DNA from: Alloscardovia macacae
Lineage (GTDB): Bacteria; Actinomycetota; Actinomycetes; Actinomycetales; Bifidobacteriaceae
DNA length: 64,000 nt
Assembly: GCF_002259705.1 (NCBI RefSeq)
Contig: NZ_MWWT01000004.1
Location: 1 to 64,000 of the forward strand
Reading direction: 5' to 3'
Shown here: positions 1 to 64,000 of the stretch, one piece after another
Position numbering within the stretch: the stretch's first letter is position 1
Layout: each line of letters starts with the position of its first letter
Notes under the pieces: generated by a model
Told to the model about the DNA's origin: nothing
The model's database searches: none
Seen by the model: only the letters and a program-made list of their open reading frames with translations
Translations under genes and position numbers: made by a program

Positions 1-694
<694 letters not shown>

Positions 695-1008
695 ATCGTG
701 AAAGAATCCAATCAAAGACTCTTAAAATAATAAAAAATCAACGAAAAACAACTAAAAAGTCATTCAACGCACAAAAATAGACACTCATTAAACTCTTCCA
801 AGTACCCATATACACGGGCGAGTATCACTGGCATTATCAAAACATAAAAAGTAGTACAAAACACGCTCTTGAGTTCTCAAACCACCACAACACAAACACA
901 CACAAAACACTAAGAAAAATGATTCATGCCGTATCAGGCAGCGAATAAAAACAATACACCACCACACCCACCCCACGCAACCCACACCCCCACACACCTA
1001 CAAAACAC
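695..1008 (-). promoter_or_regulatory. rRNA operon leader and promoter region
   Basis: About 310 bp upstream of 16S with no gene. The minus strand contains GGTTTGAGAACTCAA at 883-869, the boxA/antitermination-like sequence found in front of actinobacterial 16S genes, so the region is an rRNA leader. The segment next to 16S is A/T-rich. I cannot assign a convincing -35/-10 pair. The far end (about 955-1008) is almost purely A and C on the plus strand and includes a quadruplex-capable G-rich tract on the minus strand. Confidence 0.55.
967..991 (-). other. G-rich tract, quadruplex-capable, behind terminator
   Basis: On the minus strand this reads as four G-runs (5, 3, 4 and 3 G) separated by 3, 6 and 1 nt, fitting the usual G-quadruplex pattern. 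It lies just after the terminator of the surface-protein gene and before the rRNA leader. Two other minus-strand terminators in the window have the same arrangement (see 21391-21464 and 57075-57110). Confidence 0.5.
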
Positions 1009-1043
1009 ACGCCCCACCGGCGTGTCGCACACTGGTGGGGCGT
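1009..1043 (-). terminator. Intrinsic terminator of the surface protein gene
   Basis: Perfect 10-bp inverted repeat (ACGCCCCACC at 1009-1018 with GGTGGGGCGT at 1034-1043, 15-nt loop), 10 bp beyond the stop codon at 1054. On the minus strand it is followed by GTGTTTTGTAG, a weak U-rich tail. It separates the surface protein from the rRNA operon promoter. Confidence 0.75.
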
Positions 1044-1053
1044 TCGTGAGATA

Positions 1054-4000
1054 TTACTTCTTCATTCGCAGTACTGTCAGGCCTACTCCTGCAAGCAGCA
1101 TTCCCGCACAGAGCACCACCATCACACTCACACCTGTCCGTGCGAGTACTGGCTTAGCTGGTGTCACTGATACGACCACTTCTGGTTTCAGCAGTGCTGA
1201 GTACATAACATCGACAGACAGATCTTCCGGTTCACTCACCTGAACCTCGTCGATCTGGCTCGGCAGTCCAGCGTTATATCCCTCTACTACTGGAGACATC
1301 AGAGCTGTGAATACAGCTTCGCTCCACTGGCCGTACGCCACCTCGCCTGTAGCCTTATCCCGAGTATTCACACGCTGCAGCGTGACTGTCTGTGTCACAC
1401 TGTCTGCCACACTCGTCTTCGTCACCACGTCCAGGAAGCGAATCACACGCTTCACCTCACGAGACTCTGTGACGTTTTCGAAAGCATGAGCATAGAGCAC
1501 ATCCACAGTCACAGCATCCTGTGGCTCACTCACAGTCACTTCTGGAACAGATGCAGGTTCACCTGCTTCATACCCGTCTACAGATGGAACATCGAGAGCA
1601 GCAAAGCTACCAGCCACCCACTGGCCCTGTACTACATCACCCGTCACCAGATCTCGCGTATTCACACGCGTAAGTGTCACAGCCTGTGTCACACTATCGG
1701 CCACACTCTCACCGTTTACAGCATCCAGGAAGCGAATCACACGCTTCACCTCACGCGATTCAGGAATCTGCTCGTGGGCATGGGAGTACTCGACGGTGAA
1801 GGAAGAATTGGCAGAAGCAGGAGCAGCAGGAACGATGGCCGGAGAGCCGGTCTCGTAGTTCGTCACGCGCGGCGCGGTCAGAGCGCTGAACTCGCGGACG
1901 CCCCACGCGCCTTCGGTCACCTCGCCTGTCACGGTGTTCGTGCGGACGGTGCGCGTCAGAGTGACGTCCTGCAGCACTGAGTCAGCCACGCGCGCACGCG
2001 TGACGGCATCCACGAACTCGACCGTACGCGTGACGGTGCGGGACTCGGTGCGGTCGGTCACGCAGCCAGCGATGCCCGAAATGGTGTACTCGAGGGTGAC
2101 GCTGAAGCCGTTCGGATACGCAGGCGTGCCCTTCGTGTACGTGATGCTCACGGGGTACGTGCCGTCGTGCGTAAAGTCCACCTTCGAGGAATCGATGCGC
2201 AAATCCGCAGCGGTCCAGTTCAGCGCGGAATCATCGTCTCCATAGATGCCTGCCACGGCGGCCACTACCTGGCTCTCGTCCCAGCCACATGGGTCGAGCG
2301 CAGTGATCTTATGTGTCTTCAGCTCGATGCGAGCGCGAGACGGCGTCCACTGCGCGTAGAGAGTCACGTCACCCGAGATGCCCATCATGGTAGCGCCGAG
2401 GTCATACGCTGTCCCCGACCCGTTAGCAGCCATGTTCCACCCAGCGAGGACGAAGCCTTCGCGAGCGTACTCAGTACCCTGCGACAGTGTAGCCGAGCCT
2501 GGCTCGCCTTCCGTATACGTGACGGACGCGCTCGGGATAGTGCCCTGGCCGCCATTCGGATCATAGGAAATCGTGGCAGTGCGCTGCGGATAGGCTGCGA
2601 AACTCCACGCTCCCACGAGATGAAGATCTGCGCCAGCGAAGGAGACGGAATCTCCAGACACCTTATTTGCGTCGTCTACAGAGTCCTTATACCAGCCTTC
2701 GAAAGTCCAGACACCCGTCCTCGTGCGGACAGTCTGCGGGATGTTCAGCGCGGCGAGATTCACCGTGTCCGTGCCGAGATGCTCGGACGGGTCGCGCGGC
2801 AGAAGCTTCGTCACATCCTCTGGAAGTTCGGAGCCAGCAGTCACGCTCGTAAAGTCATAGGTCACGCCCACGTGGCGGATGTATCCGAGAGCGAGCGCGT
2901 TCGAGGTGGACTCGGGGATGTCATTCTGCGTGTTCGTAGGAAGGCTGAGCCATCCAGATCCGATGCTCCCTGCATCTGCTACAGCCACGCCACGTACTGT
3001 ACCCTGCACTTTCAGAGTCTGAGCACCCGCTGTCGCTCCGAGCTCAGCTGCCTTCGCATCGGTAATCTTCAGAACGCGAGAGTTCAGCGCTTCTGCACTC
3101 AGATCACTCCGTGCTGATTTCAGCTCAGCTGCTGGAACGGCTCGAAGACTCATATCCTGAAGCACAGTCTCTGCAGCACTCTTCCCCTCTGCAGGAGTGA
3201 CCTTATCTTCTGTAATACGGTCTGCAGCGGTATCACGCATAATCATGCGGATGATGATGGTATGCGCGCCATTCGGTTTTACAGTAAAGCGCACGCGCGG
3301 ATCTGTATTCGAAACGAGGGAATTGAAGCTGTGTTTCGTAGAACCTAAGCTCGTATCATCTGCAGGATTCAGAATCTCCAGACGATTTCGCGTTCCATCC
3401 ATGGCATAGAGTGGACGCCAGGTGTACGCACTCGTCTCAAGAGTCAGCGTCTCTGGCACAGTAATGCCCGGATCCAGCGTGGTCACCATGTCCACATACG
3501 TGTATCCCACCTGGCCAGAATCTGTGCTGAGCTCAGCATCTGAGGCCATCAGCGTCGGATAGTTACGCGTCAGCACATTCGTGTGATTCCCATACCCAGC
3601 CGTAGGGTTCTTATAGGCGAGCATGGCTGTGGCATCATCCATATGAATATGCGAACTCAGCACTACTTCGTTTATGCTCGAGGTGTCATCTTTCTTCGCA
3701 TAGGTATCCAAAATGGTCGTGGTCTTCTGGCCGGAGGCTTCCTCAGTGGACGTCCGTTCGAGCTTCGTGTCTGGCAGAACTGCTTCAGCAGCAGCCTCGC
3801 CTTCACCATCTACAGTGACTGTACTCGTCAGGTTTATCTTCGCCATGCCGCCTATGAGCGCCAGACCGAGGCCGAAATTACCCGTAGGAAGCGGATCATT
3901 CGGATCATTCAGACTAAAGTAGATTCCGTACAGCTTCGCGTCTGCAGGAATCCCATTCGGGAATGCCATACGCACAGTATCCTGTGGCGAGAAAAGACGC

Positions 4001-4341
4001 GCTCCGCTCTGGATCCAGCCCGTTTCACTGTCAGGCTCTTTATCTGACCAGCCGAGGAACGTCTTTCCTATACCGCGGAAAAGCCCGAGATTTGCTTCAG
4101 GAGCGCCGAGTTTATCATCCAGCGAAGCGAAACTGCGCGTCGTATCCGTCTTCGAGCCTGATTCATTCACCCACTGGCCCACGAATGTGACGCTTCCCGC
4201 GCCTACATCACCCTCCGCCGCGAAGGCCGCCGTGCCGCCTCCGAAAGCCAGGCTTCCACCCAGCATAAAAGCCACGCTCAGCACGAGCGCGCACACTGCG
4301 CGGAGCATAGACCGCCCCTTTTCCCCCATTCTCTTCATCAT
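1054..4341 (-). CDS. Large cell-wall-anchored repeat protein (LAXTG sortase substrate)
   Basis: Predicted surface adhesin-like protein of about 1095 aa. The N-terminus is a basic, hydrophobic signal peptide. The C-terminus ends in LARTG, a hydrophobic helix and RMKK, i.e. an LAXTG-type sorting signal of the kind handled by class E sortases. The middle holds Listeria-Bacteroides (InlB B-like) repeats (around 490-680, with YDPNGG and GGTLYAQW-like elements). Near the C-terminus are three roughly 95-residue MucBP/Mub-B2-like repeats, each with a RVIRFLD or RTVEFVD core followed by VTGEV and a GY motif. Repeats 2 and 3 are nearly identical at DNA level (about 1432-1462 and 1729-1761), so they may recombine. 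The frame is open to an ATG at 4413, but that leaves only 22 bp before the divergent gene. The double ATG at 4341/4338 follows GAGAAGAGAG and directly precedes the signal peptide, so I prefer it. The ligand is unknown. Confidence 0.85.
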   Translation of the reverse strand: MMKRMGEKGRSMLRAVCALVLSVAFMLGGSLAFGGGTAAFAAEGDVGAGSVTFVGQWVNESGSKTDTTRSFASLDDKLGAPEANLGLFRGIGKTFLGWSDKEPDSETGWIQSGARLFSPQDTVRMAFPNGIPADAKLYGIYFSLNDPNDPLPTGNFGLGLALIGGMAKINLTSTVTVDGEGEAAAEAVLPDTKLERTSTEEASGQKTTTILDTYAKKDDTSSINEVVLSSHIHMDDATAMLAYKNPTAGYGNHTNVLTRNYPTLMASDAELSTDSGQVGYTYVDMVTTLDPGITVPETLTLETSAYTWRPLYAMDGTRNRLEILNPADDTSLGSTKHSFNSLVSNTDPRVRFTVKPNGAHTIIIRMIMRDTAADRITEDKVTPAEGKSAAETVLQDMSLRAVPAAELKSARSDLSAEALNSRVLKITDAKAAELGATAGAQTLKVQGTVRGVAVADAGSIGSGWLSLPTNTQNDIPESTSNALALGYIRHVGVTYDFTSVTAGSELPEDVTKLLPRDPSEHLGTDTVNLAALNIPQTVRTRTGVWTFEGWYKDSVDDANKVSGDSVSFAGADLHLVGAWSFAAYPQRTATISYDPNGGQGTIPSASVTYTEGEPGSATLSQGTEYAREGFVLAGWNMAANGSGTAYDLGATMMGISGDVTLYAQWTPSRARIELKTHKITALDPCGWDESQVVAAVAGIYGDDDSALNWTAADLRIDSSKVDFTHDGTYPVSITYTKGTPAYPNGFSVTLEYTISGIAGCVTDRTESRTVTRTVEFVDAVTRARVADSVLQDVTLTRTVRTNTVTGEVTEGAWGVREFSALTAPRVTNYETGSPAIVPAAPASANSSFTVEYSHAHEQIPESREVKRVIRFLDAVNGESVADSVTQAVTLTRVNTRDLVTGDVVQGQWVAGSFAALDVPSVDGYEAGEPASVPEVTVSEPQDAVTVDVLYAHAFENVTESREVKRVIRFLDVVTKTSVADSVTQTVTLQRVNTRDKATGEVAYGQWSEAVFTALMSPVVEGYNAGLPSQIDEVQVSEPEDLSVDVMYSALLKPEVVVSVTPAKPVLARTGVSVMVVLCAGMLLAGVGLTVLRMKK

Positions 4342-4401
4342 GTCTCTCTTCTCGTACACTTCTCGCCATCGCTGTCTGCGAAGTACTAGTACACGCCCCA
4401 T

Positions 4402-4429
4402 TTTACTGGGCAAGGCATACGTCTAGAAT
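4402..4429 (+). promoter_or_regulatory. Putative promoter for a leaderless transcript
   Basis: TTTACT (4402-4407), 16-bp spacer, TAGAAT (4424-4429). Transcription would start about 7 nt later, at the A of the ATG at 4436. No ribosome binding site precedes that ATG, so the mRNA would be leaderless, as is common in actinobacteria. Inference from spacing only. Confidence 0.4.
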
Positions 4430-4435
4430 GAAAAT

Positions 4436-6232
4436 ATGACACGCCATGATTTCAGCGCTGAAGATTTCTACCGTGGGCTCGACGAGATCTTCGCGCACCA
4501 CGAAGCGGCTACGAAAGCCCTACCCTACCTCGAGCACGCCCTCGCCTCGGCTCGTGCCACGCAGGACCTCACAGCCGAGCTCACCGTTATCAGTGAATTT
4601 CTCGGTTTCGACCGCTCGCATGGCCGCCACGAGCACTCCCGGGAGCTTTCGGCCCGCGCACTCGACCTACGCACCCAGCTCCACCTCGAGAACACCCCCG
4701 AAGGTACCATCATCCTCATTAATGTGGCCACCGCTCTGCGCCAGGCTCAGGATTACACGCGAGCGCACACTCTCTACGAACGCGCCATCGACGAGGCCGA
4801 GACCACTCTGCCAGACACGGACCGGCAGAAGGCCGCTCTGTATAATAATTTCTCCATGCTGCTGAGCGATACAGGAGATCTTCCGGGATCGCGTGAGCAG
4901 CTCCTGACCGCGCTCGAGCTGATGCGCACGTCGAGCCCCGCTCCTGAAAAGGACCCGGACATCGCCACCACGCTCACGAACCTCGGCCTGCTCGACCTCC
5001 AGCTCGACGCGAAAGATAGCGCTCTCGAGCACACGCACGCCGCGCTGAGTATCTACGAGGAGCATCCTAAGCTGCAGGAATCGGCCCATTACACCTCCGC
5101 CCTCGCCGGGTATGCGCAGGCGCTCTTCGTCAGCGGCCGCCCAGAACACGCACTCGTCTACTACGAGAAAGCGCTGGCTCTCATAGAAAAGTATTACGGG
5201 AAGTCGAGCGATTACTATGCCACGACGCTCGAAAACGTGCGGCTCGTTCGCGCATCTATCCCCCGCGAGCATCTCACCGGTCTGCAGCTGAGCCGCGCCT
5301 ACTGGGAAGAGTACGTGGACACGCTCTTCGCTGGAGACCTCGCACCGCTGAGGGCCCGCGCGGCTGTGGGACTGTCTGGTCATGGATCAGAATGCTACGG
5401 TTTCGACGATGAGCTATCGCGCGACCACGATTTCGGCCCGCGCTTGTGCATCTGGCTGACGGACGAGGACTTCGCGCAGTACGGTGCCGCGCTGTCTGCT
5501 CGTTACGCCGCGCTTCCGAGCACTTTCCGTGGGTATACGCGTTCGGCTGCGTCCCCGCGCAGTACGGGACGTTCAGGCGTGATGAGCATCGACAGCTTTT
5601 TCGAGTCCATCACTGGTATGAGTCACGCGCCGGCTCAGGTGGGCGAGGAGCATCTGTGGCTGAGTTTAGACGAAGCGACGCTCGCAGCTGCCACGAATGG
5701 CGAGGTCTTCGCCGACCCGCTCGGCGCTTTTTCCGCGCACCGCCGCGGTTTTCGGCTCATGCCTGAGGACGTGCGGCTGTACCTCATCTCCCAGCGCCTC
5801 GGCATGGCTGCGCAGACCGGCCAGTATAACTATGCGCGGATGCTGCGCCGCTCGGACCGCGCTGCTGCCGTTCTGTGCGTCAGCGAGTTCGTGCAGACCG
5901 TCTGTTCGCTCGTTTTTCTGGTCAATTCTCCCGCCAGCGCAGGCTACCTTCCGTACTATAAATGGCAGTTCGCAGCGCTGCGCCGCCTGTCCAGCCGCAT
6001 GGGCACGCGGCTCGCAGACGTGGGAGACACACTGGAAAAGCTCGCCACCTGCCCGCTCGACGCTCACGCTCAGGAGTGGATCGATGAGGTGTGCGGGAAA
6101 ATTGGCAGACAGCTCAGAGCAGACGGGCTGACCACGAGCACGGACAGCTTCCTCGAATGGCAGCGCCCGTACGTGGAAGCGCACATCGCGTCCAGCAGCC
6201 CGCTCGTCCACAGCATCCAGGAGGAAGCATGA
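4436..6232 (+). CDS. TPR-repeat protein with C-terminal DUF4037 nucleotidyltransferase-like domain
   Basis: 598 aa, probably cytoplasmic. Residues about 20-290 are helical tetratricopeptide-like repeats (recurring YERAIDEAE, ALSIYEE and YYEKALALIE elements). From about 300 a DUF4037 domain begins with GLSGHGSECYGFDDELS followed by DHDFGPR; the G-S and paired acidic residues resemble the metal-binding set of nucleotidyltransferase-fold proteins. The substrate is unknown. The stop codon overlaps the start of the following DUF4125 gene (ATGA), so the two are translationally coupled; these families often occur together. Translation probably starts directly at the mRNA 5' end (see 4402-4429). The domain assignment is from sequence resemblance; a catalytic role is inference. 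Confidence 0.8.
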   Translation: MTRHDFSAEDFYRGLDEIFAHHEAATKALPYLEHALASARATQDLTAELTVISEFLGFDRSHGRHEHSRELSARALDLRTQLHLENTPEGTIILINVATALRQAQDYTRAHTLYERAIDEAETTLPDTDRQKAALYNNFSMLLSDTGDLPGSREQLLTALELMRTSSPAPEKDPDIATTLTNLGLLDLQLDAKDSALEHTHAALSIYEEHPKLQESAHYTSALAGYAQALFVSGRPEHALVYYEKALALIEKYYGKSSDYYATTLENVRLVRASIPREHLTGLQLSRAYWEEYVDTLFAGDLAPLRARAAVGLSGHGSECYGFDDELSRDHDFGPRLCIWLTDEDFAQYGAALSARYAALPSTFRGYTRSAASPRSTGRSGVMSIDSFFESITGMSHAPAQVGEEHLWLSLDEATLAAATNGEVFADPLGAFSAHRRGFRLMPEDVRLYLISQRLGMAAQTGQYNYARMLRRSDRAAAVLCVSEFVQTVCSLVFLVNSPASAGYLPYYKWQFAALRRLSSRMGTRLADVGDTLEKLATCPLDAHAQEWIDEVCGKIGRQLRADGLTTSTDSFLEWQRPYVEAHIASSSPLVHSIQEEA

Positions 6233-6822
6233 ATCCAGAAGACATCGTATCCGCGGAATGGCAGCAGTTCCAGCAGGTGAATAACGAGGGCGGACGCGCG
6301 AATTGTCAGGGAAACTGGCCTATGTTCCACACCATGCGGCTCAGCCAGTTTCTCACGTGGCCGGACGATCTGCGCGAAAGCTATGCACGCGACCTCAGCT
6401 CGGGCAGAAACCTGCTCATGGAAAAATACGCGTGGATGATGGCCTCCACCGAGCCGGACTACTTCCACCGCGAGCTCGAACCGTATCTCCTGCACATCTC
6501 AGACGAACGACGCGCCGAGCAGGAACGCATCATCGCCCAGCAGGTCGAGTGGGCGCGAAGCTTCCACGCGCGCTACCCGCACCTCGGCGCGAACATGCGC
6601 GTGCTCACCACACAGCAGGACACGCGCGAATCCACGAGTTTCGAGACGTATCTGCGCGGCGAGCTGTGCACCTACTCAGACGAGACGGTCCAGCTCTACG
6701 CGGCATTCGTGCGCTCACTCGCGGACTCCGGAACGAATCTCACAGAGCGGATTCTCCTCGAAACTGTGCGGCTCAGCGGATATGACACACTCGAGCAGGC
6801 GGAGAGCTATCTCAGCATGTGA
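6229..6822 (+). CDS. DUF4125 family protein
   Basis: 197 aa, soluble, no membrane segment. The start ATG at 6229 overlaps the upstream stop (ATGA) and is preceded by CAGGAGGAAGC, a strong ribosome binding site inside the DUF4037 gene. This fixes the start, although the frame is open further upstream. Features seen: WQQFQQVNNEGGRANCQGNW and W-P-D-D-L near the N-terminus, many aromatic and acidic residues, and an all-helical look. The family is uncharacterised; its recurrent partner is DUF4037, as here. The pair probably acts as one unit. No function is claimed. Confidence 0.75.
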   Translation: MNPEDIVSAEWQQFQQVNNEGGRANCQGNWPMFHTMRLSQFLTWPDDLRESYARDLSSGRNLLMEKYAWMMASTEPDYFHRELEPYLLHISDERRAEQERIIAQQVEWARSFHARYPHLGANMRVLTTQQDTRESTSFETYLRGELCTYSDETVQLYAAFVRSLADSGTNLTERILLETVRLSGYDTLEQAESYLSM

Positions 6823-7013
6823 CCATCTTTTTTCGGCACAAAAGGGCGGAAATAAAGGCGTTAGCACACTCGTAACATATCCGTAATTCCCTCCACGCGC
6901 TCACATTTATATCCTAGGTAACTAGACAGAGGGAAGGATGCACGCCACAAGCAGCTCCTCCACGCTGTGTTCGACGAAACGAAATCCTACGAAAGAGTAA
7001 GCGAGGATACATC
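6823..7013 (+). promoter_or_regulatory. gdhA upstream region with possible GlnR-like site
   Basis: 191-bp gap in front of gdhA. GTAAC-N6-GTAAT at 6872-6887 resembles one half of an actinobacterial GlnR box (GTnAC-N6-GnAAC), which would suit a nitrogen-assimilation gene. TATCCT near 6912 could be a -10 but no clear -35 is seen. The ribosome binding site is GCGAGGA before ATG 7014. The operator assignment is tentative. Confidence 0.3.
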
Positions 7014-8363
7014 ATGGCTATAACGAACGACTACCTCAAGCGCGTCTACGCACAGGCAGAAAAGCGCGACGGCGATCAGCCAGAATTCCTGCAGGCAGTA
7101 CGCGAGGTCTTCGAAACCCTCGGCCCAGTGGTGGAAGCAAACCCACAGTACGAGGCAAATGGCATTCTCGAGCGCTTCATCGAGCCAGAGCGCGTGGTGA
7201 AGTTCCGCGTGTGCTGGGTGGATGACGAAGGCAAGACCCAGGTGAACCGCGGCTACCGCATTCAGTTTAACAGCGCCATCGGGCCATACAAGGGCGGCCT
7301 GCGCTTCCACCCTACTGTAACCGAATCCGTGGTAAAGTTCCTCGGCTTCGAGCAGATTCTGAAGAACTCCCTGACCACCCTTCCTATGGGCGGCGGTAAG
7401 GGCGGTTCCGACTTCGACCCTAAGGGCAAGTCTGACGCGGAAGTGATGCGCTTCTGCCAGGCTTTCATGACCGAACTGCAGCGCCACATCGGCCAGTTTA
7501 CAGACGTTCCAGCAGGTGACATTAACGTAGGCGCTCGCGAAATCGGCTACCTCTTCGGCCAGTACAAGCGCATTCGCGACGAATTCACCGGCGTTCTCAC
7601 CGGTAAGGGCCTGGAATGGGGCGGATCCCTCGCTCGCACCGAGGCGACCGGTTATGGCCTGTGCTACTACACCGCAGAAGCGATGGATAAGCTGCGCGGG
7701 GACTCCTTTGAGGGAAAGACCGTGGTCATCTCCGGCTCCGGTAATGTGGCCATCTTCGCCACCGAAAAGGCGCAGTCCCTCGGGGCGAAGGTCGTGACCG
7801 CCTCGGATTCGAACGGCTACATCTACGATCCAAACGGCATCCAGCTCGACGTGGTGAAGGACATCAAGCTCGGCCACCGTGGACGCATTAAGGAATACGC
7901 CGACCGTGTTCCAGGATCCGAGTATCACGAGGGCTGCGCAGGCGTATGGAGTGTGCCATGCGACATCGCTCTGCCATGCGCGACACAGAATGAGATAGAC
8001 GGAGCTTCGGCTCAGACGCTCGTGGATAACGGCTGCACCGTGGTGTGCGAAGGCGCGAACATGCCATCGACCCCAGAAGCCATCGCGGTCTACCAGAAGG
8101 CTGGCGTGCTCTACGGTCCAGCTAAGGCTGCAAACGCTGGTGGCGTGGCGGTCTCTGGCCTGGAAATGAGCCAGAATTCGTACCGTCTGTCCTGGAGCTT
8201 CGAAGAGACTGACGCGAAGCTCAAGGCCATTATGGAAGACATCGTGGCTAGCTCGCTGGCTGCTGCCGAGAAGTACGGCACGCCTGGCGACCTCATGGCT
8301 GGCGCGAACATCGCTGGCTTCGTGAAGGTGGCGGATTCCATGGTGGCGCAGGGCGCGTACTAG
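7014..8363 (+). CDS. gdhA: NADP-specific glutamate dehydrogenase
   Basis: 449 aa, the usual length for hexameric bacterial GDH. It interconverts 2-oxoglutarate plus ammonium and glutamate in the cytoplasm, the main ammonium-fixing step when ammonium is plentiful. The substrate-binding signature PMGGGKGGSDFDPKG is present with the catalytic lysine at residue 129. A Rossmann motif (VVISGSGNVA, about 240) binds the nucleotide, and the C-terminus contains the family sequence ANAGGVAVSGLEMSQNS. The start is supported by GCGAGGATACATC ATG. The gene is monocistronic. Codon use is strongly biased (CCA for proline, CGC for arginine), suggesting high expression. NADP rather than NAD specificity is inferred from family similarity. 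Confidence 0.97.
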   Translation: MAITNDYLKRVYAQAEKRDGDQPEFLQAVREVFETLGPVVEANPQYEANGILERFIEPERVVKFRVCWVDDEGKTQVNRGYRIQFNSAIGPYKGGLRFHPTVTESVVKFLGFEQILKNSLTTLPMGGGKGGSDFDPKGKSDAEVMRFCQAFMTELQRHIGQFTDVPAGDINVGAREIGYLFGQYKRIRDEFTGVLTGKGLEWGGSLARTEATGYGLCYYTAEAMDKLRGDSFEGKTVVISGSGNVAIFATEKAQSLGAKVVTASDSNGYIYDPNGIQLDVVKDIKLGHRGRIKEYADRVPGSEYHEGCAGVWSVPCDIALPCATQNEIDGASAQTLVDNGCTVVCEGANMPSTPEAIAVYQKAGVLYGPAKAANAGGVAVSGLEMSQNSYRLSWSFEETDAKLKAIMEDIVASSLAAAEKYGTPGDLMAGANIAGFVKVADSMVAQGAY

Positions 8364-8416
8364 GGCGCGGCTGGGGTTATTACTCCGCGATACTGAGAAC
8401 GGAGCTGCGCACAAAA

Positions 8417-8482
8417 TTGGCCAATACTTTTGTCCATTTTCCCACTTTCCATAGGCTGAAAACGGACAAAAGTATTGGCCAA
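8417..8482. repeat. Long intergenic hairpin A (25-bp stem, 16-nt loop)
   Basis: Left arm 8417-8441 and right arm 8458-8482 pair over 25 positions with one mismatch (A8436 with C8463, which would be a G-U pair in a minus-strand transcript). The loop is 8442-8457, exactly 16 nt. The outer 19 bp (TTGGCCAATACTTTTGTCC) are perfect. The T-rich/A-rich end of the stem faces the loop and no U-tract follows, so it does not look like an ordinary terminator. First of three in the convergent gap between gdhA and the gene at 8756. Confidence 0.85.
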
Positions 8483-8510
8483 GTGTGGAGACTCATACAG
8501 TCTTCACACT
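8482..8510. repeat. Short hairpin adjoining hairpin A
   Basis: AGTGTGGAGACT (8482-8493) pairs with AGTCTTCACACT (8499-8510) with one G-U pair and a 5-nt loop. It abuts hairpin A, sharing one base, and is followed by a pyrimidine-rich stretch. It could contribute to gdhA termination. Confidence 0.55.
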
Positions 8511-8537
8511 TCCATCACATCTCTTTCCCTAAGAGAA

Positions 8538-8607
8538 AACTTCCTCCAGGATATTCTCGTTTTTCATGCTTACAGCCGCTAAAAACGAGAATATCCTGGA
8601 GGAAGTT
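8538..8607. repeat. Long intergenic hairpin B (27-bp perfect stem, 16-nt loop)
   Basis: Arms 8538-8564 and 8581-8607 are perfectly complementary over 27 bp. The loop is 8565-8580, again 16 nt. The stem ends in TTTTT/AAAAA next to the loop as in hairpins A and C. The stem sequence is unrelated to A and C, so architecture rather than sequence is conserved. Confidence 0.9.
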
Positions 8608-8664
8608 GAGAGAAGTAGCTCCCACCTTCACATTCCATTCACATTCTCCTTACTGATATAAAAG

Positions 8665-8730
8665 TTACGCTAAAGATTTAGCCATTTTTGACCCCCGCCA
8701 GGGCGAAAAATGGCTAAATCTTTAGCGTAA
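8665..8730. repeat. Long intergenic hairpin C (25-bp perfect stem, 16-nt loop)
   Basis: Arms 8665-8689 and 8706-8730 are perfectly complementary (25 bp, TTACGCTAAAGATTTAGCCA then TTTTT). The loop is 8690-8705, 16 nt, GC-rich. GTTTTTG follows on the plus strand, so this one could also terminate gdhA read-through. It ends 25 bp before the stop codon of the convergent gene at 8756. Confidence 0.9.
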
Positions 8731-8755
8731 GTTTTTGCGCGCGAGACTTTCCCGT

Positions 8756-9562
8756 TTACAGCGCTTCCTGCTCCTGTCCTTTAGACTCTTCAGGATCCTG
8801 AGACTCCATGAGAACAGTTGCATCGTCGTCGTCTTCTCCCGGCTCAGCAACTGCTGCACCTACTGTCTCACTCTCCGGGGATGCTTCGCTCTCCGCAGCC
8901 TTCGCGCGCAGCATCCGTCCACGCACGACGGCCACCACGGCCGCCACTACGAGAACGAGGCCGGCTACCACGAGCACTGCTCCCATTCCGAAGAACCGCA
9001 TATTATCCGCGATAAAGAGGCTGTCTGGGTATCCATCCAGCACGATGAAGCTGATGGCTGTGATGACCATGCCGAGGATGGCGAGGAACGCGACGAAGAC
9101 GTTTGGCGTTTTATTATCCTCGTATTTATTCACGAGATGCACCTGGACTCGTGGACGGTCTGCCGCGCGGTACAGCGGCGGCTGGGCCATGCGTGGAGTC
9201 TGCGCGTAGAACGGCACCTGCTGGCCCGGCTGAGACCCCGGCTGAGCCTGCACGCCCGGCTGAGCATACGGCTGCCCCGGATATCCCGTACCTGGCTGAG
9301 GGTACCCACAGTACGGAGTATATGGCATGTATGGCGCTGCGCCCGGCTGACTCGGCTGACCCGGCTGTGCAGGCATCCCCTGTGCAGGCTGAGGCTGACC
9401 CGCCTGCGGCATCGCCTGAGTCGGCGCGCCCTGCAGATACGCTGGGTTAATAGGCTGCGTCTGATCCTGATCCTGGCCCTGAGCCTGCCCCTGATTCTGA
9501 CTCTGGCCCGCCGAGTGCGGACCTGCTGGCATCGGCATCGTCGTGTTCTCGAAATTTTCCAT
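8756..9562 (-). CDS. Gln/Pro-rich membrane protein, unknown function
   Basis: 268 aa. Residues 1-125 are low complexity (Q, P, G, A, with repeated QPG/QPA units). Two hydrophobic segments follow (about 150-172 and 188-212), and the tail is acidic (EDDDDATVLMESQDPEESK). The start follows AGGAATACATC, 11 bp behind the stop of the upstream PspC-domain gene, so they are co-transcribed. The disordered N-terminus before the membrane resembles many actinobacterial envelope proteins, but no family is recognised. Location beside the PspC locus suggests a role in envelope homeostasis; this is inference. Confidence 0.75.
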   Translation of the reverse strand: MENFENTTMPMPAGPHSAGQSQNQGQAQGQDQDQTQPINPAYLQGAPTQAMPQAGQPQPAQGMPAQPGQPSQPGAAPYMPYTPYCGYPQPGTGYPGQPYAQPGVQAQPGSQPGQQVPFYAQTPRMAQPPLYRAADRPRVQVHLVNKYEDNKTPNVFVAFLAILGMVITAISFIVLDGYPDSLFIADNMRFFGMGAVLVVAGLVLVVAAVVAVVRGRMLRAKAAESEASPESETVGAAVAEPGEDDDDATVLMESQDPEESKGQEQEAL

Positions 9563-9573
9563 GATGTATTCCT

Positions 9574-11055
9574 TTATGCTTCCGTGAATGTGACGGTTCC
9601 GAATGGCATGAGCGTGCGTACGTGCAGTTCGATGTCCTTGTCGAGGCGACCGTCGCGCTCCTGCTCGTACGCCTTTTCAAGCGCGTCATACGTCGAGCCG
9701 AGCAGCGGCCCCACGTCCGTCCAGTTCCAGCGCAGGTCGTCGTTATCCGTTTTTACTGAGAGGAAGGAGAAGTTATCGAAGTCGTCCGCATCGTATCCGC
9801 GCGAGTCCGTTCCGTTTGGCGAGTTTTCCAATTCTTTCTTCTTCTCGCTGAATGCATCGCGGAAACGCTGGGCGTACTTACTCCGGACGTTTTCGAGCAC
9901 ACGGTTATTCCAGCCTGTGCCACCATCATCAGTGATTACTCCTAGCTTATCCGACCCATAGCTGCAGCCGCGAGGCACGCGCACATTCAGGTTTACGCTG
10001 CTCACATTCACGTTAAAAGTGCCTGCTGGGCAGGAGGATTCCACGCTCTGACCGTCATAATTCGTCCACGTGTGCTTGCCCATCACGCTCTCCCAGTCAG
10101 TCAGATCCAGGGTCACGTTCGCCGTGTGGAACTTATCCGTGGAAGTGAAAACTACTCCTTCGGTCAGCTTCTTCTCGAGGTTCTTCGTAATCTTCAGCGT
10201 CTCGCCATTACCCACCATGACGCGGTGTGGATATGTGCTGGAGACCTGACGCCCGTAGTTCAGCGTATAGCTCGACTCATACGCGTAGCTCGAACCCACA
10301 GCCACGGTGGTGATAATGAGGCACAGCACCACCCCGAAGGCAGCAAGTCCCGCATATCCGCCGCTCCTGCGTCCCATGAGTGCCAGCACGAGAGTGAGAA
10401 TGCACAGTGCCATAGTCACTGCCGTGCCCCACATCATCCACAGGCGAGCCCATGCGAGGTAGTCATAGGCGGAGATGCGGATGAATTGGCCAGAAAGGTA
10501 CGTCACTCCCGCACTCAGGAAGATCACAGCCCAGACGAGCAGACGCACGACCGGACCGGCGCTCTTACGCGTGCGGATGACGCGTTCGCGCTCGACGACG
10601 GGCAGCGGCGCGGCCACAGGCGGCACATACGCGGCCTGCGCGAACGCTCCAGCAGGCGCAGCAGCGGGTGCCGGCGCCTCAGCCTGGCTCACCGCGTGCT
10701 GAACGAGGATGAAGAAGGCCGCCACCGAGGCGAGCCCCCAGAAAGTCACCGCCGTACTCAGCGCGCCGATGATGAAGACGATGAGCGCCGCGATGGCCTC
10801 ACCGCTCGAGCGGCCCGCGGTAAAGAGGTCCTGCAGGAGGATCTCGCCGCGCGTGTTCGGCAGCAGCAGCCAAGCCAGCGGATAGACGAGCAGGCCTGCG
10901 CCCACGATGGTGAGCAGAATCATGAGGACGCGCACGAGCGCCACGTCCCAGCCGAGGCGCTGCGCGATGCCCGAGCACACGCCGCCCACCCAGCGCTGGT
11001 CGCCGCGAGTCATCTCAGAGCGGCGGAGCCAGGAAAAGAATGCATTATCGTTCAT
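9574..11055 (-). CDS. PspC-domain membrane protein
   Basis: About 493 aa. A PspC domain lies at the N-terminus (RWVGGVCSGIAQRLGWDVALVR then a long hydrophobic segment ending PNTRGEILL). Several further hydrophobic helices lie up to about 270 (residue numbers approximate). A long non-membrane C-terminal domain follows, with VFTSTDKFHTANVTLDLTDW-like beta segments, probably exported. The frame extends to 11100, but ATG 11055 follows CTGGAAGC and starts right at the PspC region. It is divergent from a sensor kinase with its own PspC domain. Together they look like a PspC/Lia-type envelope-stress module in which this protein is a sensor or effector; that role is inferred from context. Confidence 0.8.
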   Translation of the reverse strand: MNDNAFFSWLRRSEMTRGDQRWVGGVCSGIAQRLGWDVALVRVLMILLTIVGAGLLVYPLAWLLLPNTRGEILLQDLFTAGRSSGEAIAALIVFIIGALSTAVTFWGLASVAAFFILVQHAVSQAEAPAPAAAPAGAFAQAAYVPPVAAPLPVVERERVIRTRKSAGPVVRLLVWAVIFLSAGVTYLSGQFIRISAYDYLAWARLWMMWGTAVTMALCILTLVLALMGRRSGGYAGLAAFGVVLCLIITTVAVGSSYAYESSYTLNYGRQVSSTYPHRVMVGNGETLKITKNLEKKLTEGVVFTSTDKFHTANVTLDLTDWESVMGKHTWTNYDGQSVESSCPAGTFNVNVSSVNLNVRVPRGCSYGSDKLGVITDDGGTGWNNRVLENVRSKYAQRFRDAFSEKKKELENSPNGTDSRGYDADDFDNFSFLSVKTDNDDLRWNWTDVGPLLGSTYDALEKAYEQERDGRLDKDIELHVRTLMPFGTVTFTEA

Positions 11056-11171
11056 GCTTCCAGTATGCCGAATCTGTGGCGCGCGCGTTATCGGGGACAC
11101 CCCTGAATAACCCCCTATTCTCGCCTGATTCGAGGCCCGACTACTCGCCCTGACCCTCCTCGGATGGCATA

Positions 11172-12587
11172 ATGGACACTATGACTGAAAAAACGACTCC
11201 ACCACCACTCTACCCCGCGAAAGCACCGCTATACCGGCCCTACCAGGGGCGCGTCTTTGCCGGCGTATGCCGGGGAGTCGCACAGCATCTGGGGATTCCC
11301 GTGTGGCTCGTGCGGCTGGTGTTCGTGGTGCTCACACTGTCCTTCGGGCTGGGGATTATCGCGTATTTGTTCCTGTGGATTACGCTGCCGTCGTATAACA
11401 CGTCATATAACGTGGCGTATGGCATGGTGCCGGCTGGGCTGGCGCAGGCTCCGCTTGCGCAGGCTCCGCTGGCACAGCCGCTCGATCCCTCGGCGACCGG
11501 CGCACCTGCCGCCACCTCTCCTGCCGCCGCCTCCCCAGCTGAGTATGTGGGAGATACCATCGGCCGCGCCTTCGCACCCTCTGTAGGAACGGACGCCGCT
11601 TCGAACCGCACGTCATCCACACACAGTCAGGCCCCCGCTTCCACAGGCCCGTACCTGTGGAATATCATCGGCATTATTTGCGTGGGACTCATCATCATCT
11701 TTCTGGGGTTCGACTGGGCCGTGGAACGTCACATTCTCTCACCCGTTATCGCTGTGGAAGTGGCCATAGCCGCCGTGTGTGCGCTGGCTGTGTGGCTGTA
11801 CTTCGAGCGCGTAAATAAAGGGAGCATTCTTATGACGGGGGCTGCCCTGGCTGCGTTCATCGTGGGAGTCTTTCTTCTGCTCATGGTCATGTACGGGCGC
11901 CGCGCAGGCCTTCCTATGTTTGGCGTGTTCGTCATCGGCATTTTCAGCGCGTTTATCATCGCCGCGCCGTGGCTCGCGCACGCACATCAGAAATTGGCAG
12001 AAGAAACAGCGCAAAAAGAGCGCGAAGAACAGCGCGCAGATATGGCGGCTCATCTGCACGACTCGGTGCTGCAGACGCTGAACCTCATCCGGCAGAACGC
12101 GCAGAACGCGGAGGCCGTCGCCCAGCTCGCGCGCACGCAGGAACGAGAGCTTCGGCGCTGGCTGTACGAGGGACGCGAGGCCGAAAGCGTCTCGCTCGCC
12201 AGCAGTATGAAGCTCGTGGCGGGGCGCGTGGAGGACACGTACGGCGTGCCCATCGAGGTGATTACGGTGGGCGACGTGCAGCCGAGCGAGGCGACGGACG
12301 CTCTCGTGAGCGCGACGCAGCAGGCGCTGACGAACGCGTGCACGCATGGCGCGGCGCCAGTGTCGCTGTATGTGGAGTCGAGCGGTGGCGCGGGCGGCTC
12401 AGGCGGGCGCGTCGAGGCGTTCGTGCGCGACCACGGCGAGGGCTTCGATATCGCGAACGTACCGGCGGACCGCCTCGGTGTGCGCGAGTCTATCGTGGGC
12501 CGCGTGGAGCGTGCTGGAGGTACAGTAAAGATAGTGTCGCGCGCTGGCTGGGGGACGGAAGTGCGCATGAGTATGCCGCTGGGCTAA
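11172..12587 (+). CDS. PspC-domain sensor histidine kinase (HisKA_3/NarL type)
   Basis: About 470 aa inner-membrane kinase. N-terminal PspC domain (VFAGVCRGVAQHLGIPVWLV, about 28-47), then an Ala/Pro-rich linker and four to five membrane helices up to about 270. The HisKA_3 phosphoacceptor segment DMAAHLHDSVLQTLNLI follows at about 290-306. The ATP-binding part shows an N box (QQALTNACTHG), DHGEGFD and GLG-like DRLGVRESIVGR, ending GWGTEVRMSMP. The regulator gene follows 25 bp after its stop codon. The start may instead be ATG 11181, which lies about 7 nt behind CATAAT (a leaderless possibility). It probably senses membrane stress, as PspC-containing kinases do; the signal is unknown. Confidence 0.9.
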   Translation: MDTMTEKTTPPPLYPAKAPLYRPYQGRVFAGVCRGVAQHLGIPVWLVRLVFVVLTLSFGLGIIAYLFLWITLPSYNTSYNVAYGMVPAGLAQAPLAQAPLAQPLDPSATGAPAATSPAAASPAEYVGDTIGRAFAPSVGTDAASNRTSSTHSQAPASTGPYLWNIIGIICVGLIIIFLGFDWAVERHILSPVIAVEVAIAAVCALAVWLYFERVNKGSILMTGAALAAFIVGVFLLLMVMYGRRAGLPMFGVFVIGIFSAFIIAAPWLAHAHQKLAEETAQKEREEQRADMAAHLHDSVLQTLNLIRQNAQNAEAVAQLARTQERELRRWLYEGREAESVSLASSMKLVAGRVEDTYGVPIEVITVGDVQPSEATDALVSATQQALTNACTHGAAPVSLYVESSGGAGGSGGRVEAFVRDHGEGFDIANVPADRLGVRESIVGRVERAGGTVKIVSRAGWGTEVRMSMPLG

Positions 12588-12612
12588 GTGGTGCTGAGTG
12601 AAGGAGTGTCAA

Positions 12613-13302
12613 TTGATCCGAGTAGCTGTAGTAGATGACCACGAGATGTTTCGCGCGGGAGTCATCGGCGCGCTGAGCAGCGTGGGCGCGGATACGGTGG
12701 AGATAGTGGGCCAGGCGGGAGACGTGGACGGCTCGGTGGCCATGATCGCGGATACGCAGCCGGACGTGGTGCTGCTGGACGTGCATGTGCCGGGCGGTCA
12801 GGGAGGCGGCGGCGCGGAAATTCTCACGCGGTCTCGCGCTTTTTCCGCCGCGACGACGTTCCTGGCTCTGTCTGTGTCCGATTCCGCGGAGGACGTGGGA
12901 GCTGTGATCCGGGCGGGCGCGCGCGGATACGTGACGAAGGCCATCGGGCCGGCAGATTTGCTCGCATCCATTCAGCAGGTGTATGACGGGTATGCGGTGT
13001 TTTCCCCTCAATTGGCCGGATTCGTGCTGCAGGCGTTCCAGGGGGCGGGGACTGCTTCAGCGTCTCCTCAGCCGAGCGAGGCATCCGTTTATGAGGACGA
13101 CGACGAGCTGAACTCACTCAGTGAGCGCGAGCAGGAAGTCATGCGCCTCATCGCGCGTGGATATACCTATAAAGAAGTAGCAGCGGAGCTGTTCATCTCC
13201 ATTAAGACAGTGGAAAGCCATATGTCGAAAGTGCTGCACAAGCTCCAGCTCTCGAACCGCGCTCAGCTGACGCGGTGGGCGGCACAGAGGCGGATAGTGT
13301 AG
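12613..13302 (+). CDS. Response regulator, NarL/LuxR family
   Basis: 229 aa. Receiver domain residues 1-120 with the acidic pair in VAVVDDHEMF, phosphoacceptor Asp56 in VVLLDVHVPGG, a conserved Ser/Thr region (LALSVSD) and Lys in GYVTKA. A LuxR-type helix-turn-helix lies at about 165-225 (LSEREQEVMRLIARGYTYKE, TVESHMSKVLHKL). A TTG start at 12613 is chosen because AAGGAG lies 6 nt upstream and the receiver begins immediately (IRVAVVDDHE). The GTG at 12598 lacks a binding site. It is the partner of the preceding PspC-domain kinase. Its targets probably include the divergent PspC operon; this is inferred. Confidence 0.93.
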   Translation: MIRVAVVDDHEMFRAGVIGALSSVGADTVEIVGQAGDVDGSVAMIADTQPDVVLLDVHVPGGQGGGGAEILTRSRAFSAATTFLALSVSDSAEDVGAVIRAGARGYVTKAIGPADLLASIQQVYDGYAVFSPQLAGFVLQAFQGAGTASASPQPSEASVYEDDDELNSLSEREQEVMRLIARGYTYKEVAAELFISIKTVESHMSKVLHKLQLSNRAQLTRWAAQRRIV

Positions 13303-13405
13303 GGGGGCGAGCGGCACGGCGACGCAGCGACGCAGTGGCGCAGAGGCCCGGCAGAGGGGCTGCCAGATAGTGCTTCGCTGCACTGAGAAAATTTTCGGTA
13401 AAACT

Positions 13406-13503
13406 GCGAGTTTGTAGTCACGAATGACCGTTGACTTTATGAAGTCAACGCATAAACGGCTTAAGTCCGTAAAATCGGTGGTCATTCGTGACGACAAACT
13501 CGC
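13406..13503. repeat. Hairpin element, copy D (inverted mate of 13678-13767)
   Basis: Arms 13406-13429 and 13480-13503 pair over 24 positions with one mismatch (core GTCACGAATGACC). The 50-nt interior itself folds: GTTGACTT-TATG-AAGTCAAC (13430-13449) and a smaller ACGG/CCGT hairpin (13456-13470). The whole would form a branched, cruciform-like structure. It is the reverse complement of the element at 13678-13767 over both arms and the inner hairpin, so the two are diverged copies in opposite orientation. Confidence 0.85.
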
Positions 13504-13508
13504 GTTTT

Positions 13509-13655
13509 TCACATTTCGTTCACATCAGATAATGCATCTGCGAACGCGTCCTCTACAGACTGGTACCGCGTGGCATCGCGCTCTCCACGCATTATCTCGC
13601 GCGCTTCCTCTAGAGCAGCTTCAGTCTCCGCATTATATCGAGTTTCCTTAGTCAT
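13509..13655 (-). CDS. Mini-protein resembling the C-terminal half of RelB/DinJ antitoxins
   Basis: 48 aa beginning MTKETRYNAETEAALEEARE and ending FADALSDVNEM. The YNAETEAAL-EAREIM-G pattern followed by RYQSVEDAF matches, from knowledge of the family, the toxin-binding C-terminal part of RelB/DinJ antitoxins. The N-terminal ribbon-helix-helix DNA-binding half is absent. An ATG with AGAGGGAAGT upstream makes it translatable. No toxin gene is adjacent. It sits exactly between two inverted copies of a hairpin element (13406-13503 and 13678-13767), so it may be a remnant carried by a mobile unit or a decoy antitoxin. It could also be a decaying fragment. Confidence 0.55.
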   Translation of the reverse strand: MTKETRYNAETEAALEEAREIMRGERDATRYQSVEDAFADALSDVNEM

Positions 13656-13677
13656 ACTTCCCTCTTCTCTTTCCTGA

Positions 13678-13767
13678 GTTTGTAGTCACGAATGACACTC
13701 CCCTTGACGAGATTAAGCCATTCTTGCGTTGACTTCATAAAGTCAACGGTCATTCGTGACTACAAAC
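13678..13767. repeat. Hairpin element, copy E (inverted mate of 13406-13503)
   Basis: Arms GTTTGTAGTCACGAATGAC (13678-13696) and its exact complement (13749-13767) form a perfect 19-bp stem. The interior contains GTTGACTT-CATA-AAGTCAAC (13728-13747), the same inner hairpin as in copy D seen from the other strand. Located 37 bp beyond the stop codon of mvaS. Confidence 0.85.
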
Positions 13768-13804
13768 GCGCACTTATGAGCAAAATTTCTCTATTACGCA
13801 AAAC

Positions 13805-14962
13805 CTACTCCTCGCGCCGCGCATACTGGCGTTCCATCCCCACCACCCCTGTCAGCACGAATGGTCCGCAGTAGTAGTCAGGATTCGTGGCATAGTCCTC
13901 TGGCCCATACGGCACGGCATCGCGGAAGATGTTCTCGTACTCCCCCACGCTCACCTTCCGTCTCGCATCCAGCAGAGCATTCACGTCTGGCAGGAACTTC
14001 TCATACCCCTCGACCAACCGCCCGGTAAAGAGCTCGCCGACGGCTCCAGATCCGTAAGAGAAGAGGGCGAGTTGGCCTTCGAAAGCAGGAGAAGAGCACA
14101 GCAGCGAAAGCAAGCCGAGGTACAGCGACGCGGTGTAGAGGTTCCCCACGCGGCGGGAGAAAGCGATGCTCGACTGGAAGCGCGCGCGAAGCTCATCCGA
14201 CACCGCGTCCAGCTCAGCGAGCCGAGCCAGCGCCTTCGCGCCCATTTTCGTATACGGAAGATGGAAAAGCACAGCCGCGCAGTCAGCAGCGGACAGGCCA
14301 GACGCGCCCCATACGCGCGCGAAAAATTCGAGGTACTGCTCGGTCGAGTACTTGCCGCGCGCCTGCGCCTCATCCGTGTAGACCGGACGCCAGAAGTCCT
14401 GAATGCTCTCCGAGTAGACGGTCGAATCCGCAGAAAGCGCGAGAATACGCGGATTTTCGGACACGAGCATGGCCACTGCGCCGCCGCCCTGCGTCACCTC
14501 GCCGCCCGTGGCCAGACCGTACCGCGCCACGTCAGACGCGATGACGAGCGCCTGCGCGCCCGGATGAGCAGCTACGTAGTCGCGCGCGGTCAGCAGGCCA
14601 GCCGTGCCGCCGTAGCACGCCTCTTTAATCTCCATCACGCGAACCGTATGCGGAAGCCCGAGCAGCTCATGAATATACAGCGCACCTGCCTTCGATGCGT
14701 CCACGCCAGACTCCGTGCCGAGGATAACGAGGCCGAGACGCTCCGGGTCGATGTACGCGAGAAGATCTGCAGCAGCAGCCGCGCCCATGGTCACCGCATC
14801 CTGGCTCGACGGGATCACGGCCTGCTCATCCTGCCCGATGCCGATGGTGTACTTATCCGGATCCACGCCGCGCGCTTCGGCGAGCTCGCGCACGTCGAGG
14901 TAATACGCCGGAGTGTACATACTGATGCGGTCTATACCTATGTTTCCTCTGCTCGGCTTCAT
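13805..14962 (-). CDS. mvaS: Hydroxymethylglutaryl-CoA synthase
   Basis: 385 aa, the bacterial MvaS length. It condenses acetyl-CoA with acetoacetyl-CoA to HMG-CoA, the second step of the mevalonate route to isoprenoids. Seen: the nucleophilic cysteine 116 in EIKEACYGGTAG, the general-base glutamate in GTESGVDASKAG, FHLPYTKMGAKA with the substrate-binding histidine, and SYGSGAVGELF near the end. ATG 14962 lies one base behind the HMG-CoA reductase stop, with GGAG in the end of that gene, indicating translational coupling. An upstream in-frame start at 14989 would lie inside the reductase gene. Last gene of a thiolase-reductase-synthase operon. Confidence 0.95.
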   Translation of the reverse strand: MKPSRGNIGIDRISMYTPAYYLDVRELAEARGVDPDKYTIGIGQDEQAVIPSSQDAVTMGAAAAADLLAYIDPERLGLVILGTESGVDASKAGALYIHELLGLPHTVRVMEIKEACYGGTAGLLTARDYVAAHPGAQALVIASDVARYGLATGGEVTQGGGAVAMLVSENPRILALSADSTVYSESIQDFWRPVYTDEAQARGKYSTEQYLEFFARVWGASGLSAADCAAVLFHLPYTKMGAKALARLAELDAVSDELRARFQSSIAFSRRVGNLYTASLYLGLLSLLCSSPAFEGQLALFSYGSGAVGELFTGRLVEGYEKFLPDVNALLDARRKVSVGEYENIFRDAVPYGPEDYATNPDYYCGPFVLTGVVGMERQYARREE

Positions 14963-14963
14963 G

Positions 14964-16271
14964 TCAGTCTCCGTTCTCGCTCTGCTCATCCTGTGCGACG
15001 AGTTCGCGCGCGCGTGCAGCCGTGCGCTCGCTCGCCGGAAGTGCGCGCAGCTGGGCAGCGATACGTTCTATCTGCCCTCCGCTCGCTCCTGCAGCGATGG
15101 CGAGTGCATTCATCTGTAAATTCATATGCCCCGCCTGAATCCCTGGCCCGGCGAGCGCGCGGATGGCAGAGAGATTCTGCACGAGACCGAGGGCAGCGAG
15201 GACGTTCTTAAATTCCGTTATACTGCCGTACGCGCCCATAGCGCGCGCGGCCTTCGCGAGAGGAATGGAGCTCGCCGCTCCCCCCACGATGCCCACCTGA
15301 AGAGGCAGGCGGATACGGCCGAAAAGGTGACCGTTATCGAGGACAGTCCACGTGGATAGCGGCTGGTAGGAGCCATCATACGGTCCGGAGTGCGCAGCGA
15401 AGGCGTGCACGCTCGCCTCCAGCGCACGGGTGTCATTACCCGAGGCAAGAACAGCCGAGGATATGCCATTCATAATGCCCTTATTATGGGTGACAGCACG
15501 CAAGTAATCACTCTGAGACAGCTCAGACAGAAGCGCGATACGCTCCACAAGTGCTTGAGGATCCATGCCACGCACAGCTACATCCACCGGCTCGAGCTCC
15601 ACCTCGGCCGTGGTTACACTGTCATCACCAGCATTCGACAGGATGGCCACGAGGGCCTGTGCACCGAACCAGTCTTCGAAGACCGCACGGAGAGCTTCGG
15701 ATATGGTATTTACCGCATTTGCTCCCATGGCATCGCACGGATTAATAGTGAGAAGGATGCGCGTGAAGCGCCCGTCCGGCGTAGCGCGCACCTCGAGAGA
15801 CTCCAGTCCCCCGCCCCGTGCATGCATACTCGGTAGAGCCTCCTCAGCACGAGCGAAAAGGAATGTTTCACGTGAAACGATGACTTCCTGAGCATAGTCT
15901 GCCGAGACGTCATCCGAAAGAAAGACCACTTCGCCGAGAACGCGATGCGGCTCAGACTCGGCATGAATACCCGCGCGCGCAGTCATCCGCGCACCGTTCG
16001 ACGCCGCTGCCACCACCGAAGCCTCTTCGACCACGAGAGGAACGGTATACTCGCGGCCATTCACGCGAAGTCCCGGAACTACGCCGAGAGGCAGAGCATA
16101 CTGGGATATCTGATTTTCGATGAGATGCCCCGCCACGTCAGGCTCCAGAATGCCATGAGACTGCGCACGCGCAAAAGCCTCGTACTCCTCAGACCCGCCG
16201 AGTACGCCCTGCTCGCGCAGGACATCCAGACGCTCAGCAGCACTGAGCTGATAAAACTTCCTCGCAGCCAT
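14964..16271 (-). CDS. mvaA: Hydroxymethylglutaryl-CoA reductase (class II)
   Basis: 435 aa soluble enzyme reducing HMG-CoA to mevalonate. Class II features: Glu52 in IENQISQYALPLGV, DAMGANAVNT with the catalytic aspartate region, THNKGIMNG with the conserved lysine, and a GIVGGAASSIPLAKAARAMG segment. No membrane domain. Chosen start ATG 16271, two bases behind the thiolase stop; a longer frame to 16322 would overlap the thiolase. The coding sequence contains a parS-like site (15864-15879). The cofactor (NADH or NADPH) cannot be judged from the sequence. Confidence 0.95.
   Translation of the reverse strand: MAARKFYQLSAAERLDVLREQGVLGGSEEYEAFARAQSHGILEPDVAGHLIENQISQYALPLGVVPGLRVNGREYTVPLVVEEASVVAAASNGARMTARAGIHAESEPHRVLGEVVFLSDDVSADYAQEVIVSRETFLFARAEEALPSMHARGGGLESLEVRATPDGRFTRILLTINPCDAMGANAVNTISEALRAVFEDWFGAQALVAILSNAGDDSVTTAEVELEPVDVAVRGMDPQALVERIALLSELSQSDYLRAVTHNKGIMNGISSAVLASGNDTRALEASVHAFAAHSGPYDGSYQPLSTWTVLDNGHLFGRIRLPLQVGIVGGAASSIPLAKAARAMGAYGSITEFKNVLAALGLVQNLSAIRALAGPGIQAGHMNLQMNALAIAAGASGGQIERIAAQLRALPASERTAARARELVAQDEQSENGD
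15864..15879. other. parS-like ParB-binding site inside mvaA
   Basis: TGTTTCACGTGAAACG differs from the widely conserved chromosomal parS consensus TGTTTCACGTGAAACA only at the last base. It is embedded in coding sequence, as parS sites often are. Together with the site at 21871-21886 it suggests that this segment is near the replication origin. Confidence 0.75.
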
Positions 16272-16273
16272 AC

Positions 16274-17452
16274 CTAGGCCACTTCCACCTGCATAGCCAC
16301 GCCGATGCCGCCACCCACGCACAGTGCAGCCACGCCATGATGTTCTCCGCGAGCGCGCAGCGCGTGAATAAGAGTAGTAAGAATGCGTGCACCTGAGCAG
16401 CCCAGCGGATGCCCCAGAGCTATGGCTCCACCGTGTACATTCAGCTTCGCTTCATCCAGGCCGAGCTGCTGGCTGACTGCCAGCGACTGAGCAGCGAAGG
16501 CTTCATTTACTTCCACGAGGTCCATGTCATTCAGGCTAGCCCCCGTGGTCTTCATAAGCTTTTCGATGACGTGCTTCGGAGCATAACCCATAAAGTCGGG
16601 GTCGATGCCACCTTCGCAGTATCCGTGAATCTCAGCGAGATACTCGACGCCCTGCTCTTCAGCGAGATCCTTACGCATGAGAATAAGCGCGCAGGCACCG
16701 TCATTAATACCACTGGAATTACCGGCGGTCACAGTCCCGTCCTCCACAAACACGCTCTTGAGTCCAGCGAGCTTTTCGAGAGACGTATCTGGGCGTGGAG
16801 CTTCATCTGCATCCACGACCACATCACCACGGCGTGTGCGCACGGTCACCGGCACGATTTCAGCCGCGAAAGCGCCAGACTCGGCCGCCGCTACAGCCTT
16901 CTGATGGGATGCGAGCGCGAAGGCGTCCTGCTGCTCGCGCGTAATGCCGAACTCTGCGGCCACATTTTCTGCAGTCACCCCCATGGCTTCCCCGGTAAAC
17001 GCGTCGGAGAGACCGTCGCGGAAGATGGCATCGACCATTTCCGTGTTCCCGTACCGGAAACCGTCGCGCAGCTTCGGCAGGTAATGCGGAGCATTACTCA
17101 TGGACTCGGTACCGCCCACGAGGACCACGTCTGCGTCTCCCATGACGATGGCCGCCTGGCCGAGGCGCACTGCTTTCAGTCCCGATCCGCACACTTCATT
17201 AATGGTCATGGCTGTGGAGCCGGTGGCCATGCCTGCTTTCAGCGCTATCTGCCGGGCGACGTTCTGCCCGGAGTTCGCCTGGAGGACGTTCCCGAAGATA
17301 GACTGGTCTATGCTGTCCGCGCTCACTCCGGCGCGCTCGATGGCCGCGCGTGCGGCGAGCGTACCGAGGTCTACTGCGGACAGGGAGGCGAGCGCGCCGC
17401 CGAATCGTCCTATGGGCGTGCGCACGGCGCTGACTATAACTACATCTATCAT
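16274..17452 (-). CDS. Acetyl-CoA C-acetyltransferase (thiolase)
   Basis: 392 aa biosynthetic-type thiolase joining two acetyl-CoA into acetoacetyl-CoA, the first step of the mevalonate pathway. The acyl-accepting cysteine 88 lies in [11 protein letters not shown], the active-site histidine in [17 protein letters not shown], and the second cysteine in [11 protein letters not shown]. The gene leads the minus-strand operon thiolase-mvaA-mvaS with a 2-bp gap to mvaA. Its promoter must lie in the 232-bp gap shared with the divergent transporter. A thiolase in this operon makes the whole path from acetyl-CoA to mevalonate available from one transcript. Confidence 0.95.
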
Positions 17453-17684
17453 AACGGATTATAGTTTACGAGTTTTCTGGACGTTCGTGGGGTATCTGCT
17501 GAGCCTTTGCGCTATTCCTCTACAATTTTTCCTCTCTGAGCGTTCCGCCGCAGCGACGCATTTCCCGACACGCGCTTACGAAGCATCAAAAAATCCCCTA
17601 CGGTGGAAAAGTTGGCTCCCCTCCGTAGAAGAGGTCTATCCGCTCACGGGAAAATTGGGAGAAATAAGACAGAAGGAGAAAACT
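17453..17684. promoter_or_regulatory. Divergent promoter region, mevalonate operon / MFS-CBS gene
   Basis: 232 bp with no gene. On the plus strand TACAAT near 17521 is a possible -10. CTACGG (17597-17602) pairs with CCGTAG (17624-17629) as a small hairpin in the transporter leader. AAGGAG at about 17673 fixes the GTG start at 17685. No operator is recognised. Confidence 0.4.
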
Positions 17685-19571
17685 GTGCCAGACGCACAGA
17701 AGCATACTCGCGCCCGCGTGGCGCATCCATACCGCGTTCTGAGCGCGCTCTACGTGGCCGCGTTTACCGGAATGTACAGCGAGACGGCCATGAACATCAT
17801 CCTGCCGACTATCGGCGAGCAGTTCCACGTCTCGACCTCGCTCACGCAATGGCTCGTCGTGGGCTACATGCTCATGATAGGCCTCGTCCTGCCGTTCTCG
17901 TCCATCCTACTCAAGCATTTCAGCCTGAAGTCGCTCACGCTCTTCGCGCTCGGATGCTTCGCGGTGGGCGCCGCCATGAGCGCCCTGGCGCCGAACTTCG
18001 CGCTACTGCTGACCGGCCGCGCCATCCAGGGCATAGGCCTGGGTCTGGCACTACCTATGATGTTCTCGCTCGTGCTCGAAATCATGCCGCCGGAGAAACT
18101 CGGCGCGGCTATGGGCATGACCACTCTCGTCATCATGATCGCGCCTGTCATAGGACCGACTCTCGCCGGCATACTTGCAGGGCTGCTCAGCTGGCGCGAC
18201 GTCTTCTGGTCCATCGCTCTGCTGGCTGTGGTGGGCATGGTTCTGGCTGTGCGCTTCCTCATTTCTCCATATGAACTCACGCGTCCGCACGTAGACATGC
18301 TGTCCGTAGTGCTGTCTGTGCTCGGCTTCGGCGGTCTCGTGCTCGGCGCGGGTATGGCCAGCGAGTACGGCTGGCTGAGCGTGCCTGTGCTGGCAGCGCT
18401 CGTGGTGGGCGTTCTGTGCCTCGTATGGTACTGCACGCGTCAGCTGCGCTTGGCTGAGCCTGTGCTGAATCTGCGCGCCTTTGGCTTCCGTGACTTTACG
18501 CTGGGCGTGACGCTCGTCATGCTGAATTTCGGCATTACCCTCACCGTCATGTTCCTCCTGCCTCAATTCTTCCAGAACGGCGTGGGCCTGGCTGTGGCAC
18601 TGGTGGGCGTCATCATGATTCCTGGTGGCGTGCTGAATGCCTTTACGGGGGCTATGTCCGGGCGCGCATATAACCGTCTGGGTGCGCGAGTACCAGGACT
18701 GGCTGGCTTCGGTGTGGCCGTGCTGGGCCTCCTGGTACTGCTGTCCCAGACTTTCGTGTCCGAGCCGAACGCTGTGGTGGTCGTTCTCGCACACTGCATC
18801 ATCATGGTGGGCGTACCACTGGCCATGAGCCCACTGCAGACCTATGCCTTAAGCACGCTTCCTCGCGAGCTGAACCCGGATGGATCAGCCATTATGAACA
18901 CGCTTCAGCAGGTCGTGGGCGCTGTGTTCACCGCTGTGGCTACCTCACTGCTCGTGGCAGGTCAGTCTGCGTATGGGGATGCGGGATCTGCTTCTGCACG
19001 CTTCTCCTTCGGAACGCGCTGGGGTCTGTTCTTCTCGCTGGCCATAGCACTGCTGGGCTTCGTGGGCGCTTTCTTCGTGCGCGATACGCGTAAGACTATG
19101 GCTCGTCCTGCTGCTGAGGCTCAGGATGAGCTGAGTGCGCTCATGAAGACGGATGTGTATACCATTTCCGAAGATGCTACTGCTATGGATGCCATTCGCG
19201 TGCTCACCTCGCGCGGTATCTCGGGCGCTCCTGTGGTGCGCGCAGATGGCTCTCTGGCTGGCTTCGTCTCCGACGGCGACATCCTGCGCCTCGTGGCGGA
19301 CCAGGTGCCAGAATTTACCACGTTCTACAGCGCCATTATCCTGCATAATACGGAAAGTTTCTCCGACCGTGTGCGTGAGAATATGTCCCGACCAGTCAGC
19401 GACTTCGCGACCACGCGTGTGATTAGCGTGGATGTGCACGACTCCATGGCACACATCTGCGAAGTGCTCGTCACCCATCACCTGAAGAAGGTGCCTGTGA
19501 TGGACAGTGGACGCATGGTAGGCATACTGAACCGCTCAGATGTACTCGGCTACGTGATGGAACAGTACTAA
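17685..19571 (+). CDS. DHA2-type MFS multidrug transporter fused to a CBS-domain pair
   Basis: 628 aa. Residues about 15-470 form a major-facilitator domain of the DHA2 (EmrB/QacA, 14-helix) type: SALYVAAFTGMYSETAMNII, LTQWLVVGYMLMIG and GRAIQGIGLGLALPM (motif A/C region). Residues about 486-628 contain two CBS motifs (TISEDATAMDAIRVLTSRGI, GAPVVRADGSLAGFVSDGDI and a second copy ending VGILNRSDVLGYVMEQY). CBS pairs bind adenine nucleotides and gate several transporters and channels, so the export activity may respond to energy state; this is inference. GTG start with AAGGAG 6 nt upstream; an open frame runs further upstream but is non-coding. Substrate unknown. An intrinsic terminator follows. 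Confidence 0.9.
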   Translation: MPDAQKHTRARVAHPYRVLSALYVAAFTGMYSETAMNIILPTIGEQFHVSTSLTQWLVVGYMLMIGLVLPFSSILLKHFSLKSLTLFALGCFAVGAAMSALAPNFALLLTGRAIQGIGLGLALPMMFSLVLEIMPPEKLGAAMGMTTLVIMIAPVIGPTLAGILAGLLSWRDVFWSIALLAVVGMVLAVRFLISPYELTRPHVDMLSVVLSVLGFGGLVLGAGMASEYGWLSVPVLAALVVGVLCLVWYCTRQLRLAEPVLNLRAFGFRDFTLGVTLVMLNFGITLTVMFLLPQFFQNGVGLAVALVGVIMIPGGVLNAFTGAMSGRAYNRLGARVPGLAGFGVAVLGLLVLLSQTFVSEPNAVVVVLAHCIIMVGVPLAMSPLQTYALSTLPRELNPDGSAIMNTLQQVVGAVFTAVATSLLVAGQSAYGDAGSASARFSFGTRWGLFFSLAIALLGFVGAFFVRDTRKTMARPAAEAQDELSALMKTDVYTISEDATAMDAIRVLTSRGISGAPVVRADGSLAGFVSDGDILRLVADQVPEFTTFYSAIILHNTESFSDRVRENMSRPVSDFATTRVISVDVHDSMAHICEVLVTHHLKKVPVMDSGRMVGILNRSDVLGYVMEQY

Positions 19572-19575
19572 AGGA

Positions 19576-19601
19576 AAAGGGGACCCGGCAGGGTCCCCTT
19601 T
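19576..19601 (+). terminator. Intrinsic terminator
   Basis: AAAGGGGACCC (19576-19586), loop GGCA, GGGTCCCCTTT (19591-19601): 11-bp stem with A-run before and T-run after, so it can serve both the MFS-CBS gene and the convergent permease gene. Confidence 0.85.
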
Positions 19602-19628
19602 GTGTATGTGCTAGTGGTGGAATTGGCC

Positions 19629-21170
19629 TTAACGCCGCGCCTTCCACCACGCGCGCACGTAGTAGAACGCATAGCACAGCGCGGTAAACGGAATCATGTA
19701 CAGCAAGGTGTCGCGCTGAGCGGCATCGAACAGGATGAGCACGAGGACCGCGGCCGTCAGCACAAGGGCGAGAACCGGGATGAGCGGGTAGAGCGGAACG
19801 CGGTAGCCGAGGTCATCCGCGCTCGTCCCCTCGCGCTCGAGCGAGCGCCTGAAGAGCATCTGGCACACGACGATGGCAGCCCACACGACCAGCGTGGCCA
19901 GGCCCGAGACCGCCACGAGGGCGAGGTAGACCGTATCCGCGGCGAAGACCGACGTGAGCAAGCACAGCATGGAGCCCACCATGGAGACGAGGACAGCGCG
20001 GACCGGAACACCGTGCGCATTCGTGCGGGCCAGTGCCGGAGAAATCATATCCTCGCGCCCCAGCGACCAGACCATGCGCGCGCAGACATACAGGCCGGAA
20101 TTCGCAGCGGACAGAACAGCCGTCAGCACCACGAAATTCATGATATCCGCCGCGTACGGCAGACCGATGGCCTGGAACACCATGACGAACGGAGACGTGC
20201 TCACACCCGAACGATGCCACGGAATGAGAGCAGCCATCACGCCGATGGAGCCGATGAAGAAGATAACCAAGCGGAAGACAGTCGTATGCACAGCCTTCGG
20301 GATAGCCTTCTGCGGATCCTTCGTCTCGCCGGCCGCGACACCCACCACTTCCGTGCCCGAGAAGGCGAAAATGACGGTGAGAAGCGTGGAAAAGACAGGC
20401 AGAATGCCCACCGGGAACCAGCCGCCCGAGTAGAAGTTCGAGAACCATGGGGCGCTGTCGGGGGCGCCTGTGTTTTGTGTAATCTGTGCGGCTCCCGTGG
20501 CTCCCGTAGCTCCCGTAGCTCCCGTGGCTCCCGTGGCTCCTGCGGCTCCTGCGGCTCCCGTGATCTGAGCGGACATGGGAACGAAGCCCACGATGGCCGC
20601 CGCACCGATGAGGATAAAGGCCACGATGGCCACTACTTTAATGCTCGAGAACCAGAACTCCGCTTCCCCATACATGCGCACACTCAGCAGATTCAGCGCG
20701 AGAACGGCCGCCATGAATAGCGCCGACCACACCCACTCCGGCGAATCCGGGAACCAGAACTTCATGAGCATGCCCGCCGCCGTAAACTCCGAAGCGAGCG
20801 CGACGGCCCAGTTCAGCCAGTAGAGGATGGCCACAGCGAAGGCCGTACCCGGGCCGATGAATTTCTTTGCGTAGAGGTGGAAGCTGCCTGCGTACGGCAT
20901 GGCCACAGAGAGCTCGCCGAGGCAAATCATGACACAGTACACGAGCAGAGAGCCTGCAGCGTAGGCGAGGATGGCTCCGAGCGGGCCAGCGGCATGGATG
21001 GTCTCGCCAGAGCTCACGAACAGACCCGTGCCGATGACTCCGCCGAGGGAGATCATGGTCAGGTGGCGCGAGGACATGCGGCGCTTGAGGCCGTCTGGGG
21101 CGGCTTCGGGTGGGGCGGCTTCGTCTGCGGTCTCTGGGGTGGGTTCAGTCTCGGTGGCGGTATCTGCCAT
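19629..21170 (-). CDS. Amino acid permease, APC family (LysP-like)
   Basis: 513 aa, 12 predicted membrane helices. It begins with the APC signature HLTMISLGGVIGTGLFVSSG. The segment NWAVALASEFTAAG and the order of motifs resemble the lysine permease group, so a basic amino acid is the likely substrate, but this is uncertain. ATG 21170 is chosen because CGGAGCACC precedes it; the upstream ATG 21191 has a weaker context. Between helices, around residues 203-227, lies a run of Thr-Gly-Ala triplets encoded by a 9-bp tandem repeat (20491-20562), an unusual extramembrane insertion. The N-terminal 35 residues are Glu/Ala/Pro-rich. Confidence 0.9.
   Translation of the reverse strand: MADTATETEPTPETADEAAPPEAAPDGLKRRMSSRHLTMISLGGVIGTGLFVSSGETIHAAGPLGAILAYAAGSLLVYCVMICLGELSVAMPYAGSFHLYAKKFIGPGTAFAVAILYWLNWAVALASEFTAAGMLMKFWFPDSPEWVWSALFMAAVLALNLLSVRMYGEAEFWFSSIKVVAIVAFILIGAAAIVGFVPMSAQITGAAGAAGATGATGATGATGATGAAQITQNTGAPDSAPWFSNFYSGGWFPVGILPVFSTLLTVIFAFSGTEVVGVAAGETKDPQKAIPKAVHTTVFRLVIFFIGSIGVMAALIPWHRSGVSTSPFVMVFQAIGLPYAADIMNFVVLTAVLSAANSGLYVCARMVWSLGREDMISPALARTNAHGVPVRAVLVSMVGSMLCLLTSVFAADTVYLALVAVSGLATLVVWAAIVVCQMLFRRSLEREGTSADDLGYRVPLYPLIPVLALVLTAAVLVLILFDAAQRDTLLYMIPFTALCYAFYYVRAWWKARR
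20491..20562 (-). repeat. 9-bp minisatellite in permease coding sequence
   Basis: Eight tandem 9-bp units (plus-strand GCTCCCGTG, GCTCCCGTA, GCTCCTGCG variants), each encoding three residues of a T/A-G-A repeat in the permease. The units keep the frame, so copy-number change would lengthen or shorten a loop without breaking the protein. Confidence 0.85.
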
Positions 21171-21276
21171 GGTGCTCCGTTCATCGTTCATCCACGTCTC
21201 ATCAGGGAGATTCTGAGATTTGTGAAAAATTATGTAGATTTCTTCAGTGTAGCGCGCAGCACGGTTATTTCACGGA

Positions 21277-21369
21277 CACGTTGTGTGTAAATCATCTCAC
21301 GCAGAGGCCCATTTTCTCTGTTCCGAGGACCTTTCTGGGCAAAAAGTGAGACGATTTACACACAACGTG
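21277..21369. repeat. Long intergenic hairpin F (24-bp arms), family with 46671-46749
   Basis: Arms 21277-21300 and 21346-21369 are complementary over 24 positions except A21294 opposite C21352. The stem core TGTAAATCATCTCA/TGAGACGATTTACA, including this same mismatch, recurs in the hairpin at 46671-46749. The loop is 45 nt with a small GCCCA/TGGGC inner stem. In a minus-strand RNA the mismatch becomes a G-U pair. It lies in the 404-bp gap upstream of the permease gene and downstream of the GH3 gene's terminator. Confidence 0.85.
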
Positions 21370-21390
21370 GCCACGCGGGTATACGCAGCA

Positions 21391-21464
21391 CCGCCCCACA
21401 GCCCGCACCCCCGCAGCACCACCCCACAGCCCGCACCACAGCCGACCCCACAGCCCGCACCCCC
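21391..21464 (-). repeat. C-rich tandem repeat / G-rich tract behind terminator
   Basis: Plus strand made of repeated CCCCACAGCCCGCACC-like units. On the minus strand this gives many G-runs of 3 to 5, quadruplex-capable. It follows directly after the GH3-gene terminator on that strand, joined by a sequence (CCCCACGCAAAAAG, 21461-21474 plus strand) also found at 57107-57120. Confidence 0.65.
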
Positions 21465-21472
21465 ACGCAAAA

Positions 21473-21509
21473 AGGGCGAGACCCGCATACCACACACAGG
21501 TCTCGCCCT
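21473..21509 (-). terminator. Intrinsic terminator of the GH3-gene transcript
   Basis: AGGGCGAGACC (21473-21483) and GGTCTCGCCCT (21499-21509), perfect 11-bp stem, followed on the minus strand by TTTTGCG. About 85 bp beyond the GH3 stop codon. Confidence 0.85.
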
Positions 21510-21594
21510 CATAACCGCTGAAGCTGCCCTACCCTTGCTGCTTCAGCAGGTCTTATTATACCGGGAGTACAGCGAACTCACCCCCGCACTCCCC

Positions 21595-23859
21595 TTACGC
21601 CTTCGCGCGCTCAGCCGCGTAGTCCTCGAGCAGGAACTGCGTCAAGCGACGCCCTTCCTTACCGAAGAGGACTGGCATGGAGTTAATAGGCATGGTCTCC
21701 ATGAAGAGCTGCACGCCGAGGTTATCTTCTGGGATGGCTGGCAGCTCACCGGTGGCACCCTTCTCCAGCATGTGCTGGACTGCGAGCGCGCCCCACGTAT
21801 CGGCCTTAAACTCGCCATAGTTCGACCACTCGTTCAGCTCCGCGTAGAAGTCATCTCCGGCCAGAGACATCGTTTCACGTGAAACGATGTCACGCGAGGA
21901 CGTAGCCACTTCCACCCCATACTCGCCAGCGACTACGCGCCAGCCGCCGTCCTTCTCGGACCAGTAGGCGAAGGCGCGGTCGTCGAGGTCGATGCTTACG
22001 CGCACACTCTCGCCAGCCTTCACGAAGACCTTCTGGAAGCCCTTGAGCTCGTGGACTGGGCGCTGCACTGGAGTGGTATCTGCAGGATTTACATATACCT
22101 GAATCACTTCAGCACCATCCACTGCAGAGGTATTCGTCACTGTGGCGCTCACACGCGCAGAGGTCGCGCCCGTAGCTTCCACAGCCACGTCCGACACAGT
22201 AAAGGTGGAGTAGCTCAGGCCATAGCCAAATGGATAGGCCACGTCCACGTCGAAGGTGTCGTAGTAGCGGTAGCCTACGAAGATGCCTTCGCCATAGTCT
22301 ACGACGCGGTCACCGCCAGGCCAGTTCACCATGGAAGGGTCGTCCTTGATGTCCAGCGGGAAGGACTGAGCGAGCTTACCGGAAGGATTGGCATCACCAA
22401 ACAGGATATCCGCCACAGCAGAGCCGCCCGCCTGACCGAGCAGCCACGTCTCGAGGATAGCTTTCGCGTTCTCCTGCCATGGGTTCATCTGCACGGCCGA
22501 GCCATTCGAAAGAACGGCCACCACGTTCGGATTCACCTCAGAAACAGCAGCCAGAAGCTCGAGCTGCTTGGCAGGCATGTCCAGATGCGTGCGGTCAAAG
22601 CCCTCAGACTCCTCTTCCTCAGGAAGACCCATAGCGAAGACCACCACGTCTGCCGCGCGTGCAGCCGCGAGAGCCTCAGCCGTCAGCTCATCCGTCTGCT
22701 CCGAGCGGTCCAGCGTGAAGCCTGGCGCGAAGGTGAAGTCTGCACCGCGCTCCTCAAGAGCGTCCAGCAGAGAAGTCATCTTCGTCGGATTAATGTGCGA
22801 GGAACCGCCACCCTGATAGCGTGGTGTACGCGCGAACTCGCCGATCACAGCCACGCGCACACCCTCAGCGGCCTCAGCACCATCGCCAGCCCCCAGCGGC
22901 AGCAGCCCATCCTCGTTCTTCAGCATGACGATGGATTCCTGAGCCGCACGGCGCGCGATGCGGTGGTGCACGTCCTTGTCGAAGACGAAGCCTTCCCGCT
23001 CCATAGCTTCGCGAGCCTTCTCCACGAGGTCGAGCATACCCTGAGCCATGCGGTCGAGCTGCTCTTCTGGTATGCGGCCATCCTTCACAGCCACGACTAT
23101 CTCGTCATCCGTGTAGCTCGGTGGCATCTCGAGATTCAGCCCAGCATTCAGCGAGGCAGCGCGGTCATGAACTGCACCCCAGTCACTCATGACGATGCCC
23201 TCAAAGCCCCACTCGCCGCGCAGAACGTCGGTGAGCAGCCAGCGGTTTTCCGAGCCGAAGACACCATTCAGCTGGTTATACGCGCACATAATGGTCCATG
23301 GCTGTGCAGTCTTCACGATGTGCTCGAATGCTGGCAGGTAGATCTCGCGCAGAGCACGCTCGGATATGCGTGCGTCGATGCGCAGACGGTCGGTCTCCTG
23401 ATTATTCGCAGCGAAGTGCTTCAGCGAGGTGCCGATGCCCTGAGACTGCACACCTTCCACGATGCCCACAGCCTCGTGTCCGGCGAGGAAAGGATCTTCC
23501 GACCAGTACTCGAAGGAACGCCCGCCGAGCGGATTACGCTTGATGTTCACGCCAGGGCCGAGGATGACGGCCACATCTTCCTGAATGCACTCTTCACCCA
23601 TAGCCACGCCCACTTCGCGCACGAGGTCTGGGTTCCACGAGCTGGACATGCCTGCAGCTGGTGGGAAGCAGGTAGCTGGCACAGTGTTCTTCATATCCAG
23701 CGCTGCCGTCTCGCTCTTTTCCTTACGCAGGCCATGAGGTCCGTCCGTCAGCATGTATCCTGGCACGCCGAGGCGCTCTACTGGCTGGAAGTGCCATGCG
23801 TCGCCACCCGAGGTCAGGGACGCCTTCTCTTCTACTGTTAAATCGTGTACGTTCACCAT
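21595..23859 (-). CDS. Beta-glucosidase-type glycoside hydrolase, family GH3
   Basis: 754 aa, cytoplasmic (no signal peptide). N-terminal TIM-barrel with the catalytic nucleophile aspartate (about 225) in EGIVMSDWGAVHDR; the upstream KHFAANNQETDR motif is typical of GH3. The C-terminal sandwich domain follows, with a fibronectin III-like tail (about 590-660, VIQVYVNPADTTPVQRPVHE). It removes non-reducing beta-linked glucose or related sugars. Last gene of the minus-strand operon transporter-GH30-GH42-GH3, so it probably finishes oligosaccharides imported by the transporter. The start at 23859 follows ATGGAGATAACTCA. A perfect 24-bp palindrome with a parS-like core lies within it. Confidence 0.93.
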   Translation of the reverse strand: MVNVHDLTVEEKASLTSGGDAWHFQPVERLGVPGYMLTDGPHGLRKEKSETAALDMKNTVPATCFPPAAGMSSSWNPDLVREVGVAMGEECIQEDVAVILGPGVNIKRNPLGGRSFEYWSEDPFLAGHEAVGIVEGVQSQGIGTSLKHFAANNQETDRLRIDARISERALREIYLPAFEHIVKTAQPWTIMCAYNQLNGVFGSENRWLLTDVLRGEWGFEGIVMSDWGAVHDRAASLNAGLNLEMPPSYTDDEIVVAVKDGRIPEEQLDRMAQGMLDLVEKAREAMEREGFVFDKDVHHRIARRAAQESIVMLKNEDGLLPLGAGDGAEAAEGVRVAVIGEFARTPRYQGGGSSHINPTKMTSLLDALEERGADFTFAPGFTLDRSEQTDELTAEALAAARAADVVVFAMGLPEEEESEGFDRTHLDMPAKQLELLAAVSEVNPNVVAVLSNGSAVQMNPWQENAKAILETWLLGQAGGSAVADILFGDANPSGKLAQSFPLDIKDDPSMVNWPGGDRVVDYGEGIFVGYRYYDTFDVDVAYPFGYGLSYSTFTVSDVAVEATGATSARVSATVTNTSAVDGAEVIQVYVNPADTTPVQRPVHELKGFQKVFVKAGESVRVSIDLDDRAFAYWSEKDGGWRVVAGEYGVEVATSSRDIVSRETMSLAGDDFYAELNEWSNYGEFKADTWGALAVQHMLEKGATGELPAIPEDNLGVQLFMETMPINSMPVLFGKEGRRLTQFLLEDYAAERAKA
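21868..21891. other. Perfect 24-bp palindrome with parS-like core
   Basis: The core CGTTTCACGTGAAACG (21871-21886) matches the parS consensus except for both outermost bases, and the symmetry extends four more bases each side (ATG/CAT and outward). It lies inside the GH3 coding sequence, 6 kb from the mvaA site. Such perfect symmetry in coding sequence argues for a protein-binding site, most simply ParB. Confidence 0.6.
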
Positions 23860-23885
23860 TGAGTTATCTCCATTAACGTCTATGT

Positions 23886-23937
23886 GAGGTAAGTATCTTC
23901 CCGCCCATCCCGACGATGGTGAGTAGGTACTTACCTC
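23886..23937 (-). repeat. Inverted repeat between GH42 and GH3 genes
   Basis: GAGGTAAGTA (23886-23895) pairs with TACTTACCTC (23928-23937). An inner CCATC/GATGG stem can form within the 32-nt loop. It sits in the GH3 leader between two operon genes and may be a processing site, attenuator or mRNA stabiliser. No U-tract follows. Confidence 0.5.
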
Positions 23938-23970
23938 CGTATTTTAGTCCGACAGTCTTACCGCGACACG

Positions 23971-26085
23971 CTAGCCGAGGATGACCGCGAGATTCCAGCG
24001 ACCGAGAGTAATCTCCTGGCCCGCTTCTACGGCCGTGCCTGCTGGCAGTGGCGCTGCTTGCCCCGTCAGCTTTCCGTCCTGTCCGATGACTTCCGGCGCC
24101 ACGAGCACTTCGCCGGCTACCGGCGAGGCGAAGGTGACTGGCTCGGCCGAGTAGTTCAGCAGATACGTGGCGGTCTTTCCTTCTGGCGTGACGGTCTGGC
24201 GCACGGTGACCGTGCCTGCGAGGTCTGCGCCCGGCACACGGATGCCCGCATGCTCGACGGCTTCGCGCAGGATAGCGCGTGCAGCGTCTGCAGATGGCAG
24301 CGTCGCGATGTACTCGGCATCGCCCGCGCCGAAAGCGTGGCGCGTGACGGCTGCGTACGAGTTCCACGCGTAGTGGTCGTATGCGGCGAGCACCTCGACA
24401 TCGTCGCTTTCCGGCTTCAGAAGTTCAATTAATGCTTCAGCGTGCGATGCTCCCTCGAGCACCGGTCCCGAGATGGTGACCACACCATCAGGGCGGGTGA
24501 ATTGGTTATACGAAACGCCGAACACATCGGTCAGATCATGCGGAGCCTTATCCTGCCAGACCTTCGTATTCTCGTCAGTCACGAACGAACGCAGCGAGCT
24601 GACGAGGTGGCCACCGTCGCGCACGTACTCGCGCAGCGTGTCGATGGTGGACTGAGGAGCCACGTACAGAGCAGGCGTGAGCACCATCGCGTACCGGTTC
24701 ACGCGCTCAGCAGGCGCATTCACAGGCAGAATGTCCACTTCCACGTTCAGTTCAAAGAGCGCGTCATAGAAGCGGCGCACGACGTCGTTATACTGCGTAC
24801 TGCCACCGAACGGGAAGCCCGACTCGAGGTTAAACCAGTTCAGCGCGGTCAGAGCCTCATTCGAGACCATGATGGCCACACGGTTCTGCTTTGTAGAGTG
24901 CAGGAGGCGGCCACCCACAGCAGGGTCGGCCATCTCACGGCCGAAGACGCCAGCCTCTTCGTAGGTCGGATTCTTCTCGAAGTCGTGCGAGAGCACACCC
25001 TTCCAGTACGTCTCGAAAGAGTTATGGATGGAATGCCAGTGCCAGTACATGACACCGTCAGCACCGTTCGCCACGTGAGAGTACGCCTGCAGGCGCAGCT
25101 GACCAGCGTATGGCAGCCAGCCGTGCTGTCCCTGTGCCTCGGTCTCGAGGACGATGAAGTTCCGTCCGTCCTTCACGCTGCGGGCCACGTCTCCACCGAA
25201 GCCTATCTCCTTACCGGTCAGGTGCTCTTCGGTCGGATGGTAGATATCCACGCCGGAGATATCCAGAGCCTTACCGGCTTCGAAGTGGTTCACTGCTGGC
25301 TGGACGCCGTAGGAGTATCCACGCCACTCGTAGTCGAAGTTCTGAGTGATGAACTGGTCGTCACGCATGTACTCGCGGACGATTCCCGCCTGCCAGGCGA
25401 GGAATTCGGTGACTACAGCGCGGCGGAACTCATCGAAAGTGCCCTTCAGCGAGCCATTAATAGTTCCGGACACATCAGGGAAGTTTTCCCACGCATCCAC
25501 GCGGTTCGACCAGTAATCCAGACCGAAAGCCTTATTCAGTTCGTCCGTCGAACCATGGAAGCGCTCGCGCAGAGACTTCACGAAGAGCTTCTGCATGTCT
25601 GGGCTGCAGGAGTCATAATACTTCGTCTCGTTATCCACCTGGAAGCCGATGACCTGAGGATGCTGAACCGTGTGCGAGATGAGCTGGCGGATAATGCGCT
25701 CAGCGTAGAAGCGGTACGTCCCGTTCACGATGTCCATGTTCTGGCGAGCACCATACTTCGCCTGACCAGAGCCGTCCTGGACAGCGAGCACGTGAGGGTC
25801 GAGCTCCACGAGCCAGCTCGGCACTGCTGCCGTAGGCGTGCCGATGATGACCTTAATGTCATACTTTTGCGCAGCTTCGAGAGCGCGGTCCACGTGAGCG
25901 AAGTTAAAGACGCCTGGCTCTGGCTCTTCGGTGCTCCACGTGAATTCGGCGATGCGGATGACGTTCATGCCCGCTTCGCGCATCATCTGGAAGTCCGTCT
26001 CGATGCGGTCGAGATTATGAGGAAGGATATATTCGTCGTAGTACGCAGCTCCGAAAAGGAACTGATCGACCTGTGTGTGTGCCAT
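23971..26085 (-). CDS. Beta-galactosidase, family GH42
   Basis: 704 aa, the usual GH42 size, no signal peptide. The acid/base is Glu153 in FQVDNETKYY and the nucleophile Glu314 in IVLETEAQGQHGW. A beta-galactosidase trimerisation-like domain lies at about 390-600, followed by a small C-terminal beta domain. It hydrolyses terminal beta-galactosides; in bifidobacteria members act on galacto-oligosaccharides or galactan fragments. ATG 26085 follows GAGGTATCTCTC; the longer frame to 26202 covers a leader with tandem ATGG repeats and is not needed. Second hydrolase of the operon. Confidence 0.95.
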   Translation of the reverse strand: MAHTQVDQFLFGAAYYDEYILPHNLDRIETDFQMMREAGMNVIRIAEFTWSTEEPEPGVFNFAHVDRALEAAQKYDIKVIIGTPTAAVPSWLVELDPHVLAVQDGSGQAKYGARQNMDIVNGTYRFYAERIIRQLISHTVQHPQVIGFQVDNETKYYDSCSPDMQKLFVKSLRERFHGSTDELNKAFGLDYWSNRVDAWENFPDVSGTINGSLKGTFDEFRRAVVTEFLAWQAGIVREYMRDDQFITQNFDYEWRGYSYGVQPAVNHFEAGKALDISGVDIYHPTEEHLTGKEIGFGGDVARSVKDGRNFIVLETEAQGQHGWLPYAGQLRLQAYSHVANGADGVMYWHWHSIHNSFETYWKGVLSHDFEKNPTYEEAGVFGREMADPAVGGRLLHSTKQNRVAIMVSNEALTALNWFNLESGFPFGGSTQYNDVVRRFYDALFELNVEVDILPVNAPAERVNRYAMVLTPALYVAPQSTIDTLREYVRDGGHLVSSLRSFVTDENTKVWQDKAPHDLTDVFGVSYNQFTRPDGVVTISGPVLEGASHAEALIELLKPESDDVEVLAAYDHYAWNSYAAVTRHAFGAGDAEYIATLPSADAARAILREAVEHAGIRVPGADLAGTVTVRQTVTPEGKTATYLLNYSAEPVTFASPVAGEVLVAPEVIGQDGKLTGQAAPLPAGTAVEAGQEITLGRWNLAVILG

Positions 26086-26111
26086 GAGAGATACCTCGTC
26101 GTATGTAGGTG

Positions 26112-26137
26112 AATGGATGGATGGATGGTTGGATGGA
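26112..26137 (-). repeat. Tetranucleotide ATGG/CCAT repeat in the GH42 leader
   Basis: About six ATGG units, one interrupted by GTTGG, 27-52 bp upstream of the GH42 start codon. Tetranucleotide tracts in leaders are typical sites of slipped-strand length change; whether this one varies is unknown. Confidence 0.6.
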
Positions 26138-26165
26138 TAAAAGGTGGGTTGTGTAAGAATTCGCC

Positions 26166-26209
26166 GTTTCGTACAGCCGAAGAAAAAGGAAGAATTGGCC
26201 ATACGAAAC
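26166..26209. promoter_or_regulatory. Inverted repeat GTTTCGTA / TACGAAAC upstream of GH42
   Basis: 8-bp arms at 26166-26173 and 26202-26209 in the gap between GH30 and GH42. Possibly a weak operator or hairpin controlling the downstream part of the operon. Tentative. Confidence 0.3.
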
Positions 26210-26249
26210 AGCGAAAACGAAAGGTTCGAGCGGAACTCAGCGAAACGCC

Positions 26250-27593
26250 TTAGTCCAGCACGAAGGTGTTAAAGGAGCGCGCCGGCAGCGTAACGCTCAG
26301 CCCCTGCTCAGGGCGTGCAGGGTTCGCGAAGGTGAACGGCATATCCCTATCCAGCGCGTTCTGAGCCACGACCACGACCGTGCCGTCCTCGTTCTCGAAC
26401 GCGATGGCCATGGAGTTAAAGTGGCCGGTGCTGCCCAGCACGCGTGCGCCAGACTTCACGAACTTCGCGAAGTGCTTCATGACGTAGTACTCCGGGTTAC
26501 GCGTGAGCTCGCCGGTCTGGGAGTTCACGGTGTACAGAGAGTTCTGCATCCAGCCCCACGTGGACACGACCTCAGTGAGGACCATGTTCCAGTAAGTGTA
26601 GGTGGTGGAGCCGTTACGGAAGTAATGGTTCATGAGGTGGAAGATGTACTCGGCGTAATCCCACGCGTTTTCGCCATTACCGCACTCGGACTCGGTCTGG
26701 AAGATCTCCAGCTCTGGCCAGGATTCGTTCGTGCGCTGGATAGCTGCGCGGCCAGCCCACTGGTAGCCCACGCCGGAGATGTACTTGCGGGCCTCGTCAT
26801 CGAAGAGGATGTTATCGACCCAGCGGTTATAGTTATCCATGCGCATGCCGTAGCCCACGCCCGTGAAGGCCATGTCTTCTGGGCCGTTCAGCGTACCGAG
26901 GCAGATCTTCGTGTCGAGGCCTTCGCGCTCGAAGGTCGGCCCGAGGTAGTCGCGTACGAAGACCTTCATGTCCTCGCTCGTGTACAGGCAGCTCGGGAAC
27001 TTCTGGTCTGCGAAGACTTCGTTCTGTGGGAACAGGTGCGTCACCTTAATGCCGCGTTCTGCATACGCACGCACGTACTTGACGAAGTAGTTCGCGTAGG
27101 CCTGAAGATTTTCCGGCTCCATGACCAGACGGCCGAAGTTATACACCTTAGGGAACTTCATCCACGTCGGAGGCGACCATGGGCTCGCGAAGAGCTCGAG
27201 GTCTGGCTGGTACTTCTGTGCGCGGCGGATGTACGGGATGAGCGTCTGCTCGTCGCGTTCGACGCTGAAGTCCTTCAGCTCGGTGTCGCCGTCCGTTTCG
27301 TCATAGCTATACCAATTCAGCGAGAAGTCGTTCGCTCCTACAGGCGCGCGGTTAAACGTGAAGTTCATCTCGCTTGGGTCGAAGAGCTCCTTAAAGACCT
27401 GCTCTGCGTCGTCCTCGCTCGCATACTGCGTCAGCGCCTGGTAGCCGAGTTCGTTAAAGCAGCCGCCGAAGCCGCGGATGGCTTGGAACTTTTCGCCCGT
27501 CAGCTGGAAGTCTGCGGATGCGTTCTGCGTACTGCTGTCAATCTTCTGCTCGACAAACTTATTCTCTTGCGTCGTCGAAATCCATGTAGTCAT
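26250..27593 (-). CDS. Glycoside hydrolase family GH30 (glucosylceramidase / beta-1,6-glucanase type)
   Basis: 447 aa, no signal peptide. A (beta/alpha)8 barrel with AIRGFGGCFNELG near the N-terminus, the acid/base Glu192 in FPQNEVFADQ and the nucleophile Glu301 in IFQTESECGNGENAW, then a short beta-sandwich. Family members cleave beta-glucosyl or beta-xylosyl/galactosyl linkages. The motif set resembles the glucosylceramidase subgroup, but the substrate is not determinable here. ATG 27593 follows AAAGGTGAACACC; the GTG at 27602 overlaps that binding site. Second gene of the operon behind the GPH transporter. Being intracellular, it must act on imported oligosaccharides. Confidence 0.92.
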   Translation of the reverse strand: MTTWISTTQENKFVEQKIDSSTQNASADFQLTGEKFQAIRGFGGCFNELGYQALTQYASEDDAEQVFKELFDPSEMNFTFNRAPVGANDFSLNWYSYDETDGDTELKDFSVERDEQTLIPYIRRAQKYQPDLELFASPWSPPTWMKFPKVYNFGRLVMEPENLQAYANYFVKYVRAYAERGIKVTHLFPQNEVFADQKFPSCLYTSEDMKVFVRDYLGPTFEREGLDTKICLGTLNGPEDMAFTGVGYGMRMDNYNRWVDNILFDDEARKYISGVGYQWAGRAAIQRTNESWPELEIFQTESECGNGENAWDYAEYIFHLMNHYFRNGSTTYTYWNMVLTEVVSTWGWMQNSLYTVNSQTGELTRNPEYYVMKHFAKFVKSGARVLGSTGHFNSMAIAFENEDGTVVVVAQNALDRDMPFTFANPARPEQGLSVTLPARSFNTFVLD

Positions 27594-27628
27594 GGTGTTC
27601 ACCTTTCACATAAGTAGATAAGTAGTAT

Positions 27629-27677
27629 TAAGAGCGCACCTGATACAGCGGAGAAATGAGAGGCAGGTACGCTCTTA
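27629..27677 (-). repeat. Hairpin between transporter and GH30 genes
   Basis: TAAGAGCGCACCTG (27629-27642) pairs with CAGGTACGCTCTTA (27664-27677) with one mismatch, loop 21 nt. It follows the transporter stop (27723) after a GTTTTGTG repeat. It may set the ratio between transporter and hydrolase messages by partial termination or by blocking 3' decay. Confidence 0.5.
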
Positions 27678-27722
27678 AGTTTTGTGTTTTGTGTTTTGTG
27701 TGGGGCTTCCCTACTGACTGCG

Positions 27723-28976
27723 TTACTTCGTCGAACGAATCATGTAGAAGAAGACCACTGCTATGACCGAGAAGGCGATAGCTACTGGGAAGACACCGTT
27801 ATATCCAGCGACGCCCACGAGGATACCCGTCAGGATAGGTCCTACCATCTGGCCGAGCGTGGTAGCGATGTTCAGGATACCGAGGTCCTTACCCGACTCT
27901 TCTGGGTTCGGCAGGACGTCGATGTTCAGAGCCTGATCCACTGCGCCATATACTGCGTAGCCGAAGCCTGCGAGTGCCGCGAAAGCAAACATGGACCATT
28001 CCGTCTTAAAGACCCATGGAAGCAGGTAGCCCACACCCATGCAGACAGATGCTGCTGCTACTGGGAGCTTACGGCGGCCTATCTTATCCGAAATGAAGCC
28101 AGAGCCGAGGGAACCGATGAGACCAGCCACCATAACCACAGTGGACATGCCAGCCATGATGGTAGCAGAACGAGTCTTTTCGATACCCATGTAGTCCTGC
28201 AGGATGAACAGCTGATAGTTCAGGATCATGTAGTAGCCGAAGATGAGGAAGGTACGGCCGAGGAAGGCGAGCCAGAAGTCGCGAGCACCCTTCGTAGGAG
28301 GGATGAAGGACTTGAGCAGATCACCAAAGCCGGACTCTACAGGAGGCAGGTCTGCTGCAGACTTTTCCGTAGGCCAGATGAGCACTGCTGCCAGGCCGGA
28401 GATACCCATGAGGATACCAGAGACGAGGAAGCCAGGAAGCACAGCATTAATGAAGAATGCTGCGATGATGGTACCCATAGACTGGCCGATGGTGGTACCC
28501 AGAGACATGAATGCAGACATCGATGCGCGCATATCTTCTGGAACGCGGTCAGACAGAGCAGCGATGATAGGGGCTATCATGGCATTCAGGCCGAACATGC
28601 ACACGCAGTACCAGAAGCCGATGAGCCATGGGTTATCGAATGCGCCCGTCAGGAAGAGGGATACGCCACCGACGACGCCACCACCCAGAATCCATGGGGT
28701 ACGGCGGCCGAAGCGCGAACGGGTTCGGTCTGAAAGGTTACCGAAGAGCAGGTTCGAGACGAGGGACGCCAGAGCCGTAGCCGAATTCAGTGCAGTGAAG
28801 ATGGCCGTGTAGTTCTGTGGCGCGACGTCCTTCAGATGCTGAGGCAGCAGAACAGCCGAAACTACAGCAAGTCCGCCCATCCACAGCAATGCGAAGAAGA
28901 GGAATGCGAGGTAGTAGCGCCAGCGGTCGAGGACCGTAAGCTTTGCCTGTGGCACTTCAGTAGTTACTTCACTCAT
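27723..28976 (-). CDS. GPH/MFS-type sugar transporter
   Basis: 417 aa, 12 membrane helices. Typical glycoside-pentoside-hexuronide/MFS pattern: FGNLSDRTRSRFGRRTPWIL (first cytoplasmic loop, DRTRSRFGRR) and GFISDKIGRRKLP in the second half. It leads the operon feeding the GH30, GH42 and GH3 enzymes, so a beta-linked disaccharide or short oligosaccharide is the likely substrate. The start at 28976 follows AAAGGAGATTTAC. Expression is probably repressed by a LacI-type regulator at the palindrome 29045-29064, just behind a good promoter. No regulator gene lies within the operon. Confidence 0.9.
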   Translation of the reverse strand: MSEVTTEVPQAKLTVLDRWRYYLAFLFFALLWMGGLAVVSAVLLPQHLKDVAPQNYTAIFTALNSATALASLVSNLLFGNLSDRTRSRFGRRTPWILGGGVVGGVSLFLTGAFDNPWLIGFWYCVCMFGLNAMIAPIIAALSDRVPEDMRASMSAFMSLGTTIGQSMGTIIAAFFINAVLPGFLVSGILMGISGLAAVLIWPTEKSAADLPPVESGFGDLLKSFIPPTKGARDFWLAFLGRTFLIFGYYMILNYQLFILQDYMGIEKTRSATIMAGMSTVVMVAGLIGSLGSGFISDKIGRRKLPVAAASVCMGVGYLLPWVFKTEWSMFAFAALAGFGYAVYGAVDQALNIDVLPNPEESGKDLGILNIATTLGQMVGPILTGILVGVAGYNGVFPVAIAFSVIAVVFFYMIRSTK

Positions 28977-29044
28977 GTAAATCTCCTTTGATGAGTGTCT
29001 CCATTAACGTGAACTATGAGTGTTCGTTTGTTTACTTATGCGTT

Positions 29045-29064
29045 AAATGTGAACGTTCACATTT
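29045..29064. promoter_or_regulatory. LacI-type operator (perfect 20-bp palindrome)
   Basis: AAATGTGAACGTTCACATTT, perfectly symmetrical, with the central CG typical of LacI-family operators. It lies about 3-22 bp behind the predicted transcription start of the glycan operon, so a bound repressor would block initiation. The regulator itself is not in the window. Confidence 0.75.
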
Positions 29065-29073
29065 TCCTGTTCT

Positions 29074-29103
29074 ACTGTAGCACAGGTTCTGCCGAGCTGC
29101 CAA
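29074..29103 (-). promoter_or_regulatory. Promoter of the transporter-GH30-GH42-GH3 operon
   Basis: Minus strand: TTGGCA (29103-29098), 18-bp spacer, TACAGT (29079-29074) with an extended -10 (TGC just before). A second copy of the extended -10 (TGTGCTACACT) lies at 29145-29134 without a clear -35. The two share TGTGCTACA, so either may be used. Confidence 0.6.
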
Positions 29104-29389
29104 CCCATCGTGCTCACTTTTAACGAAAATCTAGTGTAGCACAGGGTTAGTAAATTCATTTAACTAACGTATCTCCTCGACGAAAAACGCTCAGAACCCA
29201 TGTAATTTCAACGCGTTCGAGGTCCACACTCTGAGACACACTGATAACGTTCACAGAAAAATTGACCTGCGACACGCAGACAGATGAAGCACCCAGCAGA
29301 AGCTCCCCCACGCACTTAGCACACCCTGTCCGCTAGAATAGAGCCATCAGAGAAGAATGACACGAAAAAATGTAAGGGAAGAACGGAAT
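29104..29389 (+). promoter_or_regulatory. Intergenic region upstream of the gene at 29390
   Basis: No gene. Contains GTTAGT/ACTAAC (29146-29168), a loose palindrome that could be a second operator, a copy of the AAAAATTGACCT motif (29257-29267), and TAGAAT (29334-29339), a possible -10 for the plus-strand gene. No -35 at correct spacing. Confidence 0.3.
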
Positions 29390-31051
29390 ATGACCGATGA
29401 ACACGGCATCCCATCGATGGGAAACTTCAGCCCACGCGATGACGGCGCGGACAGTGGCGACGTTCTGAACGAATCGCGCTGGGAGATACCGAATCTCGAC
29501 GGCATCGACTTCGGAGCGCGCGCTCAGCAGGATATCGAGAACACTCAGTCTCTCACCCAGCTCTCCGAGCACACCTCCAGCGCACTGCACTCTCTCCAGG
29601 CTGAAGAAAAGCGTGAAGCAGATGAAGCACTGAAGGATCCTGTAGGAGAAGCCCAGCCGGCCCAGCCAGCTCAGCCTGCTGAAGAAACGCAGTCCTTCGA
29701 CCCTCTGGCTGAGTTCGCTGACGAGCCGGAGCCTCCAGCTGAGCCTGTAGCACCAGCCACCGCATTCCCGGTCACAGTACAGCAGCCAGCACCAGCGGCA
29801 GTGGCAGAGCGTGCAGAGACGCCAGAGTCTCAGTCCGCACTGGATGAATTGGACGAGTTTGCAGAATATGAGCAGACGAATGCCACGGGCTCGCTGCCTC
29901 CTGTAACGGGCGCTATCCCAGCCGTCCAGCCAGCCGCGCCGGACTCTCTGCGCTCCTCGCACCGCTCGCCGAAGTCCGAAGAAGCCAAGCAGCAGAACTC
30001 CACGAACCGCTTCCTCATCATAGGCGTCGTCAGCGTGCTCGTCCTCGCTCTCATCATAGGCTTCACCATCTTCTTCAGGAATACAGCCAGCGCTGCCACC
30101 CATGAGCAGCTGCTGAACACCTGCACTCAGAGCCGCCAGGCCGCTACACAGTCCTCAGCATCACTAAACACCACCATCTCTGACGCACAGAGCGTGGCGG
30201 ACACCCAGTCTGCAGATGTAGAAGACACGGCAGTGCTCACGAAAGCGAAGAATGCCATAGACCAGGCGAAGGCATCCATAGAGAACGAAAAGAATCTGGA
30301 TTCCTGCGCCACTGAGATGACGGATAACCAGCTGCGCTCTCTGGCGGATAATGCGGATAAGATAGTAGCGAATCAGAAGACCTATACCACTACTATCAGC
30401 CAGACGAAGTCTGCCGTGGAAAAATCGAAGCAGAGTAAGACCCAGGCCACCGCAAAGAACTCGCTGACCGCAAAGCGCCAGGAAGCGCAGTCCCTCTACG
30501 AACAGTCGAAGGGGAAGGTGACGGATGAAACCACACGCGAGAATCTGAAAAAGGCCATCGACGCAGCAGATGAACTCATCGCTCAGAGCACGAAGAAAGT
30601 AACGGCAGACCAGTACTCCGCAGCTGTGGAGACCCTGACGAACACCATCACCGCTGTCCAGAACTCCATGAAGACCTACGAAGAACAGGAAGCGAAGAAG
30701 AAGGCCGAGGAGGAGCGTAAGAACGTGGCAGGCATCTGCTCGGCGTACGCTGGAACCTACTCGAGCGGGGCTACACAGTTCACCCTGCGTGGGGACTGCT
30801 CACTCCAGTATGGCGATAGCTCCACCGGCACGCCGACTACCTGCACCTTCGCAGACGGCAGCTCCGGAGCGTGCGCCACCGTGGATAACGAGGATAATCC
30901 GTCGCGCATAAACTGGTCCATCGCCTGCTCAGCCGGCTCGGAGGGCGCCGCTACTGGCACGCGTGAGTGTCAGAATGCGAACGTTACCCTCTCGAGGAAC
31001 GGTGCAGGCGCTAGTATAAACGTAGGTGGACAGAGCTTCACGCGGCAGTAA
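29390..31051 (+). CDS. Membrane-anchored coiled-coil protein, unknown
   Basis: About 553 aa. Residues 1-205 are disordered and acidic (Ala/Pro/Glu/Gln-rich, with QPAQPAQPAEE). One membrane helix follows (about 207-228, FLIIGVVSVLVLALIIGFTI). Residues about 235-435 are a long helical, probably coiled-coil stretch (many SQTKSAVEKSKQS-like Gln/Lys/Thr segments). A C-terminal domain with paired cysteines (GICSAYAGTYSSG, GDCSLQYG, TTCTFADG, IACSAGS, RECQNANV) lies outside the membrane. Cytoplasmic tail plus extracellular Cys domain suggests an envelope or sensing role, but no family is recognised. ATG 29390 is preferred over 29357 because the shorter form has a more typical N-terminus; this choice is uncertain. 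Confidence 0.75.
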   Translation: MTDEHGIPSMGNFSPRDDGADSGDVLNESRWEIPNLDGIDFGARAQQDIENTQSLTQLSEHTSSALHSLQAEEKREADEALKDPVGEAQPAQPAQPAEETQSFDPLAEFADEPEPPAEPVAPATAFPVTVQQPAPAAVAERAETPESQSALDELDEFAEYEQTNATGSLPPVTGAIPAVQPAAPDSLRSSHRSPKSEEAKQQNSTNRFLIIGVVSVLVLALIIGFTIFFRNTASAATHEQLLNTCTQSRQAATQSSASLNTTISDAQSVADTQSADVEDTAVLTKAKNAIDQAKASIENEKNLDSCATEMTDNQLRSLADNADKIVANQKTYTTTISQTKSAVEKSKQSKTQATAKNSLTAKRQEAQSLYEQSKGKVTDETTRENLKKAIDAADELIAQSTKKVTADQYSAAVETLTNTITAVQNSMKTYEEQEAKKKAEEERKNVAGICSAYAGTYSSGATQFTLRGDCSLQYGDSSTGTPTTCTFADGSSGACATVDNEDNPSRINWSIACSAGSEGAATGTRECQNANVTLSRNGAGASINVGGQSFTRQ

Positions 31052-31079
31052 GCACAGTAAGTACACTGCTGAGAGAACG

Positions 31080-31115
31080 AAGGCGGCACGTCGGAACCAT
31101 CTGGCGTGCCGCTTT
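31080..31115 (+). terminator. Intrinsic terminator
   Basis: AAGGCGGCACG (31080-31090) and CGTGCCGCTTT (31105-31115), 11-bp stem with one mismatch, 29 bp behind the stop codon at 31051. The T-run is short. Confidence 0.65.
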
Positions 31116-31187
31116 GCGTTTCGCCCTGCCACGCAAGAAGCACACGTCCGCCACTTCAGCTAGAGAAAACCTAGAGAGAGGCTGAAA

Positions 31188-32639
31188 TTGACAGAAAAAG
31201 AAAAACACAACACAGAAAAACCGGGCGGTGAGCAGCTCACCAAAGGCCTGCAAAACCGGCACATCCAGCTCATCGCGCTGGGCGGCGCCATCGGTACGGG
31301 CCTGTTCTACGGCTCGGCCGAATCCATCCAGCTCGCCGGGCCGTCGATTCTGCTCACGTATCTGCTGGGCGGCGCGCTCATCTTCCTCATCGTGCGCGCG
31401 CTCGGAGAGATGAGCACGTACGACCCGAAAGCCGGCGCGTTCAGCTACTACGCGAGTCATTACTGGAGTAAGCGCGCGGGCTTCGTCAGCGGTTGGAATT
31501 ACTGGGCGAACTATGTGCTCGTATCCATGGTGGAGCTCGCCGTCGTAGGCCAGTTCGTCCAGTACTGGTTCCCGGCCATTCCCGCGTGGGTGAGTGCAGC
31601 CGTGTTCATGGTGGTTATCACCGCGGCGAATCTGCTGGGCGTGAAGGCATTCGGCGAGTTTGAGTTCTGGTTCGCCATTATTAAGATCGTGGCCGTGGTG
31701 GCCATGGTCGTGCTCGGCATCGCGGTGATCCTGCTGGCTGTGCCGGGTGCGTCGGGAGCTGTTCCTGGGCTGCATAATCTCGCGAATTTCTTCCCGCATG
31801 GATTCTTTAGCACGAGCTCGCCTTCGAGCGCAGGCTCAGGCGGCGTCGCGTATTCCGGCATCCTCATGGCGCTCGTCGTGGTCATGTTCAGCTTCGGCGG
31901 CACCGAACTCATCGGCATTACGGCCGGCGAGGCGGAAGATCCGCAGAAGTCCATTCCGAAGGCCACGAATGAGGTCGTCTGGCGCATCCTGCTCTTCTAT
32001 GTGCTCGCCCTCGCCGTCATCATGTGCGTGGTTCCGTGGGATCAGATAGGCGTGCCGAACGCGGATGGCGTGGTCGTCAGCCCGTTCGTGCAGATCTTCG
32101 ACTCCGTGGGCATTCATTTCGCGGCCGGTCTGCTGAACTTCGTGTGCCTCACCGCGGTCATCAGCGTGTATAATTCCGCGCTATATTCTAATTCCCGTAT
32201 GCTCTACTCCCTGTCCATTCAGGGAAACGCGCCGGCCTACCTCGCCCGCACGAACGCGCGCAGCGTTCCGGCATGGGGCGTTCTGACGTCTGCTGGCATC
32301 ACCGTTATCGCGGTCGTGGTCGTCTTCCTCTGGCCTGACTTTGCGTTCAATTATCTCATGAGCATAGCGACCTTCTCCGGAATCCTAAACTGGTCGCTCA
32401 TAGCCATCACGCAGATGAAGTTTAGACGTTCCATCGGCGAGGACGAGGTACGCAAGCTCACCTTTAAGCTTCCTTTCGCCCGCGTCACCCCGTGGATCAT
32501 CCTCGCTGGCATGGCGGTTATTTATGGCCTCATGTGGCTCTCGCCGAGCTACCGTGTGGCAGCATGGCTAGGACCAGTGTGGTGCATCGTGCTGCTCGTA
32601 GCCTATGAAGTGCGCGAGCGGATGGGCAGGAAGAGCTAA
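31188..32639 (+). CDS. Amino acid permease, APC family (AroP/ProY/histidine-permease type)
   Basis: 483 aa, 12 membrane helices. The N-terminal signature LQNRHIQLIALGGAIGTGLF is characteristic of the AroP/ProY/CycA branch. GEMSTYDPKAGAFSYYA and SGWNYWANYVLVSM follow in the usual order, and IGITAGEAEDPQKSIPKA lies before helix 7. The substrate (aromatic amino acid, proline or histidine) cannot be chosen from the sequence. TTG start, with GAGAGAGG 7 nt upstream. Single gene followed by a strong terminator. Confidence 0.9.
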   Translation: MTEKEKHNTEKPGGEQLTKGLQNRHIQLIALGGAIGTGLFYGSAESIQLAGPSILLTYLLGGALIFLIVRALGEMSTYDPKAGAFSYYASHYWSKRAGFVSGWNYWANYVLVSMVELAVVGQFVQYWFPAIPAWVSAAVFMVVITAANLLGVKAFGEFEFWFAIIKIVAVVAMVVLGIAVILLAVPGASGAVPGLHNLANFFPHGFFSTSSPSSAGSGGVAYSGILMALVVVMFSFGGTELIGITAGEAEDPQKSIPKATNEVVWRILLFYVLALAVIMCVVPWDQIGVPNADGVVVSPFVQIFDSVGIHFAAGLLNFVCLTAVISVYNSALYSNSRMLYSLSIQGNAPAYLARTNARSVPAWGVLTSAGITVIAVVVVFLWPDFAFNYLMSIATFSGILNWSLIAITQMKFRRSIGEDEVRKLTFKLPFARVTPWIILAGMAVIYGLMWLSPSYRVAAWLGPVWCIVLLVAYEVRERMGRKS

Positions 32640-32660
32640 GAAACTTCCCTACCACTCTGA

Positions 32661-32695
32661 AAAAGCTCCCGAGCAGTCATCTGCCGGGAGCTTTT
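32661..32695 (+). terminator. Intrinsic terminator, bidirectional
   Basis: AAAAGCTCCCG (32661-32671) and CGGGAGCTTTT (32685-32695), perfect 11-bp stem with an inner GCAG/CTGC extension and TCAT loop. Serves the permease and possibly the convergent glycosyltransferase. Confidence 0.9.
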
Positions 32696-32742
32696 CTCGT
32701 CCGCTCAGCGCGGATACGGTCGAGGAAAAATTGACCTTCAGA

Positions 32743-33825
32743 CTACACGCGCTCTTCGACGATGTAGCGCGGACGATGCTTCACCTCGAGGTAGATCTTC
32801 CCGATGTACTCGCCCACGATCCCGAGCGAAACGAGCACAGCGCTGCCGATGAGCCACAGCGACAGCATGATGGACCCCCAGCCGGCCACAGCAGCGCCGC
32901 CGAGGACGGACACCACCGTGTAGACGGCAGCCAGCAGCGCGACGAGGAAGGACGCGCCACCCAGCCAGAAGATCATGCGGATGGGCGTGACGGAAAAGGA
33001 CGTAATGCCGTCGAGTGCGAACGCCACCATCTTTCCGAGCGGATACTTCGACTCTCCAGCCTGCCGCTCAGCGCGCTCATAGAAGACCTTCGAGGAACGG
33101 AAACCGAGGTCGGGCACGATGCCGCGTAAGAACAAGTTCGACTCGCCATACTGGGCGAGAGCCGTCAGAGCCGCGCGGCCGAGCAGGCGGAAATCGGCAT
33201 GATCAGGGATGGTATGCGTGCCCAGCGCGGACATGAGGCCGTAGAAGGCGTGCGCTGTGCCGCGCTTAAACGCGGTATCCGTGGCGCGGCTGGACCGCAC
33301 GCCATAGACTACTTCCGAGCCAGCGCGGTACTGCGCGACCATCTCATCGATGGCATTCGGGTCATCCTGCAAGTCCGCATCCAGAGAGATAGCGCAGTGT
33401 GCGCCCACAGCCAGAGCTTCCATCATGCCCGCGTAGACCGCGTTCTGGTGGCCGCGATTATGGGCGAATTTCAGGCCGGAGAAGACGGAGGGTCCAGCGC
33501 TGTCCTCCGCGCCGGAGTCTGCTGCTTTCACGCCACCAGCGCCGCCAGACGCCAGCCGCGTAATCTTCTCCCACGTGTCGTCGCGCGACCCGTCGTCCAC
33601 GAACAGCACGCGACTACTCGACTGAATCTGACCAGCAGCAGCGAGCGCGTGCAGCTTCTCACCGAGCACGCGGGCCGTCGTCTCGAGGACTTCCGTCTCG
33701 TTATAGCACGGGACGACGAGCAGCAGGCGCGGGGCGGGACGCATGGTTTCGGAGCCGCCAGCAGAACGGGCGGGACGTATGGCTTCGGGACGGGTTTCGC
33801 TCGTATCCATTCGCATATCTGTCAT
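32743..33825 (-). CDS. Family 2 glycosyltransferase, polyprenyl-phosphate sugar synthase type
   Basis: 360 aa. A GT2 domain at about 30-260 (LLLVVPCYNETEVL, VDDGSRDDTWE, metal site SLDADLQDDP) is followed by two membrane helices (about 275-340). This is the layout of GtrB/DPM1-like enzymes that move a sugar from a nucleotide donor to undecaprenyl or polyprenyl phosphate at the inner face of the membrane. The product would feed cell-wall polysaccharide or protein glycosylation. It starts 5 bp behind pyrD with GGAG inside the pyrD end, so the two are coupled. A Gly/Ala-rich insertion at about 95-115 is lineage-specific. The sugar is unknown. Confidence 0.88.
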   Translation of the reverse strand: MTDMRMDTSETRPEAIRPARSAGGSETMRPAPRLLLVVPCYNETEVLETTARVLGEKLHALAAAGQIQSSSRVLFVDDGSRDDTWEKITRLASGGAGGVKAADSGAEDSAGPSVFSGLKFAHNRGHQNAVYAGMMEALAVGAHCAISLDADLQDDPNAIDEMVAQYRAGSEVVYGVRSSRATDTAFKRGTAHAFYGLMSALGTHTIPDHADFRLLGRAALTALAQYGESNLFLRGIVPDLGFRSSKVFYERAERQAGESKYPLGKMVAFALDGITSFSVTPIRMIFWLGGASFLVALLAAVYTVVSVLGGAAVAGWGSIMLSLWLIGSAVLVSLGIVGEYIGKIYLEVKHRPRYIVEERV

Positions 33826-33830
33826 CCGCG

Positions 33831-34976
33831 CTACTCCACGTCCACACCCACAGCCTCAGCCACCGAGCTGAAGCCGTCGCGGCGCAGAAGCGAGGCGAGT
33901 CCACGCTTGAGAACGGTGATATTCTGCGGTCCGCGGTACATGAGCGAAGTGATGAACATGACCAGGCTCGAGCCCTTCCGGATCTTCGCGTAGGCCTGTT
34001 CTGGAGTAAACACACCGCCGATGCCCGCTATCTCGAAGCGGTCATGATACTCGCGGTATGTCTTTTCGATGAAGGAATTATTCAGCTCACCGGTCGGCAG
34101 ACCGGACAGGCCACCCACCCAGTCTTCTGGCACGTCGAGCCCCTCGCGGTTTTTACGAAGGTTCGCGATGGACACTCCCTGCACGTTATGCGCAGCGAGC
34201 ACGTCCAGCAGCTCCTTAAATTCTTCCCAGCTTTTATCGCTCGGCATCTTCACGAGCACCGGCTGGGTGCGCTCTATGGTATCCAGCTTCGTGAAGAGCT
34301 TATCGAGGTTCTCCGGCTTCGTAAACTGCTCACCCACCGTGGTATTCGGGCAGGAGATGTTTATCTCCAGCATGTGGGTGTGGTCGGCTGCGCGGCGGAA
34401 GGACTTCGCGTAGTCCTCCACGCCTTCGTCGATGTCTCCCACGAGCGCATCATTAGTGCGGGCGATGGAGGCAGAGATGCGCATGGTAGACGAGTTCAGG
34501 TACGCTTTCTCCACGCGCGGCATGACCACGCCGATTCCTTCATTCGCCAGACCCACATGCACCATCATGGATGCATACTCCGGCAGGCGGTGGAACCACG
34601 GGCGAGGATTTCCAGCACACGGGCGCGAGGTGATGGAGCCGATGGTCTCGAAGCCGAACCCGGCATTCTCGAGGAGCACAGGCAGGTCACAGTTCTTATC
34701 CAGCCCAGCCGACAGGCCGAATGGATTCGCGAAGGTGAGCCCCAGCGCCTGAGTCTCGAGGATAGGATCCGTGTAGTCTATCATGGCACGCAGCGCCCAC
34801 ATGAGTGGCGGGATGTTCCGCGTGACGCGTGCGAACTGAATCATCTGGTCGTGGGCTTCATCCGGAGACTGGTCGAAGACGATGGGCTTGACCGCCTCCT
34901 TATACGCGAGCTGGAAAAGTCCTGTGCTCGCTCGGTTTACCGTGTCTCGGATGATGTTCTCGCTCACGTATCCCAT
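33831..34976 (-). CDS. pyrD: Dihydroorotate dehydrogenase, class 2-like
   Basis: 381 aa. Oxidises dihydroorotate to orotate in pyrimidine synthesis using FMN. The N-terminal 45 residues (YKEAVKPIVFDQSPDEAHD) correspond to the membrane-contacting helical extension of quinone-dependent class 2 enzymes. The barrel shows FANPFGLSAGLDKNCDLPVL, GFGFETIGSITSRP, INISCPNTT and GVFTPEQAYAKI. Odd point: the catalytic-base position, Ser in typical class 2 (NVSSPNT), is Cys here (NISCPNT), as in class 1 enzymes. No pyrK or other pyr gene is adjacent. Coupled to the downstream glycosyltransferase. Confidence 0.9.
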   Translation of the reverse strand: MGYVSENIIRDTVNRASTGLFQLAYKEAVKPIVFDQSPDEAHDQMIQFARVTRNIPPLMWALRAMIDYTDPILETQALGLTFANPFGLSAGLDKNCDLPVLLENAGFGFETIGSITSRPCAGNPRPWFHRLPEYASMMVHVGLANEGIGVVMPRVEKAYLNSSTMRISASIARTNDALVGDIDEGVEDYAKSFRRAADHTHMLEINISCPNTTVGEQFTKPENLDKLFTKLDTIERTQPVLVKMPSDKSWEEFKELLDVLAAHNVQGVSIANLRKNREGLDVPEDWVGGLSGLPTGELNNSFIEKTYREYHDRFEIAGIGGVFTPEQAYAKIRKGSSLVMFITSLMYRGPQNITVLKRGLASLLRRDGFSSVAEAVGVDVE

Positions 34977-35062
34977 AAAGCCTCCTCAGTGCTGGATGTA
35001 CAGCCGGATATACTGTGACCCAGTTTACTCCCCCGTCTACTCTATCCGGTTACTCTATCCGT

Positions 35063-36319
35063 CTACTCTATCCGCCGCGTCCACGCCTCGCTCGAGTACA
35101 CACGCTCGGCGAGCTCACGCGCAGCGGCCAGAGTCTCTGCTTGGTGCGGGGCGTTCATCGGCTCCACGTGCACGTGCGGGATGACCTGCTCGGCTTGCTT
35201 CTGCAGAGCCGCGCACAGCTCGTCGCGCGTGAGGGACGTCTGGCTTTTCAGCGGATCGACGCGCTTGGCTGCGGACTTGACGGCTTTATCTGCCATCTTT
35301 TCGCGGGAGATGCGCAGCACGTCGAGCATTTTCGCCGCGTCGATGTCGTACGCCATGGTGACGTGATGGAGCACGCTGCCGTTCGCGTCGTGTGCACCCG
35401 CACCGTTCGCGTCGATTCCGTCCGCGCTGCCCGAGTCTCCCGCGCGGAAACGCCGCTGCGCCGCCCCGCCTATCTTCCCGGCTGGCGAGGTGATGTCATT
35501 AATCGGCTTATAGTGCGCGCGGATACCGAGATTATTCAGCGCGAGCAGCACCCATTCGTCGCAGCGTCGGTACGCCGGGTACCCGCTCAGCTGAGCGCCC
35601 TCGCCGTCCACGCCCGCACCGGATGCAAGGAAGCGTCCCGGCACGTACAGCGAGTACGTGATGGTATTTCCCGGCTCCACGAACATGGCGCCGCCGCCCG
35701 TCATGCGCCGCACGACCGTAAATCCGAGCTCGCGTGCGCGCTCTTCATCCACCTCGTTCGTCACGCTCTGGTGCAGGCCTATGATGACCGCGCCCGCGCC
35801 CCACTGCCAGAACCGTAAGGTCGCGCCGCGCTTTCCGTCCGCCACTTCCCGCGCAAGCACCTCGTCGAGCGCCATGTGCATGGCCGGCGAGCGCGGTTCC
35901 GGGTCGTCGAGAATGGTCAGGTCGAGCTTTTCCCACGCTGGGCTGAGGATGTCAATTTCCTCGTCTTTTTCACTCGTCCCCGCCATCGCTGCAGATGCCA
36001 CTTCCACGCCGCGAGCGCGCGCTATGGCATTATCGATAGCTTCAGCTGTCAGTCCCACGAGCTGAGCTTCGGGGTAGGTGCGCTGAACCTCGTCCAGTGC
36101 TGCAGAGGCGCTCACACCGAGCAGCGCGTGCTCGAGGGTGGAGACCACTGCTGCTGGGTCGTCCACGCCGTCGATGAAGAAGTCTCCATCGAGGCTGATA
36201 TGGCGAAGCCGCCCGTCTTCACGCGATTCGTGAAGCTGGACGGCTACGAGCTTTCCGCCGGGGACTTTATATTCTCCGCGGCGTATGACGGTGTCTGTGT
36301 TATTCAGAAAGTCTGTCAA
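35063..36319 (-). CDS. lplA: Lipoate-protein ligase with N-terminal accessory domain
   Basis: 418 aa. Attaches lipoate to lipoyl domains via lipoyl-AMP. The large catalytic BPL/LplA domain lies at about 150-370 ([50 protein letters not shown] with the conserved lysine). The small accessory domain, normally C-terminal, appears first (residues about 14-100, [24 protein letters not shown]), i.e. a reversed domain order. TTG start behind AGGATATCC, inside the last codons of leuB (20-bp overlap), so it is translationally coupled. The only lipoyl-domain protein in the window is GcvH, about 5 kb away, a plausible client. Confidence 0.9.
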
Positions 36320-37343
36320 GGATATCCTGTCCTACCTGCTCAGTAGAGCGCTGAGTGGACCCCTTTTCGGCTATGTCTGCTTCCACAGCTGCTTCGATGC
36401 GCTGGGCTGGCTCTTCGAGACCGAGGTGACGAAGAAGCATGGCTGCAGACAGGATAGCCGCAGTAGGGTTCGCTATGCCCTGTCCTGCTATGTCTGGAGC
36501 AGAGCCGTGGATAGGTTCGAACATGGATGGATACTGGCCGGAGGCATTAATGTTCCCGGAGGCTGAGTATCCTACACCGCCCACCACTGCACCTGCTTCA
36601 TCGGTTATGATATCCCCGAAAAGATTATCGGTCAAGATAACGTCGAAGCGGCCAGGATCAGTGACGATGAAGATGGTGGTAGCATCGATGTGCAGGTAGT
36701 CGTGCGTGACTTCTGGGTACTCTTCCGCTACCTCGTTTACGATGCGCTGCCACATGTCTCCCGCATTCACGAGAACGTTCTTCTTATGCACGAGAGTCAC
36801 ATGCTTGCGGCGCTTCATGGCCAGCTCGAAAGCATAGCGCACCGTGCGTTCCACGCCAGGCGCGGAGTTAATGGATACTTCCGTGGCCACCTGCTGGTTC
36901 GTGCCCGCATGGGTGGAGCCGCCGGCGCCTGCGTAGAGACCTTCTGTACCTTCACGCACCACCACGAAGTCTATCTCCCCTGGATTCGCCAGCGGTGAGG
37001 TGACTCCCTTATACAGCTTTGATGGACGCAGGTTAATGTAGTGATCCAGAGCGAAACGCATCTTCAGGAGGAGCCCGCGCTCGAGGATGCCTGCCTTAAT
37101 GCGTGGGTCGCCGATGGCTCCGAGCAGGATGGCATCCGTCTTCTTTATCTCCTCGAGGATCTCATCCGTGAGGATGACGCCATCCCTCAGGTAGCGGTCT
37201 GCTCCGAGGTCGAAAGGAACATAGCGGAACTGGGCCACGCCTTCGGTAGCCTTCTCCATCACGGCCTGAGCCTGTGGAGTAATCTCTTTACCGATGCCGT
37301 CTCCTGGGATGACGGCTATGGTGTATGTCTGTGCTTCGGTCAT
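36300..37343 (-). CDS. leuB: 3-isopropylmalate dehydrogenase
   Basis: 347 aa. NAD-dependent oxidative decarboxylation of 3-isopropylmalate, third step of leucine synthesis. Seen: [24 protein letters not shown], the substrate-binding RLR-like region ([19 protein letters not shown]), [15 protein letters not shown], and the metal-binding segment [36 protein letters not shown] completes the family signature. It resembles the actinobacterial LeuB group that starts MTE[11 protein letters not shown]. The start at 37343 follows GGGAG; the longer frame to 37370 is not family-like. leuA, C and D are not present here. Confidence 0.95.
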
Positions 37344-37418
37344 GCTCCCAGTGTACGAGAGCATGACCAAGATGCGACCTTCATGTCCACGAAGCGGACA
37401 TCGATGTATGTGCGTGTG

Positions 37419-39866
37419 TTACTCGTGGATACCCATAAGGTCGAGTGTCCACGCATTTTCGAGGCTTACTTCATCCCACTGCTTATAGCGTCCGGAGACA
37501 CCTCCGTGGCCGGCTTCCACTTCTATCTTCGCGAAAGCCTCCACGCCCACTTCTGGCTCGGTCAGGCGCGCTATCCATTTGAGCGGTTCCACATAGAGCA
37601 CGCGGGTGTCATTCATGGATGTGGTGATGAAGATGACTGGGAAGTAATCCGTTCCGAAAGTCTCCTCACGCTGCTGAGAAGTCATCACATTCTCGTACGG
37701 CGTGTACGCCTTCATGTAGTCATACACCTCAGGGTTATGGAGAGGATCTCCCCATTCATCCCATTCGGTTACCGTCAGAGGAAGGGACTCATCGAGGATG
37801 GACGTGAGCGCATCCACGAATGGCACGTCCGCTTCGATGCCTGCGTAGAGGAATGGCGCAGCATTCGCTATGGCACCCATGAGCAGACCGCCAGCGGAAC
37901 CACCATTCGCCACAGTACGGCGAGGATCTGCTATGCCTGCGTGCTCGAGAGCAGCAGTCACATCCACAAAGTCGTTAAACGTAGTGGTCTTCTTCAGACG
38001 CCTGCCCTGCTCATACCAGGCACGGCCCATTTCGCCGCCACCGCGCACATGCGCCACACAGAAGACCACGCCACGGTCCATGATGCTCGGGCGCGCCACG
38101 GAGAAGCTCGGGCTCATGCTCGCCTCGTAGGAACCATACCCATAGATGTACATAGGGGCTCCCGTACTCTCCTTCTCCTGTGCTCCATACATCTCCTCGA
38201 GAGCGGGAGCAGTAAGCCCAGAAGCGGAAATTGGCAGAGAATCCAAAGCCGGAACCATGCCGCGACGCCAGACGAGCGAGACAGGAACGCGCACGCCGTC
38301 TCGCGCCACCACCCACAGGCGGCGCTCCGCATACAGGCTCGCGTCGTAGTTCTGCACGTGCGCCTTACGCAGCAGACGGTCCTCGCCGGTCAGCGGATTC
38401 AGCTCGCGCAGCTGGCTCGGCTGCGTGTACGAACCGAAACCATAGCGCAGAACAGGAGACTCATAGGACGGATTCGCGCCGAAGCCCACGGATGGCAGCA
38501 CGTCCGGATCACTCTCACCGAGCTTCGTGAAGGAGAGCGGACGCCCCGCCTTCCAGTCCTCGAAAGCCTGATGCTTACTCATCACAGCGCAGTGTCCCAG
38601 ACCGTCAGCACGGTAGCTGAGCGTCACGAAATTCTTATAGATGCCCAGTCCCCCCACCTGCAGACCGGCCGTCCCCTGCAGAATCTGAGGGTTCACCTCG
38701 CTGAAGAACGGCTCACTGACCGCACGAGCACGGTCCTCGTGCGACGCCTGCTCACAGCCGTAATCCGAGCCCACAGCCACGCACGTGCCCTCGCCGAGCT
38801 CATACTGCTGACCAGGCTCGTGGCCACTCATGTCGATGATGTCTATCTCGAAGTTCGGATGGCGTACATTATGGACCACCACGGCCACAGGCACGTCTGC
38901 ACCGCCCTCGCCACAGCCTTCGAAGCGCGCGAAGGTGACGTCATACTCCACACCTTCCTTTCGCGCGATGAATGGGGCGAAGCGGCGTGCATCTGCGCTG
39001 TCCGCATCCTCTACAAGAAGCCCCGGAATGTCTGCCACAGGAAGATGCAGAACTTCCGACGTCGTCTTCGAGGACGACTCGATGATGATCATGGATTCGT
39101 CGAAGGACAGGCCCGCACCCATCCAGAAGCGCTCATCCAGCTCGGTGAAAACGCAGCGGTCGTCCTCACCAGACGCATCCCCTACACGGTGAAGCCACAG
39201 CTCGCACGGGCGCCACGCGTCATCCGTGCGCACATAGAAAATCCACTGGCCATCCGGCGTACAGAAAGCGCCGGAGCTCACACGGTGGATGACGTCCGGA
39301 AGATCCTCGCCCGTGGTGAGGTTACGCAGATGCACGTCATAGCGCTCGTCGCCTTCCGTATCCAGGCTGTAGACGAGCAGGCGACCAGCCTTATCCAGGT
39401 CCAGTCCGCCCGAGCGGAAGAAATCATGACCCTGCGACTCGAGGTCTGCGTCGAAGACGACCTCTTCGCCCTCAAGCAGCTCGTCCACACTGATCTCCGG
39501 CGCTGTCCAGTCATCCGCGCCGCGGACAGGCACACGGCACTGGCGGCCATACTGCTTGCCTTCTTCCGTGCGCGAGAAGTACCAGTAGTTTCCCACGCGC
39601 GTGGGCACACTCATATCCGTCTCCTGGACGCGGCTCTTCAGCTCGTCGAAAAGAGTCTGCTTGAGCGGGGCCAGGCCCGCAGCCACTGCATCCGAGATGG
39701 CGTTCTGCGCAGCCACATACTCCTGCACCTCAGCGGAGTCTTTCTGGCGCATCCACTCGTAATTATCCACGAATTCGCGGCCGTGGTGGACGCGCAGCTG
39801 CGGTACCTTCTGTGCATGAGGAAGCTGAGAGCGGTCTATGCCGTGAGAAGAGAAAAAGTCTGTCAT
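37419..39866 (-). CDS. ptrB: Prolyl oligopeptidase family serine peptidase (oligopeptidase B-like)
   Basis: 815 aa, cytoplasmic. N-terminal beta-propeller (about 70-480), then an alpha/beta-hydrolase domain. Catalytic Ser657 in ANGGSAGGLLMG, Asp in the ITTSMNDTRVLY segment and His in EAGHGGVSGRYKQWDE. It cleaves short peptides, classically after basic residues, so it probably recycles imported oligopeptides. ATG 39866 follows AGGACCCTCCT. A 952-codon open frame runs antisense through the whole gene; I regard it as a by-product of GC-rich codon use. The insert following the propeller start is longer than in E. coli PtrB, giving a longer protein. Confidence 0.92.
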   Translation of the reverse strand: MTDFFSSHGIDRSQLPHAQKVPQLRVHHGREFVDNYEWMRQKDSAEVQEYVAAQNAISDAVAAGLAPLKQTLFDELKSRVQETDMSVPTRVGNYWYFSRTEEGKQYGRQCRVPVRGADDWTAPEISVDELLEGEEVVFDADLESQGHDFFRSGGLDLDKAGRLLVYSLDTEGDERYDVHLRNLTTGEDLPDVIHRVSSGAFCTPDGQWIFYVRTDDAWRPCELWLHRVGDASGEDDRCVFTELDERFWMGAGLSFDESMIIIESSSKTTSEVLHLPVADIPGLLVEDADSADARRFAPFIARKEGVEYDVTFARFEGCGEGGADVPVAVVVHNVRHPNFEIDIIDMSGHEPGQQYELGEGTCVAVGSDYGCEQASHEDRARAVSEPFFSEVNPQILQGTAGLQVGGLGIYKNFVTLSYRADGLGHCAVMSKHQAFEDWKAGRPLSFTKLGESDPDVLPSVGFGANPSYESPVLRYGFGSYTQPSQLRELNPLTGEDRLLRKAHVQNYDASLYAERRLWVVARDGVRVPVSLVWRRGMVPALDSLPISASGLTAPALEEMYGAQEKESTGAPMYIYGYGSYEASMSPSFSVARPSIMDRGVVFCVAHVRGGGEMGRAWYEQGRRLKKTTTFNDFVDVTAALEHAGIADPRRTVANGGSAGGLLMGAIANAAPFLYAGIEADVPFVDALTSILDESLPLTVTEWDEWGDPLHNPEVYDYMKAYTPYENVMTSQQREETFGTDYFPVIFITTSMNDTRVLYVEPLKWIARLTEPEVGVEAFAKIEVEAGHGGVSGRYKQWDEVSLENAWTLDLMGIHE

Positions 39867-39913
39867 AGGAGGGTCCTTCGTCAGGAGAGGAAAAATTAGG
39901 AAAGTGGAAAAAC

Positions 39914-41257
39914 TTAGGAAACGCCAGCACTACCAGGCACGCCATCCGCCGCATCCACACGCTCAGCCATATGCGCCAGCCCAGCCTGCAGCTCACGCTG
40001 GAACTCAGCCGCACGTTCATCGCGCGCGAGCTTCTCCAGCAGCGGAAGCATGGTGGACATGAGGCTCACGCCAGACTGCCCATAAAAGACCGGAACATCC
40101 ACATCCGGCGCACTCGTCGGCGCGAGAATCTGCTGCAGATGCTTCTCATCCGAAGTCAGCTGCCGTATACCGATGGCCAGAATCCGCCCCGGATACAGCC
40201 GTGTAATGCGCGCATACGTCGTCGGATCCTGCTGACCGTCGTCGCCGAGAAGAATAAAGCGCATCTTCGGGAAATCCGACATAAGCTGCTGGACGAACTC
40301 GAGCTTATGCTGCACGCCCGAAGGAATGAAGGTCTTCGGCCGCGGATCGATATCCCGCAGCAGGATAGGCCCCTGCGGAAAACCATGCGCGCGAATAACC
40401 TCACGGATAGTGCCCTCCACATTCCACGGCGACGTGGACAGGTAGAAGAACGGCGCTCCCGGGAAGAGATCAGAAATCTTATTATAAAAAACGCTCATGC
40501 CCGGCACCGACGAGCGCTTATACGGGTTCGTAAAGAGGAACTTCATGGCCGCCTGCGCCACGTTCGGCACCTGCGAGACCATGATCGTGTCATCCACGTC
40601 CGAAATGATGCCCACCGGCGAACCGTCTGGCGAGATGAACAGCGGCGAGGTAACGGGAGCGCGGTTTTTCACGGCATACGTGATGGTATGCACGCCCGGA
40701 GTCATGTCCCGCTTCGCAAGCAGATCCATGTATCCCTGAGCGTCCGTGTTTATCTCGCTGACCTCCGAGACCGCGAGCGCGTCGAGGTTTTCGAAGCTCT
40801 CGAGGTTTTCGAGGCTCTCGAAACTCTCGAAGCTCTCGAACTGTGAAAGGTCGCCCACTTTTCCGGCTTTCCCCGCGAGCACCGGAATGCCGTCGATGCT
40901 GATGTGCACCGGCACTTTCGGCGCCGGCACCATGAAGATGTTCCGGATACCGCGGCTGACCGTGCGGCGTATGCCGTGGCCCGGCGCGCCGTATACTGTC
41001 CGGCAGATGACGCGCGAGAACTTCTCCGTACCGTAGCCCACGTACGGCTCGACGCGCGGATGCCACCCGGCTTTACGGGCAGCACGCGTGGACGCCGCGT
41101 ACCAGCATCCGAAGATGCCGGTGATAGCGCGGCGCGTCAGCTGAATGAGCGGCGGCTTCCGGTCCGTCTGCTCGCGCACGGACGGCCGGTCTATGGTCGT
41201 GCGCGTGCGCTGAGCGAGGATAGGCTGCTTATTTGGTTTATTAGGCTTATTTGGCAA
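39914..41257 (-). CDS. App1-like phosphatidate phosphatase domain protein (DUF2183)
   Basis: 447 aa. The C-terminal half is an APP1 catalytic domain of HAD type: GIISDVDDTIMVSQ (about 213-227, DxDxT nucleophile), FFYLSTSPWNVEGTI, GPILLRDIDPR and FILLGDDGQQDP. Such proteins dephosphorylate phosphatidate in yeast; bacterial members are little studied. The N-terminal part contains a run of FES/FEN/LES triplets (about 138-158) coded by 9-bp tandem repeats (40782-40840), and the very start is a PNKPNKPNK repeat. A TTG start overlaps the end of gcvH (10 bp). No signal peptide, so it is probably membrane-peripheral or cytoplasmic. Confidence 0.85.
   Translation of the reverse strand: MPNKPNKPNKQPILAQRTRTTIDRPSVREQTDRKPPLIQLTRRAITGIFGCWYAASTRAARKAGWHPRVEPYVGYGTEKFSRVICRTVYGAPGHGIRRTVSRGIRNIFMVPAPKVPVHISIDGIPVLAGKAGKVGDLSQFESFESFESLENLESFENLDALAVSEVSEINTDAQGYMDLLAKRDMTPGVHTITYAVKNRAPVTSPLFISPDGSPVGIISDVDDTIMVSQVPNVAQAAMKFLFTNPYKRSSVPGMSVFYNKISDLFPGAPFFYLSTSPWNVEGTIREVIRAHGFPQGPILLRDIDPRPKTFIPSGVQHKLEFVQQLMSDFPKMRFILLGDDGQQDPTTYARITRLYPGRILAIGIRQLTSDEKHLQQILAPTSAPDVDVPVFYGQSGVSLMSTMLPLLEKLARDERAAEFQRELQAGLAHMAERVDAADGVPGSAGVS
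40782..40840 (-). repeat. 9-bp tandem repeat in the App1-like gene
   Basis: About six and a half units of TCGAGGTTT / TCGAAGCTC / TCGAGGCTC type, in frame, coding Phe/Leu-Glu-Ser/Asn triplets. The same 9-bp period as the repeat in the permease gene at 20491, but an unrelated sequence. Confidence 0.8.
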
Positions 41258-41639
41258 TTTCCGCGTAACCTTCGGCGTCCATCAGCTCAGGCGAATCCTC
41301 ATCGAGGTCTATCTTCAAGATCCAGCCTTCACCGTACGGGTCGGAGTTAATCACTTCCGGGTCATCTGCGACGGCAGAATTCACGTAACGGATGGTGCCC
41401 GAGACAGGAACCACGAGCGTGGAGATAGCCTTTGCGGACTCGAGCTCCACAGGCTCATCTCCCGCCTGAACGTCCGTGTCTACCTCAGGCAAGTCCACGA
41501 AAACGAGGTCTCCCAGCTGCTCCACAGCGTAATCCGTAATGCCCAGCACTGCAGGCGATACTGAGGTATCCACCCACACGTGGTCTTCCGAGTACTTCAG
41601 GTTCTCAGGGATGCTTAAGTTTGGTGCATTTTCAGTCAT
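41247..41639 (-). CDS. gcvH: Glycine cleavage system H protein
   Basis: 130 aa, lipoyl-domain carrier. The lipoylated lysine lies at about residue 69 in VELESAKAISTLVVPVSG. The N-terminal DHVWVDTSVSPAVLGITDYA and the C-terminal EGWILKIDLDEDSPELMD are typical of H proteins. No P, T or L protein genes are nearby, and bifidobacteria often lack the full cleavage system, so this may be a stand-alone H protein, perhaps a lipoyl carrier serving the lipoate ligase in the same cluster. Its stop codon lies within the start of the App1-like gene. Confidence 0.95.
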   Translation of the reverse strand: MTENAPNLSIPENLKYSEDHVWVDTSVSPAVLGITDYAVEQLGDLVFVDLPEVDTDVQAGDEPVELESAKAISTLVVPVSGTIRYVNSAVADDPEVINSDPYGEGWILKIDLDEDSPELMDAEGYAEIAK

Positions 41640-41770
41640 ACGTTTATCTTAGCGCACGAGGAGCAGTTTCGCGTACAGAGTGAGTGTGATGCTCATTCTG
41701 TACGCGACTAACCGTACGAGACTAACCGAGCGCATGCGTCTACCGCACGAGATTAACCGAGCTCATGCGT
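41640..41770 (-). repeat. Hairpin and 31-bp tandem duplication between the hydrolase-NudC gene and gcvH
   Basis: A hairpin with 15-bp arms (41670-41684 and 41692-41706, one G-T pair) lies next to a 31-bp tandem duplication (41717-41747 and 41748-41778, two differences) whose second copy includes the stop codon of the hydrolase-NudC gene. A partial third unit (41704-41716) precedes. The hairpin is a likely terminator for that gene, though the U-tract is poor. Confidence 0.6.
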
Positions 41771-43693
41771 CTACCGCAGCGTCGCGCCATACCACTGCTC
41801 TATCATGCGCAGAGCGATGGAATCCACACCAGGCAGATGTACCTGCCCACGCGCGAGCGCGCTCATAAGCTCATCACGGCTGAACCACTGAGCATCCCGC
41901 ACTTCCGTGTGGTCCACGGTGATGTGCACGGACCCTTCTTCCGCCTGCGCTTCATACGCGAGCATGAGCGCTCCCGGATATGGCCACGGCTGAGAGCCGA
42001 GGTAGTGGACATTCTCCACATGTATTCCGAGCTCTTCGAAGACCTCACGGCACACGCTATGCTCCACGCTTTCACCTATCTCCACGAAGCCTGAGCACAC
42101 CGAGTAGCGCCCTTCCTCCCATGCAAGGTTATTCTGCAGAAGGATACGGTCCTGCGCATCCGTAATGCGTACTATCATGGATGGCTCGATGCGCGGGAAT
42201 CCCTCATGCGTAGGAATCTCGCTGCACTTCATGGCCCATCCTGCATGGTTCAGACGGTTTCTCGCTCCACAGTATCCGCAGTATAGTGCCTTCGAATGCC
42301 AGCGTTCGAGGCCTACGGCGATGGCAGCAAGCTGTGCGTCACGTGCACTCAGTAATGATGCCACTTCACGCAGGTTTATCCAGTCATACTGGACCACAGC
42401 CTTCTGAATGAGCTCTACCTTCAAAGCTATGCGGCTCACATCCACAGCTACGAAAGACTGACCGTCCACAGAACCGAGGAAGGAGAGAGCATTCCGATAC
42501 ACTCCTACCTCATCTGAGACGTAGGATCCTGGCACCACTGCGAGATGACGCTGATGCCCTGTAGTAACCGATGGAGACATGCCGTCCTTCGCGAGGGCCA
42601 CACGCCCATTATGCACGAATATGACGTGCATATCCGGGCTCTTCAGTGTCTCGCACCAGTCCGCTTCTCCCAGCTCTTCGCGCTTCTCCACATTCCACTG
42701 CACGCCACCCAGAGTCAGCGGTACGTCGCGTAGCGGCTCAGATACGCGCAGATCCTGCAGCTGCTGCAGAGCGCTGTGGGAGCTTCGCTGTGCTGGGGCA
42801 TCCGCCTCACGCACGACCGTCTGAATGAGCTCGTCCAGAGCGCGTGCCACCTGCTCCGGCTGCTCGAAGCTCGTGAAATGGCCCGAATCGAGTATCTCGG
42901 TAAACTGCACGTGGGGATTTCCCCCATCCACGAGAGCCTGAGCCATAGGCCGCATAACGTCCGGTGCTGCAGAATCGTCGCGCGTGCCACTGATGATGGC
43001 TGCTGGAGCAGAAATGGACCTCAGCGTATCCCACTCGTCGCGCCTCCCAGCCGCCATCCGCTGACGCCACGCGATGCCGGCCGGCGTCTGCGCGTTTATC
43101 CACGCGCGGAACTGCTCGATGAACGTACTCGACTTTTTAAAAGCACTGTCGCCATCCTTCGGCTCAGCGAAATGCAGGACGGGAGCGAGCGTCGCGTCCC
43201 GCTCAGCCAGCTCAGCGGCCGCAAGACGCCGCGCACGCTGCTCAGCACTGTCCGCGTCCGGCTTCGTATCGCACAGAGCCACGCCCGCGAGCGCATCTGG
43301 GAACTGACGCGCGAGCGAAAGCGTCGTATAGCCACCCATCGAAATACCGGCATAGATAGCTTTCTCGTAGCCACATCCCTCGACCGCACGAACGATAGAC
43401 TCCGCCAGCCGGTCCATCGCTTCGGTGTATGCGCCATCCTCGGCTACCTCACCCACGACGTCAGCATCTGCAGGAGGATTTACACCCGCTCCAGGCATGT
43501 CCACAGCAAGAACGGTCACATCGTGGTCACTACCATCCAGAAGACTCGTCAGAGCTCGGGCCGTCTCATCCCATACGTGGTGGTCCACAGGGAACGCATG
43601 AATAAGTACGAGTGGCGGATTCTCTGGCGCCGAGCTCGCGGTTAGTGCACGGTGATACGTGTACACAGGTATATCAAAGTACTGAAGTGCCAT
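41771..43693 (-). CDS. Alpha/beta-hydrolase fused to NudC-type NADH pyrophosphatase
   Basis: 640 aa with two enzymes in one chain. Residues about 25-290: alpha/beta hydrolase (LVLIHAFPVDHHVWDE, nucleophile serine about 117 in YAGISMGGYTTLS, late histidine in LDSGHFTSFEQPEQV). Residues about 330-640: NudC-type Nudix protein with a zinc ribbon (YCGYCGARNRLNHAGWAMKC), a Nudix box GFVEIGESVEHSVCREVFEE followed by LGI, and the NADH-pyrophosphatase signature SQPWPYPGALM. NudC enzymes hydrolyse NADH and remove NAD caps from RNA. The fused hydrolase has no assigned substrate. The frame is continuous, with no internal stop or clear second start. ATG 43693 is accepted, although its upstream binding site is weak. 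Confidence 0.88.
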   Translation of the reverse strand: MALQYFDIPVYTYHRALTASSAPENPPLVLIHAFPVDHHVWDETARALTSLLDGSDHDVTVLAVDMPGAGVNPPADADVVGEVAEDGAYTEAMDRLAESIVRAVEGCGYEKAIYAGISMGGYTTLSLARQFPDALAGVALCDTKPDADSAEQRARRLAAAELAERDATLAPVLHFAEPKDGDSAFKKSSTFIEQFRAWINAQTPAGIAWRQRMAAGRRDEWDTLRSISAPAAIISGTRDDSAAPDVMRPMAQALVDGGNPHVQFTEILDSGHFTSFEQPEQVARALDELIQTVVREADAPAQRSSHSALQQLQDLRVSEPLRDVPLTLGGVQWNVEKREELGEADWCETLKSPDMHVIFVHNGRVALAKDGMSPSVTTGHQRHLAVVPGSYVSDEVGVYRNALSFLGSVDGQSFVAVDVSRIALKVELIQKAVVQYDWINLREVASLLSARDAQLAAIAVGLERWHSKALYCGYCGARNRLNHAGWAMKCSEIPTHEGFPRIEPSMIVRITDAQDRILLQNNLAWEEGRYSVCSGFVEIGESVEHSVCREVFEELGIHVENVHYLGSQPWPYPGALMLAYEAQAEEGSVHITVDHTEVRDAQWFSRDELMSALARGQVHLPGVDSIALRMIEQWYGATLR

Positions 43694-43783
43694 ACTGTGT
43701 ACGCTACCACGCGAGGCTTACACACCTTCTTTCATTTCTTCCATGCGAAGCCTCGCACACGCCGTCTATGAGGTGCAGTTCTC

Positions 43784-44446
43784 TTACACGCCCGCCGCAT
43801 TCAGTCCCTGCACGAGGATGCGGTCGAAGCCATTCGGAAGCTGAGCGAGAAACTCTGGAGCGAGTGCCACTTCTGGGCGCACCCACTCCACATCCAGCGT
43901 CTCATCCTTCGGCTGGCACTCTCCCACCATATCCACCATGTAGCACAGGGCTATGGCATGCTGACGCGCATCAAAGTACGGGCTCACGCCGGGAGTCGGG
44001 AAGAACTCGGCTACAGTGAACGGCTGGAGACTAGCAGGTAGATGCGGCAGTGTGACATCTCCAAGATCTCGCGCGATGTTCCGTACGATGGCCTCACGGA
44101 TAGTCTCATGAACCACGACACGGCCTGCTATGAGAGTGCGCGAGACTGTGCCATCCTCATCACTGGCCGTAAGCAGCGTGCCCACATGGGAGATCCGCCC
44201 ATACTCATCCGTATGCACGGGCAGGACCACGATGTACGGGATGGGCATCTTCGAGCGCAGGTCATCTATGGTCTGACGGTCCAGCCAGCCCGGAGGAACA
44301 GGCGTGCCACCGCGACCCGAGCCGGAGCCTGCGCCTGAGCCGGACGCACGTACGAAATCATCCGGAGTAATGTGGTCGAACTCGCCACGCTTACGGCCGG
44401 CATCAAAGTCATCATCATCTGGAACTTCATCATGGAGTACTGGCAT
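43784..44446 (-). CDS. DUF4916 / Nudix-like family protein
   Basis: About 220 aa, soluble. N-terminal acidic stretch (DEVPDDDDFDAG) and a Gly/Ser linker, then a compact domain with IPYIVVLPVHTDEYGRISHV, TLIAGRVVVHETIREAIVRN and FFPTPGVSPYFDARQHAIAL. This matches actinobacterial DUF4916 proteins annotated as Nudix-like, though a full Nudix box is not seen; the ETIREAIVRNIARDLGD segment is a degenerate version. It lies next to the NudC fusion, same strand. Start ATG 44446 with GGAAGC upstream; the longer frame (44476) has no binding site. Function unknown. Confidence 0.7.
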   Translation of the reverse strand: MPVLHDEVPDDDDFDAGRKRGEFDHITPDDFVRASGSGAGSGSGRGGTPVPPGWLDRQTIDDLRSKMPIPYIVVLPVHTDEYGRISHVGTLLTASDEDGTVSRTLIAGRVVVHETIREAIVRNIARDLGDVTLPHLPASLQPFTVAEFFPTPGVSPYFDARQHAIALCYMVDMVGECQPKDETLDVEWVRPEVALAPEFLAQLPNGFDRILVQGLNAAGV

Positions 44447-44571
44447 GCTTCCATTATGACACTTAGCTGTGAGCAAATCTATGGAATGTTTTCCCTGTGT
44501 GGGTAGTTAGACGTACTATAAATACGGAACCAGCCGTGAAGGGGACGGCAGAGAGCACGAAGGGAACGCAC

Positions 44572-44931
44572 ATGGCCACTCACGCTATAGCACAGGCAGA
44601 GTTTAACTCCGTCGTAGATTCGAACGACATCATTCTCGTAGACTTCTGGGCCACGTGGTGCCCACCATGCCGCGCATTCGGCCCAGTGTATGAGAAGGCA
44701 TCCGAAAAGCACGAGAATATCTACTTCGGTAAGGTGGACATCGACCAGAACCAGCAGCTGGCCCAGGCTGCGAACATTCAGGCAGTGCCTACCCTTATGG
44801 CCATCAAGAACGGGACTGTGGTCTTCCAGCAGGCAGGTGCCCTGCGCGCGTCTGACCTCGAAGATGTCATCGCTCAGGTGGAGAAGCTGGACATGAGCAC
44901 GGTGGAGACGACGGAGGCTGCTGAGGCGTAG
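44572..44931 (+). CDS. trxA: Thioredoxin
   Basis: 119 aa. Active site at residues 28-33 in FWATWCPPCRAFGP; the dipeptide is Pro-Pro (WCPPC) rather than the usual Gly-Pro, which in other families shifts redox potential. The conserved cis-proline segment is AVPTLMAIKNG. The start ATG 44572 follows GAAGGGAACGCAC; the frame is open upstream without family similarity. Acts as a cytoplasmic disulfide reductase. A thioredoxin reductase is not nearby. An AT-rich stretch with TACTATAAAT around 44514 probably contains the promoter. Confidence 0.95.
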   Translation: MATHAIAQAEFNSVVDSNDIILVDFWATWCPPCRAFGPVYEKASEKHENIYFGKVDIDQNQQLAQAANIQAVPTLMAIKNGTVVFQQAGALRASDLEDVIAQVEKLDMSTVETTEAAEA

Positions 44932-44968
44932 GCTCATGCCCTGGGGCACCGCTTTCTCGCGGTTATGC

Positions 44969-45064
44969 TACAGTAAAAGTATATGAACGAGGGAGACTCG
45001 ACGGGATTTATCCAAGCGGTTTTCCACTGTAATGGCAGGCGATTTCGTCTGCCATTACTTTTTT
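44969..45064 (+). ncRNA. Candidate small RNA (extended -10 promoter plus intrinsic terminator)
   Basis: TATGCTACAGT gives an extended -10 (TACAGT at 44969-44974). The predicted start is near 44981. An intrinsic terminator with a 10-bp GTAATGGCAG/CTGCCATTAC stem plus inner pairs (45029-45058) and six T (45059-45064) ends the unit. The resulting transcript is about 84 nt with no convincing reading frame. It may instead be the trxA 3' region with its terminator. The -35 is poor. Confidence 0.4.
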
Positions 45065-45415
45065 CTATACTTCTGATTCTTACTCGGAAAATTTATCTTG
45101 GTCGCTATCTTGGTCGGTCGAGTGATTATTTCTATCCCAGTTCGCTCAATATCCTCACTCTTCTCTTTCCGCCACGTGAAGGAGGCAGGAGTGCAAAGAG
45201 AAAAATTGACCTTCTTAAGCCGTCTCGCTCTCAGCACATTCTCGCGGACCGGTGGCACAGATAGAGAGCTGATGGTAAGATAGAAGAACGCGTGCGTGAG
45301 CATGCGCAGACTTTTACTCGGACATCCGGCGCTGGGTTCCACAGGAATTCAGTCATGCGTGAGGTCTGAGAGATATAACTGAAGATCGATATTATCCGCA
45401 GAACAAAGGAAACGA
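45065..45415 (+). other. Intergenic region upstream of the G5-domain gene
   Basis: 351 bp. Contains AAGGAGGCAGGA followed by GTG at 45191 and a 30-codon frame ending at 45283 (starting MQREKLTFLS): a possible leader peptide, but without family support. The AAAAATTGACCTTC motif lies within it (45201-45214). No recognisable riboswitch. Confidence 0.3.
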
Positions 45416-46471
45416 ATGCCTGGTAGACATGGACAGCCCACTGTCCCATTACGCAAGAAAATGACCCGCAAGCACTGGATAGCTGTAGGCGCTGGAGCCA
45501 CAGCTACGGTACTGCTCGCCTCCGGCGGCATCTTTGCGACGGCTGCGTATCTGGGCGGCTCACATGCTACTGGAATAACCGCGTACTCCATTAACGAACT
45601 CGCGAGTAATACACAGGATGTATCCCGAAGCACGCTGCGTGCGGCTCTGAAGAATGGCGAAGGTGACTCTTCAGCAGATTCGCAGTACATCCAGGTCAGC
45701 ATAAATGGCGTCAAGCGCATGGTCGTGGGCACGAAGTTCACTACTGTCCGCTCCGTTCTGGCCGCGGGGAACATCACTCTGGAAGACACGGACACCGTCT
45801 CTCCATCGCTGGATACGAACGTGACCGAGTCCACCACCATCACCATTACCCGTGCGAACTCGGAAGTGCAGACGAGCGAGCAGGCTATTCCATATAACAC
45901 CGTAGAAGTGCAGGATGATACGCTGACCGAAGGCACCCGTAAGGTGACCACGAAGGGTCAGGAAGGCGTCCTCGAACAGACGAACCTCGTGACGAAGAAT
46001 GGCGAAAACGTCATCTCCACCACGACCGTCGCAGAATATGTGAAGACCGCACCAGTAGACGAAGAAGTGCACGTGGGCACGAAGAAGGCAGCAACGAGCT
46101 CGTCTTCCAGCAGCTCCTCGAGCTCTTCCTCGAGTAGCGCGGCGAGCGCGAACCTCGGCACCACTACCCCAGTAAGCGAAGCACAGTCCATCGCTCATGA
46201 CATGGTCATCGCTCGCGGCTGGTCTGAGTCTGACTTTACTGCGCTCGTGAAGCTCTGGAATAAGGAATCCGGCTGGCGTACCACCGCTGCAAATCCTTCC
46301 GGCGCTTACGGCATCCCACAGGCACTGCCTGGAAGCAAGATGGCGTCCGCTGGTGCTGACTGGCAGACGAACGCTACCACGCAGATTACGTGGGGCCTGA
46401 ACTACATCGCCGGACGCTACGGTACTCCATCGGCTGCGTGGGCGCACTCGCAGTCTATGAACTGGTACTAA
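45416..46471 (+). CDS. Secreted G5/DUF348 protein with lytic-transglycosylase-like C-terminus
   Basis: 351 aa cell-wall enzyme candidate related in layout to resuscitation-promoting and aggregation-promoting factors. N-terminal membrane/signal helix at about 20-45 (IAVGAGATATVLLASGGIFA). DUF348 ubiquitin-like domain at about 83-140 (SINGVKRMVVGTKFTTVRSV). G5 domain at about 142-215 (IPYNTVEVQDDTLTEGTRKV). A run of 14 serines at about 222-235 acts as a flexible linker. The C-terminal lysozyme-like domain holds the probable catalytic Glu in LVKLWNKESGWRTTAANPSG and ends AWAHSQSMNWY. It would cleave peptidoglycan outside the membrane. ATG 45416 follows AAAGGAAACGA. A strong bidirectional terminator follows. 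Confidence 0.88.
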   Translation: MPGRHGQPTVPLRKKMTRKHWIAVGAGATATVLLASGGIFATAAYLGGSHATGITAYSINELASNTQDVSRSTLRAALKNGEGDSSADSQYIQVSINGVKRMVVGTKFTTVRSVLAAGNITLEDTDTVSPSLDTNVTESTTITITRANSEVQTSEQAIPYNTVEVQDDTLTEGTRKVTTKGQEGVLEQTNLVTKNGENVISTTTVAEYVKTAPVDEEVHVGTKKAATSSSSSSSSSSSSSSAASANLGTTTPVSEAQSIAHDMVIARGWSESDFTALVKLWNKESGWRTTAANPSGAYGIPQALPGSKMASAGADWQTNATTQITWGLNYIAGRYGTPSAAWAHSQSMNWY

Positions 46472-46533
46472 AGCTAAGCGGGGTTTGGGCTTGAGATCTT
46501 GAGGCCACAGGCTGAAGCTTGCAGCTAAACGCT

Positions 46534-46587
46534 AAAAAAGGGCTCCGAGATTTATTCCTTATGGAATGAGTCTCGGAGCCCTTTTTT
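46534..46587 (+). terminator. Strong bidirectional intrinsic terminator
   Basis: A-run, GGGCTCCGAGA (46540-46550), inner ATTCC/GGAAT stem, TCTCGGAGCCC (46571-46581), then six T. Perfect 11-bp outer stem between two convergent genes. Confidence 0.92.
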
Positions 46588-46670
46588 CTCCCTCTTTTCG
46601 TATCGCGATACGAGGGCGGAACGAAAACACACTTCGCCCGCCGCCGAACATGCAGGTCGCAGGCACGTAA

Positions 46671-46749
46671 GCTGTAAATCATCTCATTTTGCCCTCTACG
46701 CTCCCTCGATGAGGAGCCTTTAACGCCGAAAAATGAGACGATTTACAGC
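46671..46749. repeat. Long intergenic hairpin G, family with 21277-21369
   Basis: Arms 46671-46690 and 46730-46749 pair over 20 positions except A46681 opposite C46739. Core TGTAAATCATCTCA and its partner, with the same mismatch as hairpin F. The stem ends TTTT/AAAA at the loop like hairpins A-C. The 39-nt loop contains CTC/GAG inner pairs. Located between the terminator 46534-46587 and the end of the small membrane gene. Confidence 0.85.
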
Positions 46750-46809
46750 CAACGTTCCTTTCAGGCTCGCACTCCTCCTTCACACTCCCCTTCCCGCTCT
46801 TCTCACCCC

Positions 46810-47025
46810 TTACCGGTACATATTCCCCCGGTCTATCTGCCGCGATATCTCGCGCAAGTCGCTCGCCATCTGTCGGTCATACTCATCTCCCCGAGCCAGC
46901 TCCTGTGCTTTACGGTCGAGATGCCCCTGCACGGCGAAGTAGGATATCCAGGCGATTACGGCCACGATGCCTGCGATGATGAGGATGACTTTCAGCACTC
47001 CCCACACAGCTGCCCACGTCATCAT
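46810..47025 (-). CDS. Small single-pass membrane protein, unknown
   Basis: 71 aa. One N-terminal membrane helix (about 8-32, VLKVILIIAGIVAVIAWISY) and a charged cytoplasmic tail (LDRKAQELARGDEYDRQMAS). Start at 47025 or 47022 (double ATG) behind AAAGGAGCAGCTC. It begins 25 bp after the stop of the secreted cysteine-rich peptide gene on the same strand, so the two are probably co-transcribed. No family recognised. The arrangement resembles a peptide/immunity pair, but nothing in the sequence proves it. Confidence 0.7.
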   Translation of the reverse strand: MMTWAAVWGVLKVILIIAGIVAVIAWISYFAVQGHLDRKAQELARGDEYDRQMASDLREISRQIDRGNMYR

Positions 47026-47049
47026 GAGCTGCTCCTTTCTCTATCATAT

Positions 47050-47328
47050 TTAACCGCGAGAGCCTACTCCATATACAGCAAAACACTGTTGTTGCTGCCG
47101 AGCTGTGCCCCAGATTCCTACTCCTTTACATGTCTCTTCAGTAGGAATCCAATGATCAAAACATTCATTACCCCGCATAAAGTCGCAACGCTTCCTTAAT
47201 GATGCATAACCATGCGAAACACTTTCACCGGTGCTATCAGCTGCAAACGAATAATTCATAGTAAAACCAAAACCAACTATCACGATAGCTGATACCACAA
47301 CAGAACATACTCTAGATATATGCTTCAT
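47050..47328 (-). CDS. Small secreted cysteine-rich peptide, unknown
   Basis: 92 aa. Signal peptide (MKHISRVCSVVVSAIVIVGF) with cleavage probably after SFAA. The mature part is about 60 aa with four cysteines (RKRCDF, NECFDH, EETCKG, QQQCFAV), enough for two disulfides, and a glycine-rich end (VYGVGSRG). AT-rich and with codon use unlike its neighbours, suggesting recent acquisition. ATG 47328 is chosen because AAAGGAATATT precedes it. No family is recognised. It could be a bacteriocin-like or signalling peptide, or simply an envelope protein. Confidence 0.65.
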   Translation of the reverse strand: MKHISRVCSVVVSAIVIVGFGFTMNYSFAADSTGESVSHGYASLRKRCDFMRGNECFDHWIPTEETCKGVGIWGTARQQQQCFAVYGVGSRG

Positions 47329-47387
47329 AATATTCCTTTCTATCATCGTTGAATAGGTTCTATTATTTTACTCTAGCAATAATATGA

Positions 47388-47426
47388 AGTGTCCCTTTTG
47401 TCCAAATACCGAACAAAAAGGACACT
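47388..47426. repeat. Short hairpin H
   Basis: AGTGTCCCTTTTGT (47388-47401) pairs with ACAAAAAGGACACT (47413-47426), one mismatch, 11-nt loop. In the 156-bp AT-rich gap between pepC and the cysteine-rich peptide gene. A possible pepC terminator, though no T-tract follows on the minus strand. Confidence 0.6.
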
Positions 47427-47502
47427 CCAAACATACCAGTAGTAAAAATCTATGAAGTCGAGTTCCTACTGAAATTTTTGCCAGTTCTGTCCATATCGTC
47501 CA

Positions 47503-48900
47503 CTACCGGCACATACGGCTCACCGGCTGCCATGGCTCGACTTCCACGGTCTCCGCTTCGAGCAGCTCAGCCGGCAGATACTTCTTCAGCACGATGACCT
47601 CACGCACGAAGCGGTCGAACCATGCACCCGACGCTACATAGTAGCCATCCTTACCGTTATCCTTACCCCAGCTGTTTTCCACCTTCCAGCGGTTCGGCTG
47701 GCCATTCTCGTCAAGGTTCAGGCCCATGAAAGTCATAGCGTGGTTGCTCGGGTAGTCCATGTACTCGAGCCCCTGCGCCTTATCCAGCATGAAGCTCGTG
47801 CCGAAGAGCTCATCCACGCGCACCGTACCCTCGTCGAAGTACCCGGCACGACGCAGAGCGAACTGGGTGCAGTCGCAGGCGAACCACACTGGATGGCCGT
47901 CCTTAATCATGCTCGTAGCAGCCGCACGGAACGTATCGAGGTCCACGTTCAGCGCATCCATATTCCCCGCCTCGATGACCGTGGCTGAGTTCTTATACGC
48001 ATAACGCTTTCCGTATGGAGTGGACTCGAGTGGGCTGTTTATGACAGTCTCGTAGTCATTCACATCCACTGGCACATACTTTTTATAGAATTCCAGCGGC
48101 GTGATGCCGAGATCCACGATCTGCTTGCGTTCGTCCTTTCCGGATTTTCCAGATTTCTGCTTCTTTTCGTCTTCCTTCTCGCCCTTCTCCGCGTCATCCT
48201 CCACGCGCGCGAAGAAGTCAAACTTTACCGGCGGCTCACCCAGCGAGATAGCGCACATGCGGTACACGAGATCCATGTACTCGTCCTTGCGAGCGCGCAG
48301 CTGCTCGAGCGACTCGCCCTGCTTGTGCGCCTCGCGCATCTGGATGGCGAATTCGCGCAGCTTCGAGTTAATGTACTGGATGAAGTCATCCGAACTGCGC
48401 GAGTTTGCAGACTCGGGATACGCGCTCTTCGGCACGAGACCGTACTTCGTGACGAGGTCTGCGAAGCCCTTCCACCAGTTTCCGTCCTGTACCGGGCCCT
48501 CGTTAATGAGCTGGAAGCGGCGGTCGTCCGTCGGCGCGTCGATGGTCTCGAGCACGTATTCGAGATACGTGTTCGCCTTCTCCATCTTCTCCCAGAAGAA
48601 GAGATAGTTTTCGGAGAACTCGAAGTCTGCGATGTTCCACTTATGCATGAGTTCGTAGCGCAGGACGTTCAGTCCGGCGAACATCCAGCAGCGTCCAGAA
48701 TTTCGCTGGTTCGTGATGCTTCCCTGCTTGAGTTCCACGTTAAAGTCCATCGGCACGGCGCGCGCTCCGGCGTATGCCGTGGCCGCCTGCAGGACTCCCA
48801 TGCTGACTGCTGCGTTCGCGGCGACGCGGTTCGCGCGGTCTGCATTAAAGTGCTCAGAGTACGTCTTCAGTGATGCTATGTTCAGAGCTTTTTCTGCCAA
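47503..48900 (-). CDS. pepC: Aminopeptidase C (peptidase family C1B, bleomycin hydrolase-like)
   Basis: 465 aa cytoplasmic cysteine aminopeptidase that trims peptides. Catalytic triad visible: Cys71 in NQRNSGRCWMFAGLN, His (about 386) in YPSNHAMTFMGLN, and Asn (about 407) in WKVENSWGKDNGKDG. TTG start behind GGAGGAAAAA. A Lys/Glu/Gly-rich insert (about 232-255) is not present in most homologues. The C-terminus ends a little after the ENSWG region, as usual for the family. Confidence 0.95.
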   Translation of the reverse strand: MAEKALNIASLKTYSEHFNADRANRVAANAAVSMGVLQAATAYAGARAVPMDFNVELKQGSITNQRNSGRCWMFAGLNVLRYELMHKWNIADFEFSENYLFFWEKMEKANTYLEYVLETIDAPTDDRRFQLINEGPVQDGNWWKGFADLVTKYGLVPKSAYPESANSRSSDDFIQYINSKLREFAIQMREAHKQGESLEQLRARKDEYMDLVYRMCAISLGEPPVKFDFFARVEDDAEKGEKEDEKKQKSGKSGKDERKQIVDLGITPLEFYKKYVPVDVNDYETVINSPLESTPYGKRYAYKNSATVIEAGNMDALNVDLDTFRAAATSMIKDGHPVWFACDCTQFALRRAGYFDEGTVRVDELFGTSFMLDKAQGLEYMDYPSNHAMTFMGLNLDENGQPNRWKVENSWGKDNGKDGYYVASGAWFDRFVREVIVLKKYLPAELLEAETVEVEPWQPVSRMCR

Positions 48901-48957
48901 TTTTTCCTCCTATGGTCACTTCCTTCTAGCATACGCGCGTGGCGGTATTTCGAGGTA

Positions 48958-48994
48958 CGAAAAGGGCGCAGTCCTCGTGTCGAGAACTGCGCCC
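48958..48994 (-). terminator. Intrinsic terminator of the purine permease gene
   Basis: GGGCGCAGT (48964-48972) with ACTGCGCCC (48986-48994), 9-bp stem, followed by TTTTCG on the minus strand. Separates the permease from pepC. Confidence 0.8.
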
Positions 48995-49020
48995 CCTGTA
49001 CGTGCGTCTGTACGAGACTC

Positions 49021-50400
49021 TTACACGATGGCCTGCAGAGCCAGATCTGCTATGAACAGAATGGCCACAGCCCAGATGATAGGGTGTACCTTCGTGGCTT
49101 CCTTTGTGCAGGTCTTCACGATGCAGTACGTGATGAAGCCAGCCGCGATACCATACGAGATGGAGTACGAGAAGGCCATGAAGATGCCCGTGAAGAAGGC
49201 TGGAATGGCCACAGACAGGTCATTCCACTCGATGTCTGCGAAGGAGCTCATCATCATGCAGCCCACGATGACCAGAACTGGCGAGGTGGCTGCGCTAGGA
49301 ATAGCGGAGATGATAGGAGCGAAGATGGTGGACAGTGCGAAGCCGATGGCCACGACCACAGAGGTCAGACCCGTGCGTCCACCTGCAGCGATACCCGCAG
49401 CAGACTCCACATACGTGGTGGTGTTCGACGTACCCAGCAGGGAACCGATGGAGGTAGCGGTCGCGTCTGCGAAGAGAGCCTTATCCATCTTCGAGCTGAA
49501 GCCGTGTCCTTCTTCCATCTCCTTCTCATCCTGCTCAGAGAAGATGCCTGCACGACGACCCGTTCCGATGAACGTACCGATGGTGTCGAAGGTGTCAGAC
49601 AGGGAGAACGCGAAGATGGTCACCAGCACGAGTGGCAGGCGCGATGCGTTCGAGAAGAGGGATGGGAAGCCAGCAGGAGTGAAGATGGCCAGGAAGGTCT
49701 CTGGAAGCTGCTGGAATGCCTGAACGATGCTCACCGACTGACCCATGTTCGTCACGCCGTATGGAATACCGATGAGTGCTGCCACAGCGATGGCGATGAC
49801 GAAGGCACCCTTATTCACCCAGGCGAGTGGTTCTGGGAACTTCACGAGAAGCATGGCCACTGCTATGACCAGACCGATAAGGAAGATCTGCAGGTTAGGA
49901 TCTGCGAAGGAGGAGAGCGCTGGAGCGCCAGACTCGAAGTTTATCACCTTAATGTTCAGCAGACCCACGTAGGCGATGAAGATACCGATACCGCCACCGA
50001 TGGCATGCTGGAGCATAGGTGGGATGGATTTGATGATCATCTTACGAAGCGACGTCGCGGTGATGACGATGTTTATGATACCGCAAACGAACACCATGGC
50101 CATAGCTTCCTGCCAGGTGAAGCCCACGCCCTTCACGACGGTGAAGGTGAAGAATGCGTTCAGACCCATGCCCGGTGCGAGACCGTATGGCACGTTTGCG
50201 AACAGACCCATGATAAGCGTACCTATCATGGATGCGATGATGGTAGCGAGGAATACTGCACCCCATGGCATACCCGTCTGGCCGAGCATGCTAGGGTTTA
50301 CTGCGATGATGTAGGCCATCGCGAAGAAGGTGGTCAGACCTGCGGTGATTTCGGTGGATACCGAGGTTCCGTTTTCCTTCAAGTGGAAGAACTTTTCCAT
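49021..50400 (-). CDS. NCS2 family purine permease (AzgA/PbuG type)
   Basis: 459 aa, 12-14 membrane helices. The N-terminus FHLKENGTSVSTEITAGLTT leads to the segment FFAMAYIIAVNPSML. ANVPYGLAPGMGLNAFFTFT and LSDTFDTIGTFIGTGRRAG are diagnostic of the adenine/guanine/hypoxanthine permease subgroup. A proton symporter for a purine base; the exact base is not determinable. I looked for a purine riboswitch in the 147-bp upstream gap and saw none. Confidence 0.93.
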   Translation of the reverse strand: MEKFFHLKENGTSVSTEITAGLTTFFAMAYIIAVNPSMLGQTGMPWGAVFLATIIASMIGTLIMGLFANVPYGLAPGMGLNAFFTFTVVKGVGFTWQEAMAMVFVCGIINIVITATSLRKMIIKSIPPMLQHAIGGGIGIFIAYVGLLNIKVINFESGAPALSSFADPNLQIFLIGLVIAVAMLLVKFPEPLAWVNKGAFVIAIAVAALIGIPYGVTNMGQSVSIVQAFQQLPETFLAIFTPAGFPSLFSNASRLPLVLVTIFAFSLSDTFDTIGTFIGTGRRAGIFSEQDEKEMEEGHGFSSKMDKALFADATATSIGSLLGTSNTTTYVESAAGIAAGGRTGLTSVVVAIGFALSTIFAPIISAIPSAATSPVLVIVGCMMMSSFADIEWNDLSVAIPAFFTGIFMAFSYSISYGIAAGFITYCIVKTCTKEATKVHPIIWAVAILFIADLALQAIV

Positions 50401-50509
50401 GATCTTCGATTTTCTTTCTTCTCTAATTTTTTGTATTTACCGTGTCCGCGCTTGAAGACCTCCCGCGTACACGTCCCAGTCCATACGACATATGCCTCTG
50501 AAATGAGTC

Positions 50510-50534
50510 GAGGCTGCACCTACAGGGCAGCCTC
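50510..50534 (-). terminator. Terminator of the pst operon
   Basis: GAGGCTGC (50510-50517) and GCAGCCTC (50527-50534), 8-bp GC-rich stem with a 9-nt loop, 14 bp behind the pstB stop. No strong T-run. Confidence 0.65.
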
Positions 50535-50547
50535 GCATATCTCCTAT

Positions 50548-51327
50548 TTAACCAAAACGACCGGAAATGTAATTTTCCGTCTCTTCGGATTGTGGATTGG
50601 AAAAAATCGTGGTGGTATCCGCCATCTCCACGAGATGGCCTGGCTTACCAGAACCTTGGGTGTTAAAGAACGCCGTCGTGTCGCTGACGCGCGCAGCCTG
50701 CTGCATGTTATGCGTGACGATCACTATGGTGAACTCGTCCTTCAGCTCGCCGATGAGATCCTCGACCGCCAGCGTGGAGATAGGATCCAGAGCCGAGCAC
50801 GGCTCATCCATGAGGAGCACTTGCGGGTGTACGGCCACGGCGCGCGCGATGCACAGACGCTGCTGCTGACCACCAGACAGACCTATTCCCGGCTTATCCA
50901 GACGGTCTTTCACGTCATTCCACAGCGCTGCACCACGCAGAGCCCATTCGACGAGGTCATCTGCATCCGACTTCGCGATGCGCTTGTTATTCAGACGCAC
51001 GCCAGCCAGCACATTATCGCGGATGGACATGGTAGGGAATGGATTCGGGCGCTGGAAGACCATGCCCACGTCGCGGCGCACAGCCACAGGGTCCGTATCT
51101 GGCGCATAAAGGTCTTTACCCTCGAGCAGCACTTCGCCCTTCACATGCGCGCCAGGAGTGGTCTCATGCATGCGGTTCAGTGTGCGCAGCACGGTAGACT
51201 TACCGCAGCCCGAAGGGCCTATGAAAGCCGTCACTTTATTCGGCTCGATGACCATGTTCACATCATCTACTGCGTGGAAGTCCCCGTAGTAGACGTTCAA
51301 GTGATTCACGTCGATGCGTTGTCCCAT
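50548..51327 (-). CDS. pstB: Phosphate ABC transporter ATP-binding protein
   Basis: 259 aa. Walker [10 protein letters not shown] (39-47), signature [14 protein letters not shown], Walker [13 protein letters not shown] and H-loop IVTHNMQQA. It energises phosphate import through PstC/PstA. Last gene of pstS-pstC-pstA-pstB, 18 bp behind pstA. PhoU is not found next to it within this window. Confidence 0.97.
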
Positions 51328-51345
51328 AGAAACTACCTTACCTTA

Positions 51346-52305
51346 TTACTTCGTCTTTACGGCGAAGACCTTCGCCACGAGTCGGCCTATACCATTCAGC
51401 ACCAGCACGAGCAGAATGAGCACGAGAGCTGCTGCCCACGCACGCTCCATGCGGATACCTGGCACACACACGCCCCACGCGTCCGTTCCCAGCGCAGATC
51501 CTGCTGGGCAGGAGGCCATACCCTGCTGGAATTCGTTATACACGTACACCGGAAGCGTGGTCATACGCCCGGAGAAGAGATTAAAGTTCGTGCTCGAGAT
51601 GGATCCGGCCGCGATGAGCAGCGGCGCCGTCTCGCCGATAACGCGCGCTATGGCGAGGATAACGCCCGAGACGATTCCTGGCAGGGCAGTGCGCAGCACG
51701 ATGCGCACGATGGTACGCGACTTCGGGACTCCGAGTGCGTATGCGGCTTCGCGCAGATCCACCGGCACGATGGAGAGCATCTCTTCGGTGGAGCGGACGA
51801 TGGTCGGAATCATAAGAATTGACAGCGCGGCCGAACCCACGAAACCGTTCACCGTACCCGGCCCGAAGATCAGGCTGAACATGGAGTACGCGAAAAGTCC
51901 GGCGACGATGGACGGAATACCGCTCATCACGTCGATGAAGAACGAAATGGTCTTATGCAGACGTTTTTTCGCGGAATACTCGACGAGGTAGACGGCCGTC
52001 ATGATGCCGAGCGGCACCGAGATGACCATAGCGCCGAGCGTAATTTCGAGCGTCCCCACGGCCGCGTGCAGGATGCCGCCGTACGGATACAGCCCGCCCA
52101 CGACGCCGCGCATGTTATGAGTCAGGAAGTACCAGTCGAACCGCGTGATGCCGTGGACGATGGTCGTATACAGCACGGAAACGAGCGGAATGACCGCGAC
52201 GAGGAAGGCCGCGTAGATGAGCACGCGCATGAGCATGTCCGTGCGTTTGCGCGCGGCGAGCGAGGAGCGCGTCGGCTTGAATTTGTCGAAGTCTGGAGTG
52301 CGCAT
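51346..52305 (-). CDS. pstA: Phosphate ABC transporter permease PstA
   Basis: 319 aa with six membrane helices. The permease coupling segment lies around DLREAAYALGVPKSRTIVRI. FSLIFGPGTVNGFVGSAALS and VIGETAPLLIAAG are PstA-typical. The ATG follows the pstC stop with no gap (TAAATG), so it is translationally coupled. Confidence 0.95.
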   Translation of the reverse strand: MRTPDFDKFKPTRSSLAARKRTDMLMRVLIYAAFLVAVIPLVSVLYTTIVHGITRFDWYFLTHNMRGVVGGLYPYGGILHAAVGTLEITLGAMVISVPLGIMTAVYLVEYSAKKRLHKTISFFIDVMSGIPSIVAGLFAYSMFSLIFGPGTVNGFVGSAALSILMIPTIVRSTEEMLSIVPVDLREAAYALGVPKSRTIVRIVLRTALPGIVSGVILAIARVIGETAPLLIAAGSISSTNFNLFSGRMTTLPVYVYNEFQQGMASCPAGSALGTDAWGVCVPGIRMERAWAAALVLILLVLVLNGIGRLVAKVFAVKTK

Positions 52306-53253
52306 TTACTTCTTCTCCTTCTTTCTGAAGGTCAATTTTCCGCCGCCCTTCGTGATGCGCCGAGCGATGTAATTCACGATGAAGGTGATGACGAAGAGTA
52401 CGAGGCCCGACGCGATAAGCGTAGACACGCCGAGCGAATCCGCTTCAGGGAACTGAGCAGCGATGTTCGCGGCGATGGTCTGGTTCTGCGAGGCTGTGAG
52501 CAGGTGAATGCCGTATGTGCTTCCCGGAGACAGGATCATGAGCACAGCCATGGTCTCGCCGAGTGCACGGCCCAGGCCCAGCATCGAGGCGGAGACGAGG
52601 CCATTCGCGCCAAATGGCAGAACAGCGAGCTTAATCATCTCCCACTTCGTGGCGCCGAGTGCCAGCGCAGCCTCCTGCTGAAGCAGCGGAGTCTGAACGA
52701 AGATGTCGCGTGCCATGGAGGTGATGATAGGCAGAATCATCACCGCGAGAACCACAGCGACCGTGGCCACCGTGCGCGGAGGATTCGAGACAGGACCCGC
52801 GAAAAGTGGAATCCAGCCGAAGACGGCATTCACCACCTGCCACACCGGATACATATTCGGCACGAGCACGAGCGCTCCCCACAGGCCATATACCACAGAC
52901 GGAATGGCTGCCAGCAAGTCCACCACGTAGCTCAGCAGCGACGAGAGTCGCTTCGGAGCATAGTGCGAGATGAACAGCGCGATGCCCACGGCCACGAAGA
53001 AGGCCAGCGCGAGCGCGAGGCCCGAGGCCAGCACTGTACCGAAGATAAGCGGCCCCACGAAAGCTAAGAAGCTCGTGGTGCGGCCACCTGTAAAGGAGGA
53101 AATAGTCTTCTCGGCGGCAGCACGGTCTCCGAAAAAGACAGGCGATGCCTGGATGAGCAGGAAGACGAAGACCGCGGCCAGCACACCGAGGATGAGGATG
53201 CCTGCAGCAGTGGCAGTCCAGCGGAAGAGTTTATCTGCAGTGAGTTTTTTCAT
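52306..53253 (-). CDS. pstC: Phosphate ABC transporter permease PstC
   Basis: 315 aa with six membrane helices. Characteristic AIPSVVYGLWGALVLVPNMY, EAALALGATKWEMIKLAVLP (coupling loop) and GRALGETMAVLMILSPGS. Forms the membrane pore together with PstA. Ends in a lysine-rich tail. Starts 20 bp behind pstS. Confidence 0.96.
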   Translation of the reverse strand: MKKLTADKLFRWTATAAGILILGVLAAVFVFLLIQASPVFFGDRAAAEKTISSFTGGRTTSFLAFVGPLIFGTVLASGLALALAFFVAVGIALFISHYAPKRLSSLLSYVVDLLAAIPSVVYGLWGALVLVPNMYPVWQVVNAVFGWIPLFAGPVSNPPRTVATVAVVLAVMILPIITSMARDIFVQTPLLQQEAALALGATKWEMIKLAVLPFGANGLVSASMLGLGRALGETMAVLMILSPGSTYGIHLLTASQNQTIAANIAAQFPEADSLGVSTLIASGLVLFVITFIVNYIARRITKGGGKLTFRKKEKK

Positions 53254-53273
53254 ACGGATGTCTCTTTTCTCGC

Positions 53274-54491
53274 CTAGTTCTTCGCCGCTGTGCCCGAAGA
53301 AGCTGCTGTGATGGAATCGATAACCGGCAGCATCTTCTCCCGCAAACTCTGTGGGATAGGCGCCGAGCCAGCATTATCCTGAGATATCTTCTGACCTGCG
53401 TCGCTGAGGGCATAAGTGAGCCACTGCTTCGTGTACGTGGCTGTGCGCGCGTCCTTATACACCGGGCAGGCGATGTCATAGCTGACGAGCGCTATAGGAT
53501 ACACGCCCGATTCCTGGGTGGCGTAGTTCACATCTATAACGAAGCGCCCATCTGCACCGAGCGAGTCCGAGCTCGCAGCCGATTCGTCGATGAGCTTCGC
53601 CGTCGCTTCAGGCGACGGAGCCACATAGTCGCTGCCCACACCCACAGCCACGGTGCCGAGGCCCGAAACCTGCGCGAAGTCCGCATATCCTAGGGTGCCC
53701 TGCGCCTGACCGATGGTCATGGTCACAGCTGGAGTGCCCTTCGCACCCTGTCCGAGGCTGTTCGGCCAAGTCTCGCTTGGCTCGCTCGTCCAGTCATTCG
53801 GTGCGGTGTGATGGAGGTAGGTCTGGAACGTCTTCGTGGTACCGGACTTATCCGAGCGCCATACGGGCGTAATCTCGAGAGAAGGAAGCTTATCCGCTAT
53901 ATCCGGGTTTTCTTTCTTCAGCTGTGGGTCATCCCAGGAAGTGATTTTCCCTGTAAAGATCTTCGCTATGGTGCTCGGGCTCATGTGCACCGAGCTGTCA
54001 TTCAAGCCATAGTCAGACAGATTATAAGCCACAGCTATAGGAGAGACGTAGACGGGAATCTCGAAAGCTGTGGATCCTAGACATACGGCCTGGGAAGACT
54101 GAATCTGCTCGTCGCTCAGTGAGGCATCCGAACCAGCCCAGGCCACTGCTCCCGTGAGGAAGGTATTCACGCCAGCTCCAGACCCCGACGGGTCATAGGA
54201 CATGGCTATGTTCGGCTGAAGTGCACTGTAGCCCACGATGAGGGCATCCACTGCCGACTTCTGAGACGATGCGCCCGCTGCAGCGAACTCTCCGCTTAAC
54301 TTTTCCGTATACGAGCCCTGCGCCTGAGCGCTCGACTGTGTCAGAGATGGGCTCGGAGTGTTATCTCCGCAGGCTGCGAGGCCACAAAGCAAAACCGACG
54401 CACTCGTGCCCACGAGGACAGTGCGAAGGATACGACGCCATGGCTGTGCAGACTGCACACACTCAGAATGATCATTATGTGATAGACGCAT
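53274..54491 (-). CDS. pstS: Phosphate-binding lipoprotein PstS
   Basis: 405 aa. The N-terminal signal ends in the lipobox LCGLAAC, so the protein is lipid-anchored outside the membrane, delivering phosphate to PstC/A. The phosphate-binding motifs GASSQKSAVDALI and DPSGSGAGVNTFL, and TPVWRSDKSGTTKTFQ, are those of PstS. The insert around 225-245 is usual. First gene of the pst operon, so its upstream region carries the operon control. Confidence 0.96.
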   Translation of the reverse strand: MRLSHNDHSECVQSAQPWRRILRTVLVGTSASVLLCGLAACGDNTPSPSLTQSSAQAQGSYTEKLSGEFAAAGASSQKSAVDALIVGYSALQPNIAMSYDPSGSGAGVNTFLTGAVAWAGSDASLSDEQIQSSQAVCLGSTAFEIPVYVSPIAVAYNLSDYGLNDSSVHMSPSTIAKIFTGKITSWDDPQLKKENPDIADKLPSLEITPVWRSDKSGTTKTFQTYLHHTAPNDWTSEPSETWPNSLGQGAKGTPAVTMTIGQAQGTLGYADFAQVSGLGTVAVGVGSDYVAPSPEATAKLIDESAASSDSLGADGRFVIDVNYATQESGVYPIALVSYDIACPVYKDARTATYTKQWLTYALSDAGQKISQDNAGSAPIPQSLREKMLPVIDSITAASSGTAAKN

Positions 54492-54896
54492 AACTTCTCT
54501 CAGTATTCATGATGTAATTCATGGAACATATACATTCGCATTTTACCGCATCGGCGTGCCAAATATGTTACGGCCCTGCTACAGCGCGCTCTGCACGCTC
54601 CCCGCGAACGGCGCCCGTCCATCGCGCCCCGCCCCACCTTACGTAAAGATGCCTTACATAACGCCCACTCGCACCGAGAAACACCCGACGCGCTCGGTTT
54701 CGTTTACCAGCCTAACTATTTTTTTTCCTAGTAAAATCAACTATTAAGCCATTCTTCGCCGAAAGAATAAAAGAATTTTGTTTTTTACGGCGCGTTCATT
54801 TGAAATGCCGCCCGAGAGTTGCTATATTTTTAAGTGGGCCGGTGATTATCCTCTATTAACCCTCTTCTCTTGGAATCATCGGCTTTTCTCTATGTC
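54492..54896 (-). promoter_or_regulatory. pst operon upstream region
   Basis: About 400 bp without a gene. Two direct ATTCATG repeats 12 bp apart (54505-54511 and 54517-54523), 14 bp or more from the pstS start, could be a phosphate-regulator (PhoP-type) site or part of the promoter. The rest is AT-rich with a TTTTTTTT run near 54718. No reading frame is convincing. Confidence 0.3.
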
Positions 54897-54930
54897 GCGC
54901 AGGAGCGAACCGTCAGGGACGTTCCTGCGC
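54897..54930 (-). terminator. Hairpin behind the DUF1524 gene
   Basis: GCGCAGGAGCG (54897-54907) pairs with CGTTCCTGCGC (54920-54930), 11 bp with one G-T pair and a 12-nt loop, about 29 bp past the stop. Probably the terminator; T-rich sequence occurs on the plus-strand side. Confidence 0.6.
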
Positions 54931-54958
54931 ACTTCTTTTCTGAGAGGAAAAATTGACC

Positions 54959-55687
54959 TCAGCTGCTCGGCACAGCCTGAGCAGGACAGCCGTGCAGCAC
55001 CTTCAGCATCGCGTCCTTCTCCGCGCTCGTCACACTCAGCGCATACTTCGCCTTCACGCCTATCTGCCGCGCCACGTACGCACAGTCGAAACTCGCGTTA
55101 CTCGGCAACCACTGATCCGCCGCCGCATCCGACTTCTCCTGATTCGCCGGGCCGTCCACAGCCAGCAGGTTATACGGGTCGTTCCCGAAACGGCGCAGCT
55201 CGTCCGTCTTCCACTTATACGCGCCGGAATTCCACGCGTTACTCAGCGCCACCACGTGGTCTATCTGCACGGCTTTACTCGTCTGCACGCCGCGCTGAAA
55301 ATGAATGGTCTTCCCGGTATACGGGTCCGCGAGTGTGCCCGACTGCACTTTACACGAACTGCCCGCGCGGAACTGCACGTTCGTCAGATCGCGGGCGAGC
55401 ACATCTTCGCGCGCGTCGCACCCGTTTGAGTCCTCGTCCGTCTCCCGGAAACCGAAATACTCGCGATTATACCGGCTCAGCGGCTGCGGGTCGTCCACCA
55501 CCTGGAGCGTCTGCAGAACGTCCGCCGCCTGCCCCGACGCCGTATAGCCGCCCGTCGCGCGGTCCACGCTCGAGCTGATGTACGGCAGCAGATACCCGAC
55601 GAGCACGCCGAGCAGCACGACCGCCGCGACGAGCGTGTTCCACCTCTGCTGGGCTTTGCTCAGCTTTCTTCTTTTTCTTCTGGCCAA
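54959..55687 (-). CDS. Secreted or membrane-anchored HNH nuclease-like protein (DUF1524)
   Basis: 242 aa. One N-terminal membrane/signal helix (about 17-37, LVAAVVLLGVLVGYLLP). The body ends in the DUF1524 HNH-type signature: QIDHVVALSNAWNSGAYKWK with the Asp-His pair (about 144-145), then NDPYNLLAVDGPANQEKSDA and QWLPSNASFDC. Such proteins are common in actinobacteria and probably act as extracellular nucleases. The TTG start follows GAGGAAGAA, like pepC, with a basic ARRKRRK N-terminus. Paired cysteines (NGCDARED, SSCKV, SFDCAY, HGCPA) fit an extracellular fold. Confidence 0.85.
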   Translation of the reverse strand: MARRKRRKLSKAQQRWNTLVAAVVLLGVLVGYLLPYISSSVDRATGGYTASGQAADVLQTLQVVDDPQPLSRYNREYFGFRETDEDSNGCDAREDVLARDLTNVQFRAGSSCKVQSGTLADPYTGKTIHFQRGVQTSKAVQIDHVVALSNAWNSGAYKWKTDELRRFGNDPYNLLAVDGPANQEKSDAAADQWLPSNASFDCAYVARQIGVKAKYALSVTSAEKDAMLKVLHGCPAQAVPSS

Positions 55688-55722
55688 TTCTTCCTCGTCC
55701 TTCCGCTGGTTAACTGTACGAC

Positions 55723-56619
55723 TTAGCTGTACGAGAACGTGGCGGGATCGTGGCCAGCACGCGTCTGCGTATTCAGAGAGTCGAGGAAAGCTATGTCCTG
55801 CGAGGTCAGTGTAATCTGCGCGGATGCGAGGTTCTCGGCGAGACGGTCGCGGTGGACGGACTTCGGAATGATGATGGTGCCATTCTGGAGATGCCAGGCG
55901 AGAATAATCTGCGCGACTGTGGCCTGGTGGTTTTTCGCTATATTCTCTAGTTCTGCCCCGCCCGCTGTCAGGTCCGCACCGCGCGCCATCGGCGAGTATG
56001 CCTGCACGGCTATGCCGTGGTCCCGGCAGTACTCCACGACGTCGCGCTGCTGGAAGGTAGGGTGTAGCTCTATCTGATTCACAGCTGGGTACTCTCCCAC
56101 CTCTGCATAGAGGCGGTCGAGGTCAGACGGCATGAAATTACACACACCGAGGGTTTTGACACGTCCATCAGCGCGCAGCTCAGTGAACGCGCGCCACGTT
56201 TCCTCGCTACGCCAATCAAACGGCGTCGGCCAGTGAATCATATACATATCCACATAGTCAGTGCGAAGGAGAGCGAGCTGACGGTCGAACGCTTTTCGTG
56301 CGGAGTCGTAGCCCTGCTCGGAGTCGCGCAGCTTCGTGGTCAGCCAGAGCCTTTCGCGGTTTTCTCCTGTGGCGAAGCCTGCTTCGGCCAGGCCACGGCC
56401 CACACCGTCTTCATTCCCATAGCCCGCCGCCGTGTCGATGTGCCGGTATCCTACCTCGAGGGCGTTCTGCACGACCCGCGCTACGTCACCGTTATCGATG
56501 CGCAGGACGCCTGCGCCTATCTGCGGGATGGAGCGGCCATCGTTCAGAGTGATGGCTGGGGCTGGGGCTGCTGGAGCTGCTGGGGTTGGGGTCGCTGGCA
56601 CAATTCGTTCGTCTGTCAT
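55723..56619 (-). CDS. Aldo/keto reductase
   Basis: 298 aa NADPH-dependent oxidoreductase. Signature segments in order: GYRHIDTAAGYGNEDGVGRG (Asp and catalytic Tyr about 66), LWLTTKLRD (catalytic Lys), VDMYMIHWPTPF (His), LGVCNFMPSDLDRL, VNQIELHPTFQQ, and the cofactor motif IIPKSVHRDRLAENLASAQI. It resembles the 2,5-diketo-gluconate/methylglyoxal reductase group. Substrate unknown. Pro/Ala-rich first 20 residues. Monocistronic. Confidence 0.95.
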   Translation of the reverse strand: MTDERIVPATPTPAAPAAPAPAITLNDGRSIPQIGAGVLRIDNGDVARVVQNALEVGYRHIDTAAGYGNEDGVGRGLAEAGFATGENRERLWLTTKLRDSEQGYDSARKAFDRQLALLRTDYVDMYMIHWPTPFDWRSEETWRAFTELRADGRVKTLGVCNFMPSDLDRLYAEVGEYPAVNQIELHPTFQQRDVVEYCRDHGIAVQAYSPMARGADLTAGGAELENIAKNHQATVAQIILAWHLQNGTIIIPKSVHRDRLAENLASAQITLTSQDIAFLDSLNTQTRAGHDPATFSYS

Positions 56620-56673
56620 GCTTCCAGACTAGCGGAGGGCATGCCCGCTGAGGGCGGCGCCGTGCACTTATGC

Positions 56674-56872
56674 GCACTTTAGGGCTAATCCCGACGCAGC
56701 CTCTGACAGTTTCTGGCTAATCCCGACGCTCGCCCTCGTCGAGCCTGGAATTCCCACCGTGCAGAATGGCTTGAATACGGGAATCATCGTTCCAGATCCC
56801 TGTCCGGCGAAAATTGAGCGTCGGGATTAGCCCAAAAGTGACGGGTCCGCGTCCTAATTAGCCCAAAAGTGC
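56674..56872. repeat. Nested double palindrome I in a 610-bp gap
   Basis: The motif GGCTAATCCCGACG occurs twice on the plus strand (56683-56696 and 56715-56728), and its complement twice further on in inverted order as CGTCGGGATTAG (56819-56830) and ATTAGCCCAAAAGTGC (56857-56872). Outer arms 56674-56689/56857-56872 (one mismatch) enclose inner arms 56716-56730/56817-56831 (perfect 15 bp). The whole 56620-57229 gap has no gene. The interior between the inner arms holds CGCCCTCGTCGAGCC and no reading frame of note. Confidence 0.75.
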
Positions 56873-57074
56873 TCGAAAAGCAGTCTGCACTCCTACGAAC
56901 CCCACCTCTCACAGCAGGAGTGAGCTTTTCAGGACACCTGCAGCTCATCCCCACAGCACAAATCGGCATAAACACTAGGTTCTCCTCTGCATGGAGCCAG
57001 CACGCAAACCCTCGAAACGTCCCAAAAAGCTCACTCCCCCCTCGAGCAAGCCGCATATCCTTCCACCCAAGCCA

Positions 57075-57110
57075 CCCCAGTCAGCCCCAGCCCAGCCCCA
57101 CACCAGCCCC
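57075..57110 (-). other. G-rich tract, quadruplex-capable, behind the rplA terminator
   Basis: Five C-runs of 3 to 4 on the plus strand with spacers of 6, 2, 2 and 7 nt; on the minus strand a quadruplex-capable G tract starting right behind the rplKA terminator. Shares CCCCACGCAAAAAG (57107-57120) with 21461-21474. Confidence 0.6.
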
Positions 57111-57116
57111 ACGCAA

Positions 57117-57152
57117 AAAGCGCCCACACTCCGGACGGAGTATGAGCGCTTT
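57117..57152 (-). terminator. Terminator of the rplK-rplA transcript
   Basis: AAAGCGCCCACACTCCG (57117-57133) pairs with CGGAGTATGAGCGCTTT (57136-57152) with two mismatches. CTTTTTGCG follows on the minus strand. Confidence 0.8.
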
Positions 57153-57229
57153 CGCGTACGTACATAAGTACAAGGTTCTCGTCGCGAACCTTTACCGGTC
57201 CCTAAAGCTAGAAGCCGGTCAAGCCGAAA

Positions 57230-57925
57230 CTATGCAGCCAGTGGAGCCACATCCAGTGGAACACCAGGGCCCATCGTGGAGGTCATGGTGACCTTCGTGA
57301 TGTAGCGGCCCTTCACGGTGGCTGGCTTCAGACGGCGGATTTCGTCAGCTACTGCGCGGAAGTTCTCTTCGAGAGCCTCTTCCGTGAAGCTGAGCTTACC
57401 CACGATGAAGCTCAGGTTACCGTGGCGGTCCACGCGGAACTCGATCTTACCACCCTTAATGTCAGACACAGCCTTCGCCACATCCATGGTAACGGTACCA
57501 GTCTTAGGGTTAGGCATCAGGCCACGAGGACCGAGCACACGACCCAGACGGCCGACCTGACCCATCATATCTGGGGTAGCTACTACTGCATCAAAGTCGG
57601 TGTAACCCTTCGACACCTTCTCGATGAGCTCTGCATCGCCGACCTCGTCTGCACCAGCTTCGAGAGCTGCGGTAGCCTGTGGGCCACGTGCGAAGACGAT
57701 CACGCGAGCGGTCTTACCAGTGCCGTTAGGCAGGTTCACGGTGCCGCGAACGAGCTGGTCAGCCTTACGTGGGTCTACGTTCAGGTTATAAACAGCTTCG
57801 ACGGTCTCGTCGAAACCGCGAGCTGGCATGCTCTTGAGCAGAGCGATAGCTTCAGATGCGGTGTAGAGGTTAGAACGATCTACCTTTTCGGCAGCTTCGC
57901 GATACTTCTTAGAACGCTTAGTCAT
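57230..57925 (-). CDS. rplA: 50S ribosomal protein L1
   Basis: 231 aa, full length. Family signature segments [40 protein letters not shown] and [20 protein letters not shown]. Binds 23S rRNA at the L1 stalk and usually represses its own operon. The start follows AAGGAGAAGCAG. Downstream of rplK with a 62-bp gap. Confidence 0.98.
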
Positions 57926-57987
57926 CTGCTTCTCCTTAGCAGTCGCAGTGTGGGCAAGCGTTTGCCCTTCTGCTTCGTGGATAAATA

Positions 57988-58419
57988 CTAGTCGGTTACG
58001 GTGATACCCATGGAACGTGCGGTACCCTCGATGATCTTCATGCCTGCTTCGATGTCACGAGCAGACAGGTCAGCCATCTTGGTTTCAGCGATCTCGCGTA
58101 CCTGTGCCTTGGTTACGGAACCTACCTTGGTGGTCAGTGGGTTACCTGCACCCTTATCCACGCCAGCTGCCTTGCGAAGAAGTTCTGCTGCTGGAGGGGT
58201 CTTCAGAATGAAGGTGAAGGAACGATCCTCGTATACAGTGATCTCTACTGGGATGATCTGACCGATCTTATCCTTCGTAGCATCGTTATACTGCTTCGTG
58301 AAGTCCATGATGTTCACACCATGGGAACCGAGTGCTGGACCCAGTGGTGGAGCAGGATTAGCCTTACCTGCAGCAATCTGCAGCTTGATGAGTGCTGAGA
58401 CTTTCTTCTTAGGAGCCAT
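57988..58419 (-). CDS. rplK: 50S ribosomal protein L11
   Basis: 143 aa, exact family length when started at ATG 58419 ([20 protein letters not shown]). [20 protein letters not shown] is the diagnostic N-terminal segment and [14 protein letters not shown] the C-terminus. Builds the GTPase-associated centre. A longer frame to 58464 is not family-like. Confidence 0.98.
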
Positions 58420-58539
58420 GTTATGGTTCTTCTTTCTGTGAGCGGTTCTACGGAGCGCTTTCACGCCCCTCCCGCGACTTTTACTTTCGGCGCCTTCACC
58501 CGGTATCCCGCGTAAAGGCCAGCCTTACTATTTTGCTCT

Positions 58540-58562
58540 AGAGGAAGGACAATTCTTCCTCT
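58540..58562 (-). repeat. Small hairpin in the rplK leader
   Basis: AGAGGAAG (58540-58547) and CTTCCTCT (58555-58562), 8-bp perfect stem, in the 203-bp gap between nusG and rplK. Could be part of the ribosomal-protein leader. Confidence 0.5.
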
Positions 58563-58570
58563 ACCACACG

Positions 58571-58602
58571 CGCCGCGTGTACCCTTCCGGATACACGCGG
58601 CG
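58571..58602 (-). terminator. Terminator/attenuator behind nusG
   Basis: CGCCGCGTGTA (58571-58581) and TACACGCGGCG (58592-58602), perfect 11-bp stem, loop 10 nt, 20 bp behind the nusG stop. It separates secE-nusG from rplK-rplA; the lack of a T-run suggests partial termination. Confidence 0.7.
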
Positions 58603-58622
58603 CAGTGCGAAAAACGAAAATC

Positions 58623-59327
58623 TTAGTCGATCTTTTCGACCTGGTCGAAGCCCAGTTCTACTGGTGTGTCACGACCGAATATGGACACGAGCACAGACAG
58701 CTTCTGCGTCTCTGCGTTCACTTCAGAGATGACAGCTGGCATCGTAGCGAATGGACCATCAGTGACGGTCACAGACTCACCAGCGGTGTAGCTCACTTCT
58801 ATCTGACGTGCCTTCTGACGGCCAGTGGAATCTCCTGCTTCCTTCAGCGCTTCGGAGCGAATCATAGGAGCCATCATGGAGACTACTTCCTTACGGGACA
58901 GAGGAGCTGGCTCACCGCCATTACCCACGAAGCCTGTTACACCTTCGGTCTCGCGAACGATGCGACGAGCATCCTCATCTGGCCACATGCGGATGAGCAC
59001 ATATCCTGGGATGCGCACGCGGGTGACGATCTTCTTCCCCTTATCCGTGTGCTGCTCGACCTCTTCCATAGGTACTTCTATCTGGAAGATCTGCTCTTCG
59101 AGACCATAGGAGGTGATGCGGGATTCCACGTTCATCTTCACACGCTTCTCGTATCCCGAGTAGGTGTGCAGAACATACCACTTTCCTTCGAGTCCACGCA
59201 GAGACTTCGAGAAGGCCTGAACTGCCTTCTCACCAGCGTCGAGCTCTACCTGCTCTTCTGCTGCCTCTACAGATTCTTCTACAGCATCAGCAGTTTCTTC
59301 TACCTGATCTTCTATATTTTCAGTCAT
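58623..59327 (-). CDS. nusG: Transcription termination/antitermination protein NusG
   Basis: 234 aa. A Glu-rich N-terminal extension (about 1-45, [20 protein letters not shown]) is typical of actinobacteria. NGN domain at about 50-160 ([37 protein letters not shown]). KOW domain at the C-terminus ([40 protein letters not shown]). Couples RNA polymerase to ribosomes and Rho. Between secE and rplK, the normal order. Confidence 0.98.
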
Positions 59328-59373
59328 AATTCCCTACTGGGTCGTGTCGTATATACGCGTATGAAAAAAAGGA

Positions 59374-59607
59374 TTACCCGAAGAGCGTGACCATCAGACG
59401 GCCCAGACCGAAGTCGAGGCTGGTGATGAACAGCATCAGCAGAACGACGAAGATGAAGACGGCCACAGACCAGCCGAGAAGTTCCTTACCGGATGGCGCG
59501 ACGACCTTAGAAATCTCCTGGAACATCTGTCGGACGAACATGCCGATACGCACAAAGACATTAGGCTTGCTTACCTTGCCCACATTTGCGTTCTCAGACT
59601 TAGCCAT
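59374..59607 (-). CDS. secE: Preprotein translocase subunit SecE
   Basis: 77 aa with a single membrane helix near the C-terminus (WSVAVFIFVVLLMLFITSLD). RQMFQEISKVVAPSGKELLG is the conserved amphipathic helix. Stabilises SecY in the protein-export channel. ATG 59607 follows AAAGGATTGCATC. Directly downstream of tRNA-Trp. Confidence 0.96.
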   Translation of the reverse strand: MAKSENANVGKVSKPNVFVRIGMFVRQMFQEISKVVAPSGKELLGWSVAVFIFVVLLMLFITSLDFGLGRLMVTLFG

Positions 59608-59656
59608 GATGCAATCCTTTATCGTGTTACTAGCAGTATTCCTTCTACTGCCCTAG

Positions 59657-59729
59657 CAGGGGCCGCGGGACTCGAACCCACAACCTACGGTTTTGGAGAC
59701 CGTTGCGCTACCAATTGCGCCAGACCCCT
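59657..59729 (-). tRNA. trnW: tRNA-Trp (anticodon CCA)
   Basis: 73 nt. Acceptor AGGGGTC/GGCCCCT with G discriminator, D-arm GGCGCAATTGGTAGCGC, anticodon arm ACGGT-CTCCAAA-ACCGT (anticodon CCA), T-arm with GGTTCGAGTCC. The 3' CCA is not encoded. The position before secE-nusG-rplK-rplA is conserved in actinobacteria. Confidence 0.98.
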
Positions 59730-59940
59730 AGGTGTACTGTCTTTCGTCGTACACAATCCACGGGATTGCCTTATTATTCTGACAAACCCCCTCGACTATG
59801 CGCGGACGTTCGGCTTTTCAGCCGCCGAATGTCTAGTTTAGCGTGGAAGGTCGATTTCGTCTAATCGCTTATTTTTCAGCCCCTCCAGCGTGGCACGAAT
59901 GCTAGGACGAGACGCGCCACGCCGAGGGGGAAAATTGACA

Positions 59941-61140
59941 CTAGTCAGCCAGCCACGCGGACAGACGGCGCATCCCCTCAGCGAGGTCCGCGTCTGCCAG
60001 CGCGTACGAGAAGCGGATGTAGCCCGGCGCGCTGAAGCCCTCGCCCGGAACGGCCGCCACATGCACCTCGTCGAGGATGAGCGCAGCCAGCTCGACGGTC
60101 GTCTCGCAGACCGTGCCATGAGCACCGAGCGGACGGCCCAGCAGCGCGCTGAAGTCCGCGAACGCGTAAAACGCGCCAGACGGCATGGCACACGTGACAC
60201 CCGGCAGCGCATTCAGCGCCTCGACGATGGCGTGGCGACGGCGGTCGAACGCCGCACGCATGTCTGCCACCGCACTGAGGTCTCCCGAAACGGCAGCCAA
60301 GGCCGCGCGCTGCGGAACGTTCGAGACGTTCGACGTCAGATGCCCCTGCAGCTTACCCGCAGCCTTCGCGACCGCAGGTGGAGCGACCATCCAGCCCACG
60401 CGCCAGCCGGTCATGGCATACGTCTTCGCCACGCCGTTCAGCACGAGCAGACGGTCGCGCACTTCCGGCACGAGAGCGCCGATGTGCGCCGTCGTACGCC
60501 CGTCATACGTCATGTGTTCGTAAATTTCGTCCGAGATGACCCACACGTCGTGCTCGATGGCCCAGCGCGCGATAGCTTCGAGAGTGTCCGCCGACCAGAG
60601 CGCTCCGGTCGGATTATTCGGCGAGTTTACGATGATGGCTTTCGTGCGGCTCGTACGCGCGGCTTCTATCTGCTCGATGCTCGGCTCGAAGTTCTGCTCA
60701 GCGCCCGCGAAGACCTCGACAGGCACTCCTCCTGCCAATTTTATGGTCTCCGGATACGACACCCAGCATGGCGTAGGCACGATGACCTCATCTCCAGGGT
60801 TCAGCAGCACCTGGAAGCTCATGTAAACAGCCTGCTTACCGCCATTCGAGACGACCACCTGATCTGGCGTCACATCGTAGCCGCTGTCTCTGAGGGTCTT
60901 CTGCGCTATAGCTGCGCGCAGCTCTGGCAAGCCAGGCGTGGCGGTATAGCGGTGATTCTTCGGGTCGCGCGCAGCCTCTACTGCTGCCTGCACGATGTTT
61001 TCTGGCGTAGGAAAGTCTGGCTCTCCCGCGCCGAAACCTATGATGTCGACGCCGCTGGCCTTCAGCGCCTTCGCTTTCAGATCCACTTCCAGCGTGGCCG
61101 AGGGCGCGACGTTCTGTATGCGTGTACTCAGTTCTGCCAT
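59941..61140 (-). CDS. aspC: Pyridoxal-phosphate aminotransferase, aspartate/class I type
   Basis: 399 aa cytoplasmic enzyme. The internal-aldimine lysine (about 238) lies in [17 protein letters not shown]. Other class I marks: [46 protein letters not shown] and the substrate-carboxylate arginine in [12 protein letters not shown]. Transfers amino groups among aspartate, glutamate and 2-oxo acids; the precise substrate range is not fixed by sequence. Divergent from the HigA-like gene. Confidence 0.93.
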
Positions 61141-61214
61141 AGCCTCTAGTGTACTGGGTGGCAGTGATGTGCTAGTATATCTGTATCACAGAAGCATAAA
61201 CGAAGAGGGAATCT

Positions 61215-61502
61215 ATGCCGCAGAATAAAAATGCCAGCACAGTAGGTGAAATCCTCGACGAGGAATTCCTTTCTCCTCTAGGAATCTCCCGCTATAAGCT
61301 CGCTAAGGCTATAGGTGTGAGCCAGTCCACTATCAGCGACATCATTCATAATAAGCGCTCACTGACGGTGGACCTCGCCTATAGACTCTCCAAAGCACTG
61401 GGAACGAGTGCAGAGTTTTGGCTGAATCTTCAGCGCGACTATGACCTTCTCACTTTTGATAGCTCGAAAATAGCCGATATTACACCTCTCGTAGAAGCCT
61501 AG
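61215..61502 (+). CDS. HigA-family helix-turn-helix protein (orphan antitoxin-like)
   Basis: 95 aa. Xre-type helix-turn-helix with the HigA start TVGEILDEEFLSPLGISRYK, then LAKAIGVSQSTISDIIHNKR and the typical C-terminal AYRLSKALGTSAEFWLNLQ. HigA antitoxins pair with an upstream higB toxin; here the upstream 74 bp hold only a promoter region (extended -10 TGCTAGTAT) and no toxin, so it is solitary and may act simply as a repressor. The start follows GAAGAGGGAATCT. It ends 3 bp before the proB stop on the other strand. Confidence 0.88.
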   Translation: MPQNKNASTVGEILDEEFLSPLGISRYKLAKAIGVSQSTISDIIHNKRSLTVDLAYRLSKALGTSAEFWLNLQRDYDLLTFDSSKIADITPLVEA

Positions 61503-61505
61503 ACT

Positions 61506-62663
61506 CTACTGAGCTGGCGTCTCCACGAGTACGAGGTCATCGCGGTGAATGACTGGGCGCGCGTATTCGGAGCCGAGGAATCGCTCTATCTGCTCAGTAT
61601 TTTTCCCGGCGAGTGAGATGATGTCATCCGAGTCAAAGGCAGAGATGCCCCGCGCTATCTTCTGTCCCTGAGCATCTTCCACCCAGACAGGTGCACCTGC
61701 GGAAAACTCTCCTTCGACGCCGAGAGTTCCCACAGCGAGTAGGCTCGGCTTTCCCGTCTGCAGTGCCTGCACAGCACCATCATCCACGACCACGCTTCCC
61801 TGAGGATGCGAGGCATAGCCTATCCACAGGCGGCGCGAGGATTCGCGTGCGCGTAGTGGCGCAAAGGCGGTCCCCACAGTATCTCCGAGCAGAGCTGGAC
61901 CCGCGTTATGAGCAGAGGTCAGCAAGCACGGGATGCCCGATGCCGTAGCGATGCGTACCGCATCTACCTTCGTCACCATACCGCCTGTGCCCACGCTAGA
62001 GCCGGATCCGGAGATGGATGAATTGTCTATCTCGTCGATGGCATTCTGAATAAACGGTATACGGCGCGCGCCCGGCTCACTCGGCGGCGCGGTATACAGG
62101 CCGTCCACGTCGGACAGCAGGATGAGCGCGTTCGCACGGACGATGTTCGCCACGAGGGCGCTGAGGTGGTCGTTATCACCGAACTTTACCTCGCTCGTCA
62201 CGAGCGTATCATTCTCATTCACGATGGGTACAGCGCCCAGCTCGAGCAAGCGCTCCATGGTGTTATGCACATTCCGGTAGCGCGACGAACGCATCGTATC
62301 CGACGCGGACATGAGCACCTGGCCCACGCGAATGCCGAAGCGCGCGAACGATTTCTCATACTGCGCCATAAGCAGACCCTGGCCCACAGCAGCCGCAGCC
62401 TGACGCGAGACAGAATCGTCCGGACGCTCTGTAAAGCCCAGCGGCTTCAAACCCGCAGCTACAGACCCGGAGGAGACGAGGACGACGCGTGCGCCCATCT
62501 GCACGGCAGCAGACAAGGCAGAGACAAGCCTATCGAGTTTCTGGACATCCAGCATACCCTTCGAGCCCTCCTCCTGTGAGGTAAGCGAGCTCGACCCTAC
62601 TTTTACGACTACTGTACGCGCCTGTAGAATGCGCGCGCGCGTCTGCTCCTCAGTCCATGGCAT
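61506..62663 (-). CDS. proB: Glutamate 5-kinase
   Basis: 385 aa. Phosphorylates glutamate to gamma-glutamyl phosphate, first step of proline synthesis. An amino-acid-kinase domain (VVVKVGSSSLTS, VLVSSGSVAAGLKPLGF, VPIVNENDTLVTSEVKFGDN, DVDGLYTAPP) is followed by a C-terminal PUA domain (about 290-385). ATG 62663 lies one base behind the obg stop (TAGTATG), so it is coupled to obg. A longer frame would overlap obg. Obg-proB adjacency is common in actinobacteria. proA is not in the window. Confidence 0.96.
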   Translation of the reverse strand: MPWTEEQTRARILQARTVVVKVGSSSLTSQEEGSKGMLDVQKLDRLVSALSAAVQMGARVVLVSSGSVAAGLKPLGFTERPDDSVSRQAAAAVGQGLLMAQYEKSFARFGIRVGQVLMSASDTMRSSRYRNVHNTMERLLELGAVPIVNENDTLVTSEVKFGDNDHLSALVANIVRANALILLSDVDGLYTAPPSEPGARRIPFIQNAIDEIDNSSISGSGSSVGTGGMVTKVDAVRIATASGIPCLLTSAHNAGPALLGDTVGTAFAPLRARESSRRLWIGYASHPQGSVVVDDGAVQALQTGKPSLLAVGTLGVEGEFSAGAPVWVEDAQGQKIARGISAFDSDDIISLAGKNTEQIERFLGSEYARPVIHRDDLVLVETPAQ

Positions 62664-62664
62664 A

Positions 62665-64000
62665 CTAGCGGCTGCCTTCTTCCTCGGACGCTTCATCCTG
62701 TGCTTTATCGAAACGCTTCAGGAAGTCCTGATGGCCCTCAGGATCATCCACACGCGACGGATCTGCCCAGTGTCCAGACTGGCGTTCTGCCATCATAGCT
62801 TCGCGCACAGCAGTCTTCGCATCCATCCACTCGTGGTACTGACGGCGGCGTTCGGTATTCGTACGGCGGCGGTTCAGGCCCTGAGCCTCTTCGAGGCGAA
62901 GATCATGACCACGCTGAGCGTGAGGGTCACCATCCAGCATTTCCGCACCCGCCTGAACTGTAGGATCCCAGTCGAAGGACATCGCGTTCTGACCGCGGCC
63001 TATACGCACTTCATCGCCCACATGAGCACCCTTCGCACGCAAAGCGTCTTCCACGCCGAGGCGCGCGAGGCGATCAGCAAGGTAGCCCACTGCTTCCTCA
63101 TTATCGAAGTTCGTCTGGCGAACCCAGCGCTCTGGCTTCTGTCCAGTAACAGTGAACCAGAAGTTCCCGTCGCGGTCCTGCTCACGCTCTATCTCGAAGT
63201 CATATCCGAGTCCCACAGCCTTAGCATTACGACGCTTACGCTGCGCACCGTTCGCATCTCGCTCATCCAGCGGACGAATAACCACGCGCTCTTCCTCCAC
63301 AGCAGCCATGCGCTCACGCACCTGAACGCGCATTTCTTCCACGAGCGAACTTAGAGCGTACGTAAGCTGCTTAAGCCCCTCGTGGGACGCGGTGGAGATG
63401 ATGAAGACCTTATGTCCCATCTTCTCGAAGTCTGGCTTCACGAACTCTGCGAGTTCCTTCGCATCAGGAATATCCGCTTTATTCAGAATGATGATGCGTG
63501 GACGCTCCGCTATAGGGATGGACCCCAGTGGCACATCCAGCTGATCTGCGTACTGGGCGAGCTCATGCTCGAGAGCTTCATAGTCTGCTACAGGGTCGCG
63601 GTCCTGCTCGAGAGTAGCGCAGTCGATGACGTGCGCGATGACTTCTGTACGCTCGATGTGGCGCAGGAACTCGAGGCCGAGTCCCTTACCCTGTGCAGCG
63701 CCTGGTATAAGGCCTGGTACGTCTGCTATGGTAAAGCGCTTATCCCCTGTATCCACTACGCCGAGGTTTGGTACGAGAGTAGTAAAAGGATAGTCCGCTA
63801 TCTTCGGACGTGCAGCGGACAGCGTGGCGACGAGCGAGGACTTTCCTGCGCTTGGGTAGCCCACGAGAGCCACATCTGCTATCGACTTCAGCTCGAAGAT
63901 GACGTCACGCTCTTCACCTGGCTCACCGAGAAGCGCAAAACCCGGAGCTTTACGGCTCTTATTCGCGAGGGAACGGTTACCGAGTCCGCCAGCACCACCC
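62665..64000 (-). CDS. obg: GTPase Obg/CgtA (5' part outside window)
   Basis: About 445 codons present; the N-terminal glycine-rich Obg fold is cut by the window edge (its last part [20 protein letters not shown] is visible). G1 [11 protein letters not shown]2/G3 [13 protein letters not shown] and [10 protein letters not shown]4 NKAD, and G5 ISTASHEGL are present. The C-terminal OCT domain (about 63000-63200, [20 protein letters not shown]) is followed by an extra charged tail of about 90 residues typical of actinobacteria. A ribosome-associated GTPase for growth control. Confidence 0.97.

Follow-up and report, generated by a model that had tools for sequence, protein, structure and literature searches.

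The 64,000-nt stretch of the Alloscardovia macacae genome analysed here (the window) contains, between the convergent genes of glutamate dehydrogenase (7014-8363) and of a protein without a Pfam match (8756-9562, reverse), an intergenic gap holding three long palindromes (Table 1). Their arms measure 25, 27 and 30 bp, and exactly 16 nt separate the arms in each. An earlier note on this DNA had described three hairpins with stems of 25, 27 and 25 bp and 16-nt loops. When measured again these hold, and the third extends from 8665-8730 to 8660-8735, which gives it arms of 30 bp. The stems had been called perfect or interrupted by one mismatch, as was confirmed (one mismatch each in the palindromes of families B and A, none in D). 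The loops, described as identical, share their length and differ in sequence. The stems had also been said to lack any common sequence. By eye they are indeed mutually unrelated, but each has relatives in the genome and all three have a common frame, with AACTT at the outer end and an A/T run at the loop. Loops of 16 nt are confined to the array, being present in 3 of the 10 palindromes detected in the window by a scan with an arm score of at least 12 and loops up to 60. At gathering score, Rfam gave only one rRNA and one tRNA in the whole window. No long palindrome with a 16-nt loop was found downstream of gdhA at nine Bifidobacterium loci (gdhA matches 81-87%).

Table 1. Palindromes, motif copies and gene-flanking palindromes in the window and elsewhere in the genome (contig:position); distances from genes count from the first possible start.
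Feature	Position	Strand	Details
Palindrome, family B	8414..8485	.	arms 8417-8441 and 8458-8482 (25 bp, 1 mismatch), loop 8442-8457 (16 nt); relatives elsewhere in the genome
18-nt motif TTCACACTTCCATCACAT	8503..8520	+	18 nt from each neighbouring palindrome
Palindrome, family D	8538..8607	.	arms 8538-8564 and 8581-8607 (27 bp, perfect), loop 8565-8580 (16 nt); one relative, C18:66132-66202
Weaker motif copy between D and A	8627..8643	+	2 mismatches; absent from the stricter list
Palindrome, family A	8660..8735	.	arms 8660-8689 and 8706-8735 (30 bp, 1 mismatch), loop 8690-8705 (16 nt); span 70 nt in the 9 copies of the sample
Palindrome, family G	13411..13498	.	span 88
Weak motif copy beside G palindrome	13508..13525	+	4 mismatches
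Palindrome, family G	13679..13766	.	span 88
Palindrome, family T	21280..21366	.	span 87
Palindrome, family T	46667..46753	.	span 87
Motif sites elsewhere in the genome	C1:41105, C1:41220, C1:48580, C18:66097, C19:229271		
G-gene-G			palindromes about 105 nt before start, 21 after stop
I-gene-I			gene C20:151249-152436; palindromes 112 nt before start, 16 after stop
T-gene-T			gene C16:409631-410833; palindromes about 68 nt before start, 1 after stop
A palindrome, one side only	C19		about 140 nt upstream of the fourth homologue

The palindromes are accompanied by an 18-nt motif, TTCACACTTTCATCACAT, which is a direct repeat with a period of 11 and which we take to resemble a response-regulator box. 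Six of the seven places with at most two mismatches to this motif lie within 21 nt of an A-D palindrome, either 18-21 nt after it or 7-8 or 18-19 nt before it. Two further places, with weaker matches, are 10 nt away from G palindromes.

The genome comprises 1.89 Mb in 20 contigs, in which the window gap gave 36 matches at E <=10, a count that includes the gap itself, both strands and chance matches. With chance-level matches left out, relatives of the third stem (A) were found at eight other places, of the first (B) at three and of the second (D) at one. The array gap had no DNA match in 38 related genomes at E 0.001, and the window and G palindromes had none in the 188 other Bifidobacteriaceae genomes at E 1e-4, where up to three candidates were scored in each. 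A total of 127 palindromes were detected in 897 kb of the genome; 58 clustered into families and 69 did not. About ten families, named A to I and T, have very constant spans. The span is 70 in 9/9 copies of A, 72 in 4/4 copies of B and 2/2 of C, 68 in 9/9 of I, 64 in 3/4 of H and 89 in 3/4 of E; family D has one copy each of 70 and 71. In family G the span is 88 in 7/13 copies (101, 112 and 113 in the rest), and family T has 76 in 5/17 copies and 86-88 in 12/17. When the gap in an arm pattern was allowed to vary from 8 to 38, it was 20 in 10/12 sites of this genome. A looser pattern gave one span in 16/21 sites here, one of the sites not being a palindrome, and in 1/18, 0/11, 1/19 and 0/6 of the sites listed for four congeners. 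The earlier note had named random loop sizes elsewhere in the genome as evidence against its reading. Such sizes are seen among the unclustered, terminator-like palindromes but not in the families: the unclustered loops are mostly short and scattered, and measure 16 nt in 2/69 (the palindrome at C1:407676, among these 69, is a B copy). Against this background the three 16-nt loops of the array go beyond chance.

Predicted genes hold 0/64 family copies although genes cover 80% of the sequence, according to our own rough gene finder. By the same gene finder, convergent gaps hold 13/17 copies of A-D, while such gaps make up 56/348 of all gaps; only 5/13 copies of H and I lie in them. Every H palindrome found (4/4) lies within about 100 nt of an I palindrome (C1:118468/118634, C1:289015/289125, C1:360277/360367 and C12:39873/39980). 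All nine I copies have TA at start and end, and no target duplication was seen for A-D or T. The T palindromes at C1:176380-176466 and 176754-176840, which are 374 bp apart, have nearly the same loop and a common left flank and represent a recent local duplication. A lone 67-bp palindrome at C20:171497-171563 (arms AGTAATCGGTATTTTTACCA), with weak single-arm matches elsewhere, may belong to a further family.

The constraint on these elements was examined by aligning 30 copies of families A-D, H and I on their centres; two odd-length copies and one with a repeated loop were dropped, leaving 27 copies, from six families. Pairing shows no excess at the nine positions nearest the centre on either side, and positions 10-15 are almost invariant (CATTTT/AAAATG). 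Positions 16-31 are paired in 24-27 of the 27 copies where column composition predicts 8-15 (position 21 excepted), counts that are biased because the copies were detected via their pairing, as the spacing counts are not. The arms covary: up to four different bases occur per position, yet pairing is kept, and the centre is free. A hidden inner stem in the loops was considered and rejected (66/216 pairs, shuffle mean 68.6). Within families, identity is 78-96% in the arms and 24-56% in the loops, compared with 25-26% for shuffled loops. Some loops are clearly related when compared in the better orientation, so family members are diverged copies of whole elements in which span and pairing have been kept. 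Identical or related whole elements, loop included, occur amid unrelated flanks, for example the I copies at C20:151165 and 152549.

Six long-distance inverted pairs were found in 897 kb. They comprise a T-T pair without a gene, two overlapping readings of a G-gene-G locus, a G-G pair over two housekeeping-type genes, an I-gene-I locus and one pair with other arms. Insertion sequences with family arms as their ends were sought among the six, and none with a recognisable transposase was present. At C1:344882-346351, 25-bp inverted arms (GGCTCTTCTCATTTTTGTGTGTATG) 1470 bp apart match no palindrome family and are perhaps insertion-sequence ends. The G pair and the I pair each enclose one gene of about 400 codons, and the two encoded proteins are homologous (26%, E 9e-31). 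A profile search found nine such loci in the genome. T palindromes flank a third of these genes and an A palindrome lies beside a fourth (Table 1). Three paralogues have only short repeats on both sides (scores 15, 15 and 18), and those at C20:34.9 kb and C18:41.5 kb have no flanking repeat. The nuclease-like frame beside the A palindrome (L235, C19:227452-229164) reads without a stop into a LuxS domain (luxS), a possible gene fusion. Most palindrome copies lie far from any nuclease-like gene, and no cognate gene was identified in this genome for families B, C, D, H and E. Within the array, A is tied to this protein system by a gene on one side only, and B and D by geometry and the common arm frame only.

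The nuclease-like paralogues are about 320-470 aa long. A conserved motif, ENGGES..R..GF..P.LQ ... R.DF.W ... E.DG..KY, was found in 34 aligned sequences, with its acidic residues and lysine in 94-97% of them; the G paralogue of this genome has lost it. By eye, the C-terminal part appears to resemble PD-(D/E)XK enzymes of the DUF559 kind. Weak matches to DUF559 were obtained for 3/16 proteins scanned (E 0.022 to 0.14), the best at 15.0 bits, below the Pfam cut-off of 20.6, and no Pfam or NCBIfam model exceeded its cut-off for the proteins scanned. The N-terminal part appears to resemble AbiEi weakly, and PADLOC AbiEi matches were obtained for two proteins (E 8.4e-5 and 0.015). No credible match to the nuclease-like protein was found among PDB sequences.

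Homologues at E <=1e-8 are present in 118/189 Bifidobacteriaceae genomes, this one included, and in 7/16 genera. Among the congeners, G001 has two and G003 seven, and G002 and G004 have none. The flanks of these genes were scored for repeats between the upstream 450 and the downstream 350 bases, the loci of other genera being the best matches with loci given. A score of at least 20 was reached at 17/27 loci of other genera, 3/9 of this genome and 0/9 of congeners, and at 0/498 control genes of this genome and 0/35 foreign control ORFs. At a score of at least 16 the numbers were 17, 4, 5, 3 and 1, respectively. At L275, one of the 17 positive loci, masked letters inflate the score, and an unmasked 58-nt repeat remains. 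No strong repeat was found at 10/27 loci of other genera. Palindromes in the flanks of the 27 homologues have spacers of 15-17 in 17/39 cases, compared with 7/89 in 800 kb of G001 and G004. Three of the genes have one and the same arm sequence beside them, which was searched for in the 189 genomes with spacers of 4 to 34 allowed. It was found at 17 sites in five genomes, of which five lie in the flanks that had suggested the pattern and 12 are new; the spacer is exactly 16 in 17/17, with mostly different spacer sequences, and the reversed control gave none. The earlier suspicion that the geometry itself seems to be selected is thus well supported, both by the exact spans of A, B and I and by this 16-nt spacer at sites of unrelated arm sequence in five other genomes. 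Arrays at three loci (L250, L260 and L267) have 15-17 nt inside and outside the palindromes.

The pattern extends to Collinsella aerofaciens, in which a homologue (28.5%, annotated 'hypothetical protein') is accompanied by five palindromes, three on its upstream and two on its downstream side, and in each of them GTAAC and GTTAC are 27 nt apart. A direct repeat with a score of 30 is shared by the two sides of the gene, and copies occur at nine places in the record. Another Collinsella palindrome (L313, 2402-2483), with 35-bp arms that start TGTCCCCGAATGCCGG and a 12-nt loop, is unlike those beside the homologue. In viral contigs no relative and no pattern match were found, and phage records gave one match, which covers 31% of the query and lies in a fragment that lacks such palindromes. 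The expectation that G003, with its seven genes, would carry palindrome families failed: none was found in 400 kb each of G001 and G003, compared with 48 family copies in about 800 kb of the genome studied here, a sample partly chosen around matches. Since the homologues of G001 and G003 lack strong palindromic flanks or families, dispersal is a lineage-specific trait that the protein does not need in order to exist. In the flanks of congener orthologues, one of two reciprocal best pairs scores 27; the stretch is not a palindrome arm and therefore says nothing on co-inheritance.

These features can be compared with several known systems. In the REP/RAYT system a gene is bounded by two palindromes, relatives of which are dispersed in extragenic DNA, and complementary mutations keep the palindromes; the REPs described have a GT(A/G)G head, and 2-4 bases at their centre are unpaired (PMC2817692). 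The present families are similar in that a gene lies between palindromes of one family (G, I and T in this genome, the loci of other genera scoring at least 20, none of the congeneric loci) and in their dispersed extragenic copies, which are absent in the congeners examined. Unlike REPs, they have arms of 16-30 bp around a spacer of fixed length (about 16 or 26), and they lack the GTAG-type head and the small central interruption, as seen in the aligned A and I copies and the spacer counts. The Y1 transposase that defines RAYTs was sought as PF01797 and rejected, with no match in this genome, while a control found PF01797 in 5/14 genomes. The repeat anatomy differs as well, and the system is classed as REP-like with an unrelated protein. 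AbiEi, the antitoxin and autorepressor of the type IV AbiE system, has been reported in Streptococcus agalactiae to bind inverted repeats of 11 bp-N27-11 bp, also described as 23-3-23, and to repress its own promoter (PMC3985639). Likeness to AbiEi lies in the weak N-terminal similarity and in the N27 spacing, which is like the 27 nt of the Collinsella palindromes. The differences are the nuclease-like C-terminal motif and the palindromes that also lie downstream and dispersed in the genome; at the two loci inspected, no AbiEii partner was evident beside the G and I genes. DUF559/Vsr-like endonucleases are similar in the order of acidic residues and in E.DG..K, although all matches lie below the Pfam cut-off, and the papers searched give no link between such enzymes and dispersed palindromes. 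Stem-loop repeat families, ERIC, BIME and MITEs are likewise dispersed, mainly extragenic and able to fold into stem-loops, and the paper that describes them does not mention Bifidobacterium (PMC2267715). Here, by contrast, the spacer is fixed in length and free in sequence, and a cognate protein family is evident. No paper that pairs palindromes with this protein family was found among the open-access papers searched, a scope too narrow to prove absence.

The palindromes flanking nuclease-like genes suggest that a DNA-binding protein is paired with repeated target sites of its own, a link that has gone unrecognised. The interpretation preferred here, in which belief and doubt are about evenly balanced, is that the three hairpins are dispersed copies of two-part sites targeted by a protein family with AbiEi-like and PD-(D/E)XK-like parts, spread in the manner of REP/RAYT systems but without a RAYT. 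From the conserved motif, the weak likeness to AbiEi and the binding of inverted repeats by AbiEi, we infer a multimer that would recognise two duplex arms at a fixed helical phase and leave the spacer unread. The system would pair repeat families with paralogous proteins. Each target site would consist of inverted half-sites at a fixed distance (16 bp between arms in the array), and a multimer of one paralogue would read the two arms of the palindrome that belongs to it as duplex DNA, so that the arms would have to change together when specificity changes. The unread spacer would set the helical phase by its length and so would drift in sequence, not in length. Within or next to this spacer the nuclease-like domain would introduce a nick or a cut, after which a copy of the palindrome (about 65-115 bp) would arise at another intergenic site in the course of repair or replication. 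RAYTs are thought to copy REPs in like manner, and engineered nucleases that cut between inverted half-sites are alike. Fixed spans, covarying arms, whole elements amid unrelated flanks, the palindromes beside the genes and the conserved motif are shown by the sequences and speak for this interpretation. Against it stand the congeners that carry the gene but lack such flanks and families, the paralogues of this genome with short flanking repeats or none, the one-sided A palindrome at a gene that reads on into luxS, the motif lost from the G paralogue, the families for which no cognate gene was identified, the loci of other genera that have no strong repeat, and the scores of all Pfam and NCBIfam models, which stay below their cut-offs. 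The suggestions made earlier for the array can be revised in this light. Binding sites, for the protein family found here, come closest to the evidence, and they are not necessarily the cruciforms once proposed. A templated array was partly right, in that the three palindromes come from dispersed families whose members recur together in mixed arrays, with the 18-nt motif at quantised distances. As a whole, the earlier interpretation is partly supported.

Other explanations have to be weighed against the preferred one. Is the functional form perhaps a folded strand, a hairpin of RNA or single-stranded DNA whose structure is recognised by this protein family or a different enzyme, while stem pairs evolve through compensatory changes? 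Pairing that survives changes at arm positions with up to four different bases would agree with this, long perfect stems fold strongly, and RAYTs read REPs as a folded strand. However, the two span classes of family T (76 and 87) differ by about one helical turn and the motif distances differ by about 11, both of which suggest duplex phasing, and 15-17 nt inside as well as outside the palindromes would make the choice of hairpin ambiguous. Such span classes and arrays favour recognition of the duplex over the hairpin, short of proof, and the folded strand is considered unlikely. A related possibility is that these proteins use the palindromes as operators or bind them in some other role, and that the copies have spread through ordinary duplication or with a different element, not moved by the protein. 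Repression by AbiEi of its own promoter via inverted repeats (PMC3985639) is in favour of operators, and so are the congeners, in which repeats beside the genes are short at most and dispersed families are missing. Palindromes also lie 1-21 nt after the stop codon of the T, I and G genes, however, where no operator would be expected, and most copies lie far from any such gene; this explanation is judged improbable.

The position of most A-D copies between converging genes and the T runs that follow some stems are what would be seen if the palindromes terminated transcription in both directions or stabilised RNA. The genome has, however, a separate set of ordinary terminator-like palindromes whose loops are short, the spans of the families are exact and their loops large, most H and I copies lie outside convergent gaps, and the flanked genes would be left unexplained. 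Such a role is very improbable as the main explanation; terminator activity may be a secondary use of the palindromes. Equally little, or slightly less, can be said for MITEs of a conventional transposase with the nuclease-like genes as passengers, even though the elements are short and palindromic with sharp ends and the TA at both ends of all I copies is as a TA duplication would give. The long-distance pairs with family arms enclose no recognisable transposase in 897 kb, the T bases just outside the arms are inverted-complementary and not direct repeats, and passengers would not explain why the 17 high-scoring homologues of other genera are flanked by unrelated palindromes.

Returning to the two-part target sites, a wider proposal can be made, which is more tentative. 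Actinobacteria may harbour an unrecognised kind of selfish or domesticated DNA in which winged-helix/PD-(D/E)XK-like proteins, each with its own palindromes, would act as natural paired-half-site nucleases. Such a protein would bind two inverted arms and cut between them, in a spacer (about 16 or about 26 bp) that it does not read; repair at the cut would then add a copy of the palindrome at another intergenic site. As paralogues multiply and their arm specificity drifts, one genome would come to hold several independent site networks. How does one protein seed a genome with its own palindromes? The palindrome families and their proteins would be a second, unrelated answer to this question, which is that of REP/RAYT. 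They also make available a naturally occurring group of proteins, each apparently reading a pair of arms at strictly fixed spacing and with a specificity that differs from the others. A large gene family without a curated name in the Bifidobacteriaceae is now linked to defined DNA targets, and its function is therefore directly testable.
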